From an uncultured Sphingomonadaceae bacterium (lineage in GTDB: Bacteria > Pseudomonadota > Alphaproteobacteria > Sphingomonadales > Sphingomonadaceae), in the NCBI GenBank assembly GCA_947501695.1, contig CANMWO010000003.1, forward strand, positions 583,001 through 647,000: a stretch of DNA of 64,000 bases. Reading direction: 5' to 3'. How positions within the stretch are numbered: position 1 is the first letter of the stretch; every line of letters starts with the position of its first letter. Shown in pieces: positions 1 to 64,000 of this stretch. Under the pieces are notes generated by a model. That model was given only the letters and a program-made list of their open reading frames with translations. It was not told the DNA's origin and searched no databases. Made by a program: the position numbers and the translations under genes.

Positions 1-372
1 GCCTATCCCGATGGCAGTTTCGACTATGCAATCCTCAGTCAGACCTTGCAGACCACCCATCGTCCGGATGTGATTATCGATGAATTGCTGCGCATCGGCA
101 AACAGGCCTTTGTCAGCTTCCCTAATTTTGCTCATTGGCGCGTGCGTATGTCACTGTTATTTGGCGGCCGCATGCCGGTAACACGGCTGTTGCCACAGAC
201 ATGGTATGACACGCCCAATATCCACCATGTCACGATCGATGATTTTCGGGCGTTGGTGCGGGATGGTAGTTTGGAGCAAGAGGGGCAATGGTTTCTCAGC
301 GGCGACAAACAGACGGGCAAGGCAATGGCGAATCTATTCGCCGAGCATGCGGTATTTTTATTAAGGCGGTGA
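1..372 (+). CDS. metW: Methionine biosynthesis protein MetW-like methyltransferase, 3' portion (5' truncated by window edge)
   Basis: Frame open from base 1 (AYPDGSFDYAILSQTLQTTHRPDVIIDELLRIGKQAFVSFPNFAHWRVR...), typical MetW sequence. Confidence 0.88.
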   Translation, partial: AYPDGSFDYAILSQTLQTTHRPDVIIDELLRIGKQAFVSFPNFAHWRVRMSLLFGGRMPVTRLLPQTWYDTPNIHHVTIDDFRALVRDGSLEQEGQWFLSGDKQTGKAMANLFAEHAVFLLRR

Positions 373-377
373 CTGAT

Positions 378-2327
378 TCAAGCTGGATTATGCTTGTCCA
401 GAAACTTTTCCAGCTGATTTAGCCAATCTTTGCGATTTTCGACGTCCTTTAAACCATGACCTTCTTCTTCATAGGTAACAAAGACTGCATCCGCATCGCT
501 ATTTTCCAACTTGTCCTTGTATAATGTAAACTGGCTGTAGGGCACTCTACTGTCCTTCTTGCCATGGACCAGCAGAACGGGTCGTTTCAACCGATCCACC
601 ATCCTCACTGGAGAAACATCATCCAAGTCGAAGTTGTCCTCTCCTTCGACAGTTTTTCTCCATTTCTTGCTGTAACGGCTTTTAAAAAATTGGCGGTCAA
701 AGCGCAGCTGCTTGTTAAAATCCGTAACGCCCGCGAATGATGCTGCGCAGCGATAACGCTCTGGATTGCGGGTAACACCCCACAGAGCAGCATATCCGCC
801 ATAGGATGAACCCACGATACAAACGCGTTGGGAATCCACAATGCCCCGTTTGACCAGCCAGTCCATGCCGTCATCTAAATCATCCTGCATTGACCGACCC
901 ATCTGTCCTTCGCCCAGCTTGTAGAAACTCTCTCCATAGCTACCAGATCCGCGGAAATTCGGTTGTAAGACCGCATATCCGCGGTTGGCAAGAAACTGCA
1001 CTTCCATATTAAAATCCAACGTGTCACGCACGCCATAAGGCCCACCGTGCGGCATAATCACCAAAGGCAATTTCGCCGCTTTCTGGCCTTTGGGAATCGT
1101 CACATAGGCTGGAATCGGGGTACCATCGCGAGCGGTGTACGTCTCATAACTTGTTTCCGCCATCAACGCCGGATCGATCCGATCATTGACACCAGCAAAT
1201 CGGTCCATCTTTTTGGCTTTTGGTTCATAAAGATAATAGCTGCCCGGGTCTTGAGGCGAAGTTGAAAAAATGATCATTTTGCTTTTGTCGCGCGAAGCAG
1301 ACGAAATCCAGACCTCTTGCCCTGGTAAAGAACGATCGAGCCTTTTTTGCTGCTGGACAAAATAATCATCGAACCATTGAATTCTGTCGCGAGAATCCGT
1401 GTAGTAGGCAGCCTGTAGTGCAGATCCGTCGTCGGTAAGCGAAAACCGGGTTACGTCATTCTTCTCATGGTCAAAGACTTTCTCGCCGATTTCCCGCGTC
1501 AGGAGATTGAATTTATACAAACCAAAACGGCCTGTTTTTTCGTTGGAGAGCACATAGCCATCGTTAGAACCGGCGACGATGCTGAATGCATCCAAAAGCG
1601 TTTCCTGGCCATTTTCGACAATGTCTTTGTCTTTTACCTTGTCGATGCGTTCGAATGCCTGATCAGCGCTTGGTCTGTAGAATATAAGGGTAGAGTTGGT
1701 CCGATAGCTTAGCCCCATCCGAACAACGCCTTCATTATCGGCAAACCAATCCCAAATTTTGCGCTGATCTTTCACCACTTGTTCGGCTTCGTTGGTGGCT
1801 AAGTCGATCCTATATACAGAAGGATATTTGTAGATGGATTCCCTTGTTTCGAGCAGAATGAAGCGTCCGTCTTGGTCCAAATGCAGAATATTATCTCCAT
1901 CCGGCGCACCTTTTTCCAAGCCGATAAATCGTGAACTCTGGCTGTTGGTGTCAATTAGATACATTTCTATCTGTCGAAATTCGTTGCCCAAATGACCGCG
2001 TCCACCACGATATGGTTTCAGGCTGGAAACGCTGAACAAAACTTGGCCATTGCCGGCCCAGCGATACCAATTGAGATCGGTATCTTTTGGCATTTGTTTG
2101 CGAAAAGATTTTCCGGCCGTCAGCGAGCGGACGGTTAGATAGGACTTCCCATCGACGTTTTGCAGATACACCATTTGCGAGCCGTCGGGCGATAATTTCG
2201 GCCGATAGACATCACCTTCGGCCGCGAATATTTCGGTAGGAATTTTCTCAACCGCTGCAAATGCGAGCGGAGCCAATCCAGCATTCAAGACAAACAGAAA
2301 TATCGTCGAAAAAAAGTTTATGCGCAT
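378..2327 (-). CDS. S9 family peptidase (prolyl oligopeptidase/acylaminoacyl-peptidase-like) with signal peptide
   Basis: 649 aa; C-terminal alpha/beta hydrolase with GSSYGG nucleophile motif and catalytic D/H region (GKKDSRVPY...EEEGHG); beta-propeller-like N-terminus; hydrophobic N-terminus. Confidence 0.9.
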   Translation of the reverse strand: MRINFFSTIFLFVLNAGLAPLAFAAVEKIPTEIFAAEGDVYRPKLSPDGSQMVYLQNVDGKSYLTVRSLTAGKSFRKQMPKDTDLNWYRWAGNGQVLFSVSSLKPYRGGRGHLGNEFRQIEMYLIDTNSQSSRFIGLEKGAPDGDNILHLDQDGRFILLETRESIYKYPSVYRIDLATNEAEQVVKDQRKIWDWFADNEGVVRMGLSYRTNSTLIFYRPSADQAFERIDKVKDKDIVENGQETLLDAFSIVAGSNDGYVLSNEKTGRFGLYKFNLLTREIGEKVFDHEKNDVTRFSLTDDGSALQAAYYTDSRDRIQWFDDYFVQQQKRLDRSLPGQEVWISSASRDKSKMIIFSTSPQDPGSYYLYEPKAKKMDRFAGVNDRIDPALMAETSYETYTARDGTPIPAYVTIPKGQKAAKLPLVIMPHGGPYGVRDTLDFNMEVQFLANRGYAVLQPNFRGSGSYGESFYKLGEGQMGRSMQDDLDDGMDWLVKRGIVDSQRVCIVGSSYGGYAALWGVTRNPERYRCAASFAGVTDFNKQLRFDRQFFKSRYSKKWRKTVEGEDNFDLDDVSPVRMVDRLKRPVLLVHGKKDSRVPYSQFTLYKDKLENSDADAVFVTYEEEGHGLKDVENRKDWLNQLEKFLDKHNPA

Positions 2328-2504
2328 TATTTACCCCCGAAAAGACGCAATGATCATTAGATAAAGAATTACAATAGAGACAGAATAAATCAATTCAAAA
2401 ATAAGCAACATTTTCGAACCACACTATAGGCAATCTATTTGCTGGCAGAGCGCACCGCCTTCCTGTTAAGGCAATGACCAGGCACCACAAAACGGGAGCA
2501 AAAT

Positions 2505-4298
2505 TTGGATTGGGCTACTTATTGGGACATCGCAAAACCCTATGCGGGGCTGGCGATATTAATTGCCTTATTCACCGCTTTTGTTGGTGAGCGTCGCCCG
2601 CCAGCGGTAACGGCCGTCGTGGCTGCCGGCTTTATGCTCGCGACCGGCTTGCTCAGCAGTGATAATATGCTGGCGGTCTTTTCTAATCCGGCACCGCTGA
2701 CCATTGGCGCGATGTTCATATTGTCCGGTGCGCTGGTGCGTACGGGGGTGATCGAGGCGCTGGCAGGCTTTGCCGCGCGCAAGGCTGAAAACCGTCCATT
2801 CATGGCGATTGGAGGGTTTCTGGGCGGCACATTCGCCTCTTCGGCCTTTGTCAACAACACACCTGTGGTCATCATCCTGATCCCGATCATGCGCAAAATC
2901 GCCAAAGTTTCCGGCATAGCAGCGAGCAAGCTGCTCATCCCGCTTTCCTATATCTCGATATTGGGCGGCAGCCTGACTTTGCTCGGTACCTCGACTAATT
3001 TGCTGGTCGATGGTGTGGCGCAGCAAAATGGGCAGGCCGCCTTTGGCCTTTTTGAAATAACCCAAGTCGGTCTGATTGCTGCGGTGACGGGTATCGTCAT
3101 GATCGCGATATTGGGTCCGCTTTTTCTGCCGAAACGCGACAGTGAAAGCCTGGCCGATCAGATGCCGGAATCCTACTATCTGACAGATATTCGGATAAGG
3201 GACGATAGCGATTATGTCGGCAAGCAGATTTCCAGCATCAGTGCGTTCACCCATTCGGGCGTGGATATTATGGGCCGCCGCGTCGGGCGGGAGATCGACC
3301 GGTTCGAATTTTCCGACCATATTCTGGAAGGCGGCGAGACATTGGTTGCCGCGGTGACCCAAGAAGAATTGCTTTCGCTGGCCGAAATTGGCGGAATTTC
3401 ATTGGGCTATGCTGGCGTCAAGCAGCCGGTCACGCCGCTGGGTGATGATCATACCCGGCTAGTCGAACTGGTGATTGGGCCTTCCCATCGGTCCGTTGGT
3501 AAATCGCTGCCCAGTCTGCCATTTCTCTCCCGCGTTCCTGCTCGGGTACTGGGGCTTTCGCGGCCACGTCATATTGCCGGTCCGACGCTGTCCGATGCCC
3601 GCATCCGGCACGGCGATAGCCTGTTGGTCCAGACCGATGATATTTCGATCGGTACATTGCAGGAAAATGCCGACCTGGTGCATTTGCAGGAACCCGAGGC
3701 GCGTTCCTACCGGCGGCGGCGGGCTCCCGTGGCTATACTCACCCTGGCGATCATCATCATTGCCGCGGCCTTGGGCGTGATGCCCATTGCGGCGCTGGCA
3801 ATGCTCGGTGTCGCCGTGGTTTTGCTAACCAAATGTATCGACAGTGAAGAGGCATGGGGAGCAATAGACGGCAATGTGCTGGTGCTGATCTTTGCGATGC
3901 TGGCCGTGGGCAAGGGATTGGAAAATGCGGGTACGGTACAGCTGATTATCGACACGTTGCTGCCGCTGCTCAACATGCTGTCGCCCTTATGGTTGATTAT
4001 CGTGATCTATTCGCTGACCTCCATGCTCACCGAAACAGCGACCAATAATGCCGTTGCGGTCATTATGACTCCGCTGGTCATTGGCATTGCCGAACAAACA
4101 GGTGTGGACGTGCGCAGCCTTCTGGTTGCCGTGATGTTCGGGGCTTCGGCAAGCTTTGCAACACCGGTAGGCTATCAGACCAATACATTGGTCTATACGG
4201 CGGGCAATTACCGCTTTTCGGATTTTGTCCGGATTGGCTTGCCGCTTAATATTGGCGTGGGCTTAGCGGCTTGTTTTGCGATATATTATATCTTCTAA
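2505..4298 (+). CDS. SLC13/DASS family permease with central TrkA-C (RCK_C) domains
   Basis: 597 aa, many TM segments, SAFVNNTPVV and TETATNNAVAV motifs of the SLC13/CitM-type superfamily; TTG start. Confidence 0.88.
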   Translation: MDWATYWDIAKPYAGLAILIALFTAFVGERRPPAVTAVVAAGFMLATGLLSSDNMLAVFSNPAPLTIGAMFILSGALVRTGVIEALAGFAARKAENRPFMAIGGFLGGTFASSAFVNNTPVVIILIPIMRKIAKVSGIAASKLLIPLSYISILGGSLTLLGTSTNLLVDGVAQQNGQAAFGLFEITQVGLIAAVTGIVMIAILGPLFLPKRDSESLADQMPESYYLTDIRIRDDSDYVGKQISSISAFTHSGVDIMGRRVGREIDRFEFSDHILEGGETLVAAVTQEELLSLAEIGGISLGYAGVKQPVTPLGDDHTRLVELVIGPSHRSVGKSLPSLPFLSRVPARVLGLSRPRHIAGPTLSDARIRHGDSLLVQTDDISIGTLQENADLVHLQEPEARSYRRRRAPVAILTLAIIIIAAALGVMPIAALAMLGVAVVLLTKCIDSEEAWGAIDGNVLVLIFAMLAVGKGLENAGTVQLIIDTLLPLLNMLSPLWLIIVIYSLTSMLTETATNNAVAVIMTPLVIGIAEQTGVDVRSLLVAVMFGASASFATPVGYQTNTLVYTAGNYRFSDFVRIGLPLNIGVGLAACFAIYYIF

Positions 4299-4312
4299 TC
4301 GCGCGACGAATA

Positions 4313-4783
4313 TTAGTCCGTATAGCCCGCCAATTTACCGTTGATCACATAGTCTAATATCTCGACAATCTGTACTGGTGTCTCTGCGACAGCTAGGGCA
4401 GCGGCATCGACTTCTTTAAGTGGATGGACGATATCAGGTCCATGATTGATGATCAGCGGCTTGCCCAATGCGGCGGCATAGCCTGCATCAAAAGCAGCAT
4501 TCCATTGTTTGTATTTGTCACCAAAGCGGACAACAACAATGTCTGCCTTTTTTAACAGCGTAGACGTACGAATGGCATTTACTTGCGCGCCCTTGCGGTC
4601 ATGCCAGAATTTCTTGTCTTCGTTGCCCAATATCGCCACGCCGCAATCATCGGAGGCGGGATGATCGGTAACCGGTCCGGAGAAGCGCACGGGAAGACCT
4701 TTCTCGGCAGCGCCTTCGGCAATTTCTTCGCGCCAATTGGTGTGGATTTCACCTGACAAATAGACTGACCAAATATCCGGCAT
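4313..4783 (-). CDS. YtoQ family protein
   Basis: MPDIWSVYLSGEIHTNWREEI... WNAAFDAGYAAALGKPLI; matches remembered YtoQ family pattern. Confidence 0.82.
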   Translation of the reverse strand: MPDIWSVYLSGEIHTNWREEIAEGAAEKGLPVRFSGPVTDHPASDDCGVAILGNEDKKFWHDRKGAQVNAIRTSTLLKKADIVVVRFGDKYKQWNAAFDAGYAAALGKPLIINHGPDIVHPLKEVDAAALAVAETPVQIVEILDYVINGKLAGYTD

Positions 4784-4792
4784 GATTTTCCT

Positions 4793-6355
4793 CTATCGTT
4801 CCCGTGTCGCGCTAAATTTAATCTCGGGATTGCGCTCTTCCTGATAATTCACATCCCAGCCCGATTTCGCCAGGAACACCAGATTATCGTCACGATCTTT
4901 GGCAAGGCTGGTCTGGTTGATATTTGCGAAAGTGTTGAGGGATTCATCATCGCCGCTGATCCAACGCGCAGTTTCAAAAGGAGCCAGTTCAAGGCCGGCC
5001 TCAACCTTATATTCCGCCGATAAGCGGCTGACCAATACTTCGAGCTGCAATTGGCCGACTACGCCGATAATCCAATTGGCACCGATTTCGGGATAGAATA
5101 CCTGCACAACGCCTTCTTCAGACAAGTCGTCCAGCGCCTTGCGCAATTTCTTGGTCTGTGTCGGATCTTTCAGGATTACGCGCCGCAATATTTCTGGCGC
5201 AAAATTTGGTAGCCCCGTTATGCGCACCTGATTTTTCTCGGACAATGTGTCGCCAACACGCAGTGTGCCGTGATTGGGGATGCCGATAATATCACCGGGT
5301 TCAGCGGTATCGGCAATTTCACGATCCTGCGCGAAAAATAATATCGGTGAGTGGATGGCGATCGGCTTGCCTAGCCCCGAAGGCGTTAGTTTCATGCCGC
5401 GTTTAAACTCGCCGGAGCAGAGTCGCATGAACGCTATGCGATCGCGGTGCTGCGGATCCATATTCGCTTGAATCTTGAAAATGAAACCGGTGACATCCTT
5501 GCTGTCGGGTTCAATCGGCGCGGGTTCCGCAGGCTGCGGTCGCGGGCTAGGCGCATAGTCGGCAATAGCGTCAATCAACTCTTCAACACCGAATTGTTTC
5601 AGTGCGGAACCGAAGAAAACTGGCGTGAGATCGCCATTTTGATAAGCCTCAAGGTCAAAGCTGCTATAGCCGCCTTGTGCCAGCTCGCCTTCGCTGGTCA
5701 GTCGCTCAAGCGCTTCGTCGCTCAGCACCTCAGCTAGCTTGGGATCATCCAATCCTTCAAATTGTTGGACCTTGCCATCATATTGTTTGCTGTCACCATC
5801 CGGCTGGTGCAGCTGGTTGCGATAGAGGTCGTAAATTCCTTCAAATTGTCCGCCCATGCCGGTTGGCCAGCTCATCGGACAGACGTCGAGCGCGAGTTTA
5901 TCAGCCACTTCGTCGAGTAATTCAAATGGATCACGGCCTTCGCGGTCGACCTTGTTGACGAAGGTGATAATCGGCACGCTGCGCAGGCGACAGACTTCGA
6001 AGAGCTTCAGCGTCTGCGCCTCGATGCCGCTGGCCGCGTCAATCACCATGATCGCGCTATCGACGGCGGTTAGCGTGCGATAGGTATCTTCCGAAAAGTC
6101 CTCATGGCCCGGCGTGTCGAGCAGGTTGAAGGTAATGCCATTGCGTTCAAAGGTCATCACCGAGCTGGTCACGGAAATACCGCGCTGCTGCTCTATCTTC
6201 ATCCAGTCCGACCGCGCTCGCCGGTTGTCACCGCGCGCCTTAACCTCGCCCGCGAGATGGATCGCGCCGCCTTTCAGCAAAAGCTTCTCGGTTAGCGTCG
6301 TCTTACCCGCATCGGGGTGAGAAATAATCGCAAATGTGCGGCGTGGGTTGGTCAT
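4793..6355 (-). CDS. prfC: Peptide chain release factor 3
   Basis: MTNPRRTFAIISHPDAGKTTLTEKLLL GTPase; RF3-type sequence. Start placed at 6355 rather than the ORF-track start 6382, because the extra 9 aa come from a palindromic repeat. Confidence 0.95.
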   Translation of the reverse strand: MTNPRRTFAIISHPDAGKTTLTEKLLLKGGAIHLAGEVKARGDNRRARSDWMKIEQQRGISVTSSVMTFERNGITFNLLDTPGHEDFSEDTYRTLTAVDSAIMVIDAASGIEAQTLKLFEVCRLRSVPIITFVNKVDREGRDPFELLDEVADKLALDVCPMSWPTGMGGQFEGIYDLYRNQLHQPDGDSKQYDGKVQQFEGLDDPKLAEVLSDEALERLTSEGELAQGGYSSFDLEAYQNGDLTPVFFGSALKQFGVEELIDAIADYAPSPRPQPAEPAPIEPDSKDVTGFIFKIQANMDPQHRDRIAFMRLCSGEFKRGMKLTPSGLGKPIAIHSPILFFAQDREIADTAEPGDIIGIPNHGTLRVGDTLSEKNQVRITGLPNFAPEILRRVILKDPTQTKKLRKALDDLSEEGVVQVFYPEIGANWIIGVVGQLQLEVLVSRLSAEYKVEAGLELAPFETARWISGDDESLNTFANINQTSLAKDRDDNLVFLAKSGWDVNYQEERNPEIKFSATRER

Positions 6356-6375
6356 AATTTTTGTTTTCTTGCAAA

Positions 6376-6467
6376 TCGTCATCCTGAACTTGTTTCAGGA
6401 TCCATCCATCGGCTGGACGCAGGTTCTATGAGGAGAAATGGATGCTGAAACAAGTTCAGCATGACGA
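6376..6467. repeat. REPIN-like double palindromic intergenic element
   Basis: Arm 1 TCGTCATcCTGAACTTGTTTCAGgATCCAT and inverted arm 2 (reverse complement) TCGTCATgCTGAACTTGTTTCAGcATCCAT; each arm contains its own CTGAA-CTTGT-TTCAG hairpin with a covarying closing pair. Confidence 0.8.
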
Positions 6468-6475
6468 AATTGGTG

Positions 6476-8848
6476 CTATCCCCTCAATTCCGCGCCCAAT
6501 TTTGCCCCATTGGCGACAACCTTATCGGAAAGGGTTTTTAAATCTTCTTCGGTCAGCGTCGCCTCGGTTGGTTGCAGGGTGATTTCCACCGCCAATGATT
6601 TCTTGCCTTCACCAACGCTTGCACCCTCGAACAGGTCAAATAATCGCGCGCCAGTGATGAGTTTTTTGTCGGCGCCCTTAACAGCACGCACGAGATCGCT
6701 CGCCGGTAGGTCTGCATCAACAATGAAGGCAAAATCGCGGGTCACCGCCTGCAGAGCGGGCGGGGCAAAGGCTTCGCGCATATGGTCCTTGGCTCTCTTC
6801 ACCGGGATGGCGTCGAGGAAAATCTCGGCTGCAACAGCCGTGCCTTTCAGGCCCATGGCTTTGGTCACTGTTGGGTGCAGCACGCCATAGGCGGCCAAAA
6901 TCTTCTTGGGCCCAAGTCGCAACGTACCGGATTGACCAGGATGATAATGATCCCCCGCTTCCGCGAAATCCATCAACTTATCAATGGGTGCGCCAGCGGC
7001 TTCCAAAATCGCGAGCACTTCTGCCTTGGCATCATAGGCATCATATTTGGTAGCGGAGCCAGCCTGCCAGCTGCGCGCGCGATTCTCGCCACCGAGCACA
7101 AGACCAATGGTTGGATGTTCGGTGCTTTCCAGATAGCGGCGACCGACTTCGAACAAACGAATGGACGATGCGCCGCGATCAGCATTACGCTGGGCAGCTG
7201 CAATCAAGCCGGGCAGCAATGATGGCCGCATGACTTTCAGGTCTTCACTAATCGGGTTGGCGAGCGACCAGTTGCCGCCGCCAAAGGGCGCAGCTTCCTT
7301 GTCCGAGATAAAGCTCCACGTCACAGTCTCGTTGAGACCACGCGCAGCAGCAGCGCGGCGGGCTTTGCGTTCAGCCAGCTGTTCCGGCGATGCGGTGGGT
7401 TTGGCAACACCGGCTTTGCGCGGCAACGGTGTGGATGGAATGGAGTCCAGTCCTATGATGCGGATGACTTCTTCGACCAGATCCTGCCAACCCGCGACGT
7501 CACGACGCCAGGTTGGAACAGTCACTTGCCAGCTTGCATCCACGGCAAAACCGAGAGCTTCCAATATGGATTTCTGCTTTTCAGGCGCTACATCAATGCC
7601 ACCCAATGTCGCGCACTGCTTGGGATCATATTTGACCGTGCGCTGTTCCGTCGGAGGTGTACCAGCGCGTGTAACTTCGCTCGCGCTGCCGCCGCAAAGC
7701 TGCAGCACTAAAGCGGTAGCTATATCAATACCATCATCGAGAAAAGCGGGATCAACGCCGCGCTCAAACCGTTGGCGGGCATCGCTGGTCAGCATCAGTT
7801 TCTGACCGGTTTTGGCAATCGAAGCGGGATCGAAAAAGGCGCATTCGATCAACACGTCGGTAGTTGATTCTTCCGAGCCGGTTTCCGCGCCGCCCATGAT
7901 ACCGCCAATATCGTGGGCGCCATTGTCATCGGCAATGACGGTCATGGTTTCGTCGAGCACATATTCTTTGTCGTTCAGCGCTGTCAGCTTTTCACCGGCT
8001 GTGGCTTTTCGCGCAACCAACCCGCCTTTTAGTTTGGCTACATCATAAACGTGCAAAGGCCGCCCGTGGTCGAGCATCACATAGTTGGTGATATCGACCA
8101 GCGCGTTGATCGGTTTCTGGCCAGCGGACTTGAGGCGTGCCTGCATCCAGTCAGGCGATGCGCCGTTGGACAGGCCGTTTACAGTGCAGCCGTAAAAAGC
8201 AGGACAACCTTCGCTATCGTCAGTCCGCACATCAGGCCCACTGCCGCTGCGCGCAATCGCATCGATAGTCAAAGCTTTGAGCGTACCGATACCGGTAGCC
8301 GCCAGATCACGAGCAATACCGCGCACGCCCATGCAATCCTGACGATTGGGGGTGATCGCAACGTCTATGACCGGATCATCCAGATCTGCATAATCAGCAT
8401 AGCTCGTGCCAACCGCAGATGCGGCGTCGGCTGGCAATTCGATGATACCATCATGATCCTCGCCCAGCTCCAGCTCCCGCGCGCTGCACATCATGCCGAA
8501 ACTCTCGACATCGCGAATTTTGGCGGGCTTCAATGTGAAATCACTGCCAGGAATATAAGTACCAGGAGGTCCGAAGACACCAACCATGTCCTTGCGCGCA
8601 TTGGGCGCACCGCACACGACTTGCCATGGCTCATGGGAACCATCGTCAACCTTCAACAATTGCAATTTATCCGCATTGGGATGCGGGCCTGCTTCGATCA
8701 CTTTTGCAACGCGAAAGGCTTTCAGAGCATCGGCGGGATTTTCCAATCCCTCCAGCTCCAGACCAATGTCGGTCAGCTTGTCAGTAATTTCGGTGAGGCT
8801 CGCATCGGTATCGAGATGGGCTTTGAGCCAGCTTAGTGAAAATTTCAT
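6476..8848 (-). CDS. pheT: Phenylalanine--tRNA ligase beta subunit
   Basis: 790 aa [18 protein letters not shown]... with tRNA-binding and B3/B4/FDX-ACB-type regions. Confidence 0.97.
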
Positions 8849-9960
8849 GCGCCAACTCCTCCGCTCAATGTGGGTACGTCAAGCGCGTCAAAGCCGTAAT
8901 GCTCGGTCCAGCGCAGATCGCCGTCAAAGAAGGCACGCAGATCATCCATGCCATATTTGAGCATGGCGAGCCGGTCGATACCGCAACCAAAGGCAAAGCC
9001 CTGCCAGACATCGGGATCGAGCCCGCAATTGCGGATGACATTCGGATGCACCATGCCGGAACCCAGGATTTCCATCCAACCGCCATTTTCGCTGCGCGGA
9101 TCACCACCAATGATCCGGCGGCCTTTTTCAACGGTAAAGCCCAAGTCCACTTCAGCGGAAGGTTCTGTAAACGGGAAATAACTCGGGCGCAGACGCAATG
9201 TGATGTCATCACGCTCGAAAAACGCGCGAACAAAAGTTTCAAGCGTCCATTTGAGATGACCCATGTGAATACCCTTGTCGATCACCAGACCTTCGACCTG
9301 ATGGAACATCGGCGTGTGGGTCGCGTCGCTGTCGCTGCGATAAGTTCGGCCGGGTGCGATAATGTAAATCGGCTCACCAGCGCCATCTGTCTGTTTCGCA
9401 ACATCCATCATCGTGCGGATTTGTACCGGAGACGTATGGGTGCGCAGCAGCTTGGGCATGCCACCTTCATCCGTTTGCGGGAAATAGAATGTATCATGCA
9501 TCGCGCGCGCCGGATGGGTCTCCGGAATATTCAATGCGGTGAAATTATGCCAGTCATCTTCGATTTCCGGACCGGTTGCGACCGAGAAACCGAGATCCGC
9601 AAAAATCTCGGCCAGTTCGTCCATGACCTGACTAACCGGATGGATACTGCCCTTGGGCCCGCTGGGCGGGGGCAGGGTCATGTCGAGTTTTTCGGTTGCA
9701 AGCTGTGCGTTCAGCGCTTCGGTCTCGATGCTGTCCTTACGCGCGGCAATCGCATCCGCAACGGTTTGGCGAGCGCCATTAATTTTCGGGCCTTCGCTCT
9801 GACGTTCTTCGGGTGTCATTTTACCAAGCGTTTTGAGCAGCGCCGAAATCTCGCCTTTTTTACCAAGTGCGGCGACGCGAATGGCTTCCAAAGCGTCGCC
9901 GTCGGCAGCCGCTTCTACCTGTCCGAGATATTTCTCTTTAATTGCTTCACTGTCACTCAT
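8845..9960 (-). CDS. pheS: Phenylalanine--tRNA ligase alpha subunit
   Basis: 371 aa, class II aaRS motifs; 4-bp overlap with pheT. Confidence 0.97.
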
Positions 9961-10022
9961 GACTTTACCCTATTTTCTTTGCTGACCGTCTAAAGCAGGC
10001 TGCGGCGAAAAACCCAATAAAA

Positions 10023-10051
10023 AAGCGCCGCGAGATTGCTCTCCGGCGCTT
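10023..10051 (-). terminator. Rho-independent terminator downstream of rplT
   Basis: Minus strand: AAGCGCCG-GAGAGCAATCTCG-CGGCGCTT followed by a T run (aagcgccggagagcaatctcgcggcgctttttt). Confidence 0.8.
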
Positions 10052-10071
10052 CTTTGAAATTATTGAAACAC

Positions 10072-10434
10072 TTAAGCTTTCGCTAGAGCATCCTGCGCCT
10101 GTTTGATGATGCCGCTAAACATAGCAGGTTCATTCATCGCCAGGTCGGCCATTACTTTACGGTCCAGTTCAATGCCGGCGAGCTTCGTGCCGTGAATGAA
10201 TGTGCCGTATGTCATGCCTTCTGCACGAACTGCAGCGTTAATACGCTGGATCCAGATAGCGCGAAAAGCCCGCTTTTTAACTTTACGATCGCGATACGCA
10301 TATTGACCGGCTTTTTCGACAGCCTGCCGCGCGACGCGGATGGTGTTTTTGCGACGGCCATAATAGCCCTTCGCCTGTACCAATAATCTTTTATGTTTTG
10401 TACGAGTGGTCGTACCCCGTTTTACACGTGCCAT
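10072..10434 (-). CDS. rplT: 50S ribosomal protein L20
   Basis: [55 protein letters not shown]. Confidence 0.98.
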
Positions 10435-10480
10435 TTTCTATATCCTTGAATTTTGTGAAGCGATGGAAACCCCGGTGCTA

Positions 10481-10681
10481 TTAAAGCCCGTAAGGTGCCC
10501 ATTTCTTGATTGTTTTAGCATCTGCATCAGCACAGTTTTTGGTGCCGCGGTTTTGCCGGATATATTTGCTGTTATGGCTCATCAAACGGTGGCGTTTGCC
10601 AGCTACGCCATGCGTAACCTTGCCGGTTGCGGTGATTTTGAAGCGTTTCTTCACACCACTTTTGGTCTTCAACTTGGGCAT
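10481..10681 (-). CDS. rpmI: 50S ribosomal protein L35
   Basis: [33 protein letters not shown]. Confidence 0.98.
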
Positions 10682-10827
10682 TTTGGTCTCCTCTAGAAGT
10701 TACCGTTACGGACACATGTGGCAGCCCAACACTGGCCAGTGCATCACATCGGAACGGCGGCAATAGCTAGATTCGCCTAAAATGCAAGATATAATGCAGA
10801 TTCGACGCTGCTTTATGCAGCTTTTAA

Positions 10828-11736
10828 CTAAGCAGCATTGCTATTACCGTTTGATTCCGGATCATCGGGCCTATCCATAGCCTGCAGCGGTCGGCCCAAG
10901 GCCTTGGTGCGCTCCATTGCGCCAATGCCGAAAATCGGGTGCGGCTGGGCCATATATTGGCGAGGCGTTAATCCCATAAAGCGCTTAAAGTCACGATTGA
11001 AATGAGCTTGATCATAATAGTTGAGGTCCACGCACTCGCTCCAGCTTTGCGACGGATCCATCAGAGCCTGGCCCAATGTGCGGACAAAACGCTGTCGCCG
11101 CAGGAGCAATTTGGGGAGAAACCCGAAAACCCGGTTCGAAAAGCGACTGAGCTGCTTTGTATCCATTTCCAGTCGTTCGCATAGCGCGCCGACACTGTCG
11201 ATTTGAGGATCGGTGAGCGCGAGATGGGCCGCTTCGATCCGATCATCTTCGGCATCGGATGGCTGAAGGGCCTCCAAGAGCATATGATTGAACGTATCGA
11301 CCATCTCTGCTTCGGTTTCTAAATTCCGGATGGCGGCCCAGATTTGCGCAAAAAGATCAAATTTGTGCGCAGTTTCGACATCAATCACCTTATTGGCCCA
11401 GCGCGATGCCGGCTGGCCAACAAATTTGTACCAGCCGAGAGGTAGCAAACCAAATGCAGCGATTCTCGCAGATTTGCTGGAAATGGGCCCGGCCAGACTG
11501 GTCGGGCCTGTCATGGCTGCCAGCGGCGATGGCTGCGGTTTATGGGGCGGAACCGTCATGTTTACGCTGCCGCGGTAGATGTAACGCATGCTCGCCCATT
11601 GGGGTAGCAGCTGGTCCGATATCTCGGAACCATTTTGACTATCAATCTCGGTGAAATAATAGGTCGTAAGATAGCGCTGCAGCGGCGGCGGCGGCAGAAT
11701 AAACCGCGTTTTGCTAACGGGCTCTAATGGTTGCAT
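10828..11736 (-). CDS. AraC family helix-turn-helix transcriptional regulator
   Basis: C-terminal AraC-type signature NYYDQAHFNRDFKRFMGLTPRQYM. Confidence 0.88.
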   Translation of the reverse strand: MQPLEPVSKTRFILPPPPLQRYLTTYYFTEIDSQNGSEISDQLLPQWASMRYIYRGSVNMTVPPHKPQPSPLAAMTGPTSLAGPISSKSARIAAFGLLPLGWYKFVGQPASRWANKVIDVETAHKFDLFAQIWAAIRNLETEAEMVDTFNHMLLEALQPSDAEDDRIEAAHLALTDPQIDSVGALCERLEMDTKQLSRFSNRVFGFLPKLLLRRQRFVRTLGQALMDPSQSWSECVDLNYYDQAHFNRDFKRFMGLTPRQYMAQPHPIFGIGAMERTKALGRPLQAMDRPDDPESNGNSNAA

Positions 11737-12503
11737 GCAATCGCCTCTAGCACATCATCGATGCGCGCCTGATCACCAATTGCTAAAACACGGCCGTCGG
11801 ATTCGGCATGGAGCGGTTCGCCATTCCAATCACACATCATGCCGCCCGCGCCATCGATTATCGGCGCCAGCGCGGCATAATCATGCAACATCAAGCCCGC
11901 TTCGCAGACGACATCGACATGACCGCTAGCGACCAGACCGTAATTATAGCAATCGCCGCCATAGATAATCTTGCGCGGCGCAACTTTGCTGACAAGACCC
12001 ATGAAATGCCCGGCATCATGCTCGTCAAATTGATGCGGTGTTGTGGTCGCGAGCACTGCGTCTTTCAATTCGCGGCAGCGTGCAGATTTCGCCGGGACGC
12101 CGTTAAAGGTGGTTGGTCGGCCAACAACGCCAACCCAGCGTTCCCGCGCAATCGGCTGGTCTATGATTCCGAGTAACGGCCAACCATCTTGCATCAGTGC
12201 AATCAGCGTCCCGAAAATGGGCCGACCAGCGATAAAGCTGGTGGTGCCATCAATCGGATCGAGCACCCATTGACGGGAAGCGCCTTCGTTGATCGTTCCA
12301 TATTCTTCACCGATAATGCCGTCTTCCGGGCATTCGGTTTCGATTATTTTACGCATCGCGGCTTCTGCGGCACGATCTGCCTCTGTTACGGGCGTAGAAT
12401 CGCTTTTCGATTCCTGATCAAATTTTGCACGGAAAAGCGGGCGGATGGCTTCACCGGCGGCTTCCACGAGTTTTTCGGCGAGTGCTATATCTTTGGGGGT
12501 CAT
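11724..12503 (-). CDS. hisN: Histidinol-phosphatase, inositol monophosphatase family
   Basis: GEEYG, WVLDPIDGTTSFIAG motifs; HisN-type length. Confidence 0.87.
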   Translation of the reverse strand: MTPKDIALAEKLVEAAGEAIRPLFRAKFDQESKSDSTPVTEADRAAEAAMRKIIETECPEDGIIGEEYGTINEGASRQWVLDPIDGTTSFIAGRPIFGTLIALMQDGWPLLGIIDQPIARERWVGVVGRPTTFNGVPAKSARCRELKDAVLATTTPHQFDEHDAGHFMGLVSKVAPRKIIYGGDCYNYGLVASGHVDVVCEAGLMLHDYAALAPIIDGAGGMMCDWNGEPLHAESDGRVLAIGDQARIDDVLEAIACNH

Positions 12504-12568
12504 AAGCCCCTAATTGACAGCAAAATGATCCTTTGGCCAGTGCCGGTCTGCGGAAAATACGAAGCGAA

Positions 12569-12949
12569 TCAGGTTCCTTCTGGCTCGACGGGCCGCCAAG
12601 CCCAGAGATAAAGGATCAATCCCGCTATGATAAACATGGCACAGCCGGATAACACCCACGCATTGGCATACCAATATTCACCCCAGGAAAATTCTCCGGC
12701 CATGATTTTTTTCCAGCCATTGAAATGTTGCATGGCCGCCACGACGAGACCCAATGCCGCGAGTACAGACGATATCCAGCGATTCAACCAATGCCGTGGG
12801 TTGCTTAACAGAAGTAACCCAAGCAAACCGATGACGGTACGTTGGGCACGACAATAGGGGCAGATGTAAACCCAGTCGACCCATTCAGTCATCCAAGCAA
12901 AAAGTGAAATGAATATAGCTAGGATCGCGATATGGATGCGATATTTCAT
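12569..12949 (-). CDS. Small DsbB-like integral membrane protein with a single CxxC
   Basis: 4 predicted TM helices; WVDWVYICPYCRAQRTVIGLLGLLLL resembles the DsbB first Cys pair; start at MKYRIHIA. Confidence 0.55.
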   Translation of the reverse strand: MKYRIHIAILAIFISLFAWMTEWVDWVYICPYCRAQRTVIGLLGLLLLSNPRHWLNRWISSVLAALGLVVAAMQHFNGWKKIMAGEFSWGEYWYANAWVLSGCAMFIIAGLILYLWAWRPVEPEGT

Positions 12950-13004
12950 CAAAACTTCTAAACTCGGCAAATCAGTCTCTCCATTTTAGAAAACAGAAAC
13001 TATC

Positions 13005-13940
13005 CTAGTCCCATAGACTAGACACACTGGTTTCGTCGGCAATCCGTTTAATCGCTTCACCTAAGAGGGGCGCGATGGTTAGATGTCTGATCTTATCTGA
13101 ATCTTTCACAGCATCCGTTGCGCCGATAGAATCAGTAATCACGAGTTCTTTAAGCCCGCTATCATTGATTCGCGCTACTGCGCCGCCTGACAATACGCCA
13201 TGGGTAATATAGGCGACTACTTCGGTGGCCCCTTTTGCCTTTAATGCGTCTGCTGCATTGCACAATGTTCCGCCGCTATCGACGATGTCGTCGATCAAGA
13301 TACAAAAACGTCCCGAGACATCGCCAATGATATTCATCACTTCCGATTCACCAGCACGCTCGCGACGTTTGTCGACGATGGCCAATGGCGCATTGTCCAA
13401 GCGCTTGGCCAGTGCGCGGGCGCGAACCACACCACCAACATCGGGTGAAATAACCATCAATTCATGCCCAGCAAAGCGCGCTTGGATATCAGCGGACATA
13501 ACCGGCGCGCCGTAAAGGTTATCGGTAGGGATATCGAAAAAGCCTTGAATCTGTCCGGCGTGCAGATCAACCGATAGCACACGGTCCGCGCCGGCTTCTG
13601 TGATCAGATTAGCAACCAATTTGGCAGAAATCGGTGTTCTTGGTCCCGGCTTTCGATCTTGGCGCGCATAGCCGAAATAGGGAATGACGGCAGTGATGCG
13701 CTTGGCCGAAGCACGGCGCAGGGCGTCGATACCTATTAGCAATTCCATCAAATTGTCATTGGCCGGAAAACTTGTCGATTGCATGATGAAGACATCTTCA
13801 CCGCGGACATTTTCATGAATTTCGACGAAAATCTCATCATCTGCAAAACGTTTCACGCTGGCATCTGTCAGTTTGATATCCAGATAATCGGCTACGGATT
13901 GCGCGAGCGACAAATTGCTGTTGCCGGACATGAGTTTCAT
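13005..13940 (-). CDS. prs: Ribose-phosphate pyrophosphokinase
   Basis: [22 protein letters not shown]..., [18 protein letters not shown]-binding loop. Confidence 0.97.
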
Positions 13941-14052
13941 TGCGTGGCTTCCCCCGAGAGCAGGCCAGCCATTGCATCAGAATCGCGGACCCTATGTGAA
14001 TGATTCGCGACCCTGTTAGACAGGTGAACCGCAAATCAAAAGCGCCTTTTGG

Positions 14053-14859
14053 TCAAATCCAACCAGTTTGTTTCAACTTTGCGACATAGGCTCGGGAAAC
14101 CGGGACTTCGAGGCCATCTGATAGCAGCAAGCGCAAGTTCCGTCCGTCGCGTTTTGAGGTCAAGATCGCATCGCGCGCAACCCACCAGCTTCGATGCACC
14201 TGCATACCCTCCAATGGTTCCATTTCCTTGATCGCATCGCTGAGCCGCAGCAGCAGCATTTCGGTACGTTCGTTACTGTGGACACGGACATAGTGATCTT
14301 CGACGCCCAAGGCGATGATCGGGCTGGGAAAGCCGGTCGATAACCGGTCATGCAATTTTGTCTGTACCGGGACAATTTTCGCGGGTTCAGGCTCCATTTC
14401 GGGCAGTTTCGTTTCCCGAACCGCATCGTTTTCGGTTTCTGGACTATCCGGCCCAAACAGCAACCGCATGAACAGGAAGATGCCAAAACCGATCAAGGCG
14501 CATTGCAGGTATAATAATAGGAAGCGGTCACCCCATAACGACGGATCGAACCGCATGCCTGACATGGCGAAGCCGATCAGGAAGGTGAGCGGCAAGGCGG
14601 CGATCGCGGTTGCTAGCAGTTCGGCGGTCCAGAACGGCATGGCGATGCTTTCCCGAAGCCATCCCGCGCTGATCGAAACCGGTCTGAAAATCGCATAGCC
14701 GATGATGATAAAACCGACCCAATAGACAAGGCGCAGGGCCACCGGCATGGCATAAGTGCCAAACGGGCCAAGAAAACCGAAGACCAGCCCGATAAGCGCC
14801 ATGACCAGCAATTCAACGGCGATCCATCTGACGGACCATTTTCTGACATTATCGCTCAT
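14053..14859 (-). CDS. Membrane-anchored LytTR-type DNA-binding regulator
   Basis: N-terminal TM segments followed by VEDHYVRVHSNERTEMLLLRLSDAIKEME...GMQVHRSWWVARDAI (LytTR). Start at MSDNVRKW (14859) favoured; alternative 14892. Confidence 0.85.
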   Translation of the reverse strand: MSDNVRKWSVRWIAVELLVMALIGLVFGFLGPFGTYAMPVALRLVYWVGFIIIGYAIFRPVSISAGWLRESIAMPFWTAELLATAIAALPLTFLIGFAMSGMRFDPSLWGDRFLLLYLQCALIGFGIFLFMRLLFGPDSPETENDAVRETKLPEMEPEPAKIVPVQTKLHDRLSTGFPSPIIALGVEDHYVRVHSNERTEMLLLRLSDAIKEMEPLEGMQVHRSWWVARDAILTSKRDGRNLRLLLSDGLEVPVSRAYVAKLKQTGWI

Positions 14860-14884
14860 ATTAGCCCCCGAACCACCATCCCGC

Positions 14885-14913
14885 TTACCCATTGACGCTT
14901 CGTGAATGGGTAA
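14885..14913. promoter_or_regulatory. Perfect inverted repeat TTACCCATT-N11-AATGGGTAA upstream of the LytTR gene
   Basis: 9-bp perfect arms read directly; lies 5' of the preferred start of the LytTR gene. Confidence 0.45.
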
Positions 14914-15030
14914 ATCGCCTGTTTTTGGCGCATTCTACGAATAAGGGACAACCACCGGCGTAAGCAAGCTGGAATTGCGTTTTCGGATGATCAAGCTGGC
15001 TTCCAATCAAACGAACCAACGGGGAAAATC

Positions 15031-15588
15031 ATGGCGAAGCCGAAAGATGCAGTGCAATCTGAGATGCAAAAGAACAGCGGGTATAATATTCAGAATATCA
15101 TTCTGGTTGTTGGCGCCACACTATTAGCAACCTTGGTTCTGATGGCATTATCGTCGCTGTCCGGCGGTTTTGCTTCCAGCGTAGACACCAAGGTCCCGCG
15201 AAGACCTGCTATCAGTCTGCCCGTCATGATTCACCTTGCGACGGTAATTCCAGCTATTCCGTTGGGTGCCTATGTGCTGTGGCGCAAAAAAGGTGATCGG
15301 CTCCACAAGCATATGGGCCGCGTCTGGGCTGCGTTGATGGTGACCACGGCCATTGCGAGCTTTTGGATTGGCCGTCCCGGCTCTGGCATTGCTGGAACCG
15401 GGTTTAGCTTCATTCATATTTTCTCTGTCATAACGCTTTTTTCCATCCCCTATGGAATCTGGCAAATTCGGCGCGGTAATGTGAAGGCGCATTATCAGGC
15501 CATGCAGGGCCCCTATATTGGCCTTCTGGTCGCTGGACTATTTGCGTTCCTTCCGGGGCGGATCATGGGATCTTTAGTATTCGGATAA
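15031..15588 (+). CDS. DUF2306-like multi-pass membrane protein
   Basis: LATVIPAIPLGAYVLWRKKGDRLHKHMGRVWAALM...FSFIHIFSVITL pattern. Confidence 0.75.
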   Translation: MAKPKDAVQSEMQKNSGYNIQNIILVVGATLLATLVLMALSSLSGGFASSVDTKVPRRPAISLPVMIHLATVIPAIPLGAYVLWRKKGDRLHKHMGRVWAALMVTTAIASFWIGRPGSGIAGTGFSFIHIFSVITLFSIPYGIWQIRRGNVKAHYQAMQGPYIGLLVAGLFAFLPGRIMGSLVFG

Positions 15589-15642
15589 ATCATTTGGAAC
15601 AATTCATTTGCTCCGCGCTGTGCGGCTTTCTATCAGGGCAGG

Positions 15643-17298
15643 ATGACAGCACAGCTTACCATTACCCTTGCCCAAATGACTCAGGCGGTTGGCGATTTGC
15701 GCGGCAACGCCGATGCGATGATCGCGATCTATCAGTCGAAACCGGATAGCGATCTGATCGTCTTTCCGGAACTGCAACTCATCGGTTATCCGCCAGAAGA
15801 TCTGGTGCTGAAACCAGCGGTAGTCGAACGCGCGGAAACCGAATTGCAGCGATTGGCGGAAGCAACGGCGGACAGTGCGCCAGCGATGTTAGTGGGGTCT
15901 ATTTTCCGAGAGGACGGCAAGCTCTACAATGGTATCGCTCTGCTCGAAGATGGCCAAATCAAGGATGTGCGGTATAAGGTTGAGCTACCCAATTACGGTA
16001 CATTTGATGAAAAGCGCCTGTTCGCTTCTGGCCCCCTGCCTGAGCCGATTACTTTTCGCGGCTGCAAAATCGGATTGCCGATTTGTGAAGATGTCTGGTT
16101 CCCGACAGTCTGCGCCCATCTGAAAGATCAGGGCGCGGAAATGCTGATTTCTGTACATGGCAGCCCGTATGAAATTGAAAAAGATGATCGCCGTCTGGGT
16201 CAAGTGGCGACGCAGCGCGTTCGTGAAACCGGGTTGCCGCTGCTCTTCCTGAACCGCATTGGCGGTCAGGATGAAGTGGTCTTTGATGGCGCGAGCTTTG
16301 TCCTCAACGGCGATACGGGGATCATGCACCAACTGCCGGACTGGGATGAAGCCGTTGTCGATACCCAATGGTCGAAAGGTGCGGGCGGCTGGACTTGCGC
16401 GCCCGGCGAGATCCACAAGCTCGATGATCATCCCGCCGATATTTATAACGCGATGATAGTTGGCTTACGCGACTATGTGAATGCCAACCGCTTTCCTGGC
16501 GTTATCTTGGGACTGTCTGGAGGCATTGATAGCGCTTTGTCTGCCGCAGTGGCCGTTGATGCGCTCGGCGCTGATCGCGTTTGGTGCGTCATGATGCCCT
16601 CGCGTTTTACCAGTCAGGAAAGTCTGGACGATGCAGCTGGTTGCGCCGAAATGCTGGGGACGAAGCTCGATACAATTTCGATTGTGCCAGCGGTTGAAGG
16701 TTTTGACGCCATGCTTGAAGGCAGCTTTGCCGATGAGGATGTCGATATCACCGAAGAGAATATCCAGTCGCGCATCCGCGGCGTTACACTTATGGCGATG
16801 AGCAACAAATTTGGCCATATGCTGCTCACCACCGGCAATAAAAGCGAGATGAGTGTCGGCTATGCTACGATCTATGGCGATATGGCTGGCGGTTATTCCG
16901 TTCTGAAAGATGCTTATAAACTAACCTGTTTCAAACTGTCGGAATGGCGCAATCGCAACAAACCGTCGCTTGGCATGGGGCCAGATGGACCGGTTATGCC
17001 GGACACCGTTATAACCAAGCCGCCGACGGCAGAGCTGCGAGAGGATCAGAAGGACAGCGACAGTTTGCCCAAGTATGAAATTCTCGACCCCTTGCTTCAC
17101 GGTCTGGTTGAGGAAGAGCTATCTGTTACCGATCTCGTCGAACGCGGTTTTGACCGAGAAACAGTGATACGGATCGAAAAACTACTCTATATTGCCGAAT
17201 ATAAACGGCGGCAGGCCCCTCCCGGCGTGAAACTGGGCACCAGAAATTTTGGCCGTGACCGACGCTATCCCATCACCAATGCATTTAGGACAATATGA
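15643..17298 (+). CDS. nadE: Glutamine-dependent NAD+ synthetase
   Basis: Nitrilase domain (FPELQLIGYPPEDL, PICEDVW) plus synthetase SGGIDSAL motif. Confidence 0.95.
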   Translation: MTAQLTITLAQMTQAVGDLRGNADAMIAIYQSKPDSDLIVFPELQLIGYPPEDLVLKPAVVERAETELQRLAEATADSAPAMLVGSIFREDGKLYNGIALLEDGQIKDVRYKVELPNYGTFDEKRLFASGPLPEPITFRGCKIGLPICEDVWFPTVCAHLKDQGAEMLISVHGSPYEIEKDDRRLGQVATQRVRETGLPLLFLNRIGGQDEVVFDGASFVLNGDTGIMHQLPDWDEAVVDTQWSKGAGGWTCAPGEIHKLDDHPADIYNAMIVGLRDYVNANRFPGVILGLSGGIDSALSAAVAVDALGADRVWCVMMPSRFTSQESLDDAAGCAEMLGTKLDTISIVPAVEGFDAMLEGSFADEDVDITEENIQSRIRGVTLMAMSNKFGHMLLTTGNKSEMSVGYATIYGDMAGGYSVLKDAYKLTCFKLSEWRNRNKPSLGMGPDGPVMPDTVITKPPTAELREDQKDSDSLPKYEILDPLLHGLVEEELSVTDLVERGFDRETVIRIEKLLYIAEYKRRQAPPGVKLGTRNFGRDRRYPITNAFRTI

Positions 17299-18632
17299 CC
17301 ATAAAAACCCGCTTCGCGCCCTCTCCAACGGGCCATCTTCATGTCGGTAACATCCGAACAGCCCTCCACAATTGGATGTTCGCCAAGAAAAATGGCGGTG
17401 AATTCCTGTTGCGGCTGGACGATACCGACAAAGAGCGGTCCAAGGAGGAATATGTCACGGCCATTCGCGCTGATCTGGCTTGGCTTGGCATCAACCCCGA
17501 TAGCGAAGAGCGGCAGTCGGCGCGTTTTGATCGTTATGAAGAGCGGTTTGAAGAACTGAAGGCAGCAGGCCGGGTTTATCCCGCTTATGAAACCGCGCAG
17601 GAATTGGATCTCAAACGTAAGGTGCAGCTCGGGCGCGGAAAGCCGCCAACCTATGACCGTGGCGCGCTGGATCTGACCGACACAGAATTAGCTGCGTTTG
17701 AAGCTGAAGGCCGCAAGGCGCATTGGCGCTTCAAGCTGGACCATGATACGCCGATTGTCTGGACCGACCTGATCCGTGGTGATCAGAATTTTGATCCGGC
17801 CCTGCTCTCTGATCCGGTAATCCGGCGCGAAGATGGCAGCTGGCTCTATATGCTGCCTTCGACCATTGATGATATGGATATGGGCATCACCCATGTCGTT
17901 CGCGGCGAGGACCATGTGGCCAATACCGCTGTCCAAATTCAGATGTTTCAAGCCTTTGGCGCGAGCACACCCGAATTTGCGCACGAAGCGCTACTAATCG
18001 GGACGGAGGGCAAGCTTTCGAAGCGGCTGGGTTCATTAGGCGTCGGCGGTTTTCGTGAACGCAATATCGAGCCGCAATCCATCGTTGCCTTGCTCGCACG
18101 GATCGGCACCAGCGACCCGGTTGAGCCGATTGCTGACGTTATGACGCTAGTGGAAGGCTTTGATTTCACACGCTTTGGACGGGCGCCAGCGCGTTTTGAT
18201 GATGAAGAGCTGGCCCAGTTGAATCAGAAGATCGTTCACCTGTTGGATTATGCCGACGTGCAAGAACGCCTACCCGATGCGATGACGGCGGAAGGCTGGG
18301 AGGTCATTCGCCCAAATTTGCATGATATGGGAGAGATTGATCGTTGGTGGCAAGTGGTTACCGGTCCTGTGGCGGTTGCGGAAATGTCCGACGAAGATGT
18401 TGATTTTCTACGACAAGCGCATTTGGCGCTAGAAAACCTGCCATGGGCCGAGACTATCTGGAAAGATTGGACAGGGGCGCTCAAGGAAAGCACCGGCCGC
18501 AAGGGCAAGCCCTTGTTCATGCCGTTGCGCCAAGCCATGACCGGCCTTGATCATGGTCCGGATATGGGTGCGTTGCTGCCGCTTATAGGCCGGGAATCTG
18601 CTCTCGAACGTCTGAAAAACGCTACGTCATAG
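17295..18632 (+). CDS. gltX: Glutamate--tRNA ligase
   Basis: MTIKTRFAPSPTGHLHVGNIRTALHNW; KLSKR motif. Confidence 0.95.
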   Translation: MTIKTRFAPSPTGHLHVGNIRTALHNWMFAKKNGGEFLLRLDDTDKERSKEEYVTAIRADLAWLGINPDSEERQSARFDRYEERFEELKAAGRVYPAYETAQELDLKRKVQLGRGKPPTYDRGALDLTDTELAAFEAEGRKAHWRFKLDHDTPIVWTDLIRGDQNFDPALLSDPVIRREDGSWLYMLPSTIDDMDMGITHVVRGEDHVANTAVQIQMFQAFGASTPEFAHEALLIGTEGKLSKRLGSLGVGGFRERNIEPQSIVALLARIGTSDPVEPIADVMTLVEGFDFTRFGRAPARFDDEELAQLNQKIVHLLDYADVQERLPDAMTAEGWEVIRPNLHDMGEIDRWWQVVTGPVAVAEMSDEDVDFLRQAHLALENLPWAETIWKDWTGALKESTGRKGKPLFMPLRQAMTGLDHGPDMGALLPLIGRESALERLKNATS

Positions 18633-18688
18633 GGAGTTATTTCGGACCGTAGAGCGTTTCCGAAACCTCATACTCTTGCTTTTTATAC

Positions 18689-18706
18689 GTAATGGTATAA
18701 CATCAC
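18689..18706. promoter_or_regulatory. Candidate Zur-box-like palindrome GTAATGGTATAACATCAC
   Basis: 18-bp imperfect palindrome (14 of 18 positions symmetric), about 80 bp upstream of the TonB-like CDS; resembles alphaproteobacterial Zur operators (GTTATNNTATAAC-type). Confidence 0.45.
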
Positions 18707-18786
18707 ATGTGACGGTGCGGAATTATAGCGCCACATTATGGGGCAACTGCACTGTCATCCGAGGAGACGGATGAAAGGACAGACTT

Positions 18787-19458
18787 ATGAGCTTCACATC
18801 AACTTACGCCCAGAAACCACCAAATTATAAAGGGATCAGCCTGACCGTTGGTATTCATGTACTGGTTGTTGCCGGTATCATGGCAATGCCCGGTATCGAT
18901 TTGCCAGGCAAGCTGCCAAACGTCGTGGCAACTTATAACGTGAAGGAAAAGCCAAAGCTGGTCGAAATCAAGCCTGAGCCAAAGGAACAGCTGGTCGAAA
19001 CGCCAAAAAGGCCGCGCGAAGCGGCAAAAGTAACGCCAGTTGTTCCACGGCCAGTTTTTAACGATCCGCCCGAGAATAGTTTCGCGAGCGTGGAGAATGG
19101 AATTGATTTCAGTGGTACGGGTGGCAGGATAGTGGTTCCTGTCGAGCCGATAGAGGTCATTCCCGACCCCATCATTGCCGACGCCAAGTTGAACGCACGG
19201 TATAGCAAACAGTTTCAACCGCCTTATCCCTCTGGGCTTTTGCGGATGGGCGAAGAAGGCATGATCACCGTTCGCGTCCTCGTCGGAACAAATGGGCGTG
19301 CGAAGCAAATCGAGTTGATTGACAGCCCGCATGATGGTTTCTGGACAGCGACCAAGCGCCACGCGCTAAAGAAATGGCGGTTTGAGCCAGCGACAAAAGA
19401 TGGCGTGAGATTTGAAAGCTGGATCACCCTAAAAGTCCGGTTCCAGATTAATAGTTGA
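18787..19458 (+). CDS. Energy transducer TonB
   Basis: N-terminal TM, Pro/Lys/Glu-rich spacer (KPKLVEIKPEPKEQLVETPKRP), C-terminal TonB fold (YPSGLLRMGEEGMITVRVLVGTNGRAKQIELIDSPHDGFWTATKRHALKKWRFEPA). Confidence 0.88.
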   Translation: MSFTSTYAQKPPNYKGISLTVGIHVLVVAGIMAMPGIDLPGKLPNVVATYNVKEKPKLVEIKPEPKEQLVETPKRPREAAKVTPVVPRPVFNDPPENSFASVENGIDFSGTGGRIVVPVEPIEVIPDPIIADAKLNARYSKQFQPPYPSGLLRMGEEGMITVRVLVGTNGRAKQIELIDSPHDGFWTATKRHALKKWRFEPATKDGVRFESWITLKVRFQINS

Positions 19459-19547
19459 GCCACAGTCGGTTAAGGCCAGCGCTGCCCTGCAGAAAATCTG
19501 CAGCTTCGGGGCTGGCCATAACCGCTTTAGCTCCCTATTTAGCAATC

Positions 19548-19958
19548 ATGAAAATGTTAAAAGATGTTTCCGTTGGTGGCGGTTTGAGGGACTTGTTCAC
19601 CCTATTACGGCGGAGTCCCAGGGAACAAGCGCTTCCCCTTTTTCTGGCTTTTCTCTGTTCGGGGTTCACATTTTTCCTGTTCATCATTGATCCGAAGATC
19701 AATACCGATACACCGAAAAAACAAGAAATTACCTATGTCGAAAACTGGTCGCTAGACCGCACGGACGAAGATATATTGGCTGATCGCTGGTATGTCCAAT
19801 GCCTGAAAGACAAGCGGGACGAGAAACGGCGCGAAGCTATGAAATCCTTGGGACGGATGTCGGGTATGGATGTCGACGAAATTGAGCGTCAAGCCAAGGC
19901 AGATCGCTTAGCGCGAGGTGATATTGAAGTAGAGCGGCCAGCTGGCGTAACATGCTGA
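19548..19958 (+). CDS. Hypothetical protein, single TM
   Basis: Start at MKMLKDVSVGGG (19548) preferred to ORF-track start 19455; one TM followed by charged C-terminus. Confidence 0.6.
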   Translation: MKMLKDVSVGGGLRDLFTLLRRSPREQALPLFLAFLCSGFTFFLFIIDPKINTDTPKKQEITYVENWSLDRTDEDILADRWYVQCLKDKRDEKRREAMKSLGRMSGMDVDEIERQAKADRLARGDIEVERPAGVTC

Positions 19959-20929
19959 AAGGCAATGCAGATGCGCGCTATATGGCCGCAGCCATCGCTT
20001 TGTCCGAACGCGGACGCGGCCGAACTGGCGACAATCCCAATGTTGGTTGCATCATCGTCAAAAATAATATGATTATCGGACGCGGCTGGACCCAGCCCGG
20101 CGGACGCCCCCATGCTGAAGCCATGGCCCTGGCGCAAGCAGGCAAGGCTGCCAAAGGGGCCGATATGTTCGTGACGATGGAGCCTTGCGCTCATCAGAGC
20201 AAACGGGGCCCGACCTGTGCTGATTTGGTGAAGGAAGCAGCCCCGGCGCGAGTAATTGTTGCGACGCTGGATGTGGACGAGCGAACCCGACGGCAAGGAA
20301 TCGACCGGCTTGGCGGGGCTGGAATCTCCGTATCAGTAGGTATTCTCGAACAGCAGGCGCGGCGCACGATGGCGGGATTTTTTACCCGCATGGAAAAACA
20401 GCGCCCCCATGTCACCCTCAAACTCGCCTTGTCGCTGGATGGGTGTATCGCAATGGCCGATGGCGCCAGCAAATGGATCACCGGTGCCCGCGCCCGCGCG
20501 CATGCGCATCTCGAGCGGGCTCGCTGTGATGCGATCTTGGTCGGTTCTGGAACAGTGGCGGCGGATAGTCCTAGCCTCGACGTTCGCCTGTCCGGTCTGG
20601 AGGATCGTTCGCCGAAACCGGTAGTTCTCGGCAAAGCGGAGATTGCAGAGCATTGGACCGAAATTTCAGAACCCGCGGCCATTGGTGGACTGGACGAAAC
20701 AAATTGGCTGTTGGTTGAGGGTGGAGCAGCGACAGCGGCATCTTTCCTGAAAGCTGATCTGGTTGATCGCTTGCTACTCTACCGTGCGCCAATCATCATT
20801 GGTGGCGGTTTGCCCGGCATTGGCGATATCGGTCTAGGCAGTCTTGACGTCGCCCATGGCCAATGGAACCGGCAGGATCGCCGTGACCTCGGTCAGGATA
20901 TACTTGAGATATACGAACGCGCCGCCTAA
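19952..20929 (+). CDS. ribD: Bifunctional diaminohydroxyphosphoribosylaminopyrimidine deaminase / 5-amino-6-(5-phosphoribosylamino)uracil reductase
   Basis: NPNVGCIIVK, GGRPHAEAMAL, MEPCAHQSKRGPTCADL. Confidence 0.94.
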   Translation: MLKGNADARYMAAAIALSERGRGRTGDNPNVGCIIVKNNMIIGRGWTQPGGRPHAEAMALAQAGKAAKGADMFVTMEPCAHQSKRGPTCADLVKEAAPARVIVATLDVDERTRRQGIDRLGGAGISVSVGILEQQARRTMAGFFTRMEKQRPHVTLKLALSLDGCIAMADGASKWITGARARAHAHLERARCDAILVGSGTVAADSPSLDVRLSGLEDRSPKPVVLGKAEIAEHWTEISEPAAIGGLDETNWLLVEGGAATAASFLKADLVDRLLLYRAPIIIGGGLPGIGDIGLGSLDVAHGQWNRQDRRDLGQDILEIYERAA

Positions 20930-20973
20930 GTTCGGGGCCTAAGTATTACACCCAAACTTCATAAAGGCTTCCC

Positions 20974-21588
20974 ATGTTTACAGGCATAGTTTCCGATATC
21001 GGCACGATTACCAAGGTGGAAGAGCGGGGCGACCTGCGGCTGACCATATCCTGCCAGTATGATATGGGCGGCGTGGACATTGGCGCGTCCATCGCTTGTT
21101 CCGGTGCGTGCTTGACGGTTGTTGATAAAGGGCCAGGCTGGTTTGCGATCGATATCTCGGCGGAAAGCATATCGAAAACCGCGAAAGCCATGTGGTCAGA
21201 GGGGCGCAAACTCAATCTCGAACGTGCGCTGAAGGTTGGTGATGAATTGGGTGGCCATATTGTCACTGGCCATGTTGATGCTGTGGGCGAAGTCGTATCG
21301 ATCGAAAAAGAAGGCGATTCGCATCCGATCCGTATTCACGCGCCCGCCGAAATCGCGGCCTATCTGGCTCCCAAAGGGTCGATTACGGTCGATGGTATCT
21401 CGCTGACTGTTAATACGGTCGATGATCAAGCGGATGGGAGCACAATTTTTGGCCTGAACATCATTCCGCATACAGCCAGCGTCACAACCTTTGCCGACTT
21501 GAAAGCCGGCGATCAGGTCAATCTGGAGATTGATATATTGGCGCGCTATCTGTCACGAATGGAAAAATTGCGCGCCGCTACGGCTTAA
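20974..21588 (+). CDS. ribE: Riboflavin synthase alpha subunit
   Basis: MFTGIVSDIGTITKVEERGDLRLTI; duplicated lumazine-binding domains. Confidence 0.95.
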   Translation: MFTGIVSDIGTITKVEERGDLRLTISCQYDMGGVDIGASIACSGACLTVVDKGPGWFAIDISAESISKTAKAMWSEGRKLNLERALKVGDELGGHIVTGHVDAVGEVVSIEKEGDSHPIRIHAPAEIAAYLAPKGSITVDGISLTVNTVDDQADGSTIFGLNIIPHTASVTTFADLKAGDQVNLEIDILARYLSRMEKLRAATA

Positions 21589-21595
21589 ACTCGCC

Positions 21596-22462
21596 TTAAA
21601 ACGGCAACCATCTCTGCTTCTTGCTGAACTTCATATAGCCAACATTCGCACCTAGCCGCAGTCCCGCACCCAGTCGCACCGGGATCAATACTTTGTCGCC
21701 GCTGCGCAGGTAGCTCACATGAAAGCCGCCGATAAAATAGGCCGCGCCTTCGCCCGCAGGAAAGCGCTGATATAGGTCTTCGGTATCATAGAGATTGTAA
21801 ACAAGCACAAAGCTATTCGCTGCATTGCCGCCGACATCAAAGCCGATCGAGGGGCCAGTCCAATAGACTGGCTTTTCGCCCTCTATCTTGTGGTGCAATT
21901 TGCCAGAACCGTAGCGCAAGCCGACGACAAAGGCGCCAGAGGCTTCGCGTCCAGCAATATAGGCATTGGGGCGGCCTTGTTTTTTCAAAATATCTTCAAT
22001 AACGCCGGCTAGGCCTTTAGCGCCTTTGCCAAACACGCCTTCTGCTGCGCCGATCAGATCGTCGTCTTGATATGTTGTCGCATCATCAACATTGGCAATC
22101 ACATTGCCGTTTTCCACATTGCCGTTTTCGCCGACACCATTTTGATTGTAGCTATTCTCGCTCACAGTATCATCATAGTTGGTGCCATTGTCGACTTGAT
22201 CAGGCTGGACGAGATCGCCGTCTATGTTGTTGTTTACCGTGGTATCCTGCTCTGGAGCAGGGGCTTCGAAATTTCCGTCATAGTCGGGATTATCGAGATC
22301 GGCGTCGATCGCATCATTGGGATCAATCGTCTGGACCTGCGCAAAAGCAGGAGCCATGGTCTGCGAACAGGCCAATGCAGCTACGGCGAATAGGCCAAGC
22401 AGCTTTCTGCCGCCAAGCAACCTCATACCGAGAGTCTCACGGGTAATTTTTTTCACAGACAT
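21596..22462 (-). CDS. DUF1134/EipA-like periplasmic envelope protein
   Basis: Signal peptide (MSVKKITRETLG...PAFAQ); C-terminal YIAGREASGAFVVGLRYGSGKL...GPSIGFDVGGNAANSFVLVYNL typical of DUF1134. Confidence 0.83.
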   Translation of the reverse strand: MSVKKITRETLGMRLLGGRKLLGLFAVAALACSQTMAPAFAQVQTIDPNDAIDADLDNPDYDGNFEAPAPEQDTTVNNNIDGDLVQPDQVDNGTNYDDTVSENSYNQNGVGENGNVENGNVIANVDDATTYQDDDLIGAAEGVFGKGAKGLAGVIEDILKKQGRPNAYIAGREASGAFVVGLRYGSGKLHHKIEGEKPVYWTGPSIGFDVGGNAANSFVLVYNLYDTEDLYQRFPAGEGAAYFIGGFHVSYLRSGDKVLIPVRLGAGLRLGANVGYMKFSKKQRWLPF

Positions 22463-22757
22463 TTCCTTTGGACACGACTTAAACATGGGTAAATTCCTTC
22501 CCATACCAGCCGCTTTCGACAATGGCGTTTCGCGATGACTAGGCAATGAACGGACGATGACCCGAGTCGAATTTACGACCTATTGAGTGTTTTTGCATGG
22601 TTATGGTAAGAATTATTAGTCAGCATACCCTTTGCAGGCTTGTTTCAGTGGCTATTTTTGCCCGACAAGCTCAATCGTTGCAGAGGTCGCCACTTTACCC
22701 ATTGCAGGCAGTGCAATGGGCCGTTATAGCGCTGGACCTTGGCCAAGCCAGTCATGA

Positions 22758-22849
22758 GGACACGTGGGTGAGCGGCTGAAACCACCTCCCTGCTAAGGAG
22801 GCAAGGGCCTCACGGTCCTTCGAGGGTTCGAATCCCTCCGTGTCCTCCA
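22758..22849 (+). tRNA. tRNA-Ser (anticodon GCT), with encoded CCA
   Basis: Acceptor stem GGACACG/CGTGTCC, anticodon stem-loop cctccctGCTaaggagg, long variable arm, T-arm gagggttcgaatccctc, 3' CCA. Confidence 0.93.
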
Positions 22850-22977
22850 TTTATATTATTTCAGAAAGTCTTATATTGTCTCTTAAGGCAATGATTTTGC
22901 TTGATTTTCTGGCTTATGTGATTTTCATGCATTCTTATAATGTTTCATAGAATCCCACAATAATTGTTGGGTAAATT

Positions 22978-23739
22978 GTGGGGCAAATATGGATAGATGA
23001 TGAAATGGGGAAGCCGACTGCACCAAAAATTCGAGATCTGAAAGAGCCAGGTAACTATGGCGACGGTGATGGATTATTTTTGAGAATAGGAGGTTCTGGC
23101 AAAGGATATTGGATTATTCGCTGCCAGATTAACGGACGGCGTCGTGATATTGGCCTTGGCCCACTCAGTCTTATGTCATTGGCCGAAGCTCGCGAGGCAG
23201 CCTATCTGATTCGAAAGGACATCCACAACGGCCTTGATCCGATTGCCGAGCGCAAAAAGGAAAAGCTGGTCATCCCGTCCTTCAGGGACGCTGCGAAACA
23301 GGTTCATGCGGAATACCGTTTGGCGTGGAAGAGTGGCAAGCACCAAAAGCAATGGATAACGACACTCGAAAAACATGTTTTTCCCAAAATTAGCAATCGG
23401 CTAGTCGATGATATTGAAGGACCAGTGATACGGAATGTACTGGCCTCGATATGGCTAACAAAACCGGAAACAGCGCGAAGGGTAAAACAGCGGATCGGAG
23501 TAGTCTTAGGTTGGGCCTATGCAAATGGTTTGCGTGCTTCTGAAGCACCGCTCCGTTCGGTGGGGCGCGGTTTGCCGAAACATCCTAAAAAGCATAATCA
23601 TATTGCAGCAACACCTTATGAGTACTTACCAGAGTTGCTAAAACATCTACACACCAAGGAAAACGTGAGCCGCCTGGCACTGGAGTTCCTGATTCCGACT
23701 GCCACTCGTTCTGGTGAAGTTCGCTCTGTCCATCTTTGA
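22978..23739 (+). pseudogene. Truncated P4-type tyrosine recombinase/integrase (DUF4102-like N-terminal domain), catalytic domain missing
   Basis: IRDLKEPGNYGDGDGLFLRIGGSGKGYWIIRCQINGRRRDIGLGPLSLMSLAEAREAA..., ends at ...LEFLIPTATRSGEVRSVHL*, just after the first catalytic Arg; no H-x-x-R or Tyr motif follows. Confidence 0.87.
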
Positions 23740-24270
23740 AAGAGCATCTCGTTGCCAACGAAACTGATAAGAGTGACTGGGTGTTTTTATAGGATTCTTC
23801 CTTTCGAAGCTATTTGTTTTGTCCAAGCCACCATCTTTTTACAAAGCCCTCAAAGGTCTGGCTAAGGATTTGGCTGCGCCGAACATTATGTAAGGGAAGC
23901 CTCGGTAGTCAATGGCGAACAAGGAGGAGGGGGGGGGCAGGCTAACACAGGACTGCTGAGGCGAGCGGTTGCTGTTCAGGCACCATCCTGACAGCAGTGG
24001 ATTTATGTCAATGAAGCGGATGATTCTTTGGACGATCAAGAAGAAGCCAACGATTAGAACAAAGCAGAAAATTATCTAGATTGATCTGTCTATTACACTT
24101 GGATGCGCGAGGCTTCGATGATTTCAACTCTGGACGTATTTGGATATAGCCTTGTAAGGTTAAAACCCAAGCGCTAAAGACCTCGGAATTCGTAACTAAA
24201 CTTAACGTATCAGCGGCTTCCTAACCACAAGGCTGACGCTTAATCTTTTTATCGAAAACAAACAGCAAGT

Positions 24271-25728
24271 ATGCAAGGTATGAAACCCTCCAAAAGAACG
24301 CTGGGCACAATCGCAGCTAAGTTAACTGCACCAGAAACGCGTTTCTATGCGTTTGTCGCTTTCTTTATGATTGTGTTTTTTACCGGCGGCGGTTCGCGGG
24401 ATGATATTCAATCGTTGCTCCTGTTGCGACCATTCACGATTCTGTTTTGCGCTTATGCGCTGACCGTAAAGGCCACTGAACAATGGAAAGGGCGGACGTA
24501 TCCGCTCTTTATTGCAGGCGCTTTGTTGGTGCTAATGATTCTTCAACTGATACCTCTGCCACCTTCTATCTGGATTGCAATGCCAGGCCGCCAGATATTT
24601 GCTGACATTGCCAATATCGCTGGGATTGAGCAGCCATGGCGACCTCTAACCTTGTCGCCGTCGAGAACGCTGAATAGCTTGTTCTCCCTTGCAGTGCCGA
24701 TTGCCGCGATGATGCTCTATCTTAATCTTGACCGCGAGTATCGTAAACGGGCTGTGCCCTTAATTGTTATACTCTGCGCGATCAGTGCGCTGTGGGCAAT
24801 TCTTCAAATCGTCGGCCCTGCTCGCGGCCCTTTATATATTTATCGGATAACCAATTTCGGCACCGGAGTAGGTCTTTTTGCGAACCGCAATCATCAGGCA
24901 GTGGTGCTAACCGCTGGTATTGTAATGCTAGGTTGGTACGCGGCTTCATTGAAACCTCGCGTCAAGCAAGCGACATTGAAATTTTACGGGAGTATGGCTA
25001 CTATTCTCGTTTTTGTCCCACTGATTTTTTTGACCGGTTCGCGGGCCGGATTGCTTCTAATGGTGCCAGCTCTAATTCTGGCTTTGTTTTTCATATACGT
25101 CGGAGACTATAATGCGGATCGCTTCCATCGAAGAGATAGGCCCCACCGTCGTAAAACCAATTTATTTTCTCGTCGCGGATTGATCTTAGTTATTAGCTTG
25201 GTCGTAATCACAGGGATTGCTGTCTCGTCGGTCCTGCTTTCACGTTCACTGGCGTTTGACCGGCTTTTAGATGTTAATAAAGTCGATGAACTGCGTTTGC
25301 AGCTTTTGCCAACATTGTTCGCAATGTTGAAAGACTATTTTCCGTGGGGAAGCGGGTTCGGTTCATTCGAGCATGTCTATAAGATTTATGAACCGCTGAA
25401 TCTCCTGAACTTAAGTTATTTGAACCAAGCTCATAATGACTGGCTGCAATTTCTTATCGAGGGTGGCGTTTCGGCTCTTTTGATTGCGATCTGTGCTTTT
25501 CTTTGGTTTGCGTTTCATTTATTTCGACTAGCTAAAAATTGGCGTGGTTCCGGCCAGTCTAAATATCGCGCACTAATGTGCGCTATGGTGATATTGTTTT
25601 TTCTGGCAGCCAGTATTGGCGACTATCCTCTGCGCGTGCCTTCAATAATGGCAATATTTGCGGTTTTGATCTCAGTTTTCAATGACAGTGTTCGTTCTGT
25701 TCAGCGACACGACATTAATCAGCTTTAA
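24271..25728 (+). CDS. O-antigen ligase/Wzy_C family membrane protein (EPS cluster)
   Basis: Multi-TM; GVGLFANRNHQAVVLTAG, GSRAGLLLMVPALI, YLNQAHNDWLQFLIEGG are typical of the WaaL/Wzy superfamily. Confidence 0.87.
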   Translation: MQGMKPSKRTLGTIAAKLTAPETRFYAFVAFFMIVFFTGGGSRDDIQSLLLLRPFTILFCAYALTVKATEQWKGRTYPLFIAGALLVLMILQLIPLPPSIWIAMPGRQIFADIANIAGIEQPWRPLTLSPSRTLNSLFSLAVPIAAMMLYLNLDREYRKRAVPLIVILCAISALWAILQIVGPARGPLYIYRITNFGTGVGLFANRNHQAVVLTAGIVMLGWYAASLKPRVKQATLKFYGSMATILVFVPLIFLTGSRAGLLLMVPALILALFFIYVGDYNADRFHRRDRPHRRKTNLFSRRGLILVISLVVITGIAVSSVLLSRSLAFDRLLDVNKVDELRLQLLPTLFAMLKDYFPWGSGFGSFEHVYKIYEPLNLLNLSYLNQAHNDWLQFLIEGGVSALLIAICAFLWFAFHLFRLAKNWRGSGQSKYRALMCAMVILFFLAASIGDYPLRVPSIMAIFAVLISVFNDSVRSVQRHDINQL

Positions 25729-25835
25729 AGCGAATCAGCAAATCGCTTTCAAAATCAGCATTTTCTGTAGTGAACGGTTTACGTGTGAAATCGCTTAGTC
25801 TAACGGAGATCAATAATGATGGATTATATTTTACA

Positions 25836-26546
25836 ATGATAAAGCTATGTTCGCTGTTGTTTATATTGCTTCTCCTGCCATCTTGTGCAGGACAGACTGT
25901 TTTGGGAGGGGGGAGCGATGTTTCCGTGGTCTCTACTGCGGGCCTGCCGGAGCCGACACGTGGTGATCTGCTGAGTTCCAATCGTCCTTATTTGATTGGT
26001 CCTTTCGATAAGCTGAAGATCGATGTTTTTGGTATCGAAGATTTAAGCAAGGAAGTGCAGATTGACGCAAGCGGGCGTTTGTCGTTTCCTTTGATCGGTG
26101 TCGTCGAGGCTTCCGGCTTAACGCCGGGGGAGCTTGCCGATGAAATTGAAGGCCGCCTTCAGGGGCGCTATGTCCGTAATCCTGAAGTGACTGTTAATCT
26201 GGAAGAGACCGTTAGTCAGGTGATTACGGTCGATGGGCAAGTTGACAAGCCAGGACTTTATCCGGTTATCGGACGAATGACGCTGATGCGAGCGGTCGCC
26301 ACTGCCGGCGGTACTGGGGAATTTGCCAAATTAGATGATGTTGTAATTTTCCGAACTGTAGATGGTAAGCAACTTGCGGGCCTGTATAATCTCAAAGCCA
26401 TAAGGCGAGGGAACTACGGTGATCCGGAAGTATTTGCTAATGATGTTATCGTCGTTGGCGATTCTCAGGCTAGGCGTTTGTTCAAGACTATTATTGAGGC
26501 GTCGCCACTCATTACTACGCCTCTGATTATCTTGTTCAGACGATAA
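25836..26546 (+). CDS. Polysaccharide export lipoprotein (Wza/OPX family)
   Basis: Lipobox LLLPSC; GPFDKLKIDVFGIEDLSKEVQIDASGRLSFPLIGVVEASGLTPGELADEI; SLBB-like domain; start at 25836. Confidence 0.92.
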   Translation: MIKLCSLLFILLLLPSCAGQTVLGGGSDVSVVSTAGLPEPTRGDLLSSNRPYLIGPFDKLKIDVFGIEDLSKEVQIDASGRLSFPLIGVVEASGLTPGELADEIEGRLQGRYVRNPEVTVNLEETVSQVITVDGQVDKPGLYPVIGRMTLMRAVATAGGTGEFAKLDDVVIFRTVDGKQLAGLYNLKAIRRGNYGDPEVFANDVIVVGDSQARRLFKTIIEASPLITTPLIILFRR

Positions 26547-26582
26547 TACACCTTAATGATGCTGCTAGGTTTTGAGATTTAA

Positions 26583-28772
26583 ATGAACAGTATGACTGAA
26601 AAAAACGAGCAACTTGCTGTGGGCTACGACCCATATGATGACATGGCTCATGAAACTCCAATATTGATCCAATATTGGCAGGCCGTTTTGCGCCACAAAA
26701 TCGCAATTGCTGCAATTCTTGCGGTCTGTGTTGCTCTTGGTATCATTATTACGTTGTTAACGACCCCGTATTTCACCTCTACCTCTCGAATAGAAATCAG
26801 CCGTGAGCAAGATAAGGTTACTAATGTCGAAGGTGTCACCGGCTCAGATGGGGCTGGTCAAAATCTTGAATTTTATCAAACACAATATTCTTTGCTCGAA
26901 TCCCGTTCGTTAGCAGAGCGGGTTGTTCGAGCTAAAAACCTAGCATCGAGAGATGTGTTTTTTGAAACTTTTGGAGTTGATCCGAACGATTCCGGTATTT
27001 TGTCAGATGCTCCGAAGGCACAATCTGCTGCGCAGAGAAATTTACGCCTGAAGCTTGCTGTAGATCTACTGCAAGAACAGGTCAGTGTTTCGCCTATACG
27101 CGGATCCAGCTTAGTAGATGTCAATTTTGAAAGTCCCAGCTCTAACTTGTCAGCCGAAATTGCGAATGCTTGGATCGAAGAGTTTATCGCGTCCAATCTC
27201 GACCGGCGGTTTAATTCAACTGCAGATGCTAGAAAATTTCTTGAAGAGCAGCTGGCTGAACTCAAGCAGCGACTTGAGGATTCCGAACGGAACCTATCTA
27301 GCTATGCTGACAATAAGGAAATTATTACCTTATCGTCCGAGCAGACGCCTGAGGGCAAAACCGTTTCGCAAAGAACTCTGGCCTCAGCCAATTTAGAAGC
27401 GCTCAATGCTGAACTTGCGCAAGCAACCGCGGACCGTATCTTAGCGGAAAGTGAAGCCAAGCAACGGTCAGGCAATAAAATTGCATTAGCCAATATTCCA
27501 CTCAATAGCCTTCGAGAAGAGCGTGCAAAGGCACAGGCCGAATATGCGAAGTTATTGGTTCAGTTTGAGCCTGAATATCCAGCAGCGAAAGCGATTGAAT
27601 CCCAGATTTCCGCTCTAAACAAAAGTATTGCGGCTGAAGAAACTCGATCACGGACGGGAACATCTGCTCGGTTCAGCGAAGCCTTGGAGAGAGAACAAAA
27701 ATTGCGCGCTCAGGTCAATCGGCTGAAGCGCCAGTTTAGCGGTGAGAGGCGAGACTCGATTCAGTATAATATTTTCCAACGCGAAGTGGATACAAACCGG
27801 CAACTTTATGATGGTTTATTGCAGCGGTACAAAGAAATCGGCGTGGCAGGCGTTGGAACTAATAATATTTCCATTGTGGATCGCGCGCAACCTGCGGAAC
27901 GCCCTTCAAGCCCGAACCTTATTCTTAATGTAGCGTTGGCTTTATTGGGAGGTTTGGGATTAGCCGCGACTTACGTGTTTACAATGGAGCAAATCGACCA
28001 AACCGTCAAAGACCCTAGTGACCTCAAATCTAAACTTGGCATCGCTCCACTGGGTTCGATACCGGATTTCGAGAAGACGGATATATTGCAAAGCCTAACC
28101 GATAAAAAGTCAGTTGCTTGGGAAGCCTATCTTTCTATCCGAACCAGCCTATCTTTCCTGACTGACCATGGGGTGCCAAGGTCGTTTCTGCTTACCAGCA
28201 CCCGGCCAAACGAAGGAAAAAGTACGTCGGCACTGGCTCTGGCGGCGGTATTGGCGAGCACTGGGAAGCGTATTTTACTTATTGATGGAGATATGCGTAA
28301 CCCCTCGCTTCATCAAATGCTTGGGAAAGAAAATACCGCTGGATTAAGTAATAATCTATCCGGCGCGGACGATCTCTCGCAACTAATTCAGGAGAAAACC
28401 GACTACGGCTTCGATGCTATGACGGCAGGGCCGATACCTCCAAATGCTGCGGAACTATTGAGCAGTTCCAGGATGCGCGATTTGATAAACAGATTGGGAG
28501 AAATTTACGATACAGTTATCGTTGATGCGCCGCCCGTTCTGGGATTGGCTGATATCCCATTATTATCAGAATCGGTTGAGGGCGTTATTTACACAATAGA
28601 AGCCGGTGGTGTTAAAATGCGCGGCATTCAATCGGCCATTCAGCGTGTCCGTAGTTCACGCGCGCACATATTCGGTGGGATTGTAACAAAAGTTCAATCG
28701 CAAGATTCGGGTTATGGATATGGCTATGCATATCAATATACCTATGGAAATAAGGCATCGGCAGAGGATTAG
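26583..28772 (+). CDS. Polysaccharide co-polymerase / tyrosine autokinase (Wzc/GumC-like)
   Basis: Wzz domain, coiled coil, Walker A (TSTRPNEGKSTSALALA), Walker A' (ILLIDGDMRNPS), C-terminal Tyr-rich tail GYGYGYAYQYTYG. Confidence 0.94.
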   Translation: MNSMTEKNEQLAVGYDPYDDMAHETPILIQYWQAVLRHKIAIAAILAVCVALGIIITLLTTPYFTSTSRIEISREQDKVTNVEGVTGSDGAGQNLEFYQTQYSLLESRSLAERVVRAKNLASRDVFFETFGVDPNDSGILSDAPKAQSAAQRNLRLKLAVDLLQEQVSVSPIRGSSLVDVNFESPSSNLSAEIANAWIEEFIASNLDRRFNSTADARKFLEEQLAELKQRLEDSERNLSSYADNKEIITLSSEQTPEGKTVSQRTLASANLEALNAELAQATADRILAESEAKQRSGNKIALANIPLNSLREERAKAQAEYAKLLVQFEPEYPAAKAIESQISALNKSIAAEETRSRTGTSARFSEALEREQKLRAQVNRLKRQFSGERRDSIQYNIFQREVDTNRQLYDGLLQRYKEIGVAGVGTNNISIVDRAQPAERPSSPNLILNVALALLGGLGLAATYVFTMEQIDQTVKDPSDLKSKLGIAPLGSIPDFEKTDILQSLTDKKSVAWEAYLSIRTSLSFLTDHGVPRSFLLTSTRPNEGKSTSALALAAVLASTGKRILLIDGDMRNPSLHQMLGKENTAGLSNNLSGADDLSQLIQEKTDYGFDAMTAGPIPPNAAELLSSSRMRDLINRLGEIYDTVIVDAPPVLGLADIPLLSESVEGVIYTIEAGGVKMRGIQSAIQRVRSSRAHIFGGIVTKVQSQDSGYGYGYAYQYTYGNKASAED

Positions 28773-28795
28773 GGCAGTGTCAGGTCAATGAATCT

Positions 28796-29974
28796 ATGTT
28801 GAAAAACCTTTTGATTTGGCTTGTGGCTGTCGCGCTCTCGATTGGAACTGGTGTCACTGCGTTGGGCGCGATTGCCAAAAATAAAACCCCTGAATTAGGG
28901 CTTTCTCTTTTTCCAAAAAATGGGTTTGCAGCGGAAACGGCGGCTGCAGACTTAACCAAAGCATCGATTGCAAAGAATGCTGGAAAGTTTCCTAGTGGGA
29001 TCCGCTCTGGATGGAATACTTTGGCACTGAAAGCATTTTATTCCGAACCTGTCGTTCCTGATGCGATTGCTGTGATAGCATTGTCACATACAGAAGATGT
29101 TCGCGCCGAATTGATGCGAAAGGCATTTGAGCTTTCACGACGCCAACAGCTCGTAACTGGATGGCTGATTGCAGATAGTGTGAATCGAGATGATATCTCG
29201 ACTCTTTTAACATATTACGATACGGCCATGCGAACGAGTAATTCTGTCACTGAGGTGGTTATTCCTGTGATGGCGGCTGCTTTGGCAGATGAGAATTTGG
29301 TAAAACCCTTTGAATCGATATTGAATGACAATCCTCCTTGGGCGGGGCGGTTTTGGCGGCAAGTCGTCATTTCACCGGAATCGGTTGTTAATGCGGCTGA
29401 TCTTCGGCAGAAGCTGCATGATCCGGAAGAGCCAACCGGTGTTTATCAGGACACCGCTCTGATCGCCGCACTTATTCAAGGCCGTCAGTTCGGAAAAGCC
29501 GAACATCTCTATGAAAAATTGTCCCCGCAGAAAAAAGATGTTGGATTGGTAAGAAATTCGGAGTTTGTTTTTCCATCATCATACGCCCCTTTCGATTGGC
29601 AATTGTTTTCGACGGGCGAATATGGAGCAGTGATTGACGAAGGTAGCTTGAATTTAAGCGCTGTTCGGAGCGCAGGCGGCTTATTTGCTCGGCAACTGGT
29701 TCGACTGCCCGACAGCCTGTTAAATCTCGAAGTCACGCTCGCTGATGAATTACCAAAAGATGCCATATTTTCTTTGGAGTTATCCTGTGCAGAGCGCGTC
29801 GACAACAGACCGGCCACTGTAAAAATCTCGTTAGATCGTAAAACGGTCGTTCGAAAAATCAGCAATCAGCTATCGTCATGTGAATTCTACTGGTTAAATA
29901 TTTTGGGGCGATCGTCTGAATTTGGAGAAGGATTCGATGTCACAATTGATTCAATCAAGCTGCGTGCCGGATGA
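28796..29974 (+). CDS. Uncharacterised EPS-cluster protein: signal anchor, repeat-like helical region, C-terminal beta-rich domain
   Basis: 392 aa in the EPS operon; no catalytic motif recognised. Confidence 0.65.
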   Translation: MLKNLLIWLVAVALSIGTGVTALGAIAKNKTPELGLSLFPKNGFAAETAAADLTKASIAKNAGKFPSGIRSGWNTLALKAFYSEPVVPDAIAVIALSHTEDVRAELMRKAFELSRRQQLVTGWLIADSVNRDDISTLLTYYDTAMRTSNSVTEVVIPVMAAALADENLVKPFESILNDNPPWAGRFWRQVVISPESVVNAADLRQKLHDPEEPTGVYQDTALIAALIQGRQFGKAEHLYEKLSPQKKDVGLVRNSEFVFPSSYAPFDWQLFSTGEYGAVIDEGSLNLSAVRSAGGLFARQLVRLPDSLLNLEVTLADELPKDAIFSLELSCAERVDNRPATVKISLDRKTVVRKISNQLSSCEFYWLNILGRSSEFGEGFDVTIDSIKLRAG

Positions 29975-29983
29975 ATTCTGTTC

Positions 29984-30574
29984 ATGCTGAAACGATTTTT
30001 TGATATTGTTGCGTCGGTCATTGGACTAATTTCTTTGGCACCAATATTCCTCCTCATCGGACTTCTCGTAAGAGTTAATCTGGGAGCACCAGTCTTTTTT
30101 GTACAAGAGCGCCCTGGGCTTAATGGCGAGCCCTTTAAAATGATCAAATTTCGGACTATGAAAGACCTGATCGGAGGGAACGGCGAACGGCTACCAGATG
30201 GAGACCGCTTGACAGGTTTTGGTCGTTTGCTTCGCAGCACTAGTTTGGATGAGCTTCCTGGGCTGTGGAGCGTTTTGAAAGGCGATATGGCTTTGATCGG
30301 TCCGCGTCCATTGCTTATGGAATATATTCCTTTGTATAATTCCGAACAGAATCGCCGTCATGATGTACGACCAGGAATTACCGGTTGGGCACAAGTGAAC
30401 GGCCGCAATGCTATAAGTTGGGAAGAAAAATTCGCAGCTGACTTATGGTATGTCGATAATCAGTCGCTAATGCTGGATTTCAAAATCTTAGCGATGACAA
30501 TTATCAAGGTGCTCAAAAGGGATGACATCGACGCAGATGGGGAAGCAACCATGTCGAAATTTACTGGGAGCTAA
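29984..30574 (+). CDS. Small (monotopic) polyprenyl-phosphate phosphoglycosyltransferase, PglC-like
   Basis: MLKRFFDIVASVIGLISLAPIFLLIGLLVRVNLGAPVFFVQERPGLNGEPFKMIKFRTM...STSLDELPGLWSVLKGDMALIGPRPLL...RPGITGWAQVNGRN. Confidence 0.93.
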   Translation: MLKRFFDIVASVIGLISLAPIFLLIGLLVRVNLGAPVFFVQERPGLNGEPFKMIKFRTMKDLIGGNGERLPDGDRLTGFGRLLRSTSLDELPGLWSVLKGDMALIGPRPLLMEYIPLYNSEQNRRHDVRPGITGWAQVNGRNAISWEEKFAADLWYVDNQSLMLDFKILAMTIIKVLKRDDIDADGEATMSKFTGS

Positions 30575-30576
30575 CT

Positions 30577-31230
30577 ATGGATAATACACCAATTTATGCG
30601 GCATATGGAAAAAGTGGTTTTGGACGCGAAGTTATGCCGATTGTTGTCGAACAATTTGGTCGCGAAGAGCAATCGGTATCAGTATTCATAGATGACGGAA
30701 AAACTGATGAAGCGGTGAACGGGCACAGCGTCTGGAGCTTTGAAGAACTAGAGGCCCACCCGTCACTCAAAAAGAAAATAGTCATTGCGATCGCGGACGG
30801 GAGGGTACGCGAAGAATTAGCCAATAAATGCGCGGCGGCCAATATCGGGTTTATGTCCGTTGTCGCAAGCAACCATCTCAGAATGGACAATTGTATGGTT
30901 GGAGAAGGAGCCATTTTCTGTCCTTTCACAACTCTCACGAGCAATATTGTGATAGGCGTTCATTTCCAGTGCAATATCTATAGCTACATAGCACATGATT
31001 GCGTGATTGGTGATTTTGTAACATTTGCACCGGGCGTCAAATGCAATGGCAATGTCCATATTGAAGATCATGCCTATATTGGTACTGGCGCAATCCTGAA
31101 ACAGGGAACATCAGATTTGCCCTTGCGCATTGGTAGGGGGGCTGTTGTGGGAATGGGCGCGGTGGTCACGAAAGATGTAGCGCCTGGCGCTATTGTGGTT
31201 GGTAATCCCGCTCGTCCACTGGCTAAATAA
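30577..31230 (+). CDS. NeuD/PglD-like sugar O/N-acyltransferase
   Basis: N-terminal Rossmann-like domain plus C-terminal hexapeptide repeats ending GMGAVVTKDVAPGAIVVGNPARPL. Confidence 0.88.
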   Translation: MDNTPIYAAYGKSGFGREVMPIVVEQFGREEQSVSVFIDDGKTDEAVNGHSVWSFEELEAHPSLKKKIVIAIADGRVREELANKCAAANIGFMSVVASNHLRMDNCMVGEGAIFCPFTTLTSNIVIGVHFQCNIYSYIAHDCVIGDFVTFAPGVKCNGNVHIEDHAYIGTGAILKQGTSDLPLRIGRGAVVGMGAVVTKDVAPGAIVVGNPARPLAK

Positions 31231-31244
31231 AACCTCTCAAAAGT

Positions 31245-32423
31245 TTATTGCATGGCTTTCCCAAACGACTGGCGAACGGCATTGCAATAACCCTCGAGTT
31301 GCCCCTCTTTAATAGATGGATGCGTCAAGAACATAATACTAGTCTCGCCAAGCTCTCTAGCAACCGGTAGCCGCTCTTCCGGCCGCCAGCCTGTTCCATC
31401 AAAAGCTTTTTCAAGATAAACCTCGCTACAACTACCCTGGAAGGCCGGATATCCTTGCGCAACAATATCTGCAACAATCCGATCTCTGGTCCAACCGTCT
31501 TTCAAGCCCTCTGAATTAATATAGCCGTATTGCCGGTAATACGCGTGAGTATGATTGTCATCGACATTTGGCGACCGGACCACCTCTGGAAATGAACGAA
31601 GAACCTTCTGTAAAGCCCGCGCGTTGCGGGTGCGCAACGCGGTCCATTCTTCCATCCTCTTTAGCTGAATCCGGCCAATAGCAGCCTGCACCTCGAGCAT
31701 TCGCCAGTTGGTCCCGAAACTTTCATGCAGCCAGCGAAAACCCGGGGGGTGGTTTTTGTTATAAACAGCATCCCAACTCTTTCCGTGGTCCTTATAAGAC
31801 CACATCCGGTTCCAAAGTTCTTCGTCGTTGGTGCTTACCATACCGCCTTCGCCGCCGGTCGTCATGATTTTATCCTGACAAAATGACCAAGCGCCTGCAT
31901 GGCCAATCGATCCCACCATTCGGTCACCGACTTTTGCTCCATGTGCCTGTGCGCAATCTTCTATAACATAGCAATCCTGCGCGCGTGCAACAGCCATAAT
32001 CCCCTCCATGTCGCAAGGCCAGCCGCCGAGGTGAACGGGGATGATCGCCCGAGTTTTCTCGGTCATCACTGCGGCAATAGTCTTCGGACTGATATTCCCG
32101 CTCTCACCATCAACATCTGCAAAAATCGGAGTTGCGCCTGTGGTGACCACCGACGAGACAGAAGCTATAAAAGTCCTCGGCGTAACGATAACTTCGTCAC
32201 CTTCGCCAATACCAAGGCATTTGAGCACCAAATCAAGCGCCAGAGTTCCATTTGCCAATGCAATTGCTCTGGTAGTATTGGTCCAAGTAGCAAATTCCTT
32301 TTCAAATTTGCGCCCGATTTGTCCAGTCCAGTAATTTACATTGTTTGAAATGATAACATCTCGAACCATATTTGCTTCGTCATCTGAAAAATAGGGCCAC
32401 GGCGATAGATTATTTTGTATCAT
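31245..32423 (-). CDS. DegT/DnrJ/EryC1/StrS (PglE-like) nucleotide-sugar aminotransferase
   Basis: PVHLGGWPCDMEGIMAVARAQDCYVIEDCAQAHGAKVGDRMVGSIGHAGAWSFCQDKIMTTGGEGGMV. Confidence 0.93.
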   Translation of the reverse strand: MIQNNLSPWPYFSDDEANMVRDVIISNNVNYWTGQIGRKFEKEFATWTNTTRAIALANGTLALDLVLKCLGIGEGDEVIVTPRTFIASVSSVVTTGATPIFADVDGESGNISPKTIAAVMTEKTRAIIPVHLGGWPCDMEGIMAVARAQDCYVIEDCAQAHGAKVGDRMVGSIGHAGAWSFCQDKIMTTGGEGGMVSTNDEELWNRMWSYKDHGKSWDAVYNKNHPPGFRWLHESFGTNWRMLEVQAAIGRIQLKRMEEWTALRTRNARALQKVLRSFPEVVRSPNVDDNHTHAYYRQYGYINSEGLKDGWTRDRIVADIVAQGYPAFQGSCSEVYLEKAFDGTGWRPEERLPVARELGETSIMFLTHPSIKEGQLEGYCNAVRQSFGKAMQ

Positions 32424-32544
32424 GTACTTCCAACCGAGATTTAGGGTCTTCTGCGGGTAAACTTTGTGGTTTAACTGGGCAAGCTGTTCTTCTATTGGTC
32501 GGCAAGTTTTATCCTATATGGACCAATTATCAAATATGGTTACA

Positions 32545-33654
32545 ATGCGAAAAATCCTGATTAACGGATCATATGCTCCATCACTAATAAATTTTAGAGG
32601 CCATCTGATCCAGCAGATGATCGCGCGAGGGCATGAAGTACATGTGAGCGCACCAAATTTTGAGAAGGAAACCGTAGACAGGCTGCTCAAGATGGGAGCG
32701 CGGGTCCATGAAGTGAAGATGCAAAGAACAGGTGTCGGATTAGTCGGAGACGTCAAATATTTTTTCCAGCTGAGACGCTTGATGAAGAAGGTTGGCGTTG
32801 AACTTGTTCTGAATTATACAATCAAGCCCAACATTTATGGAGGACTTGCCGCCCGTAGCATCGGATCTGAAAGCGCATCGATAGTGTCTGGTCTGGGATA
32901 CGCGTTTTACGAAACAAATGGTTTCAAGCACCGGGTGGTACAGACTCTTTCCCGGTGGCTCTATAAACGCGCCACAACAGCAAATAGCGTGGTGATATTT
33001 CAGAATCCGGATGATCGGGATGATTTTATCAAGGCCGGATGCCTCTTAGACCGGAATAAGGTAAGGATGATCAACGGTTCTGGCGTTGACACAAATTATT
33101 ATAGTGTCGCAAGACTACCAGAGGCTCCGATATTTCTGATTATATCCCGCTTGCTCGTTTCCAAAGGTGTTCGCGAATATGCCAATGCGGCCAGAATTGT
33201 GATGTCAAGGCGGCCGGATTGCAAATTCTTCATAGCGGGATTTCTGGACGGCGGCCCTGACAGCATAAGCCAGAACGAATTGGATGAGTGGATCGGCTGG
33301 GGGATCGAATTCTTGGGGCATCTTGATGATGTACGCCCGGCCATTGAAAACTGCAGCATCTATGTTCTGCCGTCCTACCGGGAAGGGACGCCGCGCACGG
33401 TGTTGGAGGCATCTGCAATGGGTCGGGCTTCGATCGTTACGGACGCACCCGGCTGCCGAGAAACGGTTATCCAGGGAGAGACGGGTTATCTCGTTCCTGT
33501 GAGAGAATCCGCCGCATTGGCAGACGCAATGCTTACGATGGCAGAAGATCCAGCAATGCGCGCAAAAATGGGCGGGGCAGCGCGTAAATTTTGTGAAGAG
33601 AAATATGCGGTCTCGAAGGTCAACGACACCCTAATCAACCATCTTGACCTGTAG
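32545..33654 (+). CDS. GT4 family glycosyltransferase, PglA-like
   Basis: MRKILINGSYAPSLINFRGHLIQQMIARGHEV...LNYTIKPNIYGGLAA...GFLDGGPDSI...PSYREGTPRTVLEASAMGRASIVTDAPGCRETV; upstream alternative starts 32464/32518/32536. Confidence 0.9.
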   Translation: MRKILINGSYAPSLINFRGHLIQQMIARGHEVHVSAPNFEKETVDRLLKMGARVHEVKMQRTGVGLVGDVKYFFQLRRLMKKVGVELVLNYTIKPNIYGGLAARSIGSESASIVSGLGYAFYETNGFKHRVVQTLSRWLYKRATTANSVVIFQNPDDRDDFIKAGCLLDRNKVRMINGSGVDTNYYSVARLPEAPIFLIISRLLVSKGVREYANAARIVMSRRPDCKFFIAGFLDGGPDSISQNELDEWIGWGIEFLGHLDDVRPAIENCSIYVLPSYREGTPRTVLEASAMGRASIVTDAPGCRETVIQGETGYLVPVRESAALADAMLTMAEDPAMRAKMGGAARKFCEEKYAVSKVNDTLINHLDL

Positions 33655-33695
33655 ACTACATTGTGGGCTGAGTATTTAAGATCCACAATAGTAAT

Positions 33696-34817
33696 ATGAT
33701 CTCAACTAGGCTACTTGGCGATCCTATCATTCGGGATCACAACTTTTGGAGCTTGTCCTTGCCAGAAAATTACAATTTTAGATCGGAAGCAGCTCAATGC
33801 TTGCTGGAATGGCAAGAAAAATCTCCAGCAACTTGGCTCATAACCGGTGTTGCAGGGTTCATAGGTTCAAACCTTTTGGAGACATTACTTTTGGCTGGCC
33901 AGAACGTTCGCGGCCTCGATAATTTTGCCACTGGCCATCAAGAAAATTTGGATGAGGTCAGAAAGAATGTTGATGAAGAAAGCTGGTCACGCTTTTTATT
34001 TATCGAAGGAGATATTCGTGATGTTAGCAGCTGCGCTAATGCTGTTGAGGGCGTCGACCACGTTCTCCATCAAGCGGCTCTGGGATCAGTTCCACGCTCA
34101 CTCGCTGATCCTCTTACAACCAACCAAGTGAACATCAACGGCTTCTTGAATATGTTGGACGCCTCACGTCTGTCTCAGGTGAAGAGTTTTGTGTATGCGG
34201 CATCTAGCTCGACTTATGGCGACGAACCGAATTTGCCCAAAAGAGAAGACCGAATTGGTAGTCCGCTTTCTCCATATGCAGTTACCAAATATGTAAACGA
34301 ACTATATGCTGAGGTTTATGCACGTAGCTATAACTTCAAGGCTATTGGTCTTCGCTATTTTAACGTTTTCGGGCCGCGGCAGGATCCCGATGGGGCTTAT
34401 GCCGCAGTTATCCCAAAGTGGACCGCAGCGATGATTGCTGACCATGAGGTAGTGATCAATGGCGATGGTGAAACAAGCCGTGATTTCTGTTTCGTGGCAA
34501 ATGCGGTGCAAGCGAACTTACGAGCAACCATATCCCCGCAGTCCAGTCATGGTGAGGTGTATAATGTGGCGGTTGGTGATCGTACGACGCTTAATGAACT
34601 GTTTCTGGCATTGAAAGAAAGTTTGGGCGAGTTACAGATTCACTATGCGAAGGAACCAAAATACATGGATTTCAGGGCGGGTGACGTGCGACATAGCCAA
34701 GCGGATATCAGCAAAGCACGCGAGAAAATAGGGTATGAGCCTACGCACCATATAAGGGATGGCATCAATACTGCTATGTCGTGGTATGTGCAAAATTTGC
34801 GTGACAGGGCCGAGTAA
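33696..34817 (+). CDS. NAD-dependent epimerase, WbpP/TviC-like UDP-GlcNAc(A) 4-epimerase
   Basis: [19 protein letters not shown]...[27 protein letters not shown]...[16 protein letters not shown]. Confidence 0.88.
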
Positions 34818-34848
34818 AATTTTAGCCATCATTGGATTGGAATCATAA

Positions 34849-36126
34849 ATGCATGAAAAAATTGCCGTTATAGGACTCGGCTATGTCGGCCTACCTGTCG
34901 CGGTCTCGCTGGCTAAGAAATTTGATGGGGTTGTTGGCTTCGACACATCCGCCAAGCGGGTCGAGTCTCTTCAATCAGGCCATGACTGGACTGGAGAAAT
35001 CTCAGACACTGATCTCGTCGAGTCTTCACTAACAGTTTCGGACAACGCCGGATCTCTGGCTGATGCAACATTCCTGCTAGTGACCGTACCGACGCCAATA
35101 GATGACGAAAAGCGGCCGGACCTAGGGCCCATTGCTTCTAGCTGTCGGTTGATTGGTCCTCAGCTGAAAAAAGGCGCTGTTATCGTCTTTGAGTCTACCG
35201 TCTATCCGGGGGTTACTGATGATTTCTGTGGCCCTTTGTTGGAAAAAGAGTCGGGGCTTGTCCGAGGCAAGGATTTTTTTCTGGCTTATAGTCCGGAAAG
35301 GATCAATCCCGGCGATAAAGTTCATCGATTAGAAACAATTACAAAGATCGTATCTGCCGAGGACGATGCAACCTTGGAGCGTGTTAAGGCAGTTTATGGA
35401 GCTATCATCGAAGCAGGCTTGCATGTGGCGCCATCGATCAAAGTGGCGGAAGCGGCAAAGGTAATTGAAAACACCCAGCGCGATCTGAATATTGCGCTGA
35501 TGAACGAAATTGCTCTGATTTTTGACCTTATGGGTATTCGAACAAAAGATGTCCTCGCAGCAGCAGGTACGAAGTGGAACTTTCTACCTTTTTCTCCTGG
35601 TTTGGTTGGAGGTCATTGCATCGGCGTTGACCCCTATTACCTTACAAGTGCGGCAGAAAAAATGGGCTATCGTCCCGAAGTTATTTTAGCCGGACGGCGC
35701 ATAAATGATGAAATGGGTGCGTTTGTCGCTCGCAAAACCGTGAAGCTGCTGGTTCAAAGCGGAGTCAATATCAAGGATGCGAGAGTTGGGGTTTTAGGCC
35801 TGACATTCAAGGAAAATGTTCCAGATCTTCGCAATAGCAAAGTCCCAGACATCATCGCCGAATTGGCGGAATACGGTATTGATCCGATCATCCACGATCC
35901 GTATGCCAATTCGGAGGAAGCTATGCGCGAATATGGGTTGCAGCTTAGCTCAATGGAAAAAATGCATGATTTAGATGCAGTGATATTGACGGTAAACCAC
36001 GATAGTTATTTGGAAGATATCTCTAAAATCGTTTCAAAGTGCAAACGAGAATCTGTCTTCCTTGATGTTAAATCTGCGGTTGATCCCGCATCATTGCCAC
36101 CGTCGTTCAAATATTGGTGCCTCTGA
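34849..36126 (+). CDS. Nucleotide-sugar dehydrogenase, WbpO/TviB-like
   Basis: MHEKIAVIGLGYVGLPVAVSLAKKF...VFESTVYPGVTDDFC...KWNFLPFSPGLVGGHCIGVDPYYLT. Confidence 0.92.
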   Translation: MHEKIAVIGLGYVGLPVAVSLAKKFDGVVGFDTSAKRVESLQSGHDWTGEISDTDLVESSLTVSDNAGSLADATFLLVTVPTPIDDEKRPDLGPIASSCRLIGPQLKKGAVIVFESTVYPGVTDDFCGPLLEKESGLVRGKDFFLAYSPERINPGDKVHRLETITKIVSAEDDATLERVKAVYGAIIEAGLHVAPSIKVAEAAKVIENTQRDLNIALMNEIALIFDLMGIRTKDVLAAAGTKWNFLPFSPGLVGGHCIGVDPYYLTSAAEKMGYRPEVILAGRRINDEMGAFVARKTVKLLVQSGVNIKDARVGVLGLTFKENVPDLRNSKVPDIIAELAEYGIDPIIHDPYANSEEAMREYGLQLSSMEKMHDLDAVILTVNHDSYLEDISKIVSKCKRESVFLDVKSAVDPASLPPSFKYWCL

Positions 36127-36171
36127 TTACGGTGTTTAAAAGTCATTCGAACATACACTCAGAGTGATGAC

Positions 36172-37710
36172 TTATGGAGCGCTTTCTCGCAACAGGTTGC
36201 GAAGGTTAGCCAGCTTGATACCGACCACACGCAGCAGAAATATTGCTAAGGCTACATAGAGGGTAAGCATCAATATGCTAACGCTACAAAGGCGAAGAAA
36301 ATAATGCCAATCCCTGATTTGCTCCAGGAAGATGCTGCCTGCGCCATAAGCAGCAGAGCTTGCGGAAACAGTTACAATAAACATCAATAAGAGCTCGCGT
36401 GTAATCAAAACAGGTTTCCATCGACGTAGTAGCCATATCTGGAACACGGAATAAAACAGCGCTCCCGCGACGGCACCCAATGCTATGCCGGCAACACCCA
36501 TTTGCCGCGACAAGACAAAGCTGGCGACGAGATTTACGAGCGCTGCGCCCACGCCGATCATCAAGGGTGTGATTGTTTTTTGATATGAAAAGAACATTCG
36601 GTTGAGTAGCTCACGCATTGAAATGAAAATGATACCTAGGCTGTAAAACCCGAATACTATCGCCGTGTCGGCGATATCTGTCGGAGTGAAGGCCCCCCGG
36701 CCATAGACCAGCGTTACAATTTCTGTCCGCATTGCTAGCGCGACGGCCGCAATGGGTGCTGTTGTCAGCAAAATTATTGACAGGCCTCGCGTAAGAAGTT
36801 TGCCGTTGGCAATATGGTCATTTTTCGCGGCATTGCTGGCCAGCGCAGGAAACAGGAAATAGGATACAAGCCAGGAAAATAGTCCAGCCGCAAACAAAGC
36901 AAGACGGCTTGAATAATTCAGATGAGATATCGCTCCAGAGCCAAAACCCGATGCGATCGAGATACCAATGAAGATATTTAACTGATCTAGCAAAACTGCC
37001 AATGCAATCGGTACCGACAGCAAAGAAAGTCGCTTCCATGTTTGCTCGCTTACGCGCCAGCCTATTTGCATGGAATAAATATGGCGGGTTTGCCATCTCT
37101 GAATTGGTGCCTGTATCACCCAAGCACAAACAGCACCGACAACTGCCACAGCAATGTTATCAAAATAGCTTGCAATGATAATTGCGGCTATCACAATCAT
37201 ATTGTTAGTGACCGGCACGAACAGGGGGGCAATAAATGCTCCATTTGCTTGTTGCAGACTATTCTGCACTCCCACATAGCCTGTAAAAACAAATGCTAGC
37301 GCCATTATCCGAGTAAGATAAGTAGCGAGTTGTTGCGTTTGCAGCGTGGATTCGGGTGCAGAAAGTTGAACAATCTGTTCTGCGAATAGCAAACAAATGA
37401 TCGTTAGTGTGAGCGCTAAATATGAGTAAAGCCTGACTCCTTCTTGACAGAAGTCAACCTCTTCGCACGTATCGGCTCGTTTTAGTTTTATATACTGGGG
37501 TAAAAACGTAGCTGAAATAGTCGCAAAGATTGTCAACCAAATCAGTCCAGGAATCAAATTGGCAATAAAAAAGGCATCACTCGCCATGCCGACGCCAAAA
37601 AAATTTGCCAGCACGATATCTTTAAGAAACGCAAAGATTTTGCCGCTGAGCGATAAAAAAACTGCGGCTATAATTGCCATTCTAATTTGGGTTCTCGAAC
37701 CGTCTGTCAT
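36172..37710 (-). CDS. MurJ/MVF-family (MOP superfamily) lipid-linked glycan flippase, probable Wzx equivalent
   Basis: About 14 TM; KIFAFLKDIVLANFFGVGMASDAFFIANLIPGLIWLTIFATISATFLPQYIKLKR; alternative TTG start at 37740. Confidence 0.85.
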   Translation of the reverse strand: MTDGSRTQIRMAIIAAVFLSLSGKIFAFLKDIVLANFFGVGMASDAFFIANLIPGLIWLTIFATISATFLPQYIKLKRADTCEEVDFCQEGVRLYSYLALTLTIICLLFAEQIVQLSAPESTLQTQQLATYLTRIMALAFVFTGYVGVQNSLQQANGAFIAPLFVPVTNNMIVIAAIIIASYFDNIAVAVVGAVCAWVIQAPIQRWQTRHIYSMQIGWRVSEQTWKRLSLLSVPIALAVLLDQLNIFIGISIASGFGSGAISHLNYSSRLALFAAGLFSWLVSYFLFPALASNAAKNDHIANGKLLTRGLSIILLTTAPIAAVALAMRTEIVTLVYGRGAFTPTDIADTAIVFGFYSLGIIFISMRELLNRMFFSYQKTITPLMIGVGAALVNLVASFVLSRQMGVAGIALGAVAGALFYSVFQIWLLRRWKPVLITRELLLMFIVTVSASSAAYGAGSIFLEQIRDWHYFLRLCSVSILMLTLYVALAIFLLRVVGIKLANLRNLLRESAP

Positions 37711-37736
37711 TTCATCATAATACAAACAATCGCAGA

Positions 37737-39050
37737 TCAATTGGGTAGTCGGTTATATGAGCGCGCTTTCGCCATATAAAGAATTGATATCGTGATCACT
37801 GTAAACAAGTTGCCTGGCGAATGAAGAAGTTGATTGTTCGCGGGCAAGAAAAATGCGCCAAGGGTGAGTAAGGAAAACATCAGAATGGCAAATGGGTTTT
37901 CATACCGTATTGCTGATATCCAAGAGCGAGCGAACAAATAGGCTATAAAACCAAACAGGATGGTCGTACCAGGGAAGGTAAAGTCTGTCGCAAAATGCGT
38001 AAATGCGGTGTGCCATTTGCTTTCCCCCCAGCCTGCTTGAACGCCTGTTTGGAAGAGCAGTGTATTTGGCCATACCCATTCAACCCCGAACACACGATTG
38101 GCAATCACGGACAATGAATAAGAGAAGCCCAAGAAATACGTCCAAGAGTGATTGACCGTGGTGGCCAGTCCTAAACCATAATAGCCTTGCGAGAGGTAGC
38201 TAAGAAAAACGGTCAACGAAAAACCCATATCGGGGCCGAAAACCTTAAAAATGGGATGATCAACGTCAATCGCGATATTGTTAAGGGATTTTTGGTTGTA
38301 GTTAAATGCATCAGTAGACAATGCCGCATAGCGCTGCGCCAATATAAAGGCAAAAATAAATATAGATAAAATTCCGGAAAATATTCCAATAATTAAAGTC
38401 CGTAATTTGATTCCTTGATTTGTAACTCCTTTCTTTATTGCTACTATAGCAATGATATATATAATTGTATCGCCAAGCTGTTTTTGTTTTCCTGAACCTA
38501 GAACATAGAAAATAAGCGAACCTACCAATACGAATAGCACGGCCAGTTTTTCTGCTTTTGTGAGCGTCCTAAAATAATATAGCCCCCAAATATTCGTTAT
38601 GAATGCAAATGGCAGCCCGAAGGAATATATTAGAAATTGCAGACCGTAAGTTCCGCTATTTCGTTCGTAACCTTCATATCCATCCAAGTAGGTGGCGCCT
38701 ATGGCGGTAATATCGGTATTAAAATTGCCTTCGAAAAGGGCTGCGGAAACAACAAAAATAAGTGATATCGCGGAAATGAAGAGAGATATCCGGAAGAGTT
38801 TACTGACGAATTGAGTGTTCATTTTCGTATTTGGTTTAGGCATTTTAGTCGGCAGCCGGACGCCATTGATAAAACCAAATGCAATCGTAGTCATTGTTGC
38901 CACCATGAAAAAAACGGTATTCCAAACTGGAAAGTTAAAATAAATGGTGGGACCGAAAATAGCTATTAGTAAAGTGATGGTTAGATAGGCCAGCAAAAAA
39001 CGCAGCGGAGCATAGGCCATTATGGGTAACGGTGCTCTCAAATGTTTCAT
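37737..39050 (-). CDS. Oligosaccharide repeat-unit polymerase (Wzy-like), AT-rich
   Basis: 437 aa, about 12 TM, O-antigen polymerase-like pattern; 4-bp overlap with upstream acyltransferase gene. Confidence 0.72.
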   Translation of the reverse strand: MKHLRAPLPIMAYAPLRFLLAYLTITLLIAIFGPTIYFNFPVWNTVFFMVATMTTIAFGFINGVRLPTKMPKPNTKMNTQFVSKLFRISLFISAISLIFVVSAALFEGNFNTDITAIGATYLDGYEGYERNSGTYGLQFLIYSFGLPFAFITNIWGLYYFRTLTKAEKLAVLFVLVGSLIFYVLGSGKQKQLGDTIIYIIAIVAIKKGVTNQGIKLRTLIIGIFSGILSIFIFAFILAQRYAALSTDAFNYNQKSLNNIAIDVDHPIFKVFGPDMGFSLTVFLSYLSQGYYGLGLATTVNHSWTYFLGFSYSLSVIANRVFGVEWVWPNTLLFQTGVQAGWGESKWHTAFTHFATDFTFPGTTILFGFIAYLFARSWISAIRYENPFAILMFSLLTLGAFFLPANNQLLHSPGNLFTVITISILYMAKARSYNRLPN

Positions 39051-39592
39051 TTTGAATTTGTCCCGATACCAAAGATGCGCTTGTATTCTCTAATTTTGGC
39101 ATCTCCTAGAATGTGGCCTATTTCTAGAGAATCTTTTCTGGCCTTCTCAATATAATCGGCGGTGTTTTTTATAAACTGAGCGGGGTTTCCGCCAACGATC
39201 GTCCCATCTGGTACGTCTTTTGTGACGACTGCATTAGCGGCAATTATACAGTTTTCGCCAATTGTAACTCCTTTTAAAATAACAGCCCCAGCACCAATGA
39301 AGCAATTGTTTTTAACAACAATTGGTGCAGCAAGATCTAATGAAGGATTTTCTTTCCTAAAGGGAAGCACCCCACCGTCATGGCAAATAAATTTTGCACC
39401 AACACTTATAAAAATATTGTCATGTAGCGTAACTAGAAATGGTTCCGAGCTGAACATTTCATAACTTGAACCATAAATTGTTACTTTACCCTTCATTATG
39501 ACACCGATTTTTGCGGCGAATTTCACTGGTGATAACTTAGCTTGAAGAACGGAAACCGGAAATCTAATCAAGCGCTTTAAACGATATAGCAA
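39047..39592 (-). CDS. Left-handed beta-helix (hexapeptide-repeat) acyltransferase
   Basis: VVKNNCFIGAGAVILKGVTIGENCIIAANAVVTKDVPDGTIVGGNPAQFIK. Confidence 0.9.
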   Translation of the reverse strand: MLYRLKRLIRFPVSVLQAKLSPVKFAAKIGVIMKGKVTIYGSSYEMFSSEPFLVTLHDNIFISVGAKFICHDGGVLPFRKENPSLDLAAPIVVKNNCFIGAGAVILKGVTIGENCIIAANAVVTKDVPDGTIVGGNPAQFIKNTADYIEKARKDSLEIGHILGDAKIREYKRIFGIGTNSK

Positions 39593-39934
39593 TCTAAGGG
39601 ACCTTCCTAAGCATTTGTAAACTTCACGCGGAATCTCAAAACCATTAGCCGAGGCAAAGTTTGATAGATAGGCTTTCGCTCAAAAACCAACAACTAGTGG
39701 AAACAGAATTCCAAGTCGATAGTTTTACGGCCAGTTTGCCGAAGGCGCTAACTATAAATATGAGGCTAAGCGGACTTGTAAATTGGAGGTTCTCCAAATT
39801 GATAATCTATCAATGAGCGCAAAAGTTGATATAGAAAGTACAAGTCCATCCCACATCTTTACCCTTTGCTTGCATTTGGAGACACAGATATCTAATGGGC
39901 TGGGAGCTGATCATTCTCGACTAAGGAAAATGCG

Positions 39935-40720
39935 ATGGCGGGCGTTAGCCAGACGAATCTCAAAATTATAGCCCAGGACTGCGTCGACAAAATTTCTGGG
40001 GAAAAAGCAGAAGGCGAGTTCTTTAACGAGCCCTTTAAACATCTTGTAATTGATAATTTTCTTCCTGCCGAATTGGCCGATCAATGTCTTGACAGTTTTC
40101 CAAGCGTGGCAGACGGAGAATGGGACCAATCCAATGATGAGGATATTGAAGTAAAGTACCGGTCTAGGTGGCAATCCGAATTTGATATTCCAGAAAATAT
40201 AGTTGACGTCGTGCGTCTTATGAATTCGGCACCTTTTCTTCGCGCGATGGGAGAGAAATTTGGTATCCCCAAAATAGTTCCAGATCCCTATTTTGCCGGC
40301 GGAGGATTGAACGTGTCTGTGAAAGGTGGACTTCTTGGCGCCCATGTTGATGGGAACTACCATGACCCAACGGGTCTCAACCGGCGTTTGAACGCTCTGA
40401 TCTACTTGAATCCCGAGTGGAAGCCCGAATGGGGGGGGGCATTTGGGATTTATGACTCAGAAGGCCAAGAGTGTGTCAAAAAAATTGCACCTTTGCATAA
40501 TAGGTTGATAATATTTGACACCCATGATTATAGCTTCCACGGTTTTCCTGAAGCTATTAACTTTCCGGACGAACACCCTCGCCGTTCGATTATTCTCTAT
40601 TATTACACAAAGGCGGCCAGGCCAGAATCTCAAACAATCGTCGACAAACCGCATAGTGCCCTCTGGGTAAAAAGAGGCCTTAAAGACAAGCGCGGCAACA
40701 CGAGCCGTCAGTTCACTTAA
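39935..40720 (+). CDS. 2-oxoglutarate/Fe(II)-dependent oxygenase (prolyl-4-hydroxylase-like fold)
   Basis: HVDGNYHDPTGLNRRLNALIYLNPEWKPEWGGAFGIYD ... H (FHGFPE) ... RRSIILYYYT: HxD...H facial triad and Arg for 2OG. Confidence 0.85.
   Translation: MAGVSQTNLKIIAQDCVDKISGEKAEGEFFNEPFKHLVIDNFLPAELADQCLDSFPSVADGEWDQSNDEDIEVKYRSRWQSEFDIPENIVDVVRLMNSAPFLRAMGEKFGIPKIVPDPYFAGGGLNVSVKGGLLGAHVDGNYHDPTGLNRRLNALIYLNPEWKPEWGGAFGIYDSEGQECVKKIAPLHNRLIIFDTHDYSFHGFPEAINFPDEHPRRSIILYYYTKAARPESQTIVDKPHSALWVKRGLKDKRGNTSRQFT
40431..40439. repeat. G9 homopolymer inside the 2OG-Fe(II) oxygenase CDS
   Basis: gaa tGG GGG GGG Gca, encoding E-W-G-G-A. Confidence 0.95.
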
Positions 40721-40760
40721 CTTTCCTCAATATTCCAACATCAACCGGAAGAGAGACAAA

Positions 40761-41561
40761 ATGTCTTTACTAGAACGAGCATTCCATTTGGCTCACGATA
40801 TATTCCCAGAAGGCGGCGCCTGTTTCGAATTCGGTGTTTTTCGGGGTAGTTCATATGTTTATCAGGCCGAACAGATAAAGAAATATTATCCTTCAAGTTC
40901 CATCGCTGGTTTTGACTCCTGGCAAGGCCTCCCGGATGAAACCGAAGGTGTATGGATTCCAGAAAGACATGCTCGGGGTGAATACGCCGCGCCGAAAGAC
41001 GAAGTCCTGAGAAAACTAGATCTTATCGGAGTGATACCCGATGATAAGCAGTTCCGGTTAATCGACGGATTTTATTCCGATAGTCTTGTTCCTGAACTTC
41101 GCGAAACATTTGACCCCTTGATTTTCGTTAACATTGACGTTGATATTTACGTTTCGACAATTGAGTTGCTTGATTTTATCGAACCCATGCTCCGCCCCGG
41201 TGTCGTTCTTTATTGGGATGATTGGAAAGACCCGCGTGATGTTCATGGTGAGTCATGGGGTGAACATAAGGCTTGGGATGACTGGACCGAAAGCCGTCCC
41301 CGGTTGGAAACGGTTTATGTCGGATCAAACTCTGCCAACCAACAGGTGATGGTCGTCACTGCGGTGGAAGGTGAAAATGACCGGATGTCAGATGCTGCAA
41401 TTACAGCTATTCTCGATAGGTTTAAAAAATTCGACGACAATCCCCCAGAGCTTCGCAAAATACCCAAAACTGACGCAGTCATTCTATCCTTGAAGCAACG
41501 GATATCAGCCATTCCGCTGCTTGGTTCTATTGCGAAGGCCACATATCGGATTTTCCGTTAG
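40761..41561 (+). CDS. TylF/macrocin O-methyltransferase-like SAM-dependent methyltransferase
   Basis: FEFGVFRGSS (SAM motif), AGFDSWQGLPDE, IFVNIDVDIYVSTIELLDFIEPMLRPGVVLYWDDW. Confidence 0.82.
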   Translation: MSLLERAFHLAHDIFPEGGACFEFGVFRGSSYVYQAEQIKKYYPSSSIAGFDSWQGLPDETEGVWIPERHARGEYAAPKDEVLRKLDLIGVIPDDKQFRLIDGFYSDSLVPELRETFDPLIFVNIDVDIYVSTIELLDFIEPMLRPGVVLYWDDWKDPRDVHGESWGEHKAWDDWTESRPRLETVYVGSNSANQQVMVVTAVEGENDRMSDAAITAILDRFKKFDDNPPELRKIPKTDAVILSLKQRISAIPLLGSIAKATYRIFR

Positions 41562-41580
41562 TGAGAGAAATACATAAAGT

Positions 41581-42855
41581 TCAAGATGCTTCTAAGGCGT
41601 AAAGCCAGTCTTCAACGGGCGAAATGAAAGATTGATAGTGAAAGACCTTTGAATTGTAGCAATAGGACTTCATCGCGTTGACTTGGCTATCTGATTGGGC
41701 AAATAGTTCGACAATCTTTGCAGCAGCTTTATCGAAGTCAGTGATTTCAACCAGGTGACAGGTCTGTTGCTCAATTAAATATTGTGAGCTGCTGGGCATT
41801 GGATTGGTTATAACAGGTGTACCGTAGCTGATTGATTCAGAGAGTTTTCCTGGAAAACCTGCGAGGTTTGTTCGCGTTTCTTTGCGGAAAAATATCGAGA
41901 ACGCGGCCTTTGGCAGCGTTTCCAAGAGTATTTTACGAGGCTGGCGACCATGGAAGCTAAGGTCATCCTGCATATCATCCAGTATCGTAACTTGCTCGGG
42001 AACGAGTTCCCGATACTGGTCAAGATCGACACCATATAGATCCATATGAAATCTGGCACCTAGAAGCTTGGCGCGGTGCAATACATCAAAGACCCAGTCC
42101 AATCGATCTTTCATGCCATCGGCAGATTCAGAGACGCTAGCTTTATCAAATCCGGTACCCGCAAAGAAGAGTCTGGTAATGCCGTTTGAACGATCCACTA
42201 TTGGTGTCTGCTCGGTTCTATTGGGTGCCATTAAAGTAGGGATTTCAACGATCGGTTTTCGGCTTGATCTATAGAAGCCTGATATAAATGGTGAGGTAGT
42301 GATCAATCCATCCATTCGCCAATTGACGTAGTGCATTCTCAACATCACATCCAAATTTTTTACAATGCCCGACACGCTGCCCCAATGGCGTTTGCTGTAC
42401 CATTCGGTGCAGTCGGCAACGGCGAGAGCGCCATGTTGTCTTGCCAAATGTGCTATACGCCATTGCGATACGGCAGGATGGTTATAGCAAATGACAGTAT
42501 GCAGATTGGCTATATCGGTCAGCAAAATCAGTTTTCGCAGGGGTGCGTCAGATAAAATCTGTCTAAGCCAATTGACTTGGTTGCTAGGATATCCCATTTC
42601 CCAGGCTTCGAGACCGCTCTCCCCCGATTCAGCTGGATAAAGATGGCCATTTGCTTGGCGATTTTTGCTCAGTCCGACCAGCAGTACTCGGTATCCGAGC
42701 TTTTGAAAAATTTGCGCGTTGGTTATCACGCGCTGCGCCGCGGCATTTTTGTCGGGGAGTTCAAAGCCGCCGATATAAACTATCGTACGGCGAGTATCGA
42801 CTGCTTCTGCTTTCTGGCCAGTCTTATTGTACCTGTCTATCTCAGATATAGTCAT
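41581..42855 (-). CDS. Glycosyltransferase (GT4-like)
   Basis: TIVYIGGFELPDKNAAAQRVITNAQIFQKLGYRVLLVGLSKN...GFPGKLSESISYGTPVITNPMPSS; start MTISEIDR at 42855. Confidence 0.8.
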   Translation of the reverse strand: MTISEIDRYNKTGQKAEAVDTRRTIVYIGGFELPDKNAAAQRVITNAQIFQKLGYRVLLVGLSKNRQANGHLYPAESGESGLEAWEMGYPSNQVNWLRQILSDAPLRKLILLTDIANLHTVICYNHPAVSQWRIAHLARQHGALAVADCTEWYSKRHWGSVSGIVKNLDVMLRMHYVNWRMDGLITTSPFISGFYRSSRKPIVEIPTLMAPNRTEQTPIVDRSNGITRLFFAGTGFDKASVSESADGMKDRLDWVFDVLHRAKLLGARFHMDLYGVDLDQYRELVPEQVTILDDMQDDLSFHGRQPRKILLETLPKAAFSIFFRKETRTNLAGFPGKLSESISYGTPVITNPMPSSSQYLIEQQTCHLVEITDFDKAAAKIVELFAQSDSQVNAMKSYCYNSKVFHYQSFISPVEDWLYALEAS

Positions 42856-43990
42856 GAATCCTGACTCCGTCCCAATCGTTGGACAGCTTGGCGGTCCCAA
42901 CGATCAGTTTGACCACGCGCTCTGACGTATTAGTCACTTTATAATCTTGCGGGATGTCATGGGGTTTCCCACTCTCCCGTCGTTCGGCATATAATGATGT
43001 CACAAGTTCGATGGCGCGAAGAATCGTGTCCTGGTTCAAACCGGTATTGACAATATTTCCGGTATCCATAGCCTCTGGCCGCTCGATTGCGTCACGCGGT
43101 GTTATAGCCGGGAAGTCGAGAATTGCACTTTCTTCAGATATCGTTCCGCTGTCAGAAATCGCACAAAAAGAGCTCATTTGCAGTTGGTTATAGTCATGAA
43201 AGCCAAACGGCTTCATATCACGTATGCGTTTATCCAAGTCGATATGTTCCAACTGGTCGAACCGTGATTTTGTCCGCGGATGAGTCGAAATAATAATCGG
43301 GAAGTCATATTTTTCAGCTATTACGTTTAGCGTGGCTACAAGCGAAAGCAGGCGTTCCTTGCTATCTACATTTTCTTCACGGTGCATCGAAACAACAAAA
43401 TATTTACCTTTTTCCAGACCCAATTCATCCAATATATTTGATGATCCAATCTGCGATCGATATCGGTTTAAGACTTCGAGCATTGGGGACCCTGTGACGT
43501 ATATCCTGCGTGGATGAATCCCTTCGGCTAGAAGATTGCGCCTCGCATGCTCTGTATAGGGCAAGTTGAAATCGCTAATATGATCCACCATTCGGCGATT
43601 GGTTTCTTCTGGTACATTGCGATCAAAGCTACGATTGCCAGCTTCCATATGATAAATAGGTATTTTCATACGTCGCGCCATCAATGCGGAGATAGCGCTG
43701 TTTGTATCGCCAAGAACTAACAAAGCATCAGGGCGGTTGTCGTTGAGAACTTGTTCTGATTTGAGCAACACGTCGCCTAGAACAGCGCCTAAGCTTGCGG
43801 TATTCACCTTCATGAAGACGTCAGGTTTCCGGACACCCAAATCGTTGAAAAATACTTCGTTTAACTCGTAATCATAATTCTGACCTGTATGTACCAATTG
43901 ATGATCACAAACTTGATCAAGGAGAGCGATTGTTGGAGCGAGGCGAATAATCTCGGGACGCGTGCCAACGATTGTTGTGACTTTAAGCAT
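42842..43990 (-). CDS. UDP-N-acetyl-hexosamine 2-epimerase (WecB fold; CapG/WbjD/WbvD-like)
   Basis: MLKVTTIVGTRPEIIRLAPTIALLD...HTGQNYDYELNEVFF...GDTNSAISALMARRMKIPIYHMEAGNRSFDRNVPEETNRRMVDHISD. Confidence 0.9.
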   Translation of the reverse strand: MLKVTTIVGTRPEIIRLAPTIALLDQVCDHQLVHTGQNYDYELNEVFFNDLGVRKPDVFMKVNTASLGAVLGDVLLKSEQVLNDNRPDALLVLGDTNSAISALMARRMKIPIYHMEAGNRSFDRNVPEETNRRMVDHISDFNLPYTEHARRNLLAEGIHPRRIYVTGSPMLEVLNRYRSQIGSSNILDELGLEKGKYFVVSMHREENVDSKERLLSLVATLNVIAEKYDFPIIISTHPRTKSRFDQLEHIDLDKRIRDMKPFGFHDYNQLQMSSFCAISDSGTISEESAILDFPAITPRDAIERPEAMDTGNIVNTGLNQDTILRAIELVTSLYAERRESGKPHDIPQDYKVTNTSERVVKLIVGTAKLSNDWDGVRIHDYI

Positions 43991-44912
43991 TTGAAAAATC
44001 CGTACGGGCACGGGTTACCGCCGTGTCAGGATAGAATTTGGCGAAGCCAATTAACTGCGATATCATTTCATCCCAAGAGGGCTGCTGGTAACCAGTTTTA
44101 TCCGCGAATTTGTGACCATCCAGTGACCTGTCGAGTACAAGCTGCCCGTCGGCTTCTATTTCTGCGATACTTTTAAAATGTTGTTTGAACTTTGATATCA
44201 GATCGAACTTTGATATCTTTGGTCCTGTTACATGGTAAATTCCATATAGATTTTGCCTCGGATCAATAAAATATTGATCAATAGTTTTCGCTAACTGTAA
44301 GTTAGTGAGTCCCGAAAAATAGGCGTTGGTGAATCCATTTATTACACTGGATTGATCAAGAAACCAGGCTAGTAATCCTCGTCGTGAAGAGAGTTCAAAG
44401 CCTACTGGGGAAGTCCGTATAGTAACGGAGTCGCTTTCATTCACAACTTCGCCCAGGGCTTTGCTCAGCCCATAAAATGTTTTGGCGTTAACACGATTAT
44501 CTTCGGTATAGTTACCGTCATCACCGTCAAACACACAGTCCGTGCTTAAATGGATGAAACGGGCTCCAAATTCTCTCGACATCTTATGAAGCCGATGCGG
44601 CAACAGTGCGTTGGCAGGTAAAGCCGTGAGTGGATCTTCACCGTTTTCGATGTGGGCCGTAGCACCAGCGCAGTTGATCACAACATCAGGGCATGCGTTG
44701 GCAAAAAGCATCTCGAGAGATTTATCATCATCGATATCGCCTGTAATGAATAGGCTTTTGCGACGGTTCGGATCAAAGGCCTCAATATCACGGCGGCTTC
44801 TTAGCGAACCGATCACTTCATTTTGGGTATGCGTGGTGAAATATGTCCACATACAGTAGCCGATCATGCCATCGGCTCCGACGACAAGTATCCTCAACGG
44901 TCTTTCCTCCAA
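43983..44912 (-). CDS. RmlD-like SDR nucleotide-sugar 4-ketoreductase (WbvR-like)
   Basis: LRILVVGADGMIGYCMW...NCAG...FIHLSTDCVFDGDDGNYTEDNRVNAKTFYGLSKALGE; no C-terminal cupin as in CapF/WbjC. Confidence 0.87.
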   Translation of the reverse strand: MEERPLRILVVGADGMIGYCMWTYFTTHTQNEVIGSLRSRRDIEAFDPNRRKSLFITGDIDDDKSLEMLFANACPDVVINCAGATAHIENGEDPLTALPANALLPHRLHKMSREFGARFIHLSTDCVFDGDDGNYTEDNRVNAKTFYGLSKALGEVVNESDSVTIRTSPVGFELSSRRGLLAWFLDQSSVINGFTNAYFSGLTNLQLAKTIDQYFIDPRQNLYGIYHVTGPKISKFDLISKFKQHFKSIAEIEADGQLVLDRSLDGHKFADKTGYQQPSWDEMISQLIGFAKFYPDTAVTRARTDFSNA

Positions 44913-45928
44913 GATTCCAGTTCTAAACTAACTTCCGGTAGACTCAGTAAAAGTTGTTTGACTCCATCTACATCCAGGCGACTGGTATTATGCGAATGAT
45001 AATCGTCATGATGAACGATCTCCACATCACCCTCACTGAAATATTTTTTGTAGTTTAGGTCGCGCTCGTCGAGTTGCAGTCTCCAATAGTCATCCATGTC
45101 CTCTGCAGTCGCTAGCTCTTGTGCACTTGCCAAAGTTTCGTATAGTTTTTCAGCATGCCGCCAGCCGATGACTTGCACTTCATGATCCGGCACTTCAAAC
45201 AGCCCCAATAAGGCTGTCACTAGATCAGCGATTGTCGAGGCAGCCGCTTTCTTGATAAACAAATCACCTTGGCTAGCATGCATAAAGGCAAAACGGACCA
45301 ATGAAACACTGTCGCGCAACGGCATCAGGAATCGGGTCATGTTGGGTTCTGTAATAGTTATAGGTTGGCCGGTTTTTATCTGCTTTATGAACAGCGGGAT
45401 TACAGAGCCCCTGGAACACATCACATTGCCATAGCGCACGCAACTGATGGTGGTTTTGGCTCCCTCTCCGATTTCGCGAGCAGCCGATTGGGCTAACTTT
45501 TCCATCATTGCTTTCGACATACCCATAGCGTTGATTGGCAAAACCGCTTTGTCAGTTGAAAGGCAGACGAGAGACTTTACCCTGTGTTCAACGGCCGATC
45601 GAATTACATTCTCGCTACCCAATATATTGGTACGGACTGCCTCAAGAGGGAAAAATTCGCAGCTTGGCACCTGCTTCAACGCGGCAGCATGAAAAACCGC
45701 ATCGACTCCTTCCATTGCACGATCAATGCTCGATCGTTCCCGGATATCTCCTAGGAAAAAACGGACCCTACTATCGCTCAGCTGATTGCGTAAGGCATCC
45801 TGCTTTTCTTCGTCGCGGCTAAAAACACGGATTTCAGGAACACCATCAGCCAGAAGGTCAGTCAGCATCGTTTTTCCGAAGCTTCCGGTGCCGCCTGTAA
45901 TGAGGACAGAATTGGGTAAACTACTCAC
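44894..45928 (-). CDS. UDP-GlcNAc 4,6-dehydratase/5-epimerase (CapE/WbjB-like)
   Basis: SVLITGGTGSFGKTMLTDLLADGVPEIRVFSRDEEKQDALRNQLSDSRVRFFLGDIRERSS...AAALKQVPSCEFFPLEAVRTNILGSENV...STDKAVLPINAMGMSKAMMEKL. Confidence 0.93.
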   Translation of the reverse strand: MSSLPNSVLITGGTGSFGKTMLTDLLADGVPEIRVFSRDEEKQDALRNQLSDSRVRFFLGDIRERSSIDRAMEGVDAVFHAAALKQVPSCEFFPLEAVRTNILGSENVIRSAVEHRVKSLVCLSTDKAVLPINAMGMSKAMMEKLAQSAAREIGEGAKTTISCVRYGNVMCSRGSVIPLFIKQIKTGQPITITEPNMTRFLMPLRDSVSLVRFAFMHASQGDLFIKKAAASTIADLVTALLGLFEVPDHEVQVIGWRHAEKLYETLASAQELATAEDMDDYWRLQLDERDLNYKKYFSEGDVEIVHHDDYHSHNTSRLDVDGVKQLLLSLPEVSLELESWRKDR

Positions 45929-46461
45929 TTTATGAGTATCTCCAGTTGTGAAAATATATATGCATGTTCAAGGCCTCACAATAGCTGCCCATTTTAGTGC
46001 GTCACTTTACAGAAATTTTTACGGTAAACTATGCTTCGATATGATCTTGCCGATATTATTGCAATCGACAAATTAGGTATTTTGTTAAACTAGGGCCCGG
46101 TTGTATCCGGCTTTGAGTGAGCGAGGCTGCCATTATTTAGGCTAAGGAAGGTGTGTGGCTCTTAGTGTCGGTTTCCCTATTTTGACTATCGTCGTCAGCA
46201 TCCCCTGTTGCGCTGCGAACACGCCGTGCTGAGTTGGAAGAATCCCTAGTGATAAAATTGCACAGATGGCCGAACTAATAGGTACTTTGAAAACTGTAAC
46301 TAATGGGGGCGGACGTTAACTGTGCTGTACTTGCCCTAGCCTCAACGCAATATTTATAAAGAGTCCATCGCGAGTTTCCAATCACGATCCGAGGGTTTTT
46401 TCGGAATTCTAAGGTAAAAAATACGTTTTAATCCGATCCGCTGTCAACTGTCGGGTACAGA

Positions 46462-46500
46462 AAGTGTCACCGCGACAAATTATCGAGATTGGTGACACTT
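46462..46500 (-). terminator. Perfect 10-bp inverted repeat AAGTGTCACC-N19-GGTGACACTT over the 3' end of the beta-helix gene
   Basis: Arms read directly; overlaps the stop codon at 46467-46469; no strong U-tract, so terminator status uncertain. Confidence 0.35.
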
Positions 46501-48356
46501 ATAATTCTTTCGAAATGAGCCTGTTTGCGGGGCAATTGCATTTTGGAATTCAGCTCAAACATATCTCTCTTATGGGGGAAAGCGCAGTTCTTCAAACTGC
46601 AATTGTCAATTCGTTTGGCAGGATCTGAGCCCTCAACAAGTTTCAGATATTTTTTGTGTTTGGACGAATCTACCCTAATATTCTCAATATGTACTGGTCC
46701 CAATGCAATTTCACCATGGGCACTATCTTTCACTTGCATCAAGCATAACACGGTCGGCACTTCTTTTTTGACACTATTGGCATGGATTAATACATTGCTA
46801 ATCAAGCCACCAGTCATGTCATTGGACGCGGCACCTGAATAAAAACGACTTTGCGGGTAGTGCTCTATATGGCCTTTGCTTAATTCACTATTCCAAGCGC
46901 TTTCAACACAAATATATGCTTTGGCACAGTCGCCCGAAAGGACGACCGGGCCCACAATCTCAAAGTCACTACAATCCACACTAATTTTGATATGATATTG
47001 TCCTGATATTTGCCTATTTCCTGTCGTAATGCTAGTTCGAGCAATACGAAATTTCGGCGAAGAAAGTTGCACATTTATTAGTGCCTCACCGATCCACCGG
47101 TCGTTGCTTTCCGTTATAGTAATCTTGTCGATGAACCCATTGGGGCAATTATATCCGAACAAGATCGCGGTGGACAAAGTATTTTCGATGTTGGCGCCTA
47201 CAAGGCTAATATTTTTAGCACCCCATTCGCAAGCGATGCCTCTAACAGCGTTGATCGAATGATACTTCGTAATCTTGTACTGCTCGCATCCAGACAGATA
47301 TGCACCGTAATATCCACCGTCTATTCTGACATTGTCAATTTCTCCCTTTTCGGCGGGCACGACGCAGTTCGCTTTTCTCTTTCCGCCAGATAGATAATAA
47401 TCTGCCACTATTGCCGGAGTTAGAACACCATTGACCTCAATGTTTGAAGCGCCCTGGTCGAACCCGGCTTTTGACAAGGAAGCGGCACTCAAATCGGAAG
47501 GAACAGCGATAGGGCGCGTTGTTGAATTTTTCCAATAGCATGCCGTCGCTGCTTTTGGCACCGCACCACCGGTTGAGCCATTCTGGACTGTAGAAATCAC
47601 AACAGAAGTTCCGGACGCTATCAAATCGCTGGGCATCGCAACCGACAAGTCGCCGGCGTCACTTATTGCATACCATCTGGGTGTGGGCCGGGCGCCGCCG
47701 CGAGCTCCTTTCACGAAGCAGTCTCGGATATTCAAGCCACCGTTTGTAGAACCACCATCCGCATATCGAAAATTCTGAATATGATAGCCCTGTATATAGT
47801 TTTTGCCATGAATGTTCCTAAAAAGAAGGTCCCCACCTCCATTCTCAATAAATATTCCTCGCACGCCGTTCGGAGATTGAACATGATTGGCGTTTATCAC
47901 TAAATCGTGCCACACTCCGGCCACCGGATTGGAAGCCGCCCCTGATTTGCGTCCACGAATTCTAAATCCGCATGCATCGTTGTTGACTGACGTATCGGTT
48001 GAACCCAGAATAAATTCCGCTGATGCTCCGTCGAAGTCGGGAATTTTTCCGTCAACTTCTGGCCATATTTCGACTGGCTGCAACAGTCTGTATCGAGCCG
48101 CCGGCGTCGCCGCTATCGGTCGGCCAGCATCGCGAGCGAATGCGAATGCTCTGATCAAGGCAGGTGCATGGTCTTCTCCATCAATGGAGCGGTAAAATTC
48201 ATCAATTTGAACTGGCTCTATACCCAAAAGATATTGAGCAATTTTGCTTTTGGCGGGTTCGGCCAGAACTAAACCTGCTGAAGCGGTCATCAAGCCCCCA
48301 ACCGTAGCCCGTCTGGATAACGAATTTTTCATGAATCTTGCCCGCTTATTTTTCAA
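46467..48356 (-). CDS. Tat-exported right-handed beta-helix-like protein (possible polysaccharide lyase/depolymerase)
   Basis: Twin-arginine leader MKNSLSRRATVGGLMTASAGLVLAEP; repeated short beta-strand pattern (GGLNIRDCFVKG..., IDNVRIDGGYYGAYLSGCEQYKI..., ISLVGANIENTLS..., ILFGYNCPNGFIDKITI). Confidence 0.7.
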   Translation of the reverse strand: MKNKRARFMKNSLSRRATVGGLMTASAGLVLAEPAKSKIAQYLLGIEPVQIDEFYRSIDGEDHAPALIRAFAFARDAGRPIAATPAARYRLLQPVEIWPEVDGKIPDFDGASAEFILGSTDTSVNNDACGFRIRGRKSGAASNPVAGVWHDLVINANHVQSPNGVRGIFIENGGGDLLFRNIHGKNYIQGYHIQNFRYADGGSTNGGLNIRDCFVKGARGGARPTPRWYAISDAGDLSVAMPSDLIASGTSVVISTVQNGSTGGAVPKAATACYWKNSTTRPIAVPSDLSAASLSKAGFDQGASNIEVNGVLTPAIVADYYLSGGKRKANCVVPAEKGEIDNVRIDGGYYGAYLSGCEQYKITKYHSINAVRGIACEWGAKNISLVGANIENTLSTAILFGYNCPNGFIDKITITESNDRWIGEALINVQLSSPKFRIARTSITTGNRQISGQYHIKISVDCSDFEIVGPVVLSGDCAKAYICVESAWNSELSKGHIEHYPQSRFYSGAASNDMTGGLISNVLIHANSVKKEVPTVLCLMQVKDSAHGEIALGPVHIENIRVDSSKHKKYLKLVEGSDPAKRIDNCSLKNCAFPHKRDMFELNSKMQLPRKQAHFERIISVTNLDNLSR

Positions 48357-48895
48357 CGAATTATAAATGCAATTCGTGTATTCGAGCCGGTGAACATGGT
48401 CTGAAGAAGATTGTAAACTGATCCTAACATTTTTGAGAATCGTTTGTTTGGTTCCAGATTTTGATAATGTAGGCTTGCGACGTCACAGCAGAGGGTATTG
48501 GATGAATATTGAACTGCAACGCTTAGGAATAGTAAGTAGGTTATGAAACAGATTGTATATGAATGTGCCCCTTGTAAAAAACCCTGCACTCTCAGAGCCC
48601 GCTATTCGAAAAGTTCCGATTCGAGCCCAGACCAAACGCGCAAAAAATGCATGCGTGATATCGGTTCACAGCTAAGCTTGTAGGAGAGCAAACTTCGCCC
48701 ATGAACGGCTTCTGAAACCTGCCCAATATCGCAAAGATGGCCTACCGACGATAGTGCTTTGTCGGATACGCATCCAATTCAGCCAATGCTATCATTCCAC
48801 AACAGCAGCTTAGCGAAGTCGACCCGAAGATCGACAAAGACACTTAACTTCGACAGTTATCAAAATATTAGGCAAGATTCGATACTGAACCGACC

Positions 48896-50041
48896 ATGAC
48901 AATCAGCTCATCACCAAAGCCTAAAGTTGTAACGATTTTCGGCACAAGGCCAGAGGCTATAAAGCTATTTCCTGTAATCCGGGCGCTGTCAAAACGCACT
49001 GGACTGCAAACAATCAGCTGTGTGACCGCGCAACACCGTGAAATGCTCGATCAGGTATTGGACATCGCCGATATCGAACCGGACTATGATCTGGATCTTA
49101 TGCGCGCAGACCAGAGCCTTGATGAGCTCACGGGCCGTCTATTAATGGGCATTGGTCAAACCTTGGATGACATCCAACCGCAACGGGTGGTTGTTCAAGG
49201 TGATACCGCCACTGCCATGTGTGGCGCGCTTGCTGCTTATTATCGGAAAATCCCGGTAAGCCATGTTGAGGCGGGTTTGCGAAGCTATAATATTTATCAC
49301 CCCTGGCCGGAAGAAGTGAACCGCAAAATCATTGGCACCATAGCCGATCAGCATTTTGCGCCGACAGAAACTTCGGCTGCGGCGCTGCTCAAGGAGAACG
49401 TTCCGAATGAGCAAATCACTGTAACCGGCAACACGGTCATCGACGCATTACTGACTACAACAGCAAAAAACCAGAATGACAAATTCATAAATGTCGATTT
49501 GCAGGGCCTTTTCGACAATTTCGCTGACAAAAGAATCATCGGCGTCACCAGCCACCGGCGTGAGAATTTCGGTGATGGCTTAACCAATATCGCGGCTGCT
49601 CTTCGCGAAATCGCGCAGCGAGATGGCGTCGCACTGATTTTTCCGGTTCACCTTAACCCCAATGTGCGCGCGATTATGAACGATGCTCTTGGCGGCCTGA
49701 GCAATGTCGCGATGATTGAACCGCTGGATTATCCGAATTTCGTAGCTTTGCTGAACAGCGCTACCTTGATGCTTACCGATAGCGGTGGGGTCCAAGAGGA
49801 GGCCCCTGCGCTTGGGAAGCCCGTGTTAGTAATGCGCGATACTACCGAGCGCCCCGAAGGCATTAAGGCGGGTACCGCTAAATTGGTTGGAACCGACAAA
49901 GGTTTGATCGTTAAAGAAACGAACAGACTGTTGGATGATGAAGAATATTATAATTCTATGGCAAAAGCCCATAACCCCTTTGGGGATGGGCAAGCTAGCG
50001 AGCGCATTGCAGAGATTATCGAACAGAGTTTAACGTCCTGA
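48896..50041 (+). CDS. wecB: UDP-N-acetylglucosamine 2-epimerase (non-hydrolysing)
   Basis: KVVTIFGTRPEAIKLFPVIRAL...VQGDTATAMCGALAAYYRKIPVSHVEAGLRSYNIYHPWPEEVNRKI. Confidence 0.95.
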   Translation: MTISSSPKPKVVTIFGTRPEAIKLFPVIRALSKRTGLQTISCVTAQHREMLDQVLDIADIEPDYDLDLMRADQSLDELTGRLLMGIGQTLDDIQPQRVVVQGDTATAMCGALAAYYRKIPVSHVEAGLRSYNIYHPWPEEVNRKIIGTIADQHFAPTETSAAALLKENVPNEQITVTGNTVIDALLTTTAKNQNDKFINVDLQGLFDNFADKRIIGVTSHRRENFGDGLTNIAAALREIAQRDGVALIFPVHLNPNVRAIMNDALGGLSNVAMIEPLDYPNFVALLNSATLMLTDSGGVQEEAPALGKPVLVMRDTTERPEGIKAGTAKLVGTDKGLIVKETNRLLDDEEYYNSMAKAHNPFGDGQASERIAEIIEQSLTS

Positions 50042-50159
50042 TTATTAGCTTTAAAGCTTACTTGTTATGCTTTCCATTACCGAAATCTTTACGATGTTCT
50101 ACTATCGTAATTCCTGAAAATTTGCGTCTTTGTTGGCGCGATCAGGAGATTTTATCACG

Positions 50160-51458
50160 ATGCTTTCCGACGAAAAGCCTTCCGTTTGCGTTTTGGGTCT
50201 TGGCTATATTGGCCTACCGACAGCGGCCGTCATTGCACGGTCCGGGTGCTCGGTGCTCGGGGTCGATGTAACGGCCCATGTTGTCGATACGATCAACAGC
50301 GGTAAAATTCACATCGAGGAAGTTGATCTTGATGGCCTGGTTCAGGGCGTCGTGTCACGCGGTACCTTGCGGGCCTCGTTGCAGGTCGAACCAGCAGATG
50401 TTTTCGTAATTGCGGTACCAACGCCTTTTGGTGACAATCACGTGCCCGATACCAGTTACGTTATGGAAGCGGCCACAAATGTCGCAGCGGCGTTGAAAGC
50501 GGGCGATACCATAATCCTGGAATCGACCTCTCCCGTCGGAACAACGGAAAAAATGCGTGACTTGATTTCTCAATTGCGTCCCGATCTTAAAATACCGGGA
50601 TTGACCCAAGATATTCCCGATGTTGCCATTGCCTACTGTCCTGAGCGGGTATTGCCCGGAAAGATTCTTGAAGAGCTGACCAACAATGATCGCTGTTTAG
50701 GTGGTATTACGCCGCGCTGCGCCCGTAAAGCATTGGGCTTCTACCGGCGCTTTGTCAGAGGTGAATGTGTGACCACAACAGCGCGTGCGGCAGAGATGAC
50801 CAAGCTGGTTGAGAATAGCTATCGCGACGTCAATATAGCCTTCGCCAATGAACTTTCGATCGTTTCGGACGAAATGGACCTCGATGTGTGGGAGGTTATT
50901 CGCCTTGCCAATCGTCATCCCCGGGTCAACATATTGCAACCTGGGCCAGGTGTTGGCGGACATTGTATCGCGGTGGACCCATGGTTCATCATCCATGGCG
51001 CTCCTGAACATACACCGCTGATTCGGATCGCTCGTGAAGTGAATGACGGAAAAATTGGTCATGTGTTGGAACGGGCGTCGCTGATGATTGATGAAATGCC
51101 CGGCGTTTCAATTGCCTGCTTCGGTCTGGCGTTCAAAGCAAATATCGATGATTTCCGTGAAAGCCCTGCGCTAAAGATCGCTGCCAAACTAGCGCGGCGC
51201 TATGGCGGACGCATCAAGATTGTGGAACCTTATGCTAGCGAACTACCCGCAGCATTCGACGGAACCGGTGCAGAGCTGATCGACATCGACCACGCTTTAG
51301 AGAATTGTCCGGTCATGATCACCTTGACCGATCACGACATGTTCAAATCCATACCGCTAGACGAGCGTGCTGGTAAAACCGTCTATGATACGCGCGGAAT
51401 ATGGCCAGATCAGCCGGCTAATAGACACGCAGCCTCGGATCTTAGTATTGCCAGTTAA
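50160..51458 (+). CDS. wecC: UDP-N-acetyl-D-mannosamine dehydrogenase
   Basis: VCVLGLGYIGLPTAAVIARSGCSVLGVDV...PGPGVGGHCIAVDPWFII; start ATG at 50160. Confidence 0.93.
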   Translation: MLSDEKPSVCVLGLGYIGLPTAAVIARSGCSVLGVDVTAHVVDTINSGKIHIEEVDLDGLVQGVVSRGTLRASLQVEPADVFVIAVPTPFGDNHVPDTSYVMEAATNVAAALKAGDTIILESTSPVGTTEKMRDLISQLRPDLKIPGLTQDIPDVAIAYCPERVLPGKILEELTNNDRCLGGITPRCARKALGFYRRFVRGECVTTTARAAEMTKLVENSYRDVNIAFANELSIVSDEMDLDVWEVIRLANRHPRVNILQPGPGVGGHCIAVDPWFIIHGAPEHTPLIRIAREVNDGKIGHVLERASLMIDEMPGVSIACFGLAFKANIDDFRESPALKIAAKLARRYGGRIKIVEPYASELPAAFDGTGAELIDIDHALENCPVMITLTDHDMFKSIPLDERAGKTVYDTRGIWPDQPANRHAASDLSIAS

Positions 51459-51471
51459 TCGTTATGGTCCG

Positions 51472-52605
51472 CTAAACCTCATCCACCAACTCAGCCAATG
51501 TCGCCAAACATTCACGGGCCAGCAGTTTGCAGCGTTCCGGTGACCAACCTTGTTCGCTGTCCGGTAGATCGCGATTGTCCTTGAACGGCATTTCCAATGT
51601 CATCGCTATGGCGCCAAAGCGTTCGGCGACTTGGTTGGTGGACATCGAAAGATTGGCCTTGCCTTTGGCAGCGGTGGGGTAGCCCAGCTTAGTCTGGAAA
51701 TCAGGTGTGCGCGCCGCCAGACGGTCGCGATAGGCGTTATATTTACGCCCCATTTCGTCAGTCCAACTGGGTATACCTTCAAATCCGGCGATAAACACAG
51801 CCGGGATCGCTTCATCGCCATGGACGTCCATAGCAAAATCAACACCGCTTTCGTCCATTGCATTTCGCACGCATAAGACCTCGGGGCTTTTCTCAAGACT
51901 CGGCTCATGCCACTCGCGGTTGAGGTTGGTACCGGTGTTATTGGTTCGCAAATGACCGGAAAACGAACCATCTGGGTTCATGTTGGGAATGATATGGAAC
52001 TGACATTTTTGCAGTAAGGCACGGGCATGCGGGTCAGTCGGATCGACAAGCATTTCCAGCGCGCCTTCCATCCACCATTCGGCCATGCTCTCGCCGGGAT
52101 GCTGCCGGGCGTAGAGCCAAACTTGTTTCTCACCATCGCCCATAGAAAGGCAATCAATCGGTTGCCCGTCCAATGAATGACCCAAAGTGCGGCATGCAAC
52201 ACCTTCAACTGATGCCACTTCTGCAATCAGGTCATGATGGCGGTCCATGCTATATGGCGCGAAATAGGCGAACCAGACGATGTTACTGGTCGCGGTATAG
52301 ATTATCGAAAGCGTTCCCTTGTTCTCGTCATAACTGCTGTCGGCGCGGCCCCAATATTCTCGGTCTTCGCTCACACAGGCGTTATAATTAGGCCAGCCTT
52401 GCGGGTAGGCGGAATCTTTCAGGCCGTTGATGTTGAGTTCAAGTGTGTCTCCGATTTCGCATGTGACGCGAAAATGGAACCATTGGCGAAACTCGCTGTC
52501 TTTGTCCTTGCGGATGGAGAGTTCGGCTCTGCTGCCGGCAATCTCGTGGACGTTGATATTTCCGCTATCGAAAGCGGCGGTGATCTGTATATTTTTGGTG
52601 CTCAT
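51472..52605 (-). CDS. M14 family zinc carboxypeptidase, cytosolic-carboxypeptidase (Nna1/AGBL)-like
   Basis: N-terminal beta-sandwich domain ([25 protein letters not shown]) and zinc ligands [11 protein letters not shown] ... DVHGDE. Confidence 0.88.
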
Positions 52606-53204
52606 GGCACTCTGATAGTGGTTCCTGACTCTCCGGGGAAGTCCCTGAATAACGCTTCAGCCAATTTAGCGGCTGCCAGACCGGGTTGTGATGCTGGTGA
52701 GCCGTCCTTTGCCTCTACAGATGACCGGCCTTCCCAGATGGTTTGGCCGTCGGCGCGGCGTGTGATGCGGACGGATAATTCGGTTGCGATTTTGTCCTTG
52801 GGCTTTCCGCTCAAATTGATGCCGATGCCTAGGCCAACGCCGGAACCATAGCTGCCGGTGCTACCGCCAACGCCAACCGATACCGGAGAACGTCCGCCGC
52901 CAGCCGAGAGGCGGCTTTGTTCGACAGAGACCCGCGCGACATATTCACCATTGGCTGCGTCGGTCCCGGGATCGGAAAATCCGACCCGCTGTAATTCTCG
53001 CCGGACCGCCGCTTCATAGGCGCCCTGTTCCAGTGTTCGGCCTTCACTCTCAACCGATGACGAGACAATAGCCACGGTTCCGGTGGGTATTTGCGTGTCC
53101 TGTGCATTGTGAAAGCGGGTGACATCCACCGGTGGCGTCGTCGCGACACAAGCGGTCATCGACAAGGATAATGCTGCGATCCCAAATAGCTTTTGTAGTG
53201 ACAT
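52602..53204 (-). CDS. DUF4136-like lipoprotein
   Basis: Lipobox LSMTAC; VDVTRFH...[15 protein letters not shown]; start at 53204. Confidence 0.75.
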
Positions 53205-53355
53205 GATATTGTAACTCCCGACCAACTGTGCGCCATAGTAGCTGAATTTCTGAACTCCGGACGTAAATAATTGCATCCGTATGGCTCTGTGGTTAACCGA
53301 ATGAGCAGTTTTGCCTGATATGGCGTCTAAATTATCGGAATTTTGAGGAAACACT

Positions 53356-54360
53356 ATGTCGGATCGCTTCACAATATTGGTCACGGGCGGAGCAGGCTAT
53401 ATTGGCAGTCATGCCGTTTTGGCGCTGAAAGATGCAGGCTGGCCGGTTGCTGTGATCGACAATCTCACCACTGGTTTTCGATGGGCAGTGCCTGATGATG
53501 TTGCCTTTTATGCAGGCGATATTGAAGATGCGGCATTGGTCCAAAAGATCATAAAAGAACAAAATATCGGCGCGATCATGCACTTTGCCGGGTCGATTAT
53601 CGTACCGGAATCTGTCGAAAACCCACTAAAATATTATCATAATAATAGCGCGAAAAGTCGCAGTCTGATTGATGCGGCTGTTACCGGCGGGGTTAAGCAT
53701 TTCATCTTCTCATCAACGGCTGCAACCTATGGCATTCCAGAAGAAAGCCCGGTTAGCGAACAAACACCGCAAGTGCCGATCAATCCCTATGGCATGTCGA
53801 AATTGATGACCGAACATATGTTGCGCGACGTATCAGCGGCCTACGACTTTAATTTCTGTGCTTTGCGCTATTTCAATGTGGCGGGTGCTGATCCGAAAGC
53901 ACGAACCGGTCAATCGACAGCAGGCGCGACTCATCTGATTAAAGTCGCTGTCGAGGCGGCTTTGGGCAAGCGGGACAGCGTTGGTGTATTCGGGACCGAT
54001 TATGACACACCCGATGGAACTGGCGTGCGTGACTATATTCATGTTTCCGATTTGGCGGCGGCCCATGTGCTTGCGCTGGAAGCCTTAATTGCTGATCCAG
54101 ATCAGAATCACCTGCTTAACTGTGGTTATGGTCGCGGGTTTTCGGTCCTTGAAGTTCTCGATGCTGTAGACCGTGTCACGAATCTCAAGATTTCCCGCAA
54201 GTTGGAAGGCCGCCGCGCGGGCGACCCCGATTCGCTGATTTCGGACAATAGTGCGATCATGAAACGCTTCCCATGGCAGCCCCAATATGCAGATTTGGAT
54301 AAAATTGTGACCCATGCACTGGCTTGGGAGCGTAAATTGGGTGAAATTCGCGGGGAATAA
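53356..54360 (+). CDS. galE: UDP-glucose 4-epimerase
   Basis: ILVTGGAGYIGSHAVLALKDAGWPVAVIDNLTTG; YGMSK; FNVAGAD. Confidence 0.95.
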   Translation: MSDRFTILVTGGAGYIGSHAVLALKDAGWPVAVIDNLTTGFRWAVPDDVAFYAGDIEDAALVQKIIKEQNIGAIMHFAGSIIVPESVENPLKYYHNNSAKSRSLIDAAVTGGVKHFIFSSTAATYGIPEESPVSEQTPQVPINPYGMSKLMTEHMLRDVSAAYDFNFCALRYFNVAGADPKARTGQSTAGATHLIKVAVEAALGKRDSVGVFGTDYDTPDGTGVRDYIHVSDLAAAHVLALEALIADPDQNHLLNCGYGRGFSVLEVLDAVDRVTNLKISRKLEGRRAGDPDSLISDNSAIMKRFPWQPQYADLDKIVTHALAWERKLGEIRGE

Positions 54361-54478
54361 GTCCCCTCAATGCTTGACTTTGGCGGATCACAACCCTAAT
54401 CGCCCCTTCTGATCAAGACGGGCTGCATATAGCTTTGACCGTTTTCAACAAATTTACAAATTAAGGCGTGGTACCAAA

Positions 54479-54604
54479 ATGAAAGTCCGCAACTCTTTGA
54501 AGTCGCTCAAAAACCGTCATCGGGACTGCCGCGTGATTCGTCGTCGTGGCCGCACCTATGTGATCAACAAAACGAATCGCCGGTTCAAAGCGCGCCAAGG
54601 CTAA
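54479..54604 (+). CDS. rpmJ: 50S ribosomal protein L36 (41 aa; absent from the supplied ORF track)
   Basis: ATG at 54479: [41 protein letters not shown]; zinc-ligand-poor (C-minus) type. Confidence 0.95.
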
Positions 54605-54613
54605 ATTCGTTTC

Positions 54614-55240
54614 GTGGCAGAAATGACTGCCATTTCCAAAATTGACACGGTTATTTTCGATGTAGGCAATGTTCTATATCGCTGGGATTTACGCTGCCTT
54701 TTTCAAAAGCTCATTGATGATGCAGACGAACTCAATTGGTTCCTGCTTAACGTCGTGACGCCCGAATGGCATTTTCAGCATGATGCCGGACGTCCGCTGG
54801 CTGATATGCTGCCGGAACGGATCGCACAATTTCCACAATATGAAGCACATATAAATGCTTATGCCGCGCGGTTTAATGAAACTATTCCGGGACCCGTTGC
54901 AGGCTCGTTGGCGCTGGTAGAGCAACTCGCAGCCAATGGCGTTTCGCTTTTTGGGATCACCAATTTCGGTTCGGAATTTTGGCAAGGCTTCCGGCCAACT
55001 GCTGCTATATTTGATCATTTCTCGGACATCGTGGTCTCCGGCGATGAAAAACTGCTGAAGCCTGATGCTGCGATATACGAGTTGGCGCTGAAGCGCTTTG
55101 ATGTCGGTGCGGATCAATGTTTGTTTGTTGATGACCGGCTGGAAAATATCGAAGGAGCCGAGGCGCAAGGTATCAAGGGGCATCATTTTCAAGATTCGGT
55201 GATGCTGGAGCAGGAGCTTAAAGCGCTCGCATTATTATAA
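54614..55240 (+). CDS. HAD-IA family hydrolase
   Basis: TVIFDVGNVLYRWD, GITNF, KLLKPDAAIYELAL, LFVDDRLENIEGA. Confidence 0.9.
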   Translation: MAEMTAISKIDTVIFDVGNVLYRWDLRCLFQKLIDDADELNWFLLNVVTPEWHFQHDAGRPLADMLPERIAQFPQYEAHINAYAARFNETIPGPVAGSLALVEQLAANGVSLFGITNFGSEFWQGFRPTAAIFDHFSDIVVSGDEKLLKPDAAIYELALKRFDVGADQCLFVDDRLENIEGAEAQGIKGHHFQDSVMLEQELKALALL

Positions 55241-55458
55241 TTAGTCAATTCAGCAAATGATGGAGACAAGAATCGGGCGCTGCTGCCAGACCTATTTTAT
55301 CGAACGCTAAGCTCCATCATATTATCAGGCTGCTTCTCTTACGCAAAATATTCGTTGCGCCATAAAGCATGATCCGCCAAATTTGCCGCCTATAGCGTTT
55401 CTAAGACTGTCACAGCTCACTTAAGAACGATGAAGCTGGACAAAAGAGAGGAAATTAA

Positions 55459-56232
55459 ATGCTTCGTCAAACAGCCGCAAGCCTAGTATTCATCGCCGCC
55501 GCACTTGTTGCGCCGCAATTGGCAAACGCAAAGTCAGGGCCTTCCGAAATTGCCGCGATGCCGATGCCGGAGTTGACAATCTATCACCTCGAAGGACGGC
55601 GGTCCGAACGGATCGTTTGGCTCATGGAAGAGTTAGGCCTGCCATATAAGCTGGAATATGTTCGCGGCAGCCTGGCCGCTTCCATGGCTAAAGTACACGC
55701 TCTGGGCCATGAAATGCCAATGGTGCCGACGGTAGTAATTGACGACCAGATTCTGGTCGAATCAGGCGCCATTGTTGAAACCATCCTGAATCGCTATGCG
55801 CCCGGTAAGTTGGTTCCGGCACGCGACAGCAAATATTATGCGGAACATCTCATGTGGATGCATTATGCGGAAGGCTCTCTGGCTGCCCGTTTGTTCAGCG
55901 ACTATCGGGCATGGCGGACTAAGCCGCCGACCGTTAGATCGAGATTTGTTGATAGCGAGGCGGTGGTTCAGTTTTCAGAGAATTATCTGGCGAAAAACCC
56001 CTGGTTTGGAGGGCCGGAATTTTCTTCGGCCGACATTATGATGATGTTCCCGCTCAACGTGGCCACCGGGTTGAATCTCGTCGATAAAGAGAAATTCCCG
56101 AACATCGCCGCATGGAAGCTGAAAATTCAGGATCGTCCAGCCTATAAGAGAATGCTAGCGGCGGCACGCCCGGACGGAATGATCGGAAACTTACCGCCTA
56201 TTACCCAGCGGCCGCCATCGGAACGCAAATAG
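55459..56232 (+). CDS. Glutathione S-transferase-like protein with predicted Sec signal peptide
   Basis: MLRQTAASLVFIAAALVAPQLANAKS leader, then ELTIYHLEGRRSERIVWLMEELGLPYKLEYV...MPMVPTVVIDDQILVESGAIVETIL. Confidence 0.85.
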   Translation: MLRQTAASLVFIAAALVAPQLANAKSGPSEIAAMPMPELTIYHLEGRRSERIVWLMEELGLPYKLEYVRGSLAASMAKVHALGHEMPMVPTVVIDDQILVESGAIVETILNRYAPGKLVPARDSKYYAEHLMWMHYAEGSLAARLFSDYRAWRTKPPTVRSRFVDSEAVVQFSENYLAKNPWFGGPEFSSADIMMMFPLNVATGLNLVDKEKFPNIAAWKLKIQDRPAYKRMLAAARPDGMIGNLPPITQRPPSERK

Positions 56233-56260
56233 AATCACTTTTGACCGATAGGCGTTGAAG

Positions 56261-57712
56261 TTAGTTTCGCTTCAACTCATTCCCGCTCAAGCGGACAACA
56301 TGCAGCAAGTTAGTCGATCCCGGCGTGCCAAAGGGTACGCCGGCGCAAACAATCAGTCGTGACCCTGCTTCGCCGAGCTTGTGGCGTAATGCCATGCGTT
56401 TGGCTTTGGCGATCATTTCCTCGAAATCGCTGACATCGCGAGTGACGACGGCATGGGCGCCCCATAACAGGCCGACCCGCCGCGCAGTGCGGCGATCAGG
56501 GGTCAATACCAACAGAGGTACTGAAGGGCGTTCGCGGGCCATGCGCCGGGCGGTCGATCCAGATTTGGTGAAGCAAACAATCGCTGATGTCTTAACCGTC
56601 CGGGCAATATTATAGCTGGCCGCGGCAAGCGCATCGGCGGTTGTTTCATCGGGCACGGTTTCGGTGAAGTGCACGCGCTCAGCATAGGAAGCATCGCTTT
56701 CCACCTGCATCGCTATCCGGTCCATCATGTCTGCTGCTTCGATCGGCCAATCGCCCACAGCGGATTCTGCCGACAGCATGATCGCATCGGCGCCGTCATA
56801 GATGGCGGTCGCGACATCAGACACTTCGGCGCGGGTTGGTGTCGGTGAGGTGATCATGGATTCAAGCATCTGGGTCGCCACGACCACGGGTCGGCCCAGC
56901 CTGCGTGCGGCGGCGACAATTTTCTTCTGTAGCGGCGGCACCTGTTCGGGCAGTAATTCTACACCCAGATCACCGCGCGCGACCATAACGGCGTCGGACA
57001 ATTCCAATATTTCTTCGAGCCGGTCGATGGCCGCCGGCTTTTCAATTTTTGCCAGCAAAGCCGCCTTTCCACCAATCAGCGTGCGGGCTTCTGCGACATC
57101 TTCGGGTCGCTGCACGAAACTCAGCGCGATCCAGTCGACATCTTGGCCCAGCGCGAAGGTCAGATCCTTGCGATCCTTGTCGGTCAGCGAACTTACTGGC
57201 AGCACGACTTCAGGAACATTGACGCCTTTGCGGTCCGAAATTGGTCCACCAACAATCACCTTTGTCTCAACGCTCTTGCCATTTGTCTTTGTGACTTCCA
57301 GCCGGATTTTCCCGTCGTCGAGTAGTAAGCTATGGCCGGGCTGCAGCGTTTCGACAATTTCGCGATGTGGCAAGTTGACTCGCTTCGCATCGCCTTTTGT
57401 CTTTTCCAGGTCGAGCGTGAATTTAGCGCCAGTTTTTAAGGTGACCGGCGCTTTTGCAAATGTTCCGATACGTAATTTGGGTCCCTGCAAGTCCGCGAGG
57501 ATTGTTATTGGCCGGCCAACCTTCTTTTCCAGTGCGCGAATAGACTTTACATTTTCGGCATGTGCCGTGTGCTCGCCGTGGCTCATGTTCATGCGAAAGG
57601 CATCGACGCCAGCCTTGTACATTTTCTCGATCATGGCCGGACTACCGCTGGCCGGCCCAAGGGTCGCGAGTACCTTTACTTTACGGTCGCGGGAGAACAT
57701 ATGCGATGCCAT
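56261..57712 (-). CDS. pyk: Pyruvate kinase
   Basis: KVLATLGPASGSPAMIEKMYKAGVDAFRMNMSHG; DLQGPKLRIG; MVARGDLGVEL. Confidence 0.96.
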   Translation of the reverse strand: MASHMFSRDRKVKVLATLGPASGSPAMIEKMYKAGVDAFRMNMSHGEHTAHAENVKSIRALEKKVGRPITILADLQGPKLRIGTFAKAPVTLKTGAKFTLDLEKTKGDAKRVNLPHREIVETLQPGHSLLLDDGKIRLEVTKTNGKSVETKVIVGGPISDRKGVNVPEVVLPVSSLTDKDRKDLTFALGQDVDWIALSFVQRPEDVAEARTLIGGKAALLAKIEKPAAIDRLEEILELSDAVMVARGDLGVELLPEQVPPLQKKIVAAARRLGRPVVVATQMLESMITSPTPTRAEVSDVATAIYDGADAIMLSAESAVGDWPIEAADMMDRIAMQVESDASYAERVHFTETVPDETTADALAAASYNIARTVKTSAIVCFTKSGSTARRMARERPSVPLLVLTPDRRTARRVGLLWGAHAVVTRDVSDFEEMIAKAKRMALRHKLGEAGSRLIVCAGVPFGTPGSTNLLHVVRLSGNELKRN

Positions 57713-57801
57713 CGAAAATTCCTGTATTGGCGCGTTGAATTGACGCGTGTTAGCGTCGAATCATGACAGGAAAAAAACAAAAAGCAACGGAAGCATGAAC
57801 T

Positions 57802-58110
57802 ATGACGGACCAAATTTCTGATGCAGCAGCTGCGGCGGCCTTTCGCCGCTTGGTTACCCATTTGCAGCACCGCCATGACGCGGAAAATATTGACCTGATG
57901 GGGCTTGCCGGTTTCTGCCGCAACTGTCTTGCCGATTGGGTGTTGGAGGCTACCAATGATGCGGGTGGCAATATGTCCAAGGAAGACGCGCGTCAGGCGA
58001 TACACGGTATGCCGTCATCGGAATGGAAGAAAAACTACCAGACCGAAGCGACGCCCGAAAAATTGCAGCGGATGAAGGAAAGCGTAGCCAAAAACGCAGC
58101 AGCGGATTAA
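57802..58110 (+). CDS. DUF1244 domain-containing protein
   Basis: FRRLVTHLQHRHDAENIDLMGLAGFCRNCLADWVLEA. Confidence 0.85.
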   Translation: MTDQISDAAAAAAFRRLVTHLQHRHDAENIDLMGLAGFCRNCLADWVLEATNDAGGNMSKEDARQAIHGMPSSEWKKNYQTEATPEKLQRMKESVAKNAAAD

Positions 58111-58155
58111 AGACAGCGTCCGAATCCAAAAATAGTATTTCTAGGGAATTTGAGA

Positions 58156-58398
58156 ATGAGTGAAGGCAATGTTGCCGCAGACCAGCTGCGTCTATTTATC
58201 GAACGTATTGAGCGGCTGGAAGAAGAGAAAAAGGGTATCGCTGACGATATTCGCGATGTCTATTCCGAAGCCAAATCAACCGGCTTTGACGCCAAGATCA
58301 TGCGCCAGATCGTTCGCTTGCGCAAAATGGAAACCCATGACCGTCAGGAAATGGAAGCGATACTCGACACCTATAAATCGGCCCTTGGTATAGCTTAG
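58156..58398 (+). CDS. gapR: DUF2312 domain protein, GapR-like nucleoid-associated protein
   Basis: [56 protein letters not shown] at 58156. Confidence 0.9.
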
Positions 58399-58440
58399 CC
58401 ATTGGGCTAATATCCGTCCTTTAACGGCGGGAGAGCAAGC

Positions 58441-58761
58441 ATGATTGTCACCACAACCCCAAGTATCGAAGGACGAGCGATACGCGATTATCGCGGTATC
58501 GTAATTGGGGAAGTGATTGTCGGCGCGAACCTGTTCCGCGATCTGTTTGCCAGCATCACCGACATTGTTGGTGGCCGGTCGGGCAAATATGAAAATGTTT
58601 TAAAACGGGCTCGGGACGAGGCACTGGCGGAAATGGAAGCCGAAGCTGCCAAAGTTGGTGCCAATGCGGTGGTAGGCGTTGACCTTGATTATGAGGTCGT
58701 GGGTGACAAAGGTTCTATGTTGATGGTATCTGCATCCGGAACCGCGGTTGTTACCGGCTAG
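58441..58761 (+). CDS. YbjQ family (heavy-metal-binding domain) protein
   Basis: [51 protein letters not shown]. Confidence 0.92.
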
Positions 58762-59537
58762 AGGACGTCCGGCCGCGTCAGCAGCACGTAGACCAGCCCG
58801 CTGGTTGCCAGAAGATTATAGGCCATGTGCATGGCGATATTGGCCCACCAGCCATAGCGGATTCGGGCATAGCCCCAGATCAAGCCGCCCACCGTCTGCG
58901 GCAGAACAAAAGGCAGCAGCGCGGCGGGATTGTCACCGGCATAGTTGAACACATGCATGGAGCCAAAGAGCAGGGCCTGGATCCAGAAGACTGCCGGGAA
59001 AATCCGGACATACCAGCTTGGCACCGGCCGTTTCCATAGTGCTATCACACAGATCAAAACGACACCGGCGATGACCGCCAACAGTACCATTGTGCCCATA
59101 GCAGCGGGCCCGGGCCATCCCAATTGCTCGTAGCTATATGTCAGGGCCATCCATAATATGAGCCCGAAAAAGGGGATCAGGAGCCTTGGCGAACCGCTTA
59201 GCCACAACCGGAACATCAGCTCTTCGACAATCGGCCCGGCGATTACGACGATGAGAAAAAGCTGCCAGACCGGGCGCTGAAATAGGTCTGACATGCTGTT
59301 TGACATGGAGATATCGAAAGCCAGCATGATCGGGAGTAATATAATCGCGATTGCCGCTACGATCATGCAATTGATCAAGAAAAGCCAGATAAGGTCGCTT
59401 GGCCTTCCCGTCATTTGCCTTTTTATTTGCACGCCGTCATTGGCAAGTTTCGGCGCGCGCAGAAATGCTAAAAGATCGCGGGTTGTCGCCGTTAGACGGC
59501 CGATGGCCCATCCAATGGTTGAGTTGGGTTCGAACAT
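58758..59537 (-). CDS. CPBP family intramembrane metalloprotease
   Basis: [13 protein letters not shown] (EExxxR) and [13 protein letters not shown] motifs. Confidence 0.88.
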
Positions 59538-59583
59538 GCGGCAAAGAGCCTCAATAACAACAATTCAGGTACGGACGAATCAT

Positions 59584-60333
59584 ATGGCAGGCCATAGTAA
59601 ATTTAACAATATCAAGCACCGCAAGGGCGCGCAGGATAAAAAGCGCTCGGCGGCATTCTCAAAACTCAGTCGCGAGATTACTGTGGCCGCAAAATCGGGC
59701 ATGCCTGATCCGGATATGAACCCGCGTCTGCGTCTCGCGGTCAACAATGCCAAAGCGGTATCCATGCCAAAGGATGGTATACAACGGGCAATTGACAAGG
59801 CCTCGGCCAATGAAGGCGATGATTATAATGAGGTTCGCTATGAGGGCTTTGGCCCCGGCGGTGTATCATTGATTATCGAAACCCTCACTGACAATACCAA
59901 TCGCACCTATACCAATGTCCGCACAATCATGTCGCGCAATGGTGGCAATGTCGGCGAGTCCGGTTCTGTCAGCCACGGCTTTGATCGGGTCGGCTATGTG
60001 CAATATTCAGCCGAAGCGGGCAGCGAGGACAAAGTTCTGGAAGCCGCGATGGAAGCAGGCGCAGAAGATATTTCGTCCGATGAAGACGGCCATGAAATCT
60101 GGACCGCGATGGAAGATTTGCATGAAGTTGCCGGCGCATTGGAAAAATCGCTCGGCGAAGCGAAAAGCGTCAAACTCGCTTGGCGTCCCTCGGTGCAGGT
60201 TGAAGTGAATTTGGAGCAGGCGGAAACATTGCTTACGCTCATCGATTTGCTGGAAGATGATGACGATGTTCAGACCATCTGGGGCAATTATGATGTGCCC
60301 GACGAGATCATGGAAAAACTGAACGCCGAGTGA
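59584..60333 (+). CDS. YebC/PmpR family transcriptional regulator/translation factor
   Basis: [37 protein letters not shown]; start at 59584, not ORF-track 59293. Confidence 0.95.
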
Positions 60334-60343
60334 TTATGAAGCC

Positions 60344-60826
60344 ATGATTATCCTGGGCCTCGATCCCGGCCTTGGCACAACCGGCTGGGGTGTGATCAGC
60401 GTCGACGGCAACCGGCTATCACATATCGCCAATGGGCAGATAAAGACCGATCCGAAAATGCAGCTGGCGAGCCGGTTGCTGAAGATTGATCTCGAACTGA
60501 CCGACCTGATGCTGGAATATAAACCGGACGCGGCGGCGGTTGAGGAAGTGTTCGTCAACAGCAATCCGCAAAGCACCTTGAAATTGGGACAGGCGCGCGG
60601 TGTTGTGTTGCTTGGCGCGTCGCGTTCCGGCCTTGAAGTCGGTGAATATGCGGCGCGGGCGGTCAAAAAATCGGTCGTTGGCGTGGGTAAGGCGGACAAG
60701 GATCAGGTGCAGGCGATGATCAAAATCTTGCTGCCGGGCGTGAAGCTCGCCGGCGAAGATGCGGCCGATGCACTCGCCGTGGCGATCACCCATGCTCATA
60801 TGGGCGCGCATCATCGCGGGCGTTGA
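60344..60826 (+). CDS. ruvC: Crossover junction endodeoxyribonuclease RuvC
   Basis: [39 protein letters not shown]. Confidence 0.96.
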
Positions 60827-60884
60827 GACGGAAAAGAACAAAACAAAAACTCGACAGATTCGCCTGCCGCGCTAAAACACTATC

Positions 60885-61490
60885 ATGATTGCAAAACTCA
60901 CCGGCACTATCGACGAAATCGGCACGGATAATATTGTGCTCGACGTAAATGGCGTCGGCTATCTGGTCTTTGCCTCTTCCCGCACGATTACTGCCATTGG
61001 CGGGGTTGGCGATGGCGCGACCATCTATACTGAAATGCAGGTCAGCGAGACCGACATGCGCCTGATGGGCTTTGCTTCGGGGTCAGAGCGCGACTGGTTC
61101 CGGCTGCTGATCTCGGTACAGGGCGTTGGTGGTAAGGTCGCACTGGCGATTCTCTCCGCGCTGGAAACGGCGGAGATTTCGCGCGCGGTGGTCACTGGCG
61201 ACAAGGCGATGGTCGCGCGGGCCAATGGCGTGGGACCAAAACTGGCACTGCGCATTGTCAACGAGCTGAAAGACAAAGTCGGCGGCATTGCGACGGACCC
61301 GATTGCGGGCAGCGGCGGCGCGATCCATGCGCCGTCTAATAACAGCGCCGATGCGGTGAGCGCGCTCCAAAATCTGGGCTTCAAACCGGCGGAAGCGAGC
61401 GCAGCCGTGGCGGCGGCCGATGCTGAGGCGGGTGAGGGCGTGACACTGGACGCGCTGGTGCGACTGGCGCTGAAGAAGGCGGCGAAGTGA
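60885..61490 (+). CDS. ruvA: Holliday junction branch migration protein RuvA
   Basis: [29 protein letters not shown]; HhH region [12 protein letters not shown]. Confidence 0.96.
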
Positions 61491-61870
61491 CTTGGGTTAA
61501 GGAAACACTGCGGGTCAACCTTTTGATAGTCGGGCTTTACGGAGCAGTGATTTTATCCATTTTCGTTCGTAGCGGTGAGCCTGAATACCTGTGGTGGTGG
61601 GGTCTTATGATTCCATTTTTCCTGTGGTGCATTTCACCGATTTTCATTCCCTTGGTTTTGGCACGTCGGTCTTGGCTGGTTTCCGTCGGCATTGCTTTGC
61701 TGGCCATTGTCAGCCTCAACCAATTCATCCAGAATATGTTCGGTGAGGGTGTGCGATCAACTTCATCCCTGATCTTCATTTTTTTGCCTGTGTACCAGTG
61801 GCTGGCTGCAGCTATTCTGCTCGGTATCTACTTTTTCATGAAATCCAAAACTGGACAGACTGATGAGTGA
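61487..61870 (+). CDS. Small integral membrane protein of unknown function between ruvA and ruvB
   Basis: 127 aa, about 4 TM, GTG start overlapping the ruvA stop by 4 bp. Confidence 0.65.
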
Positions 61871-61940
61871 CTTGGAAAACGACCGCTCTCGGATTTCGCA
61901 AGCGCTGTTACGGCCGGTGTTGAAAAAGGCGGAACGGTGA
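61863..61940 (+). CDS. Candidate 25-aa mini-ORF ([25 protein letters not shown])
   Basis: Overlaps both neighbours; tail resembles the RuvA C-terminus; translation uncertain. Confidence 0.25.
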   Translation: MSDLENDRSRISQALLRPVLKKAER

Positions 61941-62383
61941 AGTTTGCATTGCTCTTCTTGACTGGCTGTTTGGTTTCATCGCAAGCGCACGCCTGTGCCG
62001 CCGACCCTGTGCCAGATGCAATGATATATAAAACAAAACCTTCAAATATTCTGGCAGGCTCGACCGTGATAAAAGTGAAAGTGTTGAAAAAACCAATTCA
62101 GTCATATCGAGTGCGCGTTCATGTGTTGGAGGGACCAACTGAGTTGAAGCAAAAGAAAATTTGGATCAGTCCTGATAATTTCTCATCCTGCACCACTATT
62201 GGCCGGGACGAGGGATATTTGGCGCTCAAGAAAAGCTCAAGTGGACAAGCCCAAGATTCCTATTTTGGGGAGGTGTTCGAAAGAAGTTGGATTGACTGGG
62301 TTTTCGATTTGCTGGGAGCAGATCCTTATTACTTTTCCAGCAGCAGAGCTGTTCCTTTTGACGAAATGATTGCTGCCGAATGA
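61937..62383 (+). CDS. Hypothetical secreted protein with signal peptide and several Cys
   Basis: [24 protein letters not shown] leader; overlaps ruvB start by 4 bp. Confidence 0.65.
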
Positions 62384-63408
62384 CCGATCCTGACCGCCTT
62401 TCCTCACCCGAACGTAAAGTCGAAGATATCGACGCCGCGCTGCGCCCGAAATCGCTCGACGAATTTATTGGGCAGGAAGCGGCGCGATCCAACTTGCGCG
62501 TGTTTATCGAGGCGGCGAAAAGTCGCAGCGAGGCGCTGGACCACACCTTGTTCTTTGGCCCGCCGGGGCTCGGCAAGACCACGCTGGCGCAGATTATCGC
62601 CCGCGAACTGGGCGTGGGTTTTCGCGCGACATCCGGTCCCGTCATTGCCAAATCCGGGGACCTCGCGGCGTTGCTGACGAATCTTGAGGAAGGTGATGTT
62701 CTTTTCATAGACGAAATTCACCGGCTCAATCCGGTGGTTGAGGAAGTGCTTTATCCGGCGATGGAAGACCGCGCGCTCGACCTGATTATCGGCGAAGGCC
62801 CCTCGGCGCGCAGCGTGCGGATTGACCTGCCGCAATTCACCCTCATTGGTGCGACCACGCGGCAGGGGCTTTTGACCACGCCGTTGCGGGATCGTTTCGG
62901 TATCCCGGTGCGGCTCAATTTCTACAGCGTCGAAGAACTGGAAAAAGTCGTCCACCGCGCGGCCAAATTGCTCGATCTGGGTATCGCGCCCGATGGCGCC
63001 ACCGAAGTCGCCCGCCGCGCCCGCGGAACCCCGCGTATCGCGGGCCGCCTGCTCCGCCGGGTGCGCGATTTTGCCAATGTGGCTGGCACTGCGATGGTGG
63101 ACCAGAAAACCGCCGACGCATCCCTGACCCGGCTGGAGGTCGACAGCATCGGCCTTGACGCGATGGATCGCCGTTATCTCCATATGATTGCCGATATCTA
63201 TAAGGGCGGGCCGGTCGGTGTCGAAACGCTGGCGGCTGGCCTCAGCGAACCGCGTGATACGATTGAGGAAGTCATCGAGCCCTATCTCATCCAGCTCGGT
63301 CTGGTGGCGAGAACGGCCAGAGGCCGCGCGCTCAACGATCGGGGGTGGCAGCATCTCGGACTGAAGCCGCCGGCGGGTAAACAGGCGGACGGCGATCTGT
63401 TTGATTAG
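62380..63408 (+). CDS. ruvB: Holliday junction branch migration helicase RuvB
   Basis: [50 protein letters not shown]. Confidence 0.97.
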
Positions 63409-63411
63409 TCT

Positions 63412-64000
63412 CTAATTGATTACGCTCAGGTCTCGCTCCGCCCTGGTGTCGGGTGAGGAATACCAACAATGTTTATCGGGATCGGTAGCCGCAGTCCGTA
63501 CCCAGTTCTTCAGCTTGTTCTGATCCGAGCGAATTGTTTGCCAGGATACTGACTTGCGCTGAAACTCGGTGACCGTTGTTCCGTCTTGCAGCACGGCCTT
63601 GACGATCCATTTATCGCTGCTTTCAAGCTCCTTGACCTGTTGGTTTCTTACACTGCCGATAAAGGCGTCGGGCCGCGTCTCTTTCCGTCGCACGTGGCCA
63701 TTTGTGTAATTGATCTCGCGCTTGATCAGTTTGCTGTCAGCATAATGAAAGAGCCACAGGGGCTGTTGGGGCGCAAAGGGCAATTTGACATTGCCACCAT
63801 AAATATAGTTCAATCGATAATCTCCTTCAGGCAAGCTATTCACTGCTTTGAAATGGAGATGTGTCGGGCTATCAATGTAGCGAAAATTGCTAAAACTAAC
63901 CTTGCCGCTGAGGCTGACAATTGCCGAAATTGAACCGCGAAAACGACCTGCTCCTGGGTTTGAAAGCGTATGATCGCATTCCCAATAAACATCATTGCCG
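63412..64000 (-). CDS. Hypothetical protein, 5' end beyond window
   Basis: Frame stays open upstream of the ORF-track GTG start (63843) to the window edge (...GNDVYWECDHTLSNPGAGRFRGSISAIVSLSGKVSFSNFRYIDSPTHLHFKA...). Confidence 0.55.
   Translation of the reverse strand, partial: GNDVYWECDHTLSNPGAGRFRGSISAIVSLSGKVSFSNFRYIDSPTHLHFKAVNSLPEGDYRLNYIYGGNVKLPFAPQQPLWLFHYADSKLIKREINYTNGHVRRKETRPDAFIGSVRNQQVKELESSDKWIVKAVLQDGTTVTEFQRKSVSWQTIRSDQNKLKNWVRTAATDPDKHCWYSSPDTRAERDLSVIN

Follow-up and report, generated by a model that had tools for sequence, protein, structure and literature searches.

Hydroxylated and methylated polysaccharide sugars are usually explained by nucleotide-sugar pathways. Among the enzymes whose folds are relevant here, OGFOD1 and Tpa1 hydroxylate prolyl residues in proteins, and CalS11, MycF, NovP and SpnH are sugar O-methyltransferases, the known ones acting on antibiotic sugars. 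Oxygenases with bacterial surface sugars as substrates are nevertheless a known kind, since KdoO, the Kdo 3-hydroxylase of Burkholderia and Yersinia, hydroxylates Kdo, a sugar of lipopolysaccharide (LPS) (PMC5462993). KdoO performs the sort of surface-glycan sugar hydroxylation that we propose below for a further oxygenase, to which it is likened by described function and not by sequence, and its target, Kdo, belongs to the lipid A-core. PolD is reported to help form the nucleoside moiety of polyoxin (PMC12614342), and the structure of PasI has been solved with amino-octanosyl acid phosphate; both act on sugar-type substrates, and the 2OG-Fe(II) oxygenase fold thus includes sugar-handling enzymes. 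The described UDP-L-FucNAc pathway comprises CapE-CapF-CapG (or FnlA-FnlB-FnlC), of which the middle enzyme is bifunctional and ~369 aa long; WbjC, with 369 aa, performs both C3-epimerisation and C4-reduction (PMC5774825).

The window analysed here is a stretch of 64,000 nucleotides from an uncultured Sphingomonadaceae bacterium, in which an oxygenase gene and a methyltransferase gene lie side by side within a surface-polysaccharide locus (Table 1). A first-pass annotation had described two plus-strand ORFs in a glycan locus, with glycan genes of the minus strand on either side. Both ORFs are present at the positions it gave, and the setting is borne out by the flippase, polymerase-like, glycosyltransferase and sugar-pathway genes around the pair. 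The strand pattern is true locally: the minus strand encodes, to the left of the pair, a hexapeptide acetyltransferase-like protein, a membrane protein resembling a polymerase, and a MurJ-like flippase, and, to the right, a glycosyltransferase and CapG/WecB-like, RmlD-like and CapE/FnlA-like proteins, but farther left the exopolysaccharide (EPS) genes (O-antigen ligase-, Wza- and Wzc-like, Bac_transf, hexapeptide, DegT and group-1 glycosyltransferase) are mostly on the plus strand. In the ORF list the methyltransferase gene lies downstream of the oxygenase gene at a spacing of 40 bp, and purine-rich, ribosome-binding-like stretches precede both start codons (AAGGAAA for the oxygenase and GGAAGAGAG for the methyltransferase). 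A two-gene transcript is presumed to start in the intergenic region upstream of the oxygenase gene; a promoter and terminator scan of this region returned zero promoter-like matches above chance and was uninformative. Elsewhere in the locus, consecutive Bac_transf, hexapeptide-type and DegT aminotransferase genes at 29984-32423 resemble a PglC/PglD/PglE-like set and perhaps serve a bacillosamine-type initiating sugar. A 629-aa ORF at 46467-48356, the start of which looks signal- or Tat-like, had zero Pfam or NCBIfam matches.

Table 1. Features at and around the oxygenase-methyltransferase pair (window coordinates)
Feature	Coordinates	Strand	Evidence
Hexapeptide-repeat acetyltransferase-like gene, divergent from oxygenase gene	39047..39592	-	Pfam Hexapep E 1.5e-11
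Intergenic region, 342 bp, between divergent acetyltransferase and oxygenase genes	39593..39934	.	ORF positions
Predicted 2OG-Fe(II) oxygenase, 261 aa	39935..40720	+	Pfam, invariant residues, model; subfamily with L065 and L212
Predicted TylF-like SAM-dependent O-methyltransferase, 266 aa	40761..41561	+	Pfam, PDB sequence matches, fold
Glycosyltransferase gene, convergent with methyltransferase gene	41581..42900	-	Pfam Glyco_trans_1_4 E 8.1e-7
CapG/WecB-like putative UDP-HexNAc 2-epimerase, third step	42842..44011	-	PDB CapG 7ya2 E 1.1e-119
RmlD-like putative reductase, 309 aa, second step	43983..44912	-	Pfam RmlD_sub_bind E 2.3e-24
CapE/FnlA-like putative UDP-GlcNAc 4,6-dehydratase/5-epimerase, first step	44894..45928	-	PDB 4j2o E 2.7e-122, CapE 3vvb E 2.5e-116

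The product of the first gene is a predicted 2OG-Fe(II) oxygenase of the PF13640 superfamily (2OG-FeII_Oxy_3, E 3.7e-16, 60.3 bits against a gathering score of 27). H137, D139, H202, R216 and S218 are invariant across an alignment of 89 oxygenase homologues, in the layout H137-x-D139...H202 followed by R216-x-S218, and in this family these positions bind iron and 2OG. The AlphaFold2 model is confident (pLDDT 90.8), and its best PDB folds are OGFOD1 (E 3.6e-11) and Tpa1, then PolD, PasI and PHD/P4H enzymes. The Pfam match, the complete set of catalytic residues and these folds agree with the prolyl-hydroxylase-fold oxygenase named by the first-pass annotation. The window oxygenase shares fold, superfamily and the HxD...H and RxS motifs with the Tpa1/OGFOD1- and PHD-type enzymes, but it is only ~20% identical to them, has a single domain and is encoded in a polysaccharide locus rather than serving the ribosome or oxygen sensing. 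PolD and PasI, whose substrates are of the nucleoside-sugar type, have the same fold, and PolD is alike in sequence too (sequence match E 1.4e-5, fold match E 1.4e-9, 17% identity); their settings, in contrast to the glycan locus of the window, are nucleoside antibiotic clusters, from which FnlA/RmlD/WecB-type genes are not reported. A weak family match to the peptide-modifying YhhC was also found.

The second gene encodes what is, by profile and fold, a TylF-like O-methyltransferase with a putative sugar substrate. It scores above the gathering score for Pfam TylF (PF05711; E 4.8e-7, 29.7 bits against 23) and also for Methyltransf_24 (E 1.5e-6). Its PDB sequence matches are SpnH, NovP, MycF and CalS11. 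AlphaFold modelling and fold comparison of both proteins, which the annotation had proposed, led from the oxygenase to OGFOD1/Tpa1 and from the methyltransferase (pLDDT 82.8, confident) to CalS11, MycF, NovP and SpnH. In alignment A6, D126 and D128 are invariant and D153 is nearly so, and alignments place the DxD and DD positions in common between the window methyltransferase and MycF/NovP. With its Pfam family, best folds and these positions all pointing to the TylF/MycF/NovP/CalS11/SpnH group, and with the nearest solved relatives acting on sugars, assignment to the sugar-methylating TylF/macrocin-O-methyltransferase family is upheld, although identity to the known members is ~20% and the N-terminus is shorter.

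The three sugar-pathway genes beside the pair probably specify a UDP-L-QuiNAc-type sugar. The enzymes for the first and third steps resemble CapE and CapG of the UDP-L-FucNAc pathway, but the middle enzyme is RmlD-like and, compared by length, shorter than the bifunctional ~369-aa protein. Its PDB matches are to RmlD-type chains only (E 1e-8), with none beyond the reductase part. A plain reductase presumably fits the UDP-L-RhaNAc/UDP-L-QuiNAc (WbvB/R/D) route over that to L-FucNAc, and since the window protein has 309 aa against the 369 of WbjC, a WbvR-type L-RhaNAc/L-QuiNAc pathway would be the better fit.

Among the matches listed, the closest relatives of the window oxygenase are those at L065 (Methylobacter, 57-58% identity) and L212 (60%); the rest are at ~35%. 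L212 comes from the same bacterial family as L065 (Methylobacter-type genomes), so the independent comparison is between the window and that one family, and spans two bacterial classes, one of them the gammaproteobacteria. A profile built from the three members (alignment A9) scores them at >520 bits and all others at <=169 bits, and by this measure they form a rare, sharply separated sequence subfamily, which may be larger than three members. Four residues common to the three distinguish them from the other homologues: N126 (H in 86/86 others), G140, the residue that immediately follows the HxD motif (F in 82/86), Y173 (W in 83/86) and I220 (A in 86/86). Both relatives lie inside O-antigen/EPS loci, and in both CapG/WecB- and RmlD-like genes adjoin the oxygenase gene, L212 having a CapE/FnlA-like gene as well. 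The window proteins share 51% and 44% identity with the CapG/WecB-like counterparts of L065 and L212, respectively, 37% and 41% with the RmlD-like ones, and 56% with the CapE/FnlA-like protein of L212. Within the 87 loci first surveyed, L065 was the only one with CapG- and RmlD-like counterparts within 6 kb. The methyltransferase genes differ. A TylF-like gene is absent beside the oxygenase at both L065 and L212; at L212, a locus that includes an ABC exporter, a Methyltransf_25-type gene and the oxygenase gene overlap by a single base, and at L065 the nearest methyltransferase is a Methyltransf_23-type gene ~5 kb off, a search of the whole L065 genome, run without a positive control, having found no TylF relative. 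Because the sugar genes are kept while the methyltransferase varies, the stable link is that between oxygenase and sugar pathway, with the methyltransferase exchangeable. Literature searches on 2OG oxygenases encoded in polysaccharide loci, and on TylF enzymes in O-antigen loci, turned up nothing relevant, and the subfamily, its link to sugar genes and its shifting methyltransferase partners seem not to be described in the literature searched.

Co-occurrence of the two enzyme types was examined with a TylF profile made from order-level homologues and searched against 1,419 ORFs lying within ~10 kb of 97 oxygenases (95 loci). Seven distinct TylF-like genes were found near the homologous oxygenases, and all seven were immediate neighbours, 190 of the 1,419 ORFs occupying adjacent slots (hypergeometric P ~7e-7). 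Generic methyltransferase families (Methyltransf_23-type domains) matched 8/95 next-gene neighbours, and such families were absent from the families with at least two members listed at positions +/-3 and +/-4 (122 proteins). Pairing with a TylF-like gene is nonetheless a minority state, seen at ~7% of oxygenase loci, and in the reciprocal direction an oxygenase was present in 0/36 loci of relatives of the window methyltransferase (flanks of ~1.5 kb). On a quick oxygenase tree the pairing label required 7 changes for 8 members, compared with 7.8 when labels were shuffled; scattered in this way, the pairings look independently assembled, several times. The paired methyltransferases divide into several subgroups (alignment A6), and order-, class- and genus-level searches did not uncover another genome in which both genes have close relatives. 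The expected co-occurrence therefore stands in part: seen from the oxygenase side the association is real, but it is a minority one and does not represent one inherited cassette. A reading in which the oxygenase modifies one residue and the methyltransferase acts elsewhere, perhaps on a terminal sugar or on a hydroxyl already present, tailoring genes simply collecting at locus edges, draws on the same data. It would account for a partner that is TylF-like in the window, of the Methyltransf_25 type at L212 and not adjacent at L065, and for TylF relatives that exist without an oxygenase; we think it rather unlikely, as every TylF-like gene within ~10 kb is exactly adjacent, beyond what a shared locus predicts.

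Outside the subfamily, oxygenase homologues at ~35% identity are common and patchily distributed across phyla. One degenerate peptide pattern, R[RE][IL]N[VLI]L, retrieved at least 588 confirmed homologue stretches from GTDB species genomes; the RRLNAL of the window oxygenase itself does not match the pattern, so that members of its subfamily may have been missed. At E 1e-3, with weak matches counted, 43/251 genomes of the order and 42/385 of the class contained oxygenase matches. In surveyed loci, with ORFs called mechanically, immediate neighbours were mixed and included glycosyltransferases, polysaccharide-synthesis proteins and sulfotransferases, together with TMEM260-like, response-regulator and OmpA genes; the Allocoleopsis homologue sits inside an EPS cluster. 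The commonest upstream Pfam match was to a TMEM260-like protein O-mannosyltransferase (7/94), which is a different context for the family. Several individual loci may be recorded here. On a Sinorhizobium meliloti plasmid (L277, 6974-8670) an oxygenase homologue is followed by a methyltransferase gene in an exosortase-associated EPS cluster, and in Streptomyces phage Zuko (L278, 3823-6315) a homologue annotated as hypothetical heads an operon-like oxygenase-glycosyltransferase-methyltransferase-glycosyltransferase series. Near-identical Bacteroidota oxygenases adjoin an opposite-strand gene of ~1,030 aa (L107, L110, L114, L115, L118 and L143, near 6700-10756). At L049 an oxygenase-methyltransferase pair adjoins an NRPS-like gene, and adjacency alone is thus no proof of a glycan substrate.

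The L049 and TMEM260-like contexts bear on a different reading, in which the target of the hydroxylation is an amino acid or peptide, either in a protein or in an amino-acyl substituent of the glycan, and the methyltransferase modifies the product or a small molecule. The best fold matches, to OGFOD1, Tpa1 and PHD enzymes, are in keeping with such a substrate, as is the weak family match to YhhC. We regard it as improbable, however, as the window is without a nearby peptide or NRPS gene, each of the three subfamily members is encoded in a glycan locus, and the subfamily differs from its relatives at the active-site-adjacent residues N126, G140, Y173 and I220.

The first-pass annotation had also suggested that the pair is a mobile tailoring module, and this part of it was not sustained. 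In the window, neither flanking repeats at the borders of the pair nor transposase genes were seen, and the pair has the same base composition as its surrounding locus, which is 0.40-0.51 GC compared with 0.54-0.58 at 20-22 kb. With the partner differing at L065 and L212 and the pairings scattered on the tree, a conserved or mobile two-gene cassette is not supported, and there is no sign that the two genes have been passed on or have travelled together between genomes. The 32 further genomes of the genus contain no DNA-level match to the pair, and several genus genomes match the dehydratase and epimerase genes of the window at the DNA level. The variable unit looks like the whole locus rather than the pair. 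At 22758-23739, where the low-GC EPS locus starts, a 253-aa integrase-like ORF with arm-binding and central domains and no detected catalytic domain comes after a tRNA-Ser (GCT) gene, an arrangement that points to a genomic island whose integrase has decayed. Phage origin was considered and rejected: scans of viral contigs gave 0 matches to the methyltransferase, 2 distant ones to the oxygenase and 0 to the subfamily alignment. It is very improbable that the pair is a passenger from foreign DNA with no role in the polysaccharide locus. Its strand, opposite to that of its immediate neighbours, and the 0/32 DNA-level matches would suit a passenger, but the ORFs are intact, the active site is complete, the composition is locus-like, the borders are without repeats, and the same sugar genes adjoin the oxygenase in gammaproteobacteria.

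The reading that we prefer, with a probability of about 0.45, is that the pair is a short tailoring operon whose products would hydroxylate and O-methylate one and the same building block of the surface-polysaccharide repeat unit. Using Fe(II), 2-oxoglutarate and O2, the oxygenase would hydroxylate an unactivated C-H of this building block, most likely a UDP-L-QuiNAc-type 6-deoxy-amino sugar or its acyl group, a candidate suggested by the CapE-, RmlD- and CapG-like genes linked next door. The TylF-like enzyme would then transfer the methyl group of SAM to a hydroxyl of the unit targeted by the oxygenase, plausibly the newly installed one. The glycan substrate, the position, the order of steps and the action of both enzymes on one unit are what we infer in this proposal; in its favour are the intact active site, the confident fold, the 7/7 adjacency, the linkage to sugar genes in three genomes and the sugar-acting relatives. 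Counting against it are the unconserved TylF partner, the 0/36 reciprocal result, the NRPS context of L049, the OGFOD1/Tpa1 folds and a subfamily of three members. A wider proposal, that the N126/G140/Y173/I220 subfamily hydroxylates an L-QuiNAc-type sugar (or its acyl group) of surface polysaccharides and that methyltransferases of varied families have repeatedly been recruited next to such oxygenases, where they methylate the new hydroxyl, making a convergent "hydroxylate then O-methylate" module, is doubtful.

The annotation's description of an oxygenase acting on a bacterial polysaccharide as unusual and potentially undescribed was overstated, given the action of KdoO on Kdo in LPS and of PolD on the polyoxin nucleoside moiety. 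What this case offers is a candidate substrate, the UDP-L-QuiNAc-type sugar, together with residue differences that are conserved close to the active site, and three loci for comparison, which span two bacterial classes. If the proposed tailoring is correct, some hydroxylated and methylated polysaccharide sugars would arise by O2-dependent tailoring that is predictable from gene neighbourhoods, and sugar hydroxylation by the oxygenase fold would extend from nucleoside antibiotics, as with PolD, to surface glycans.
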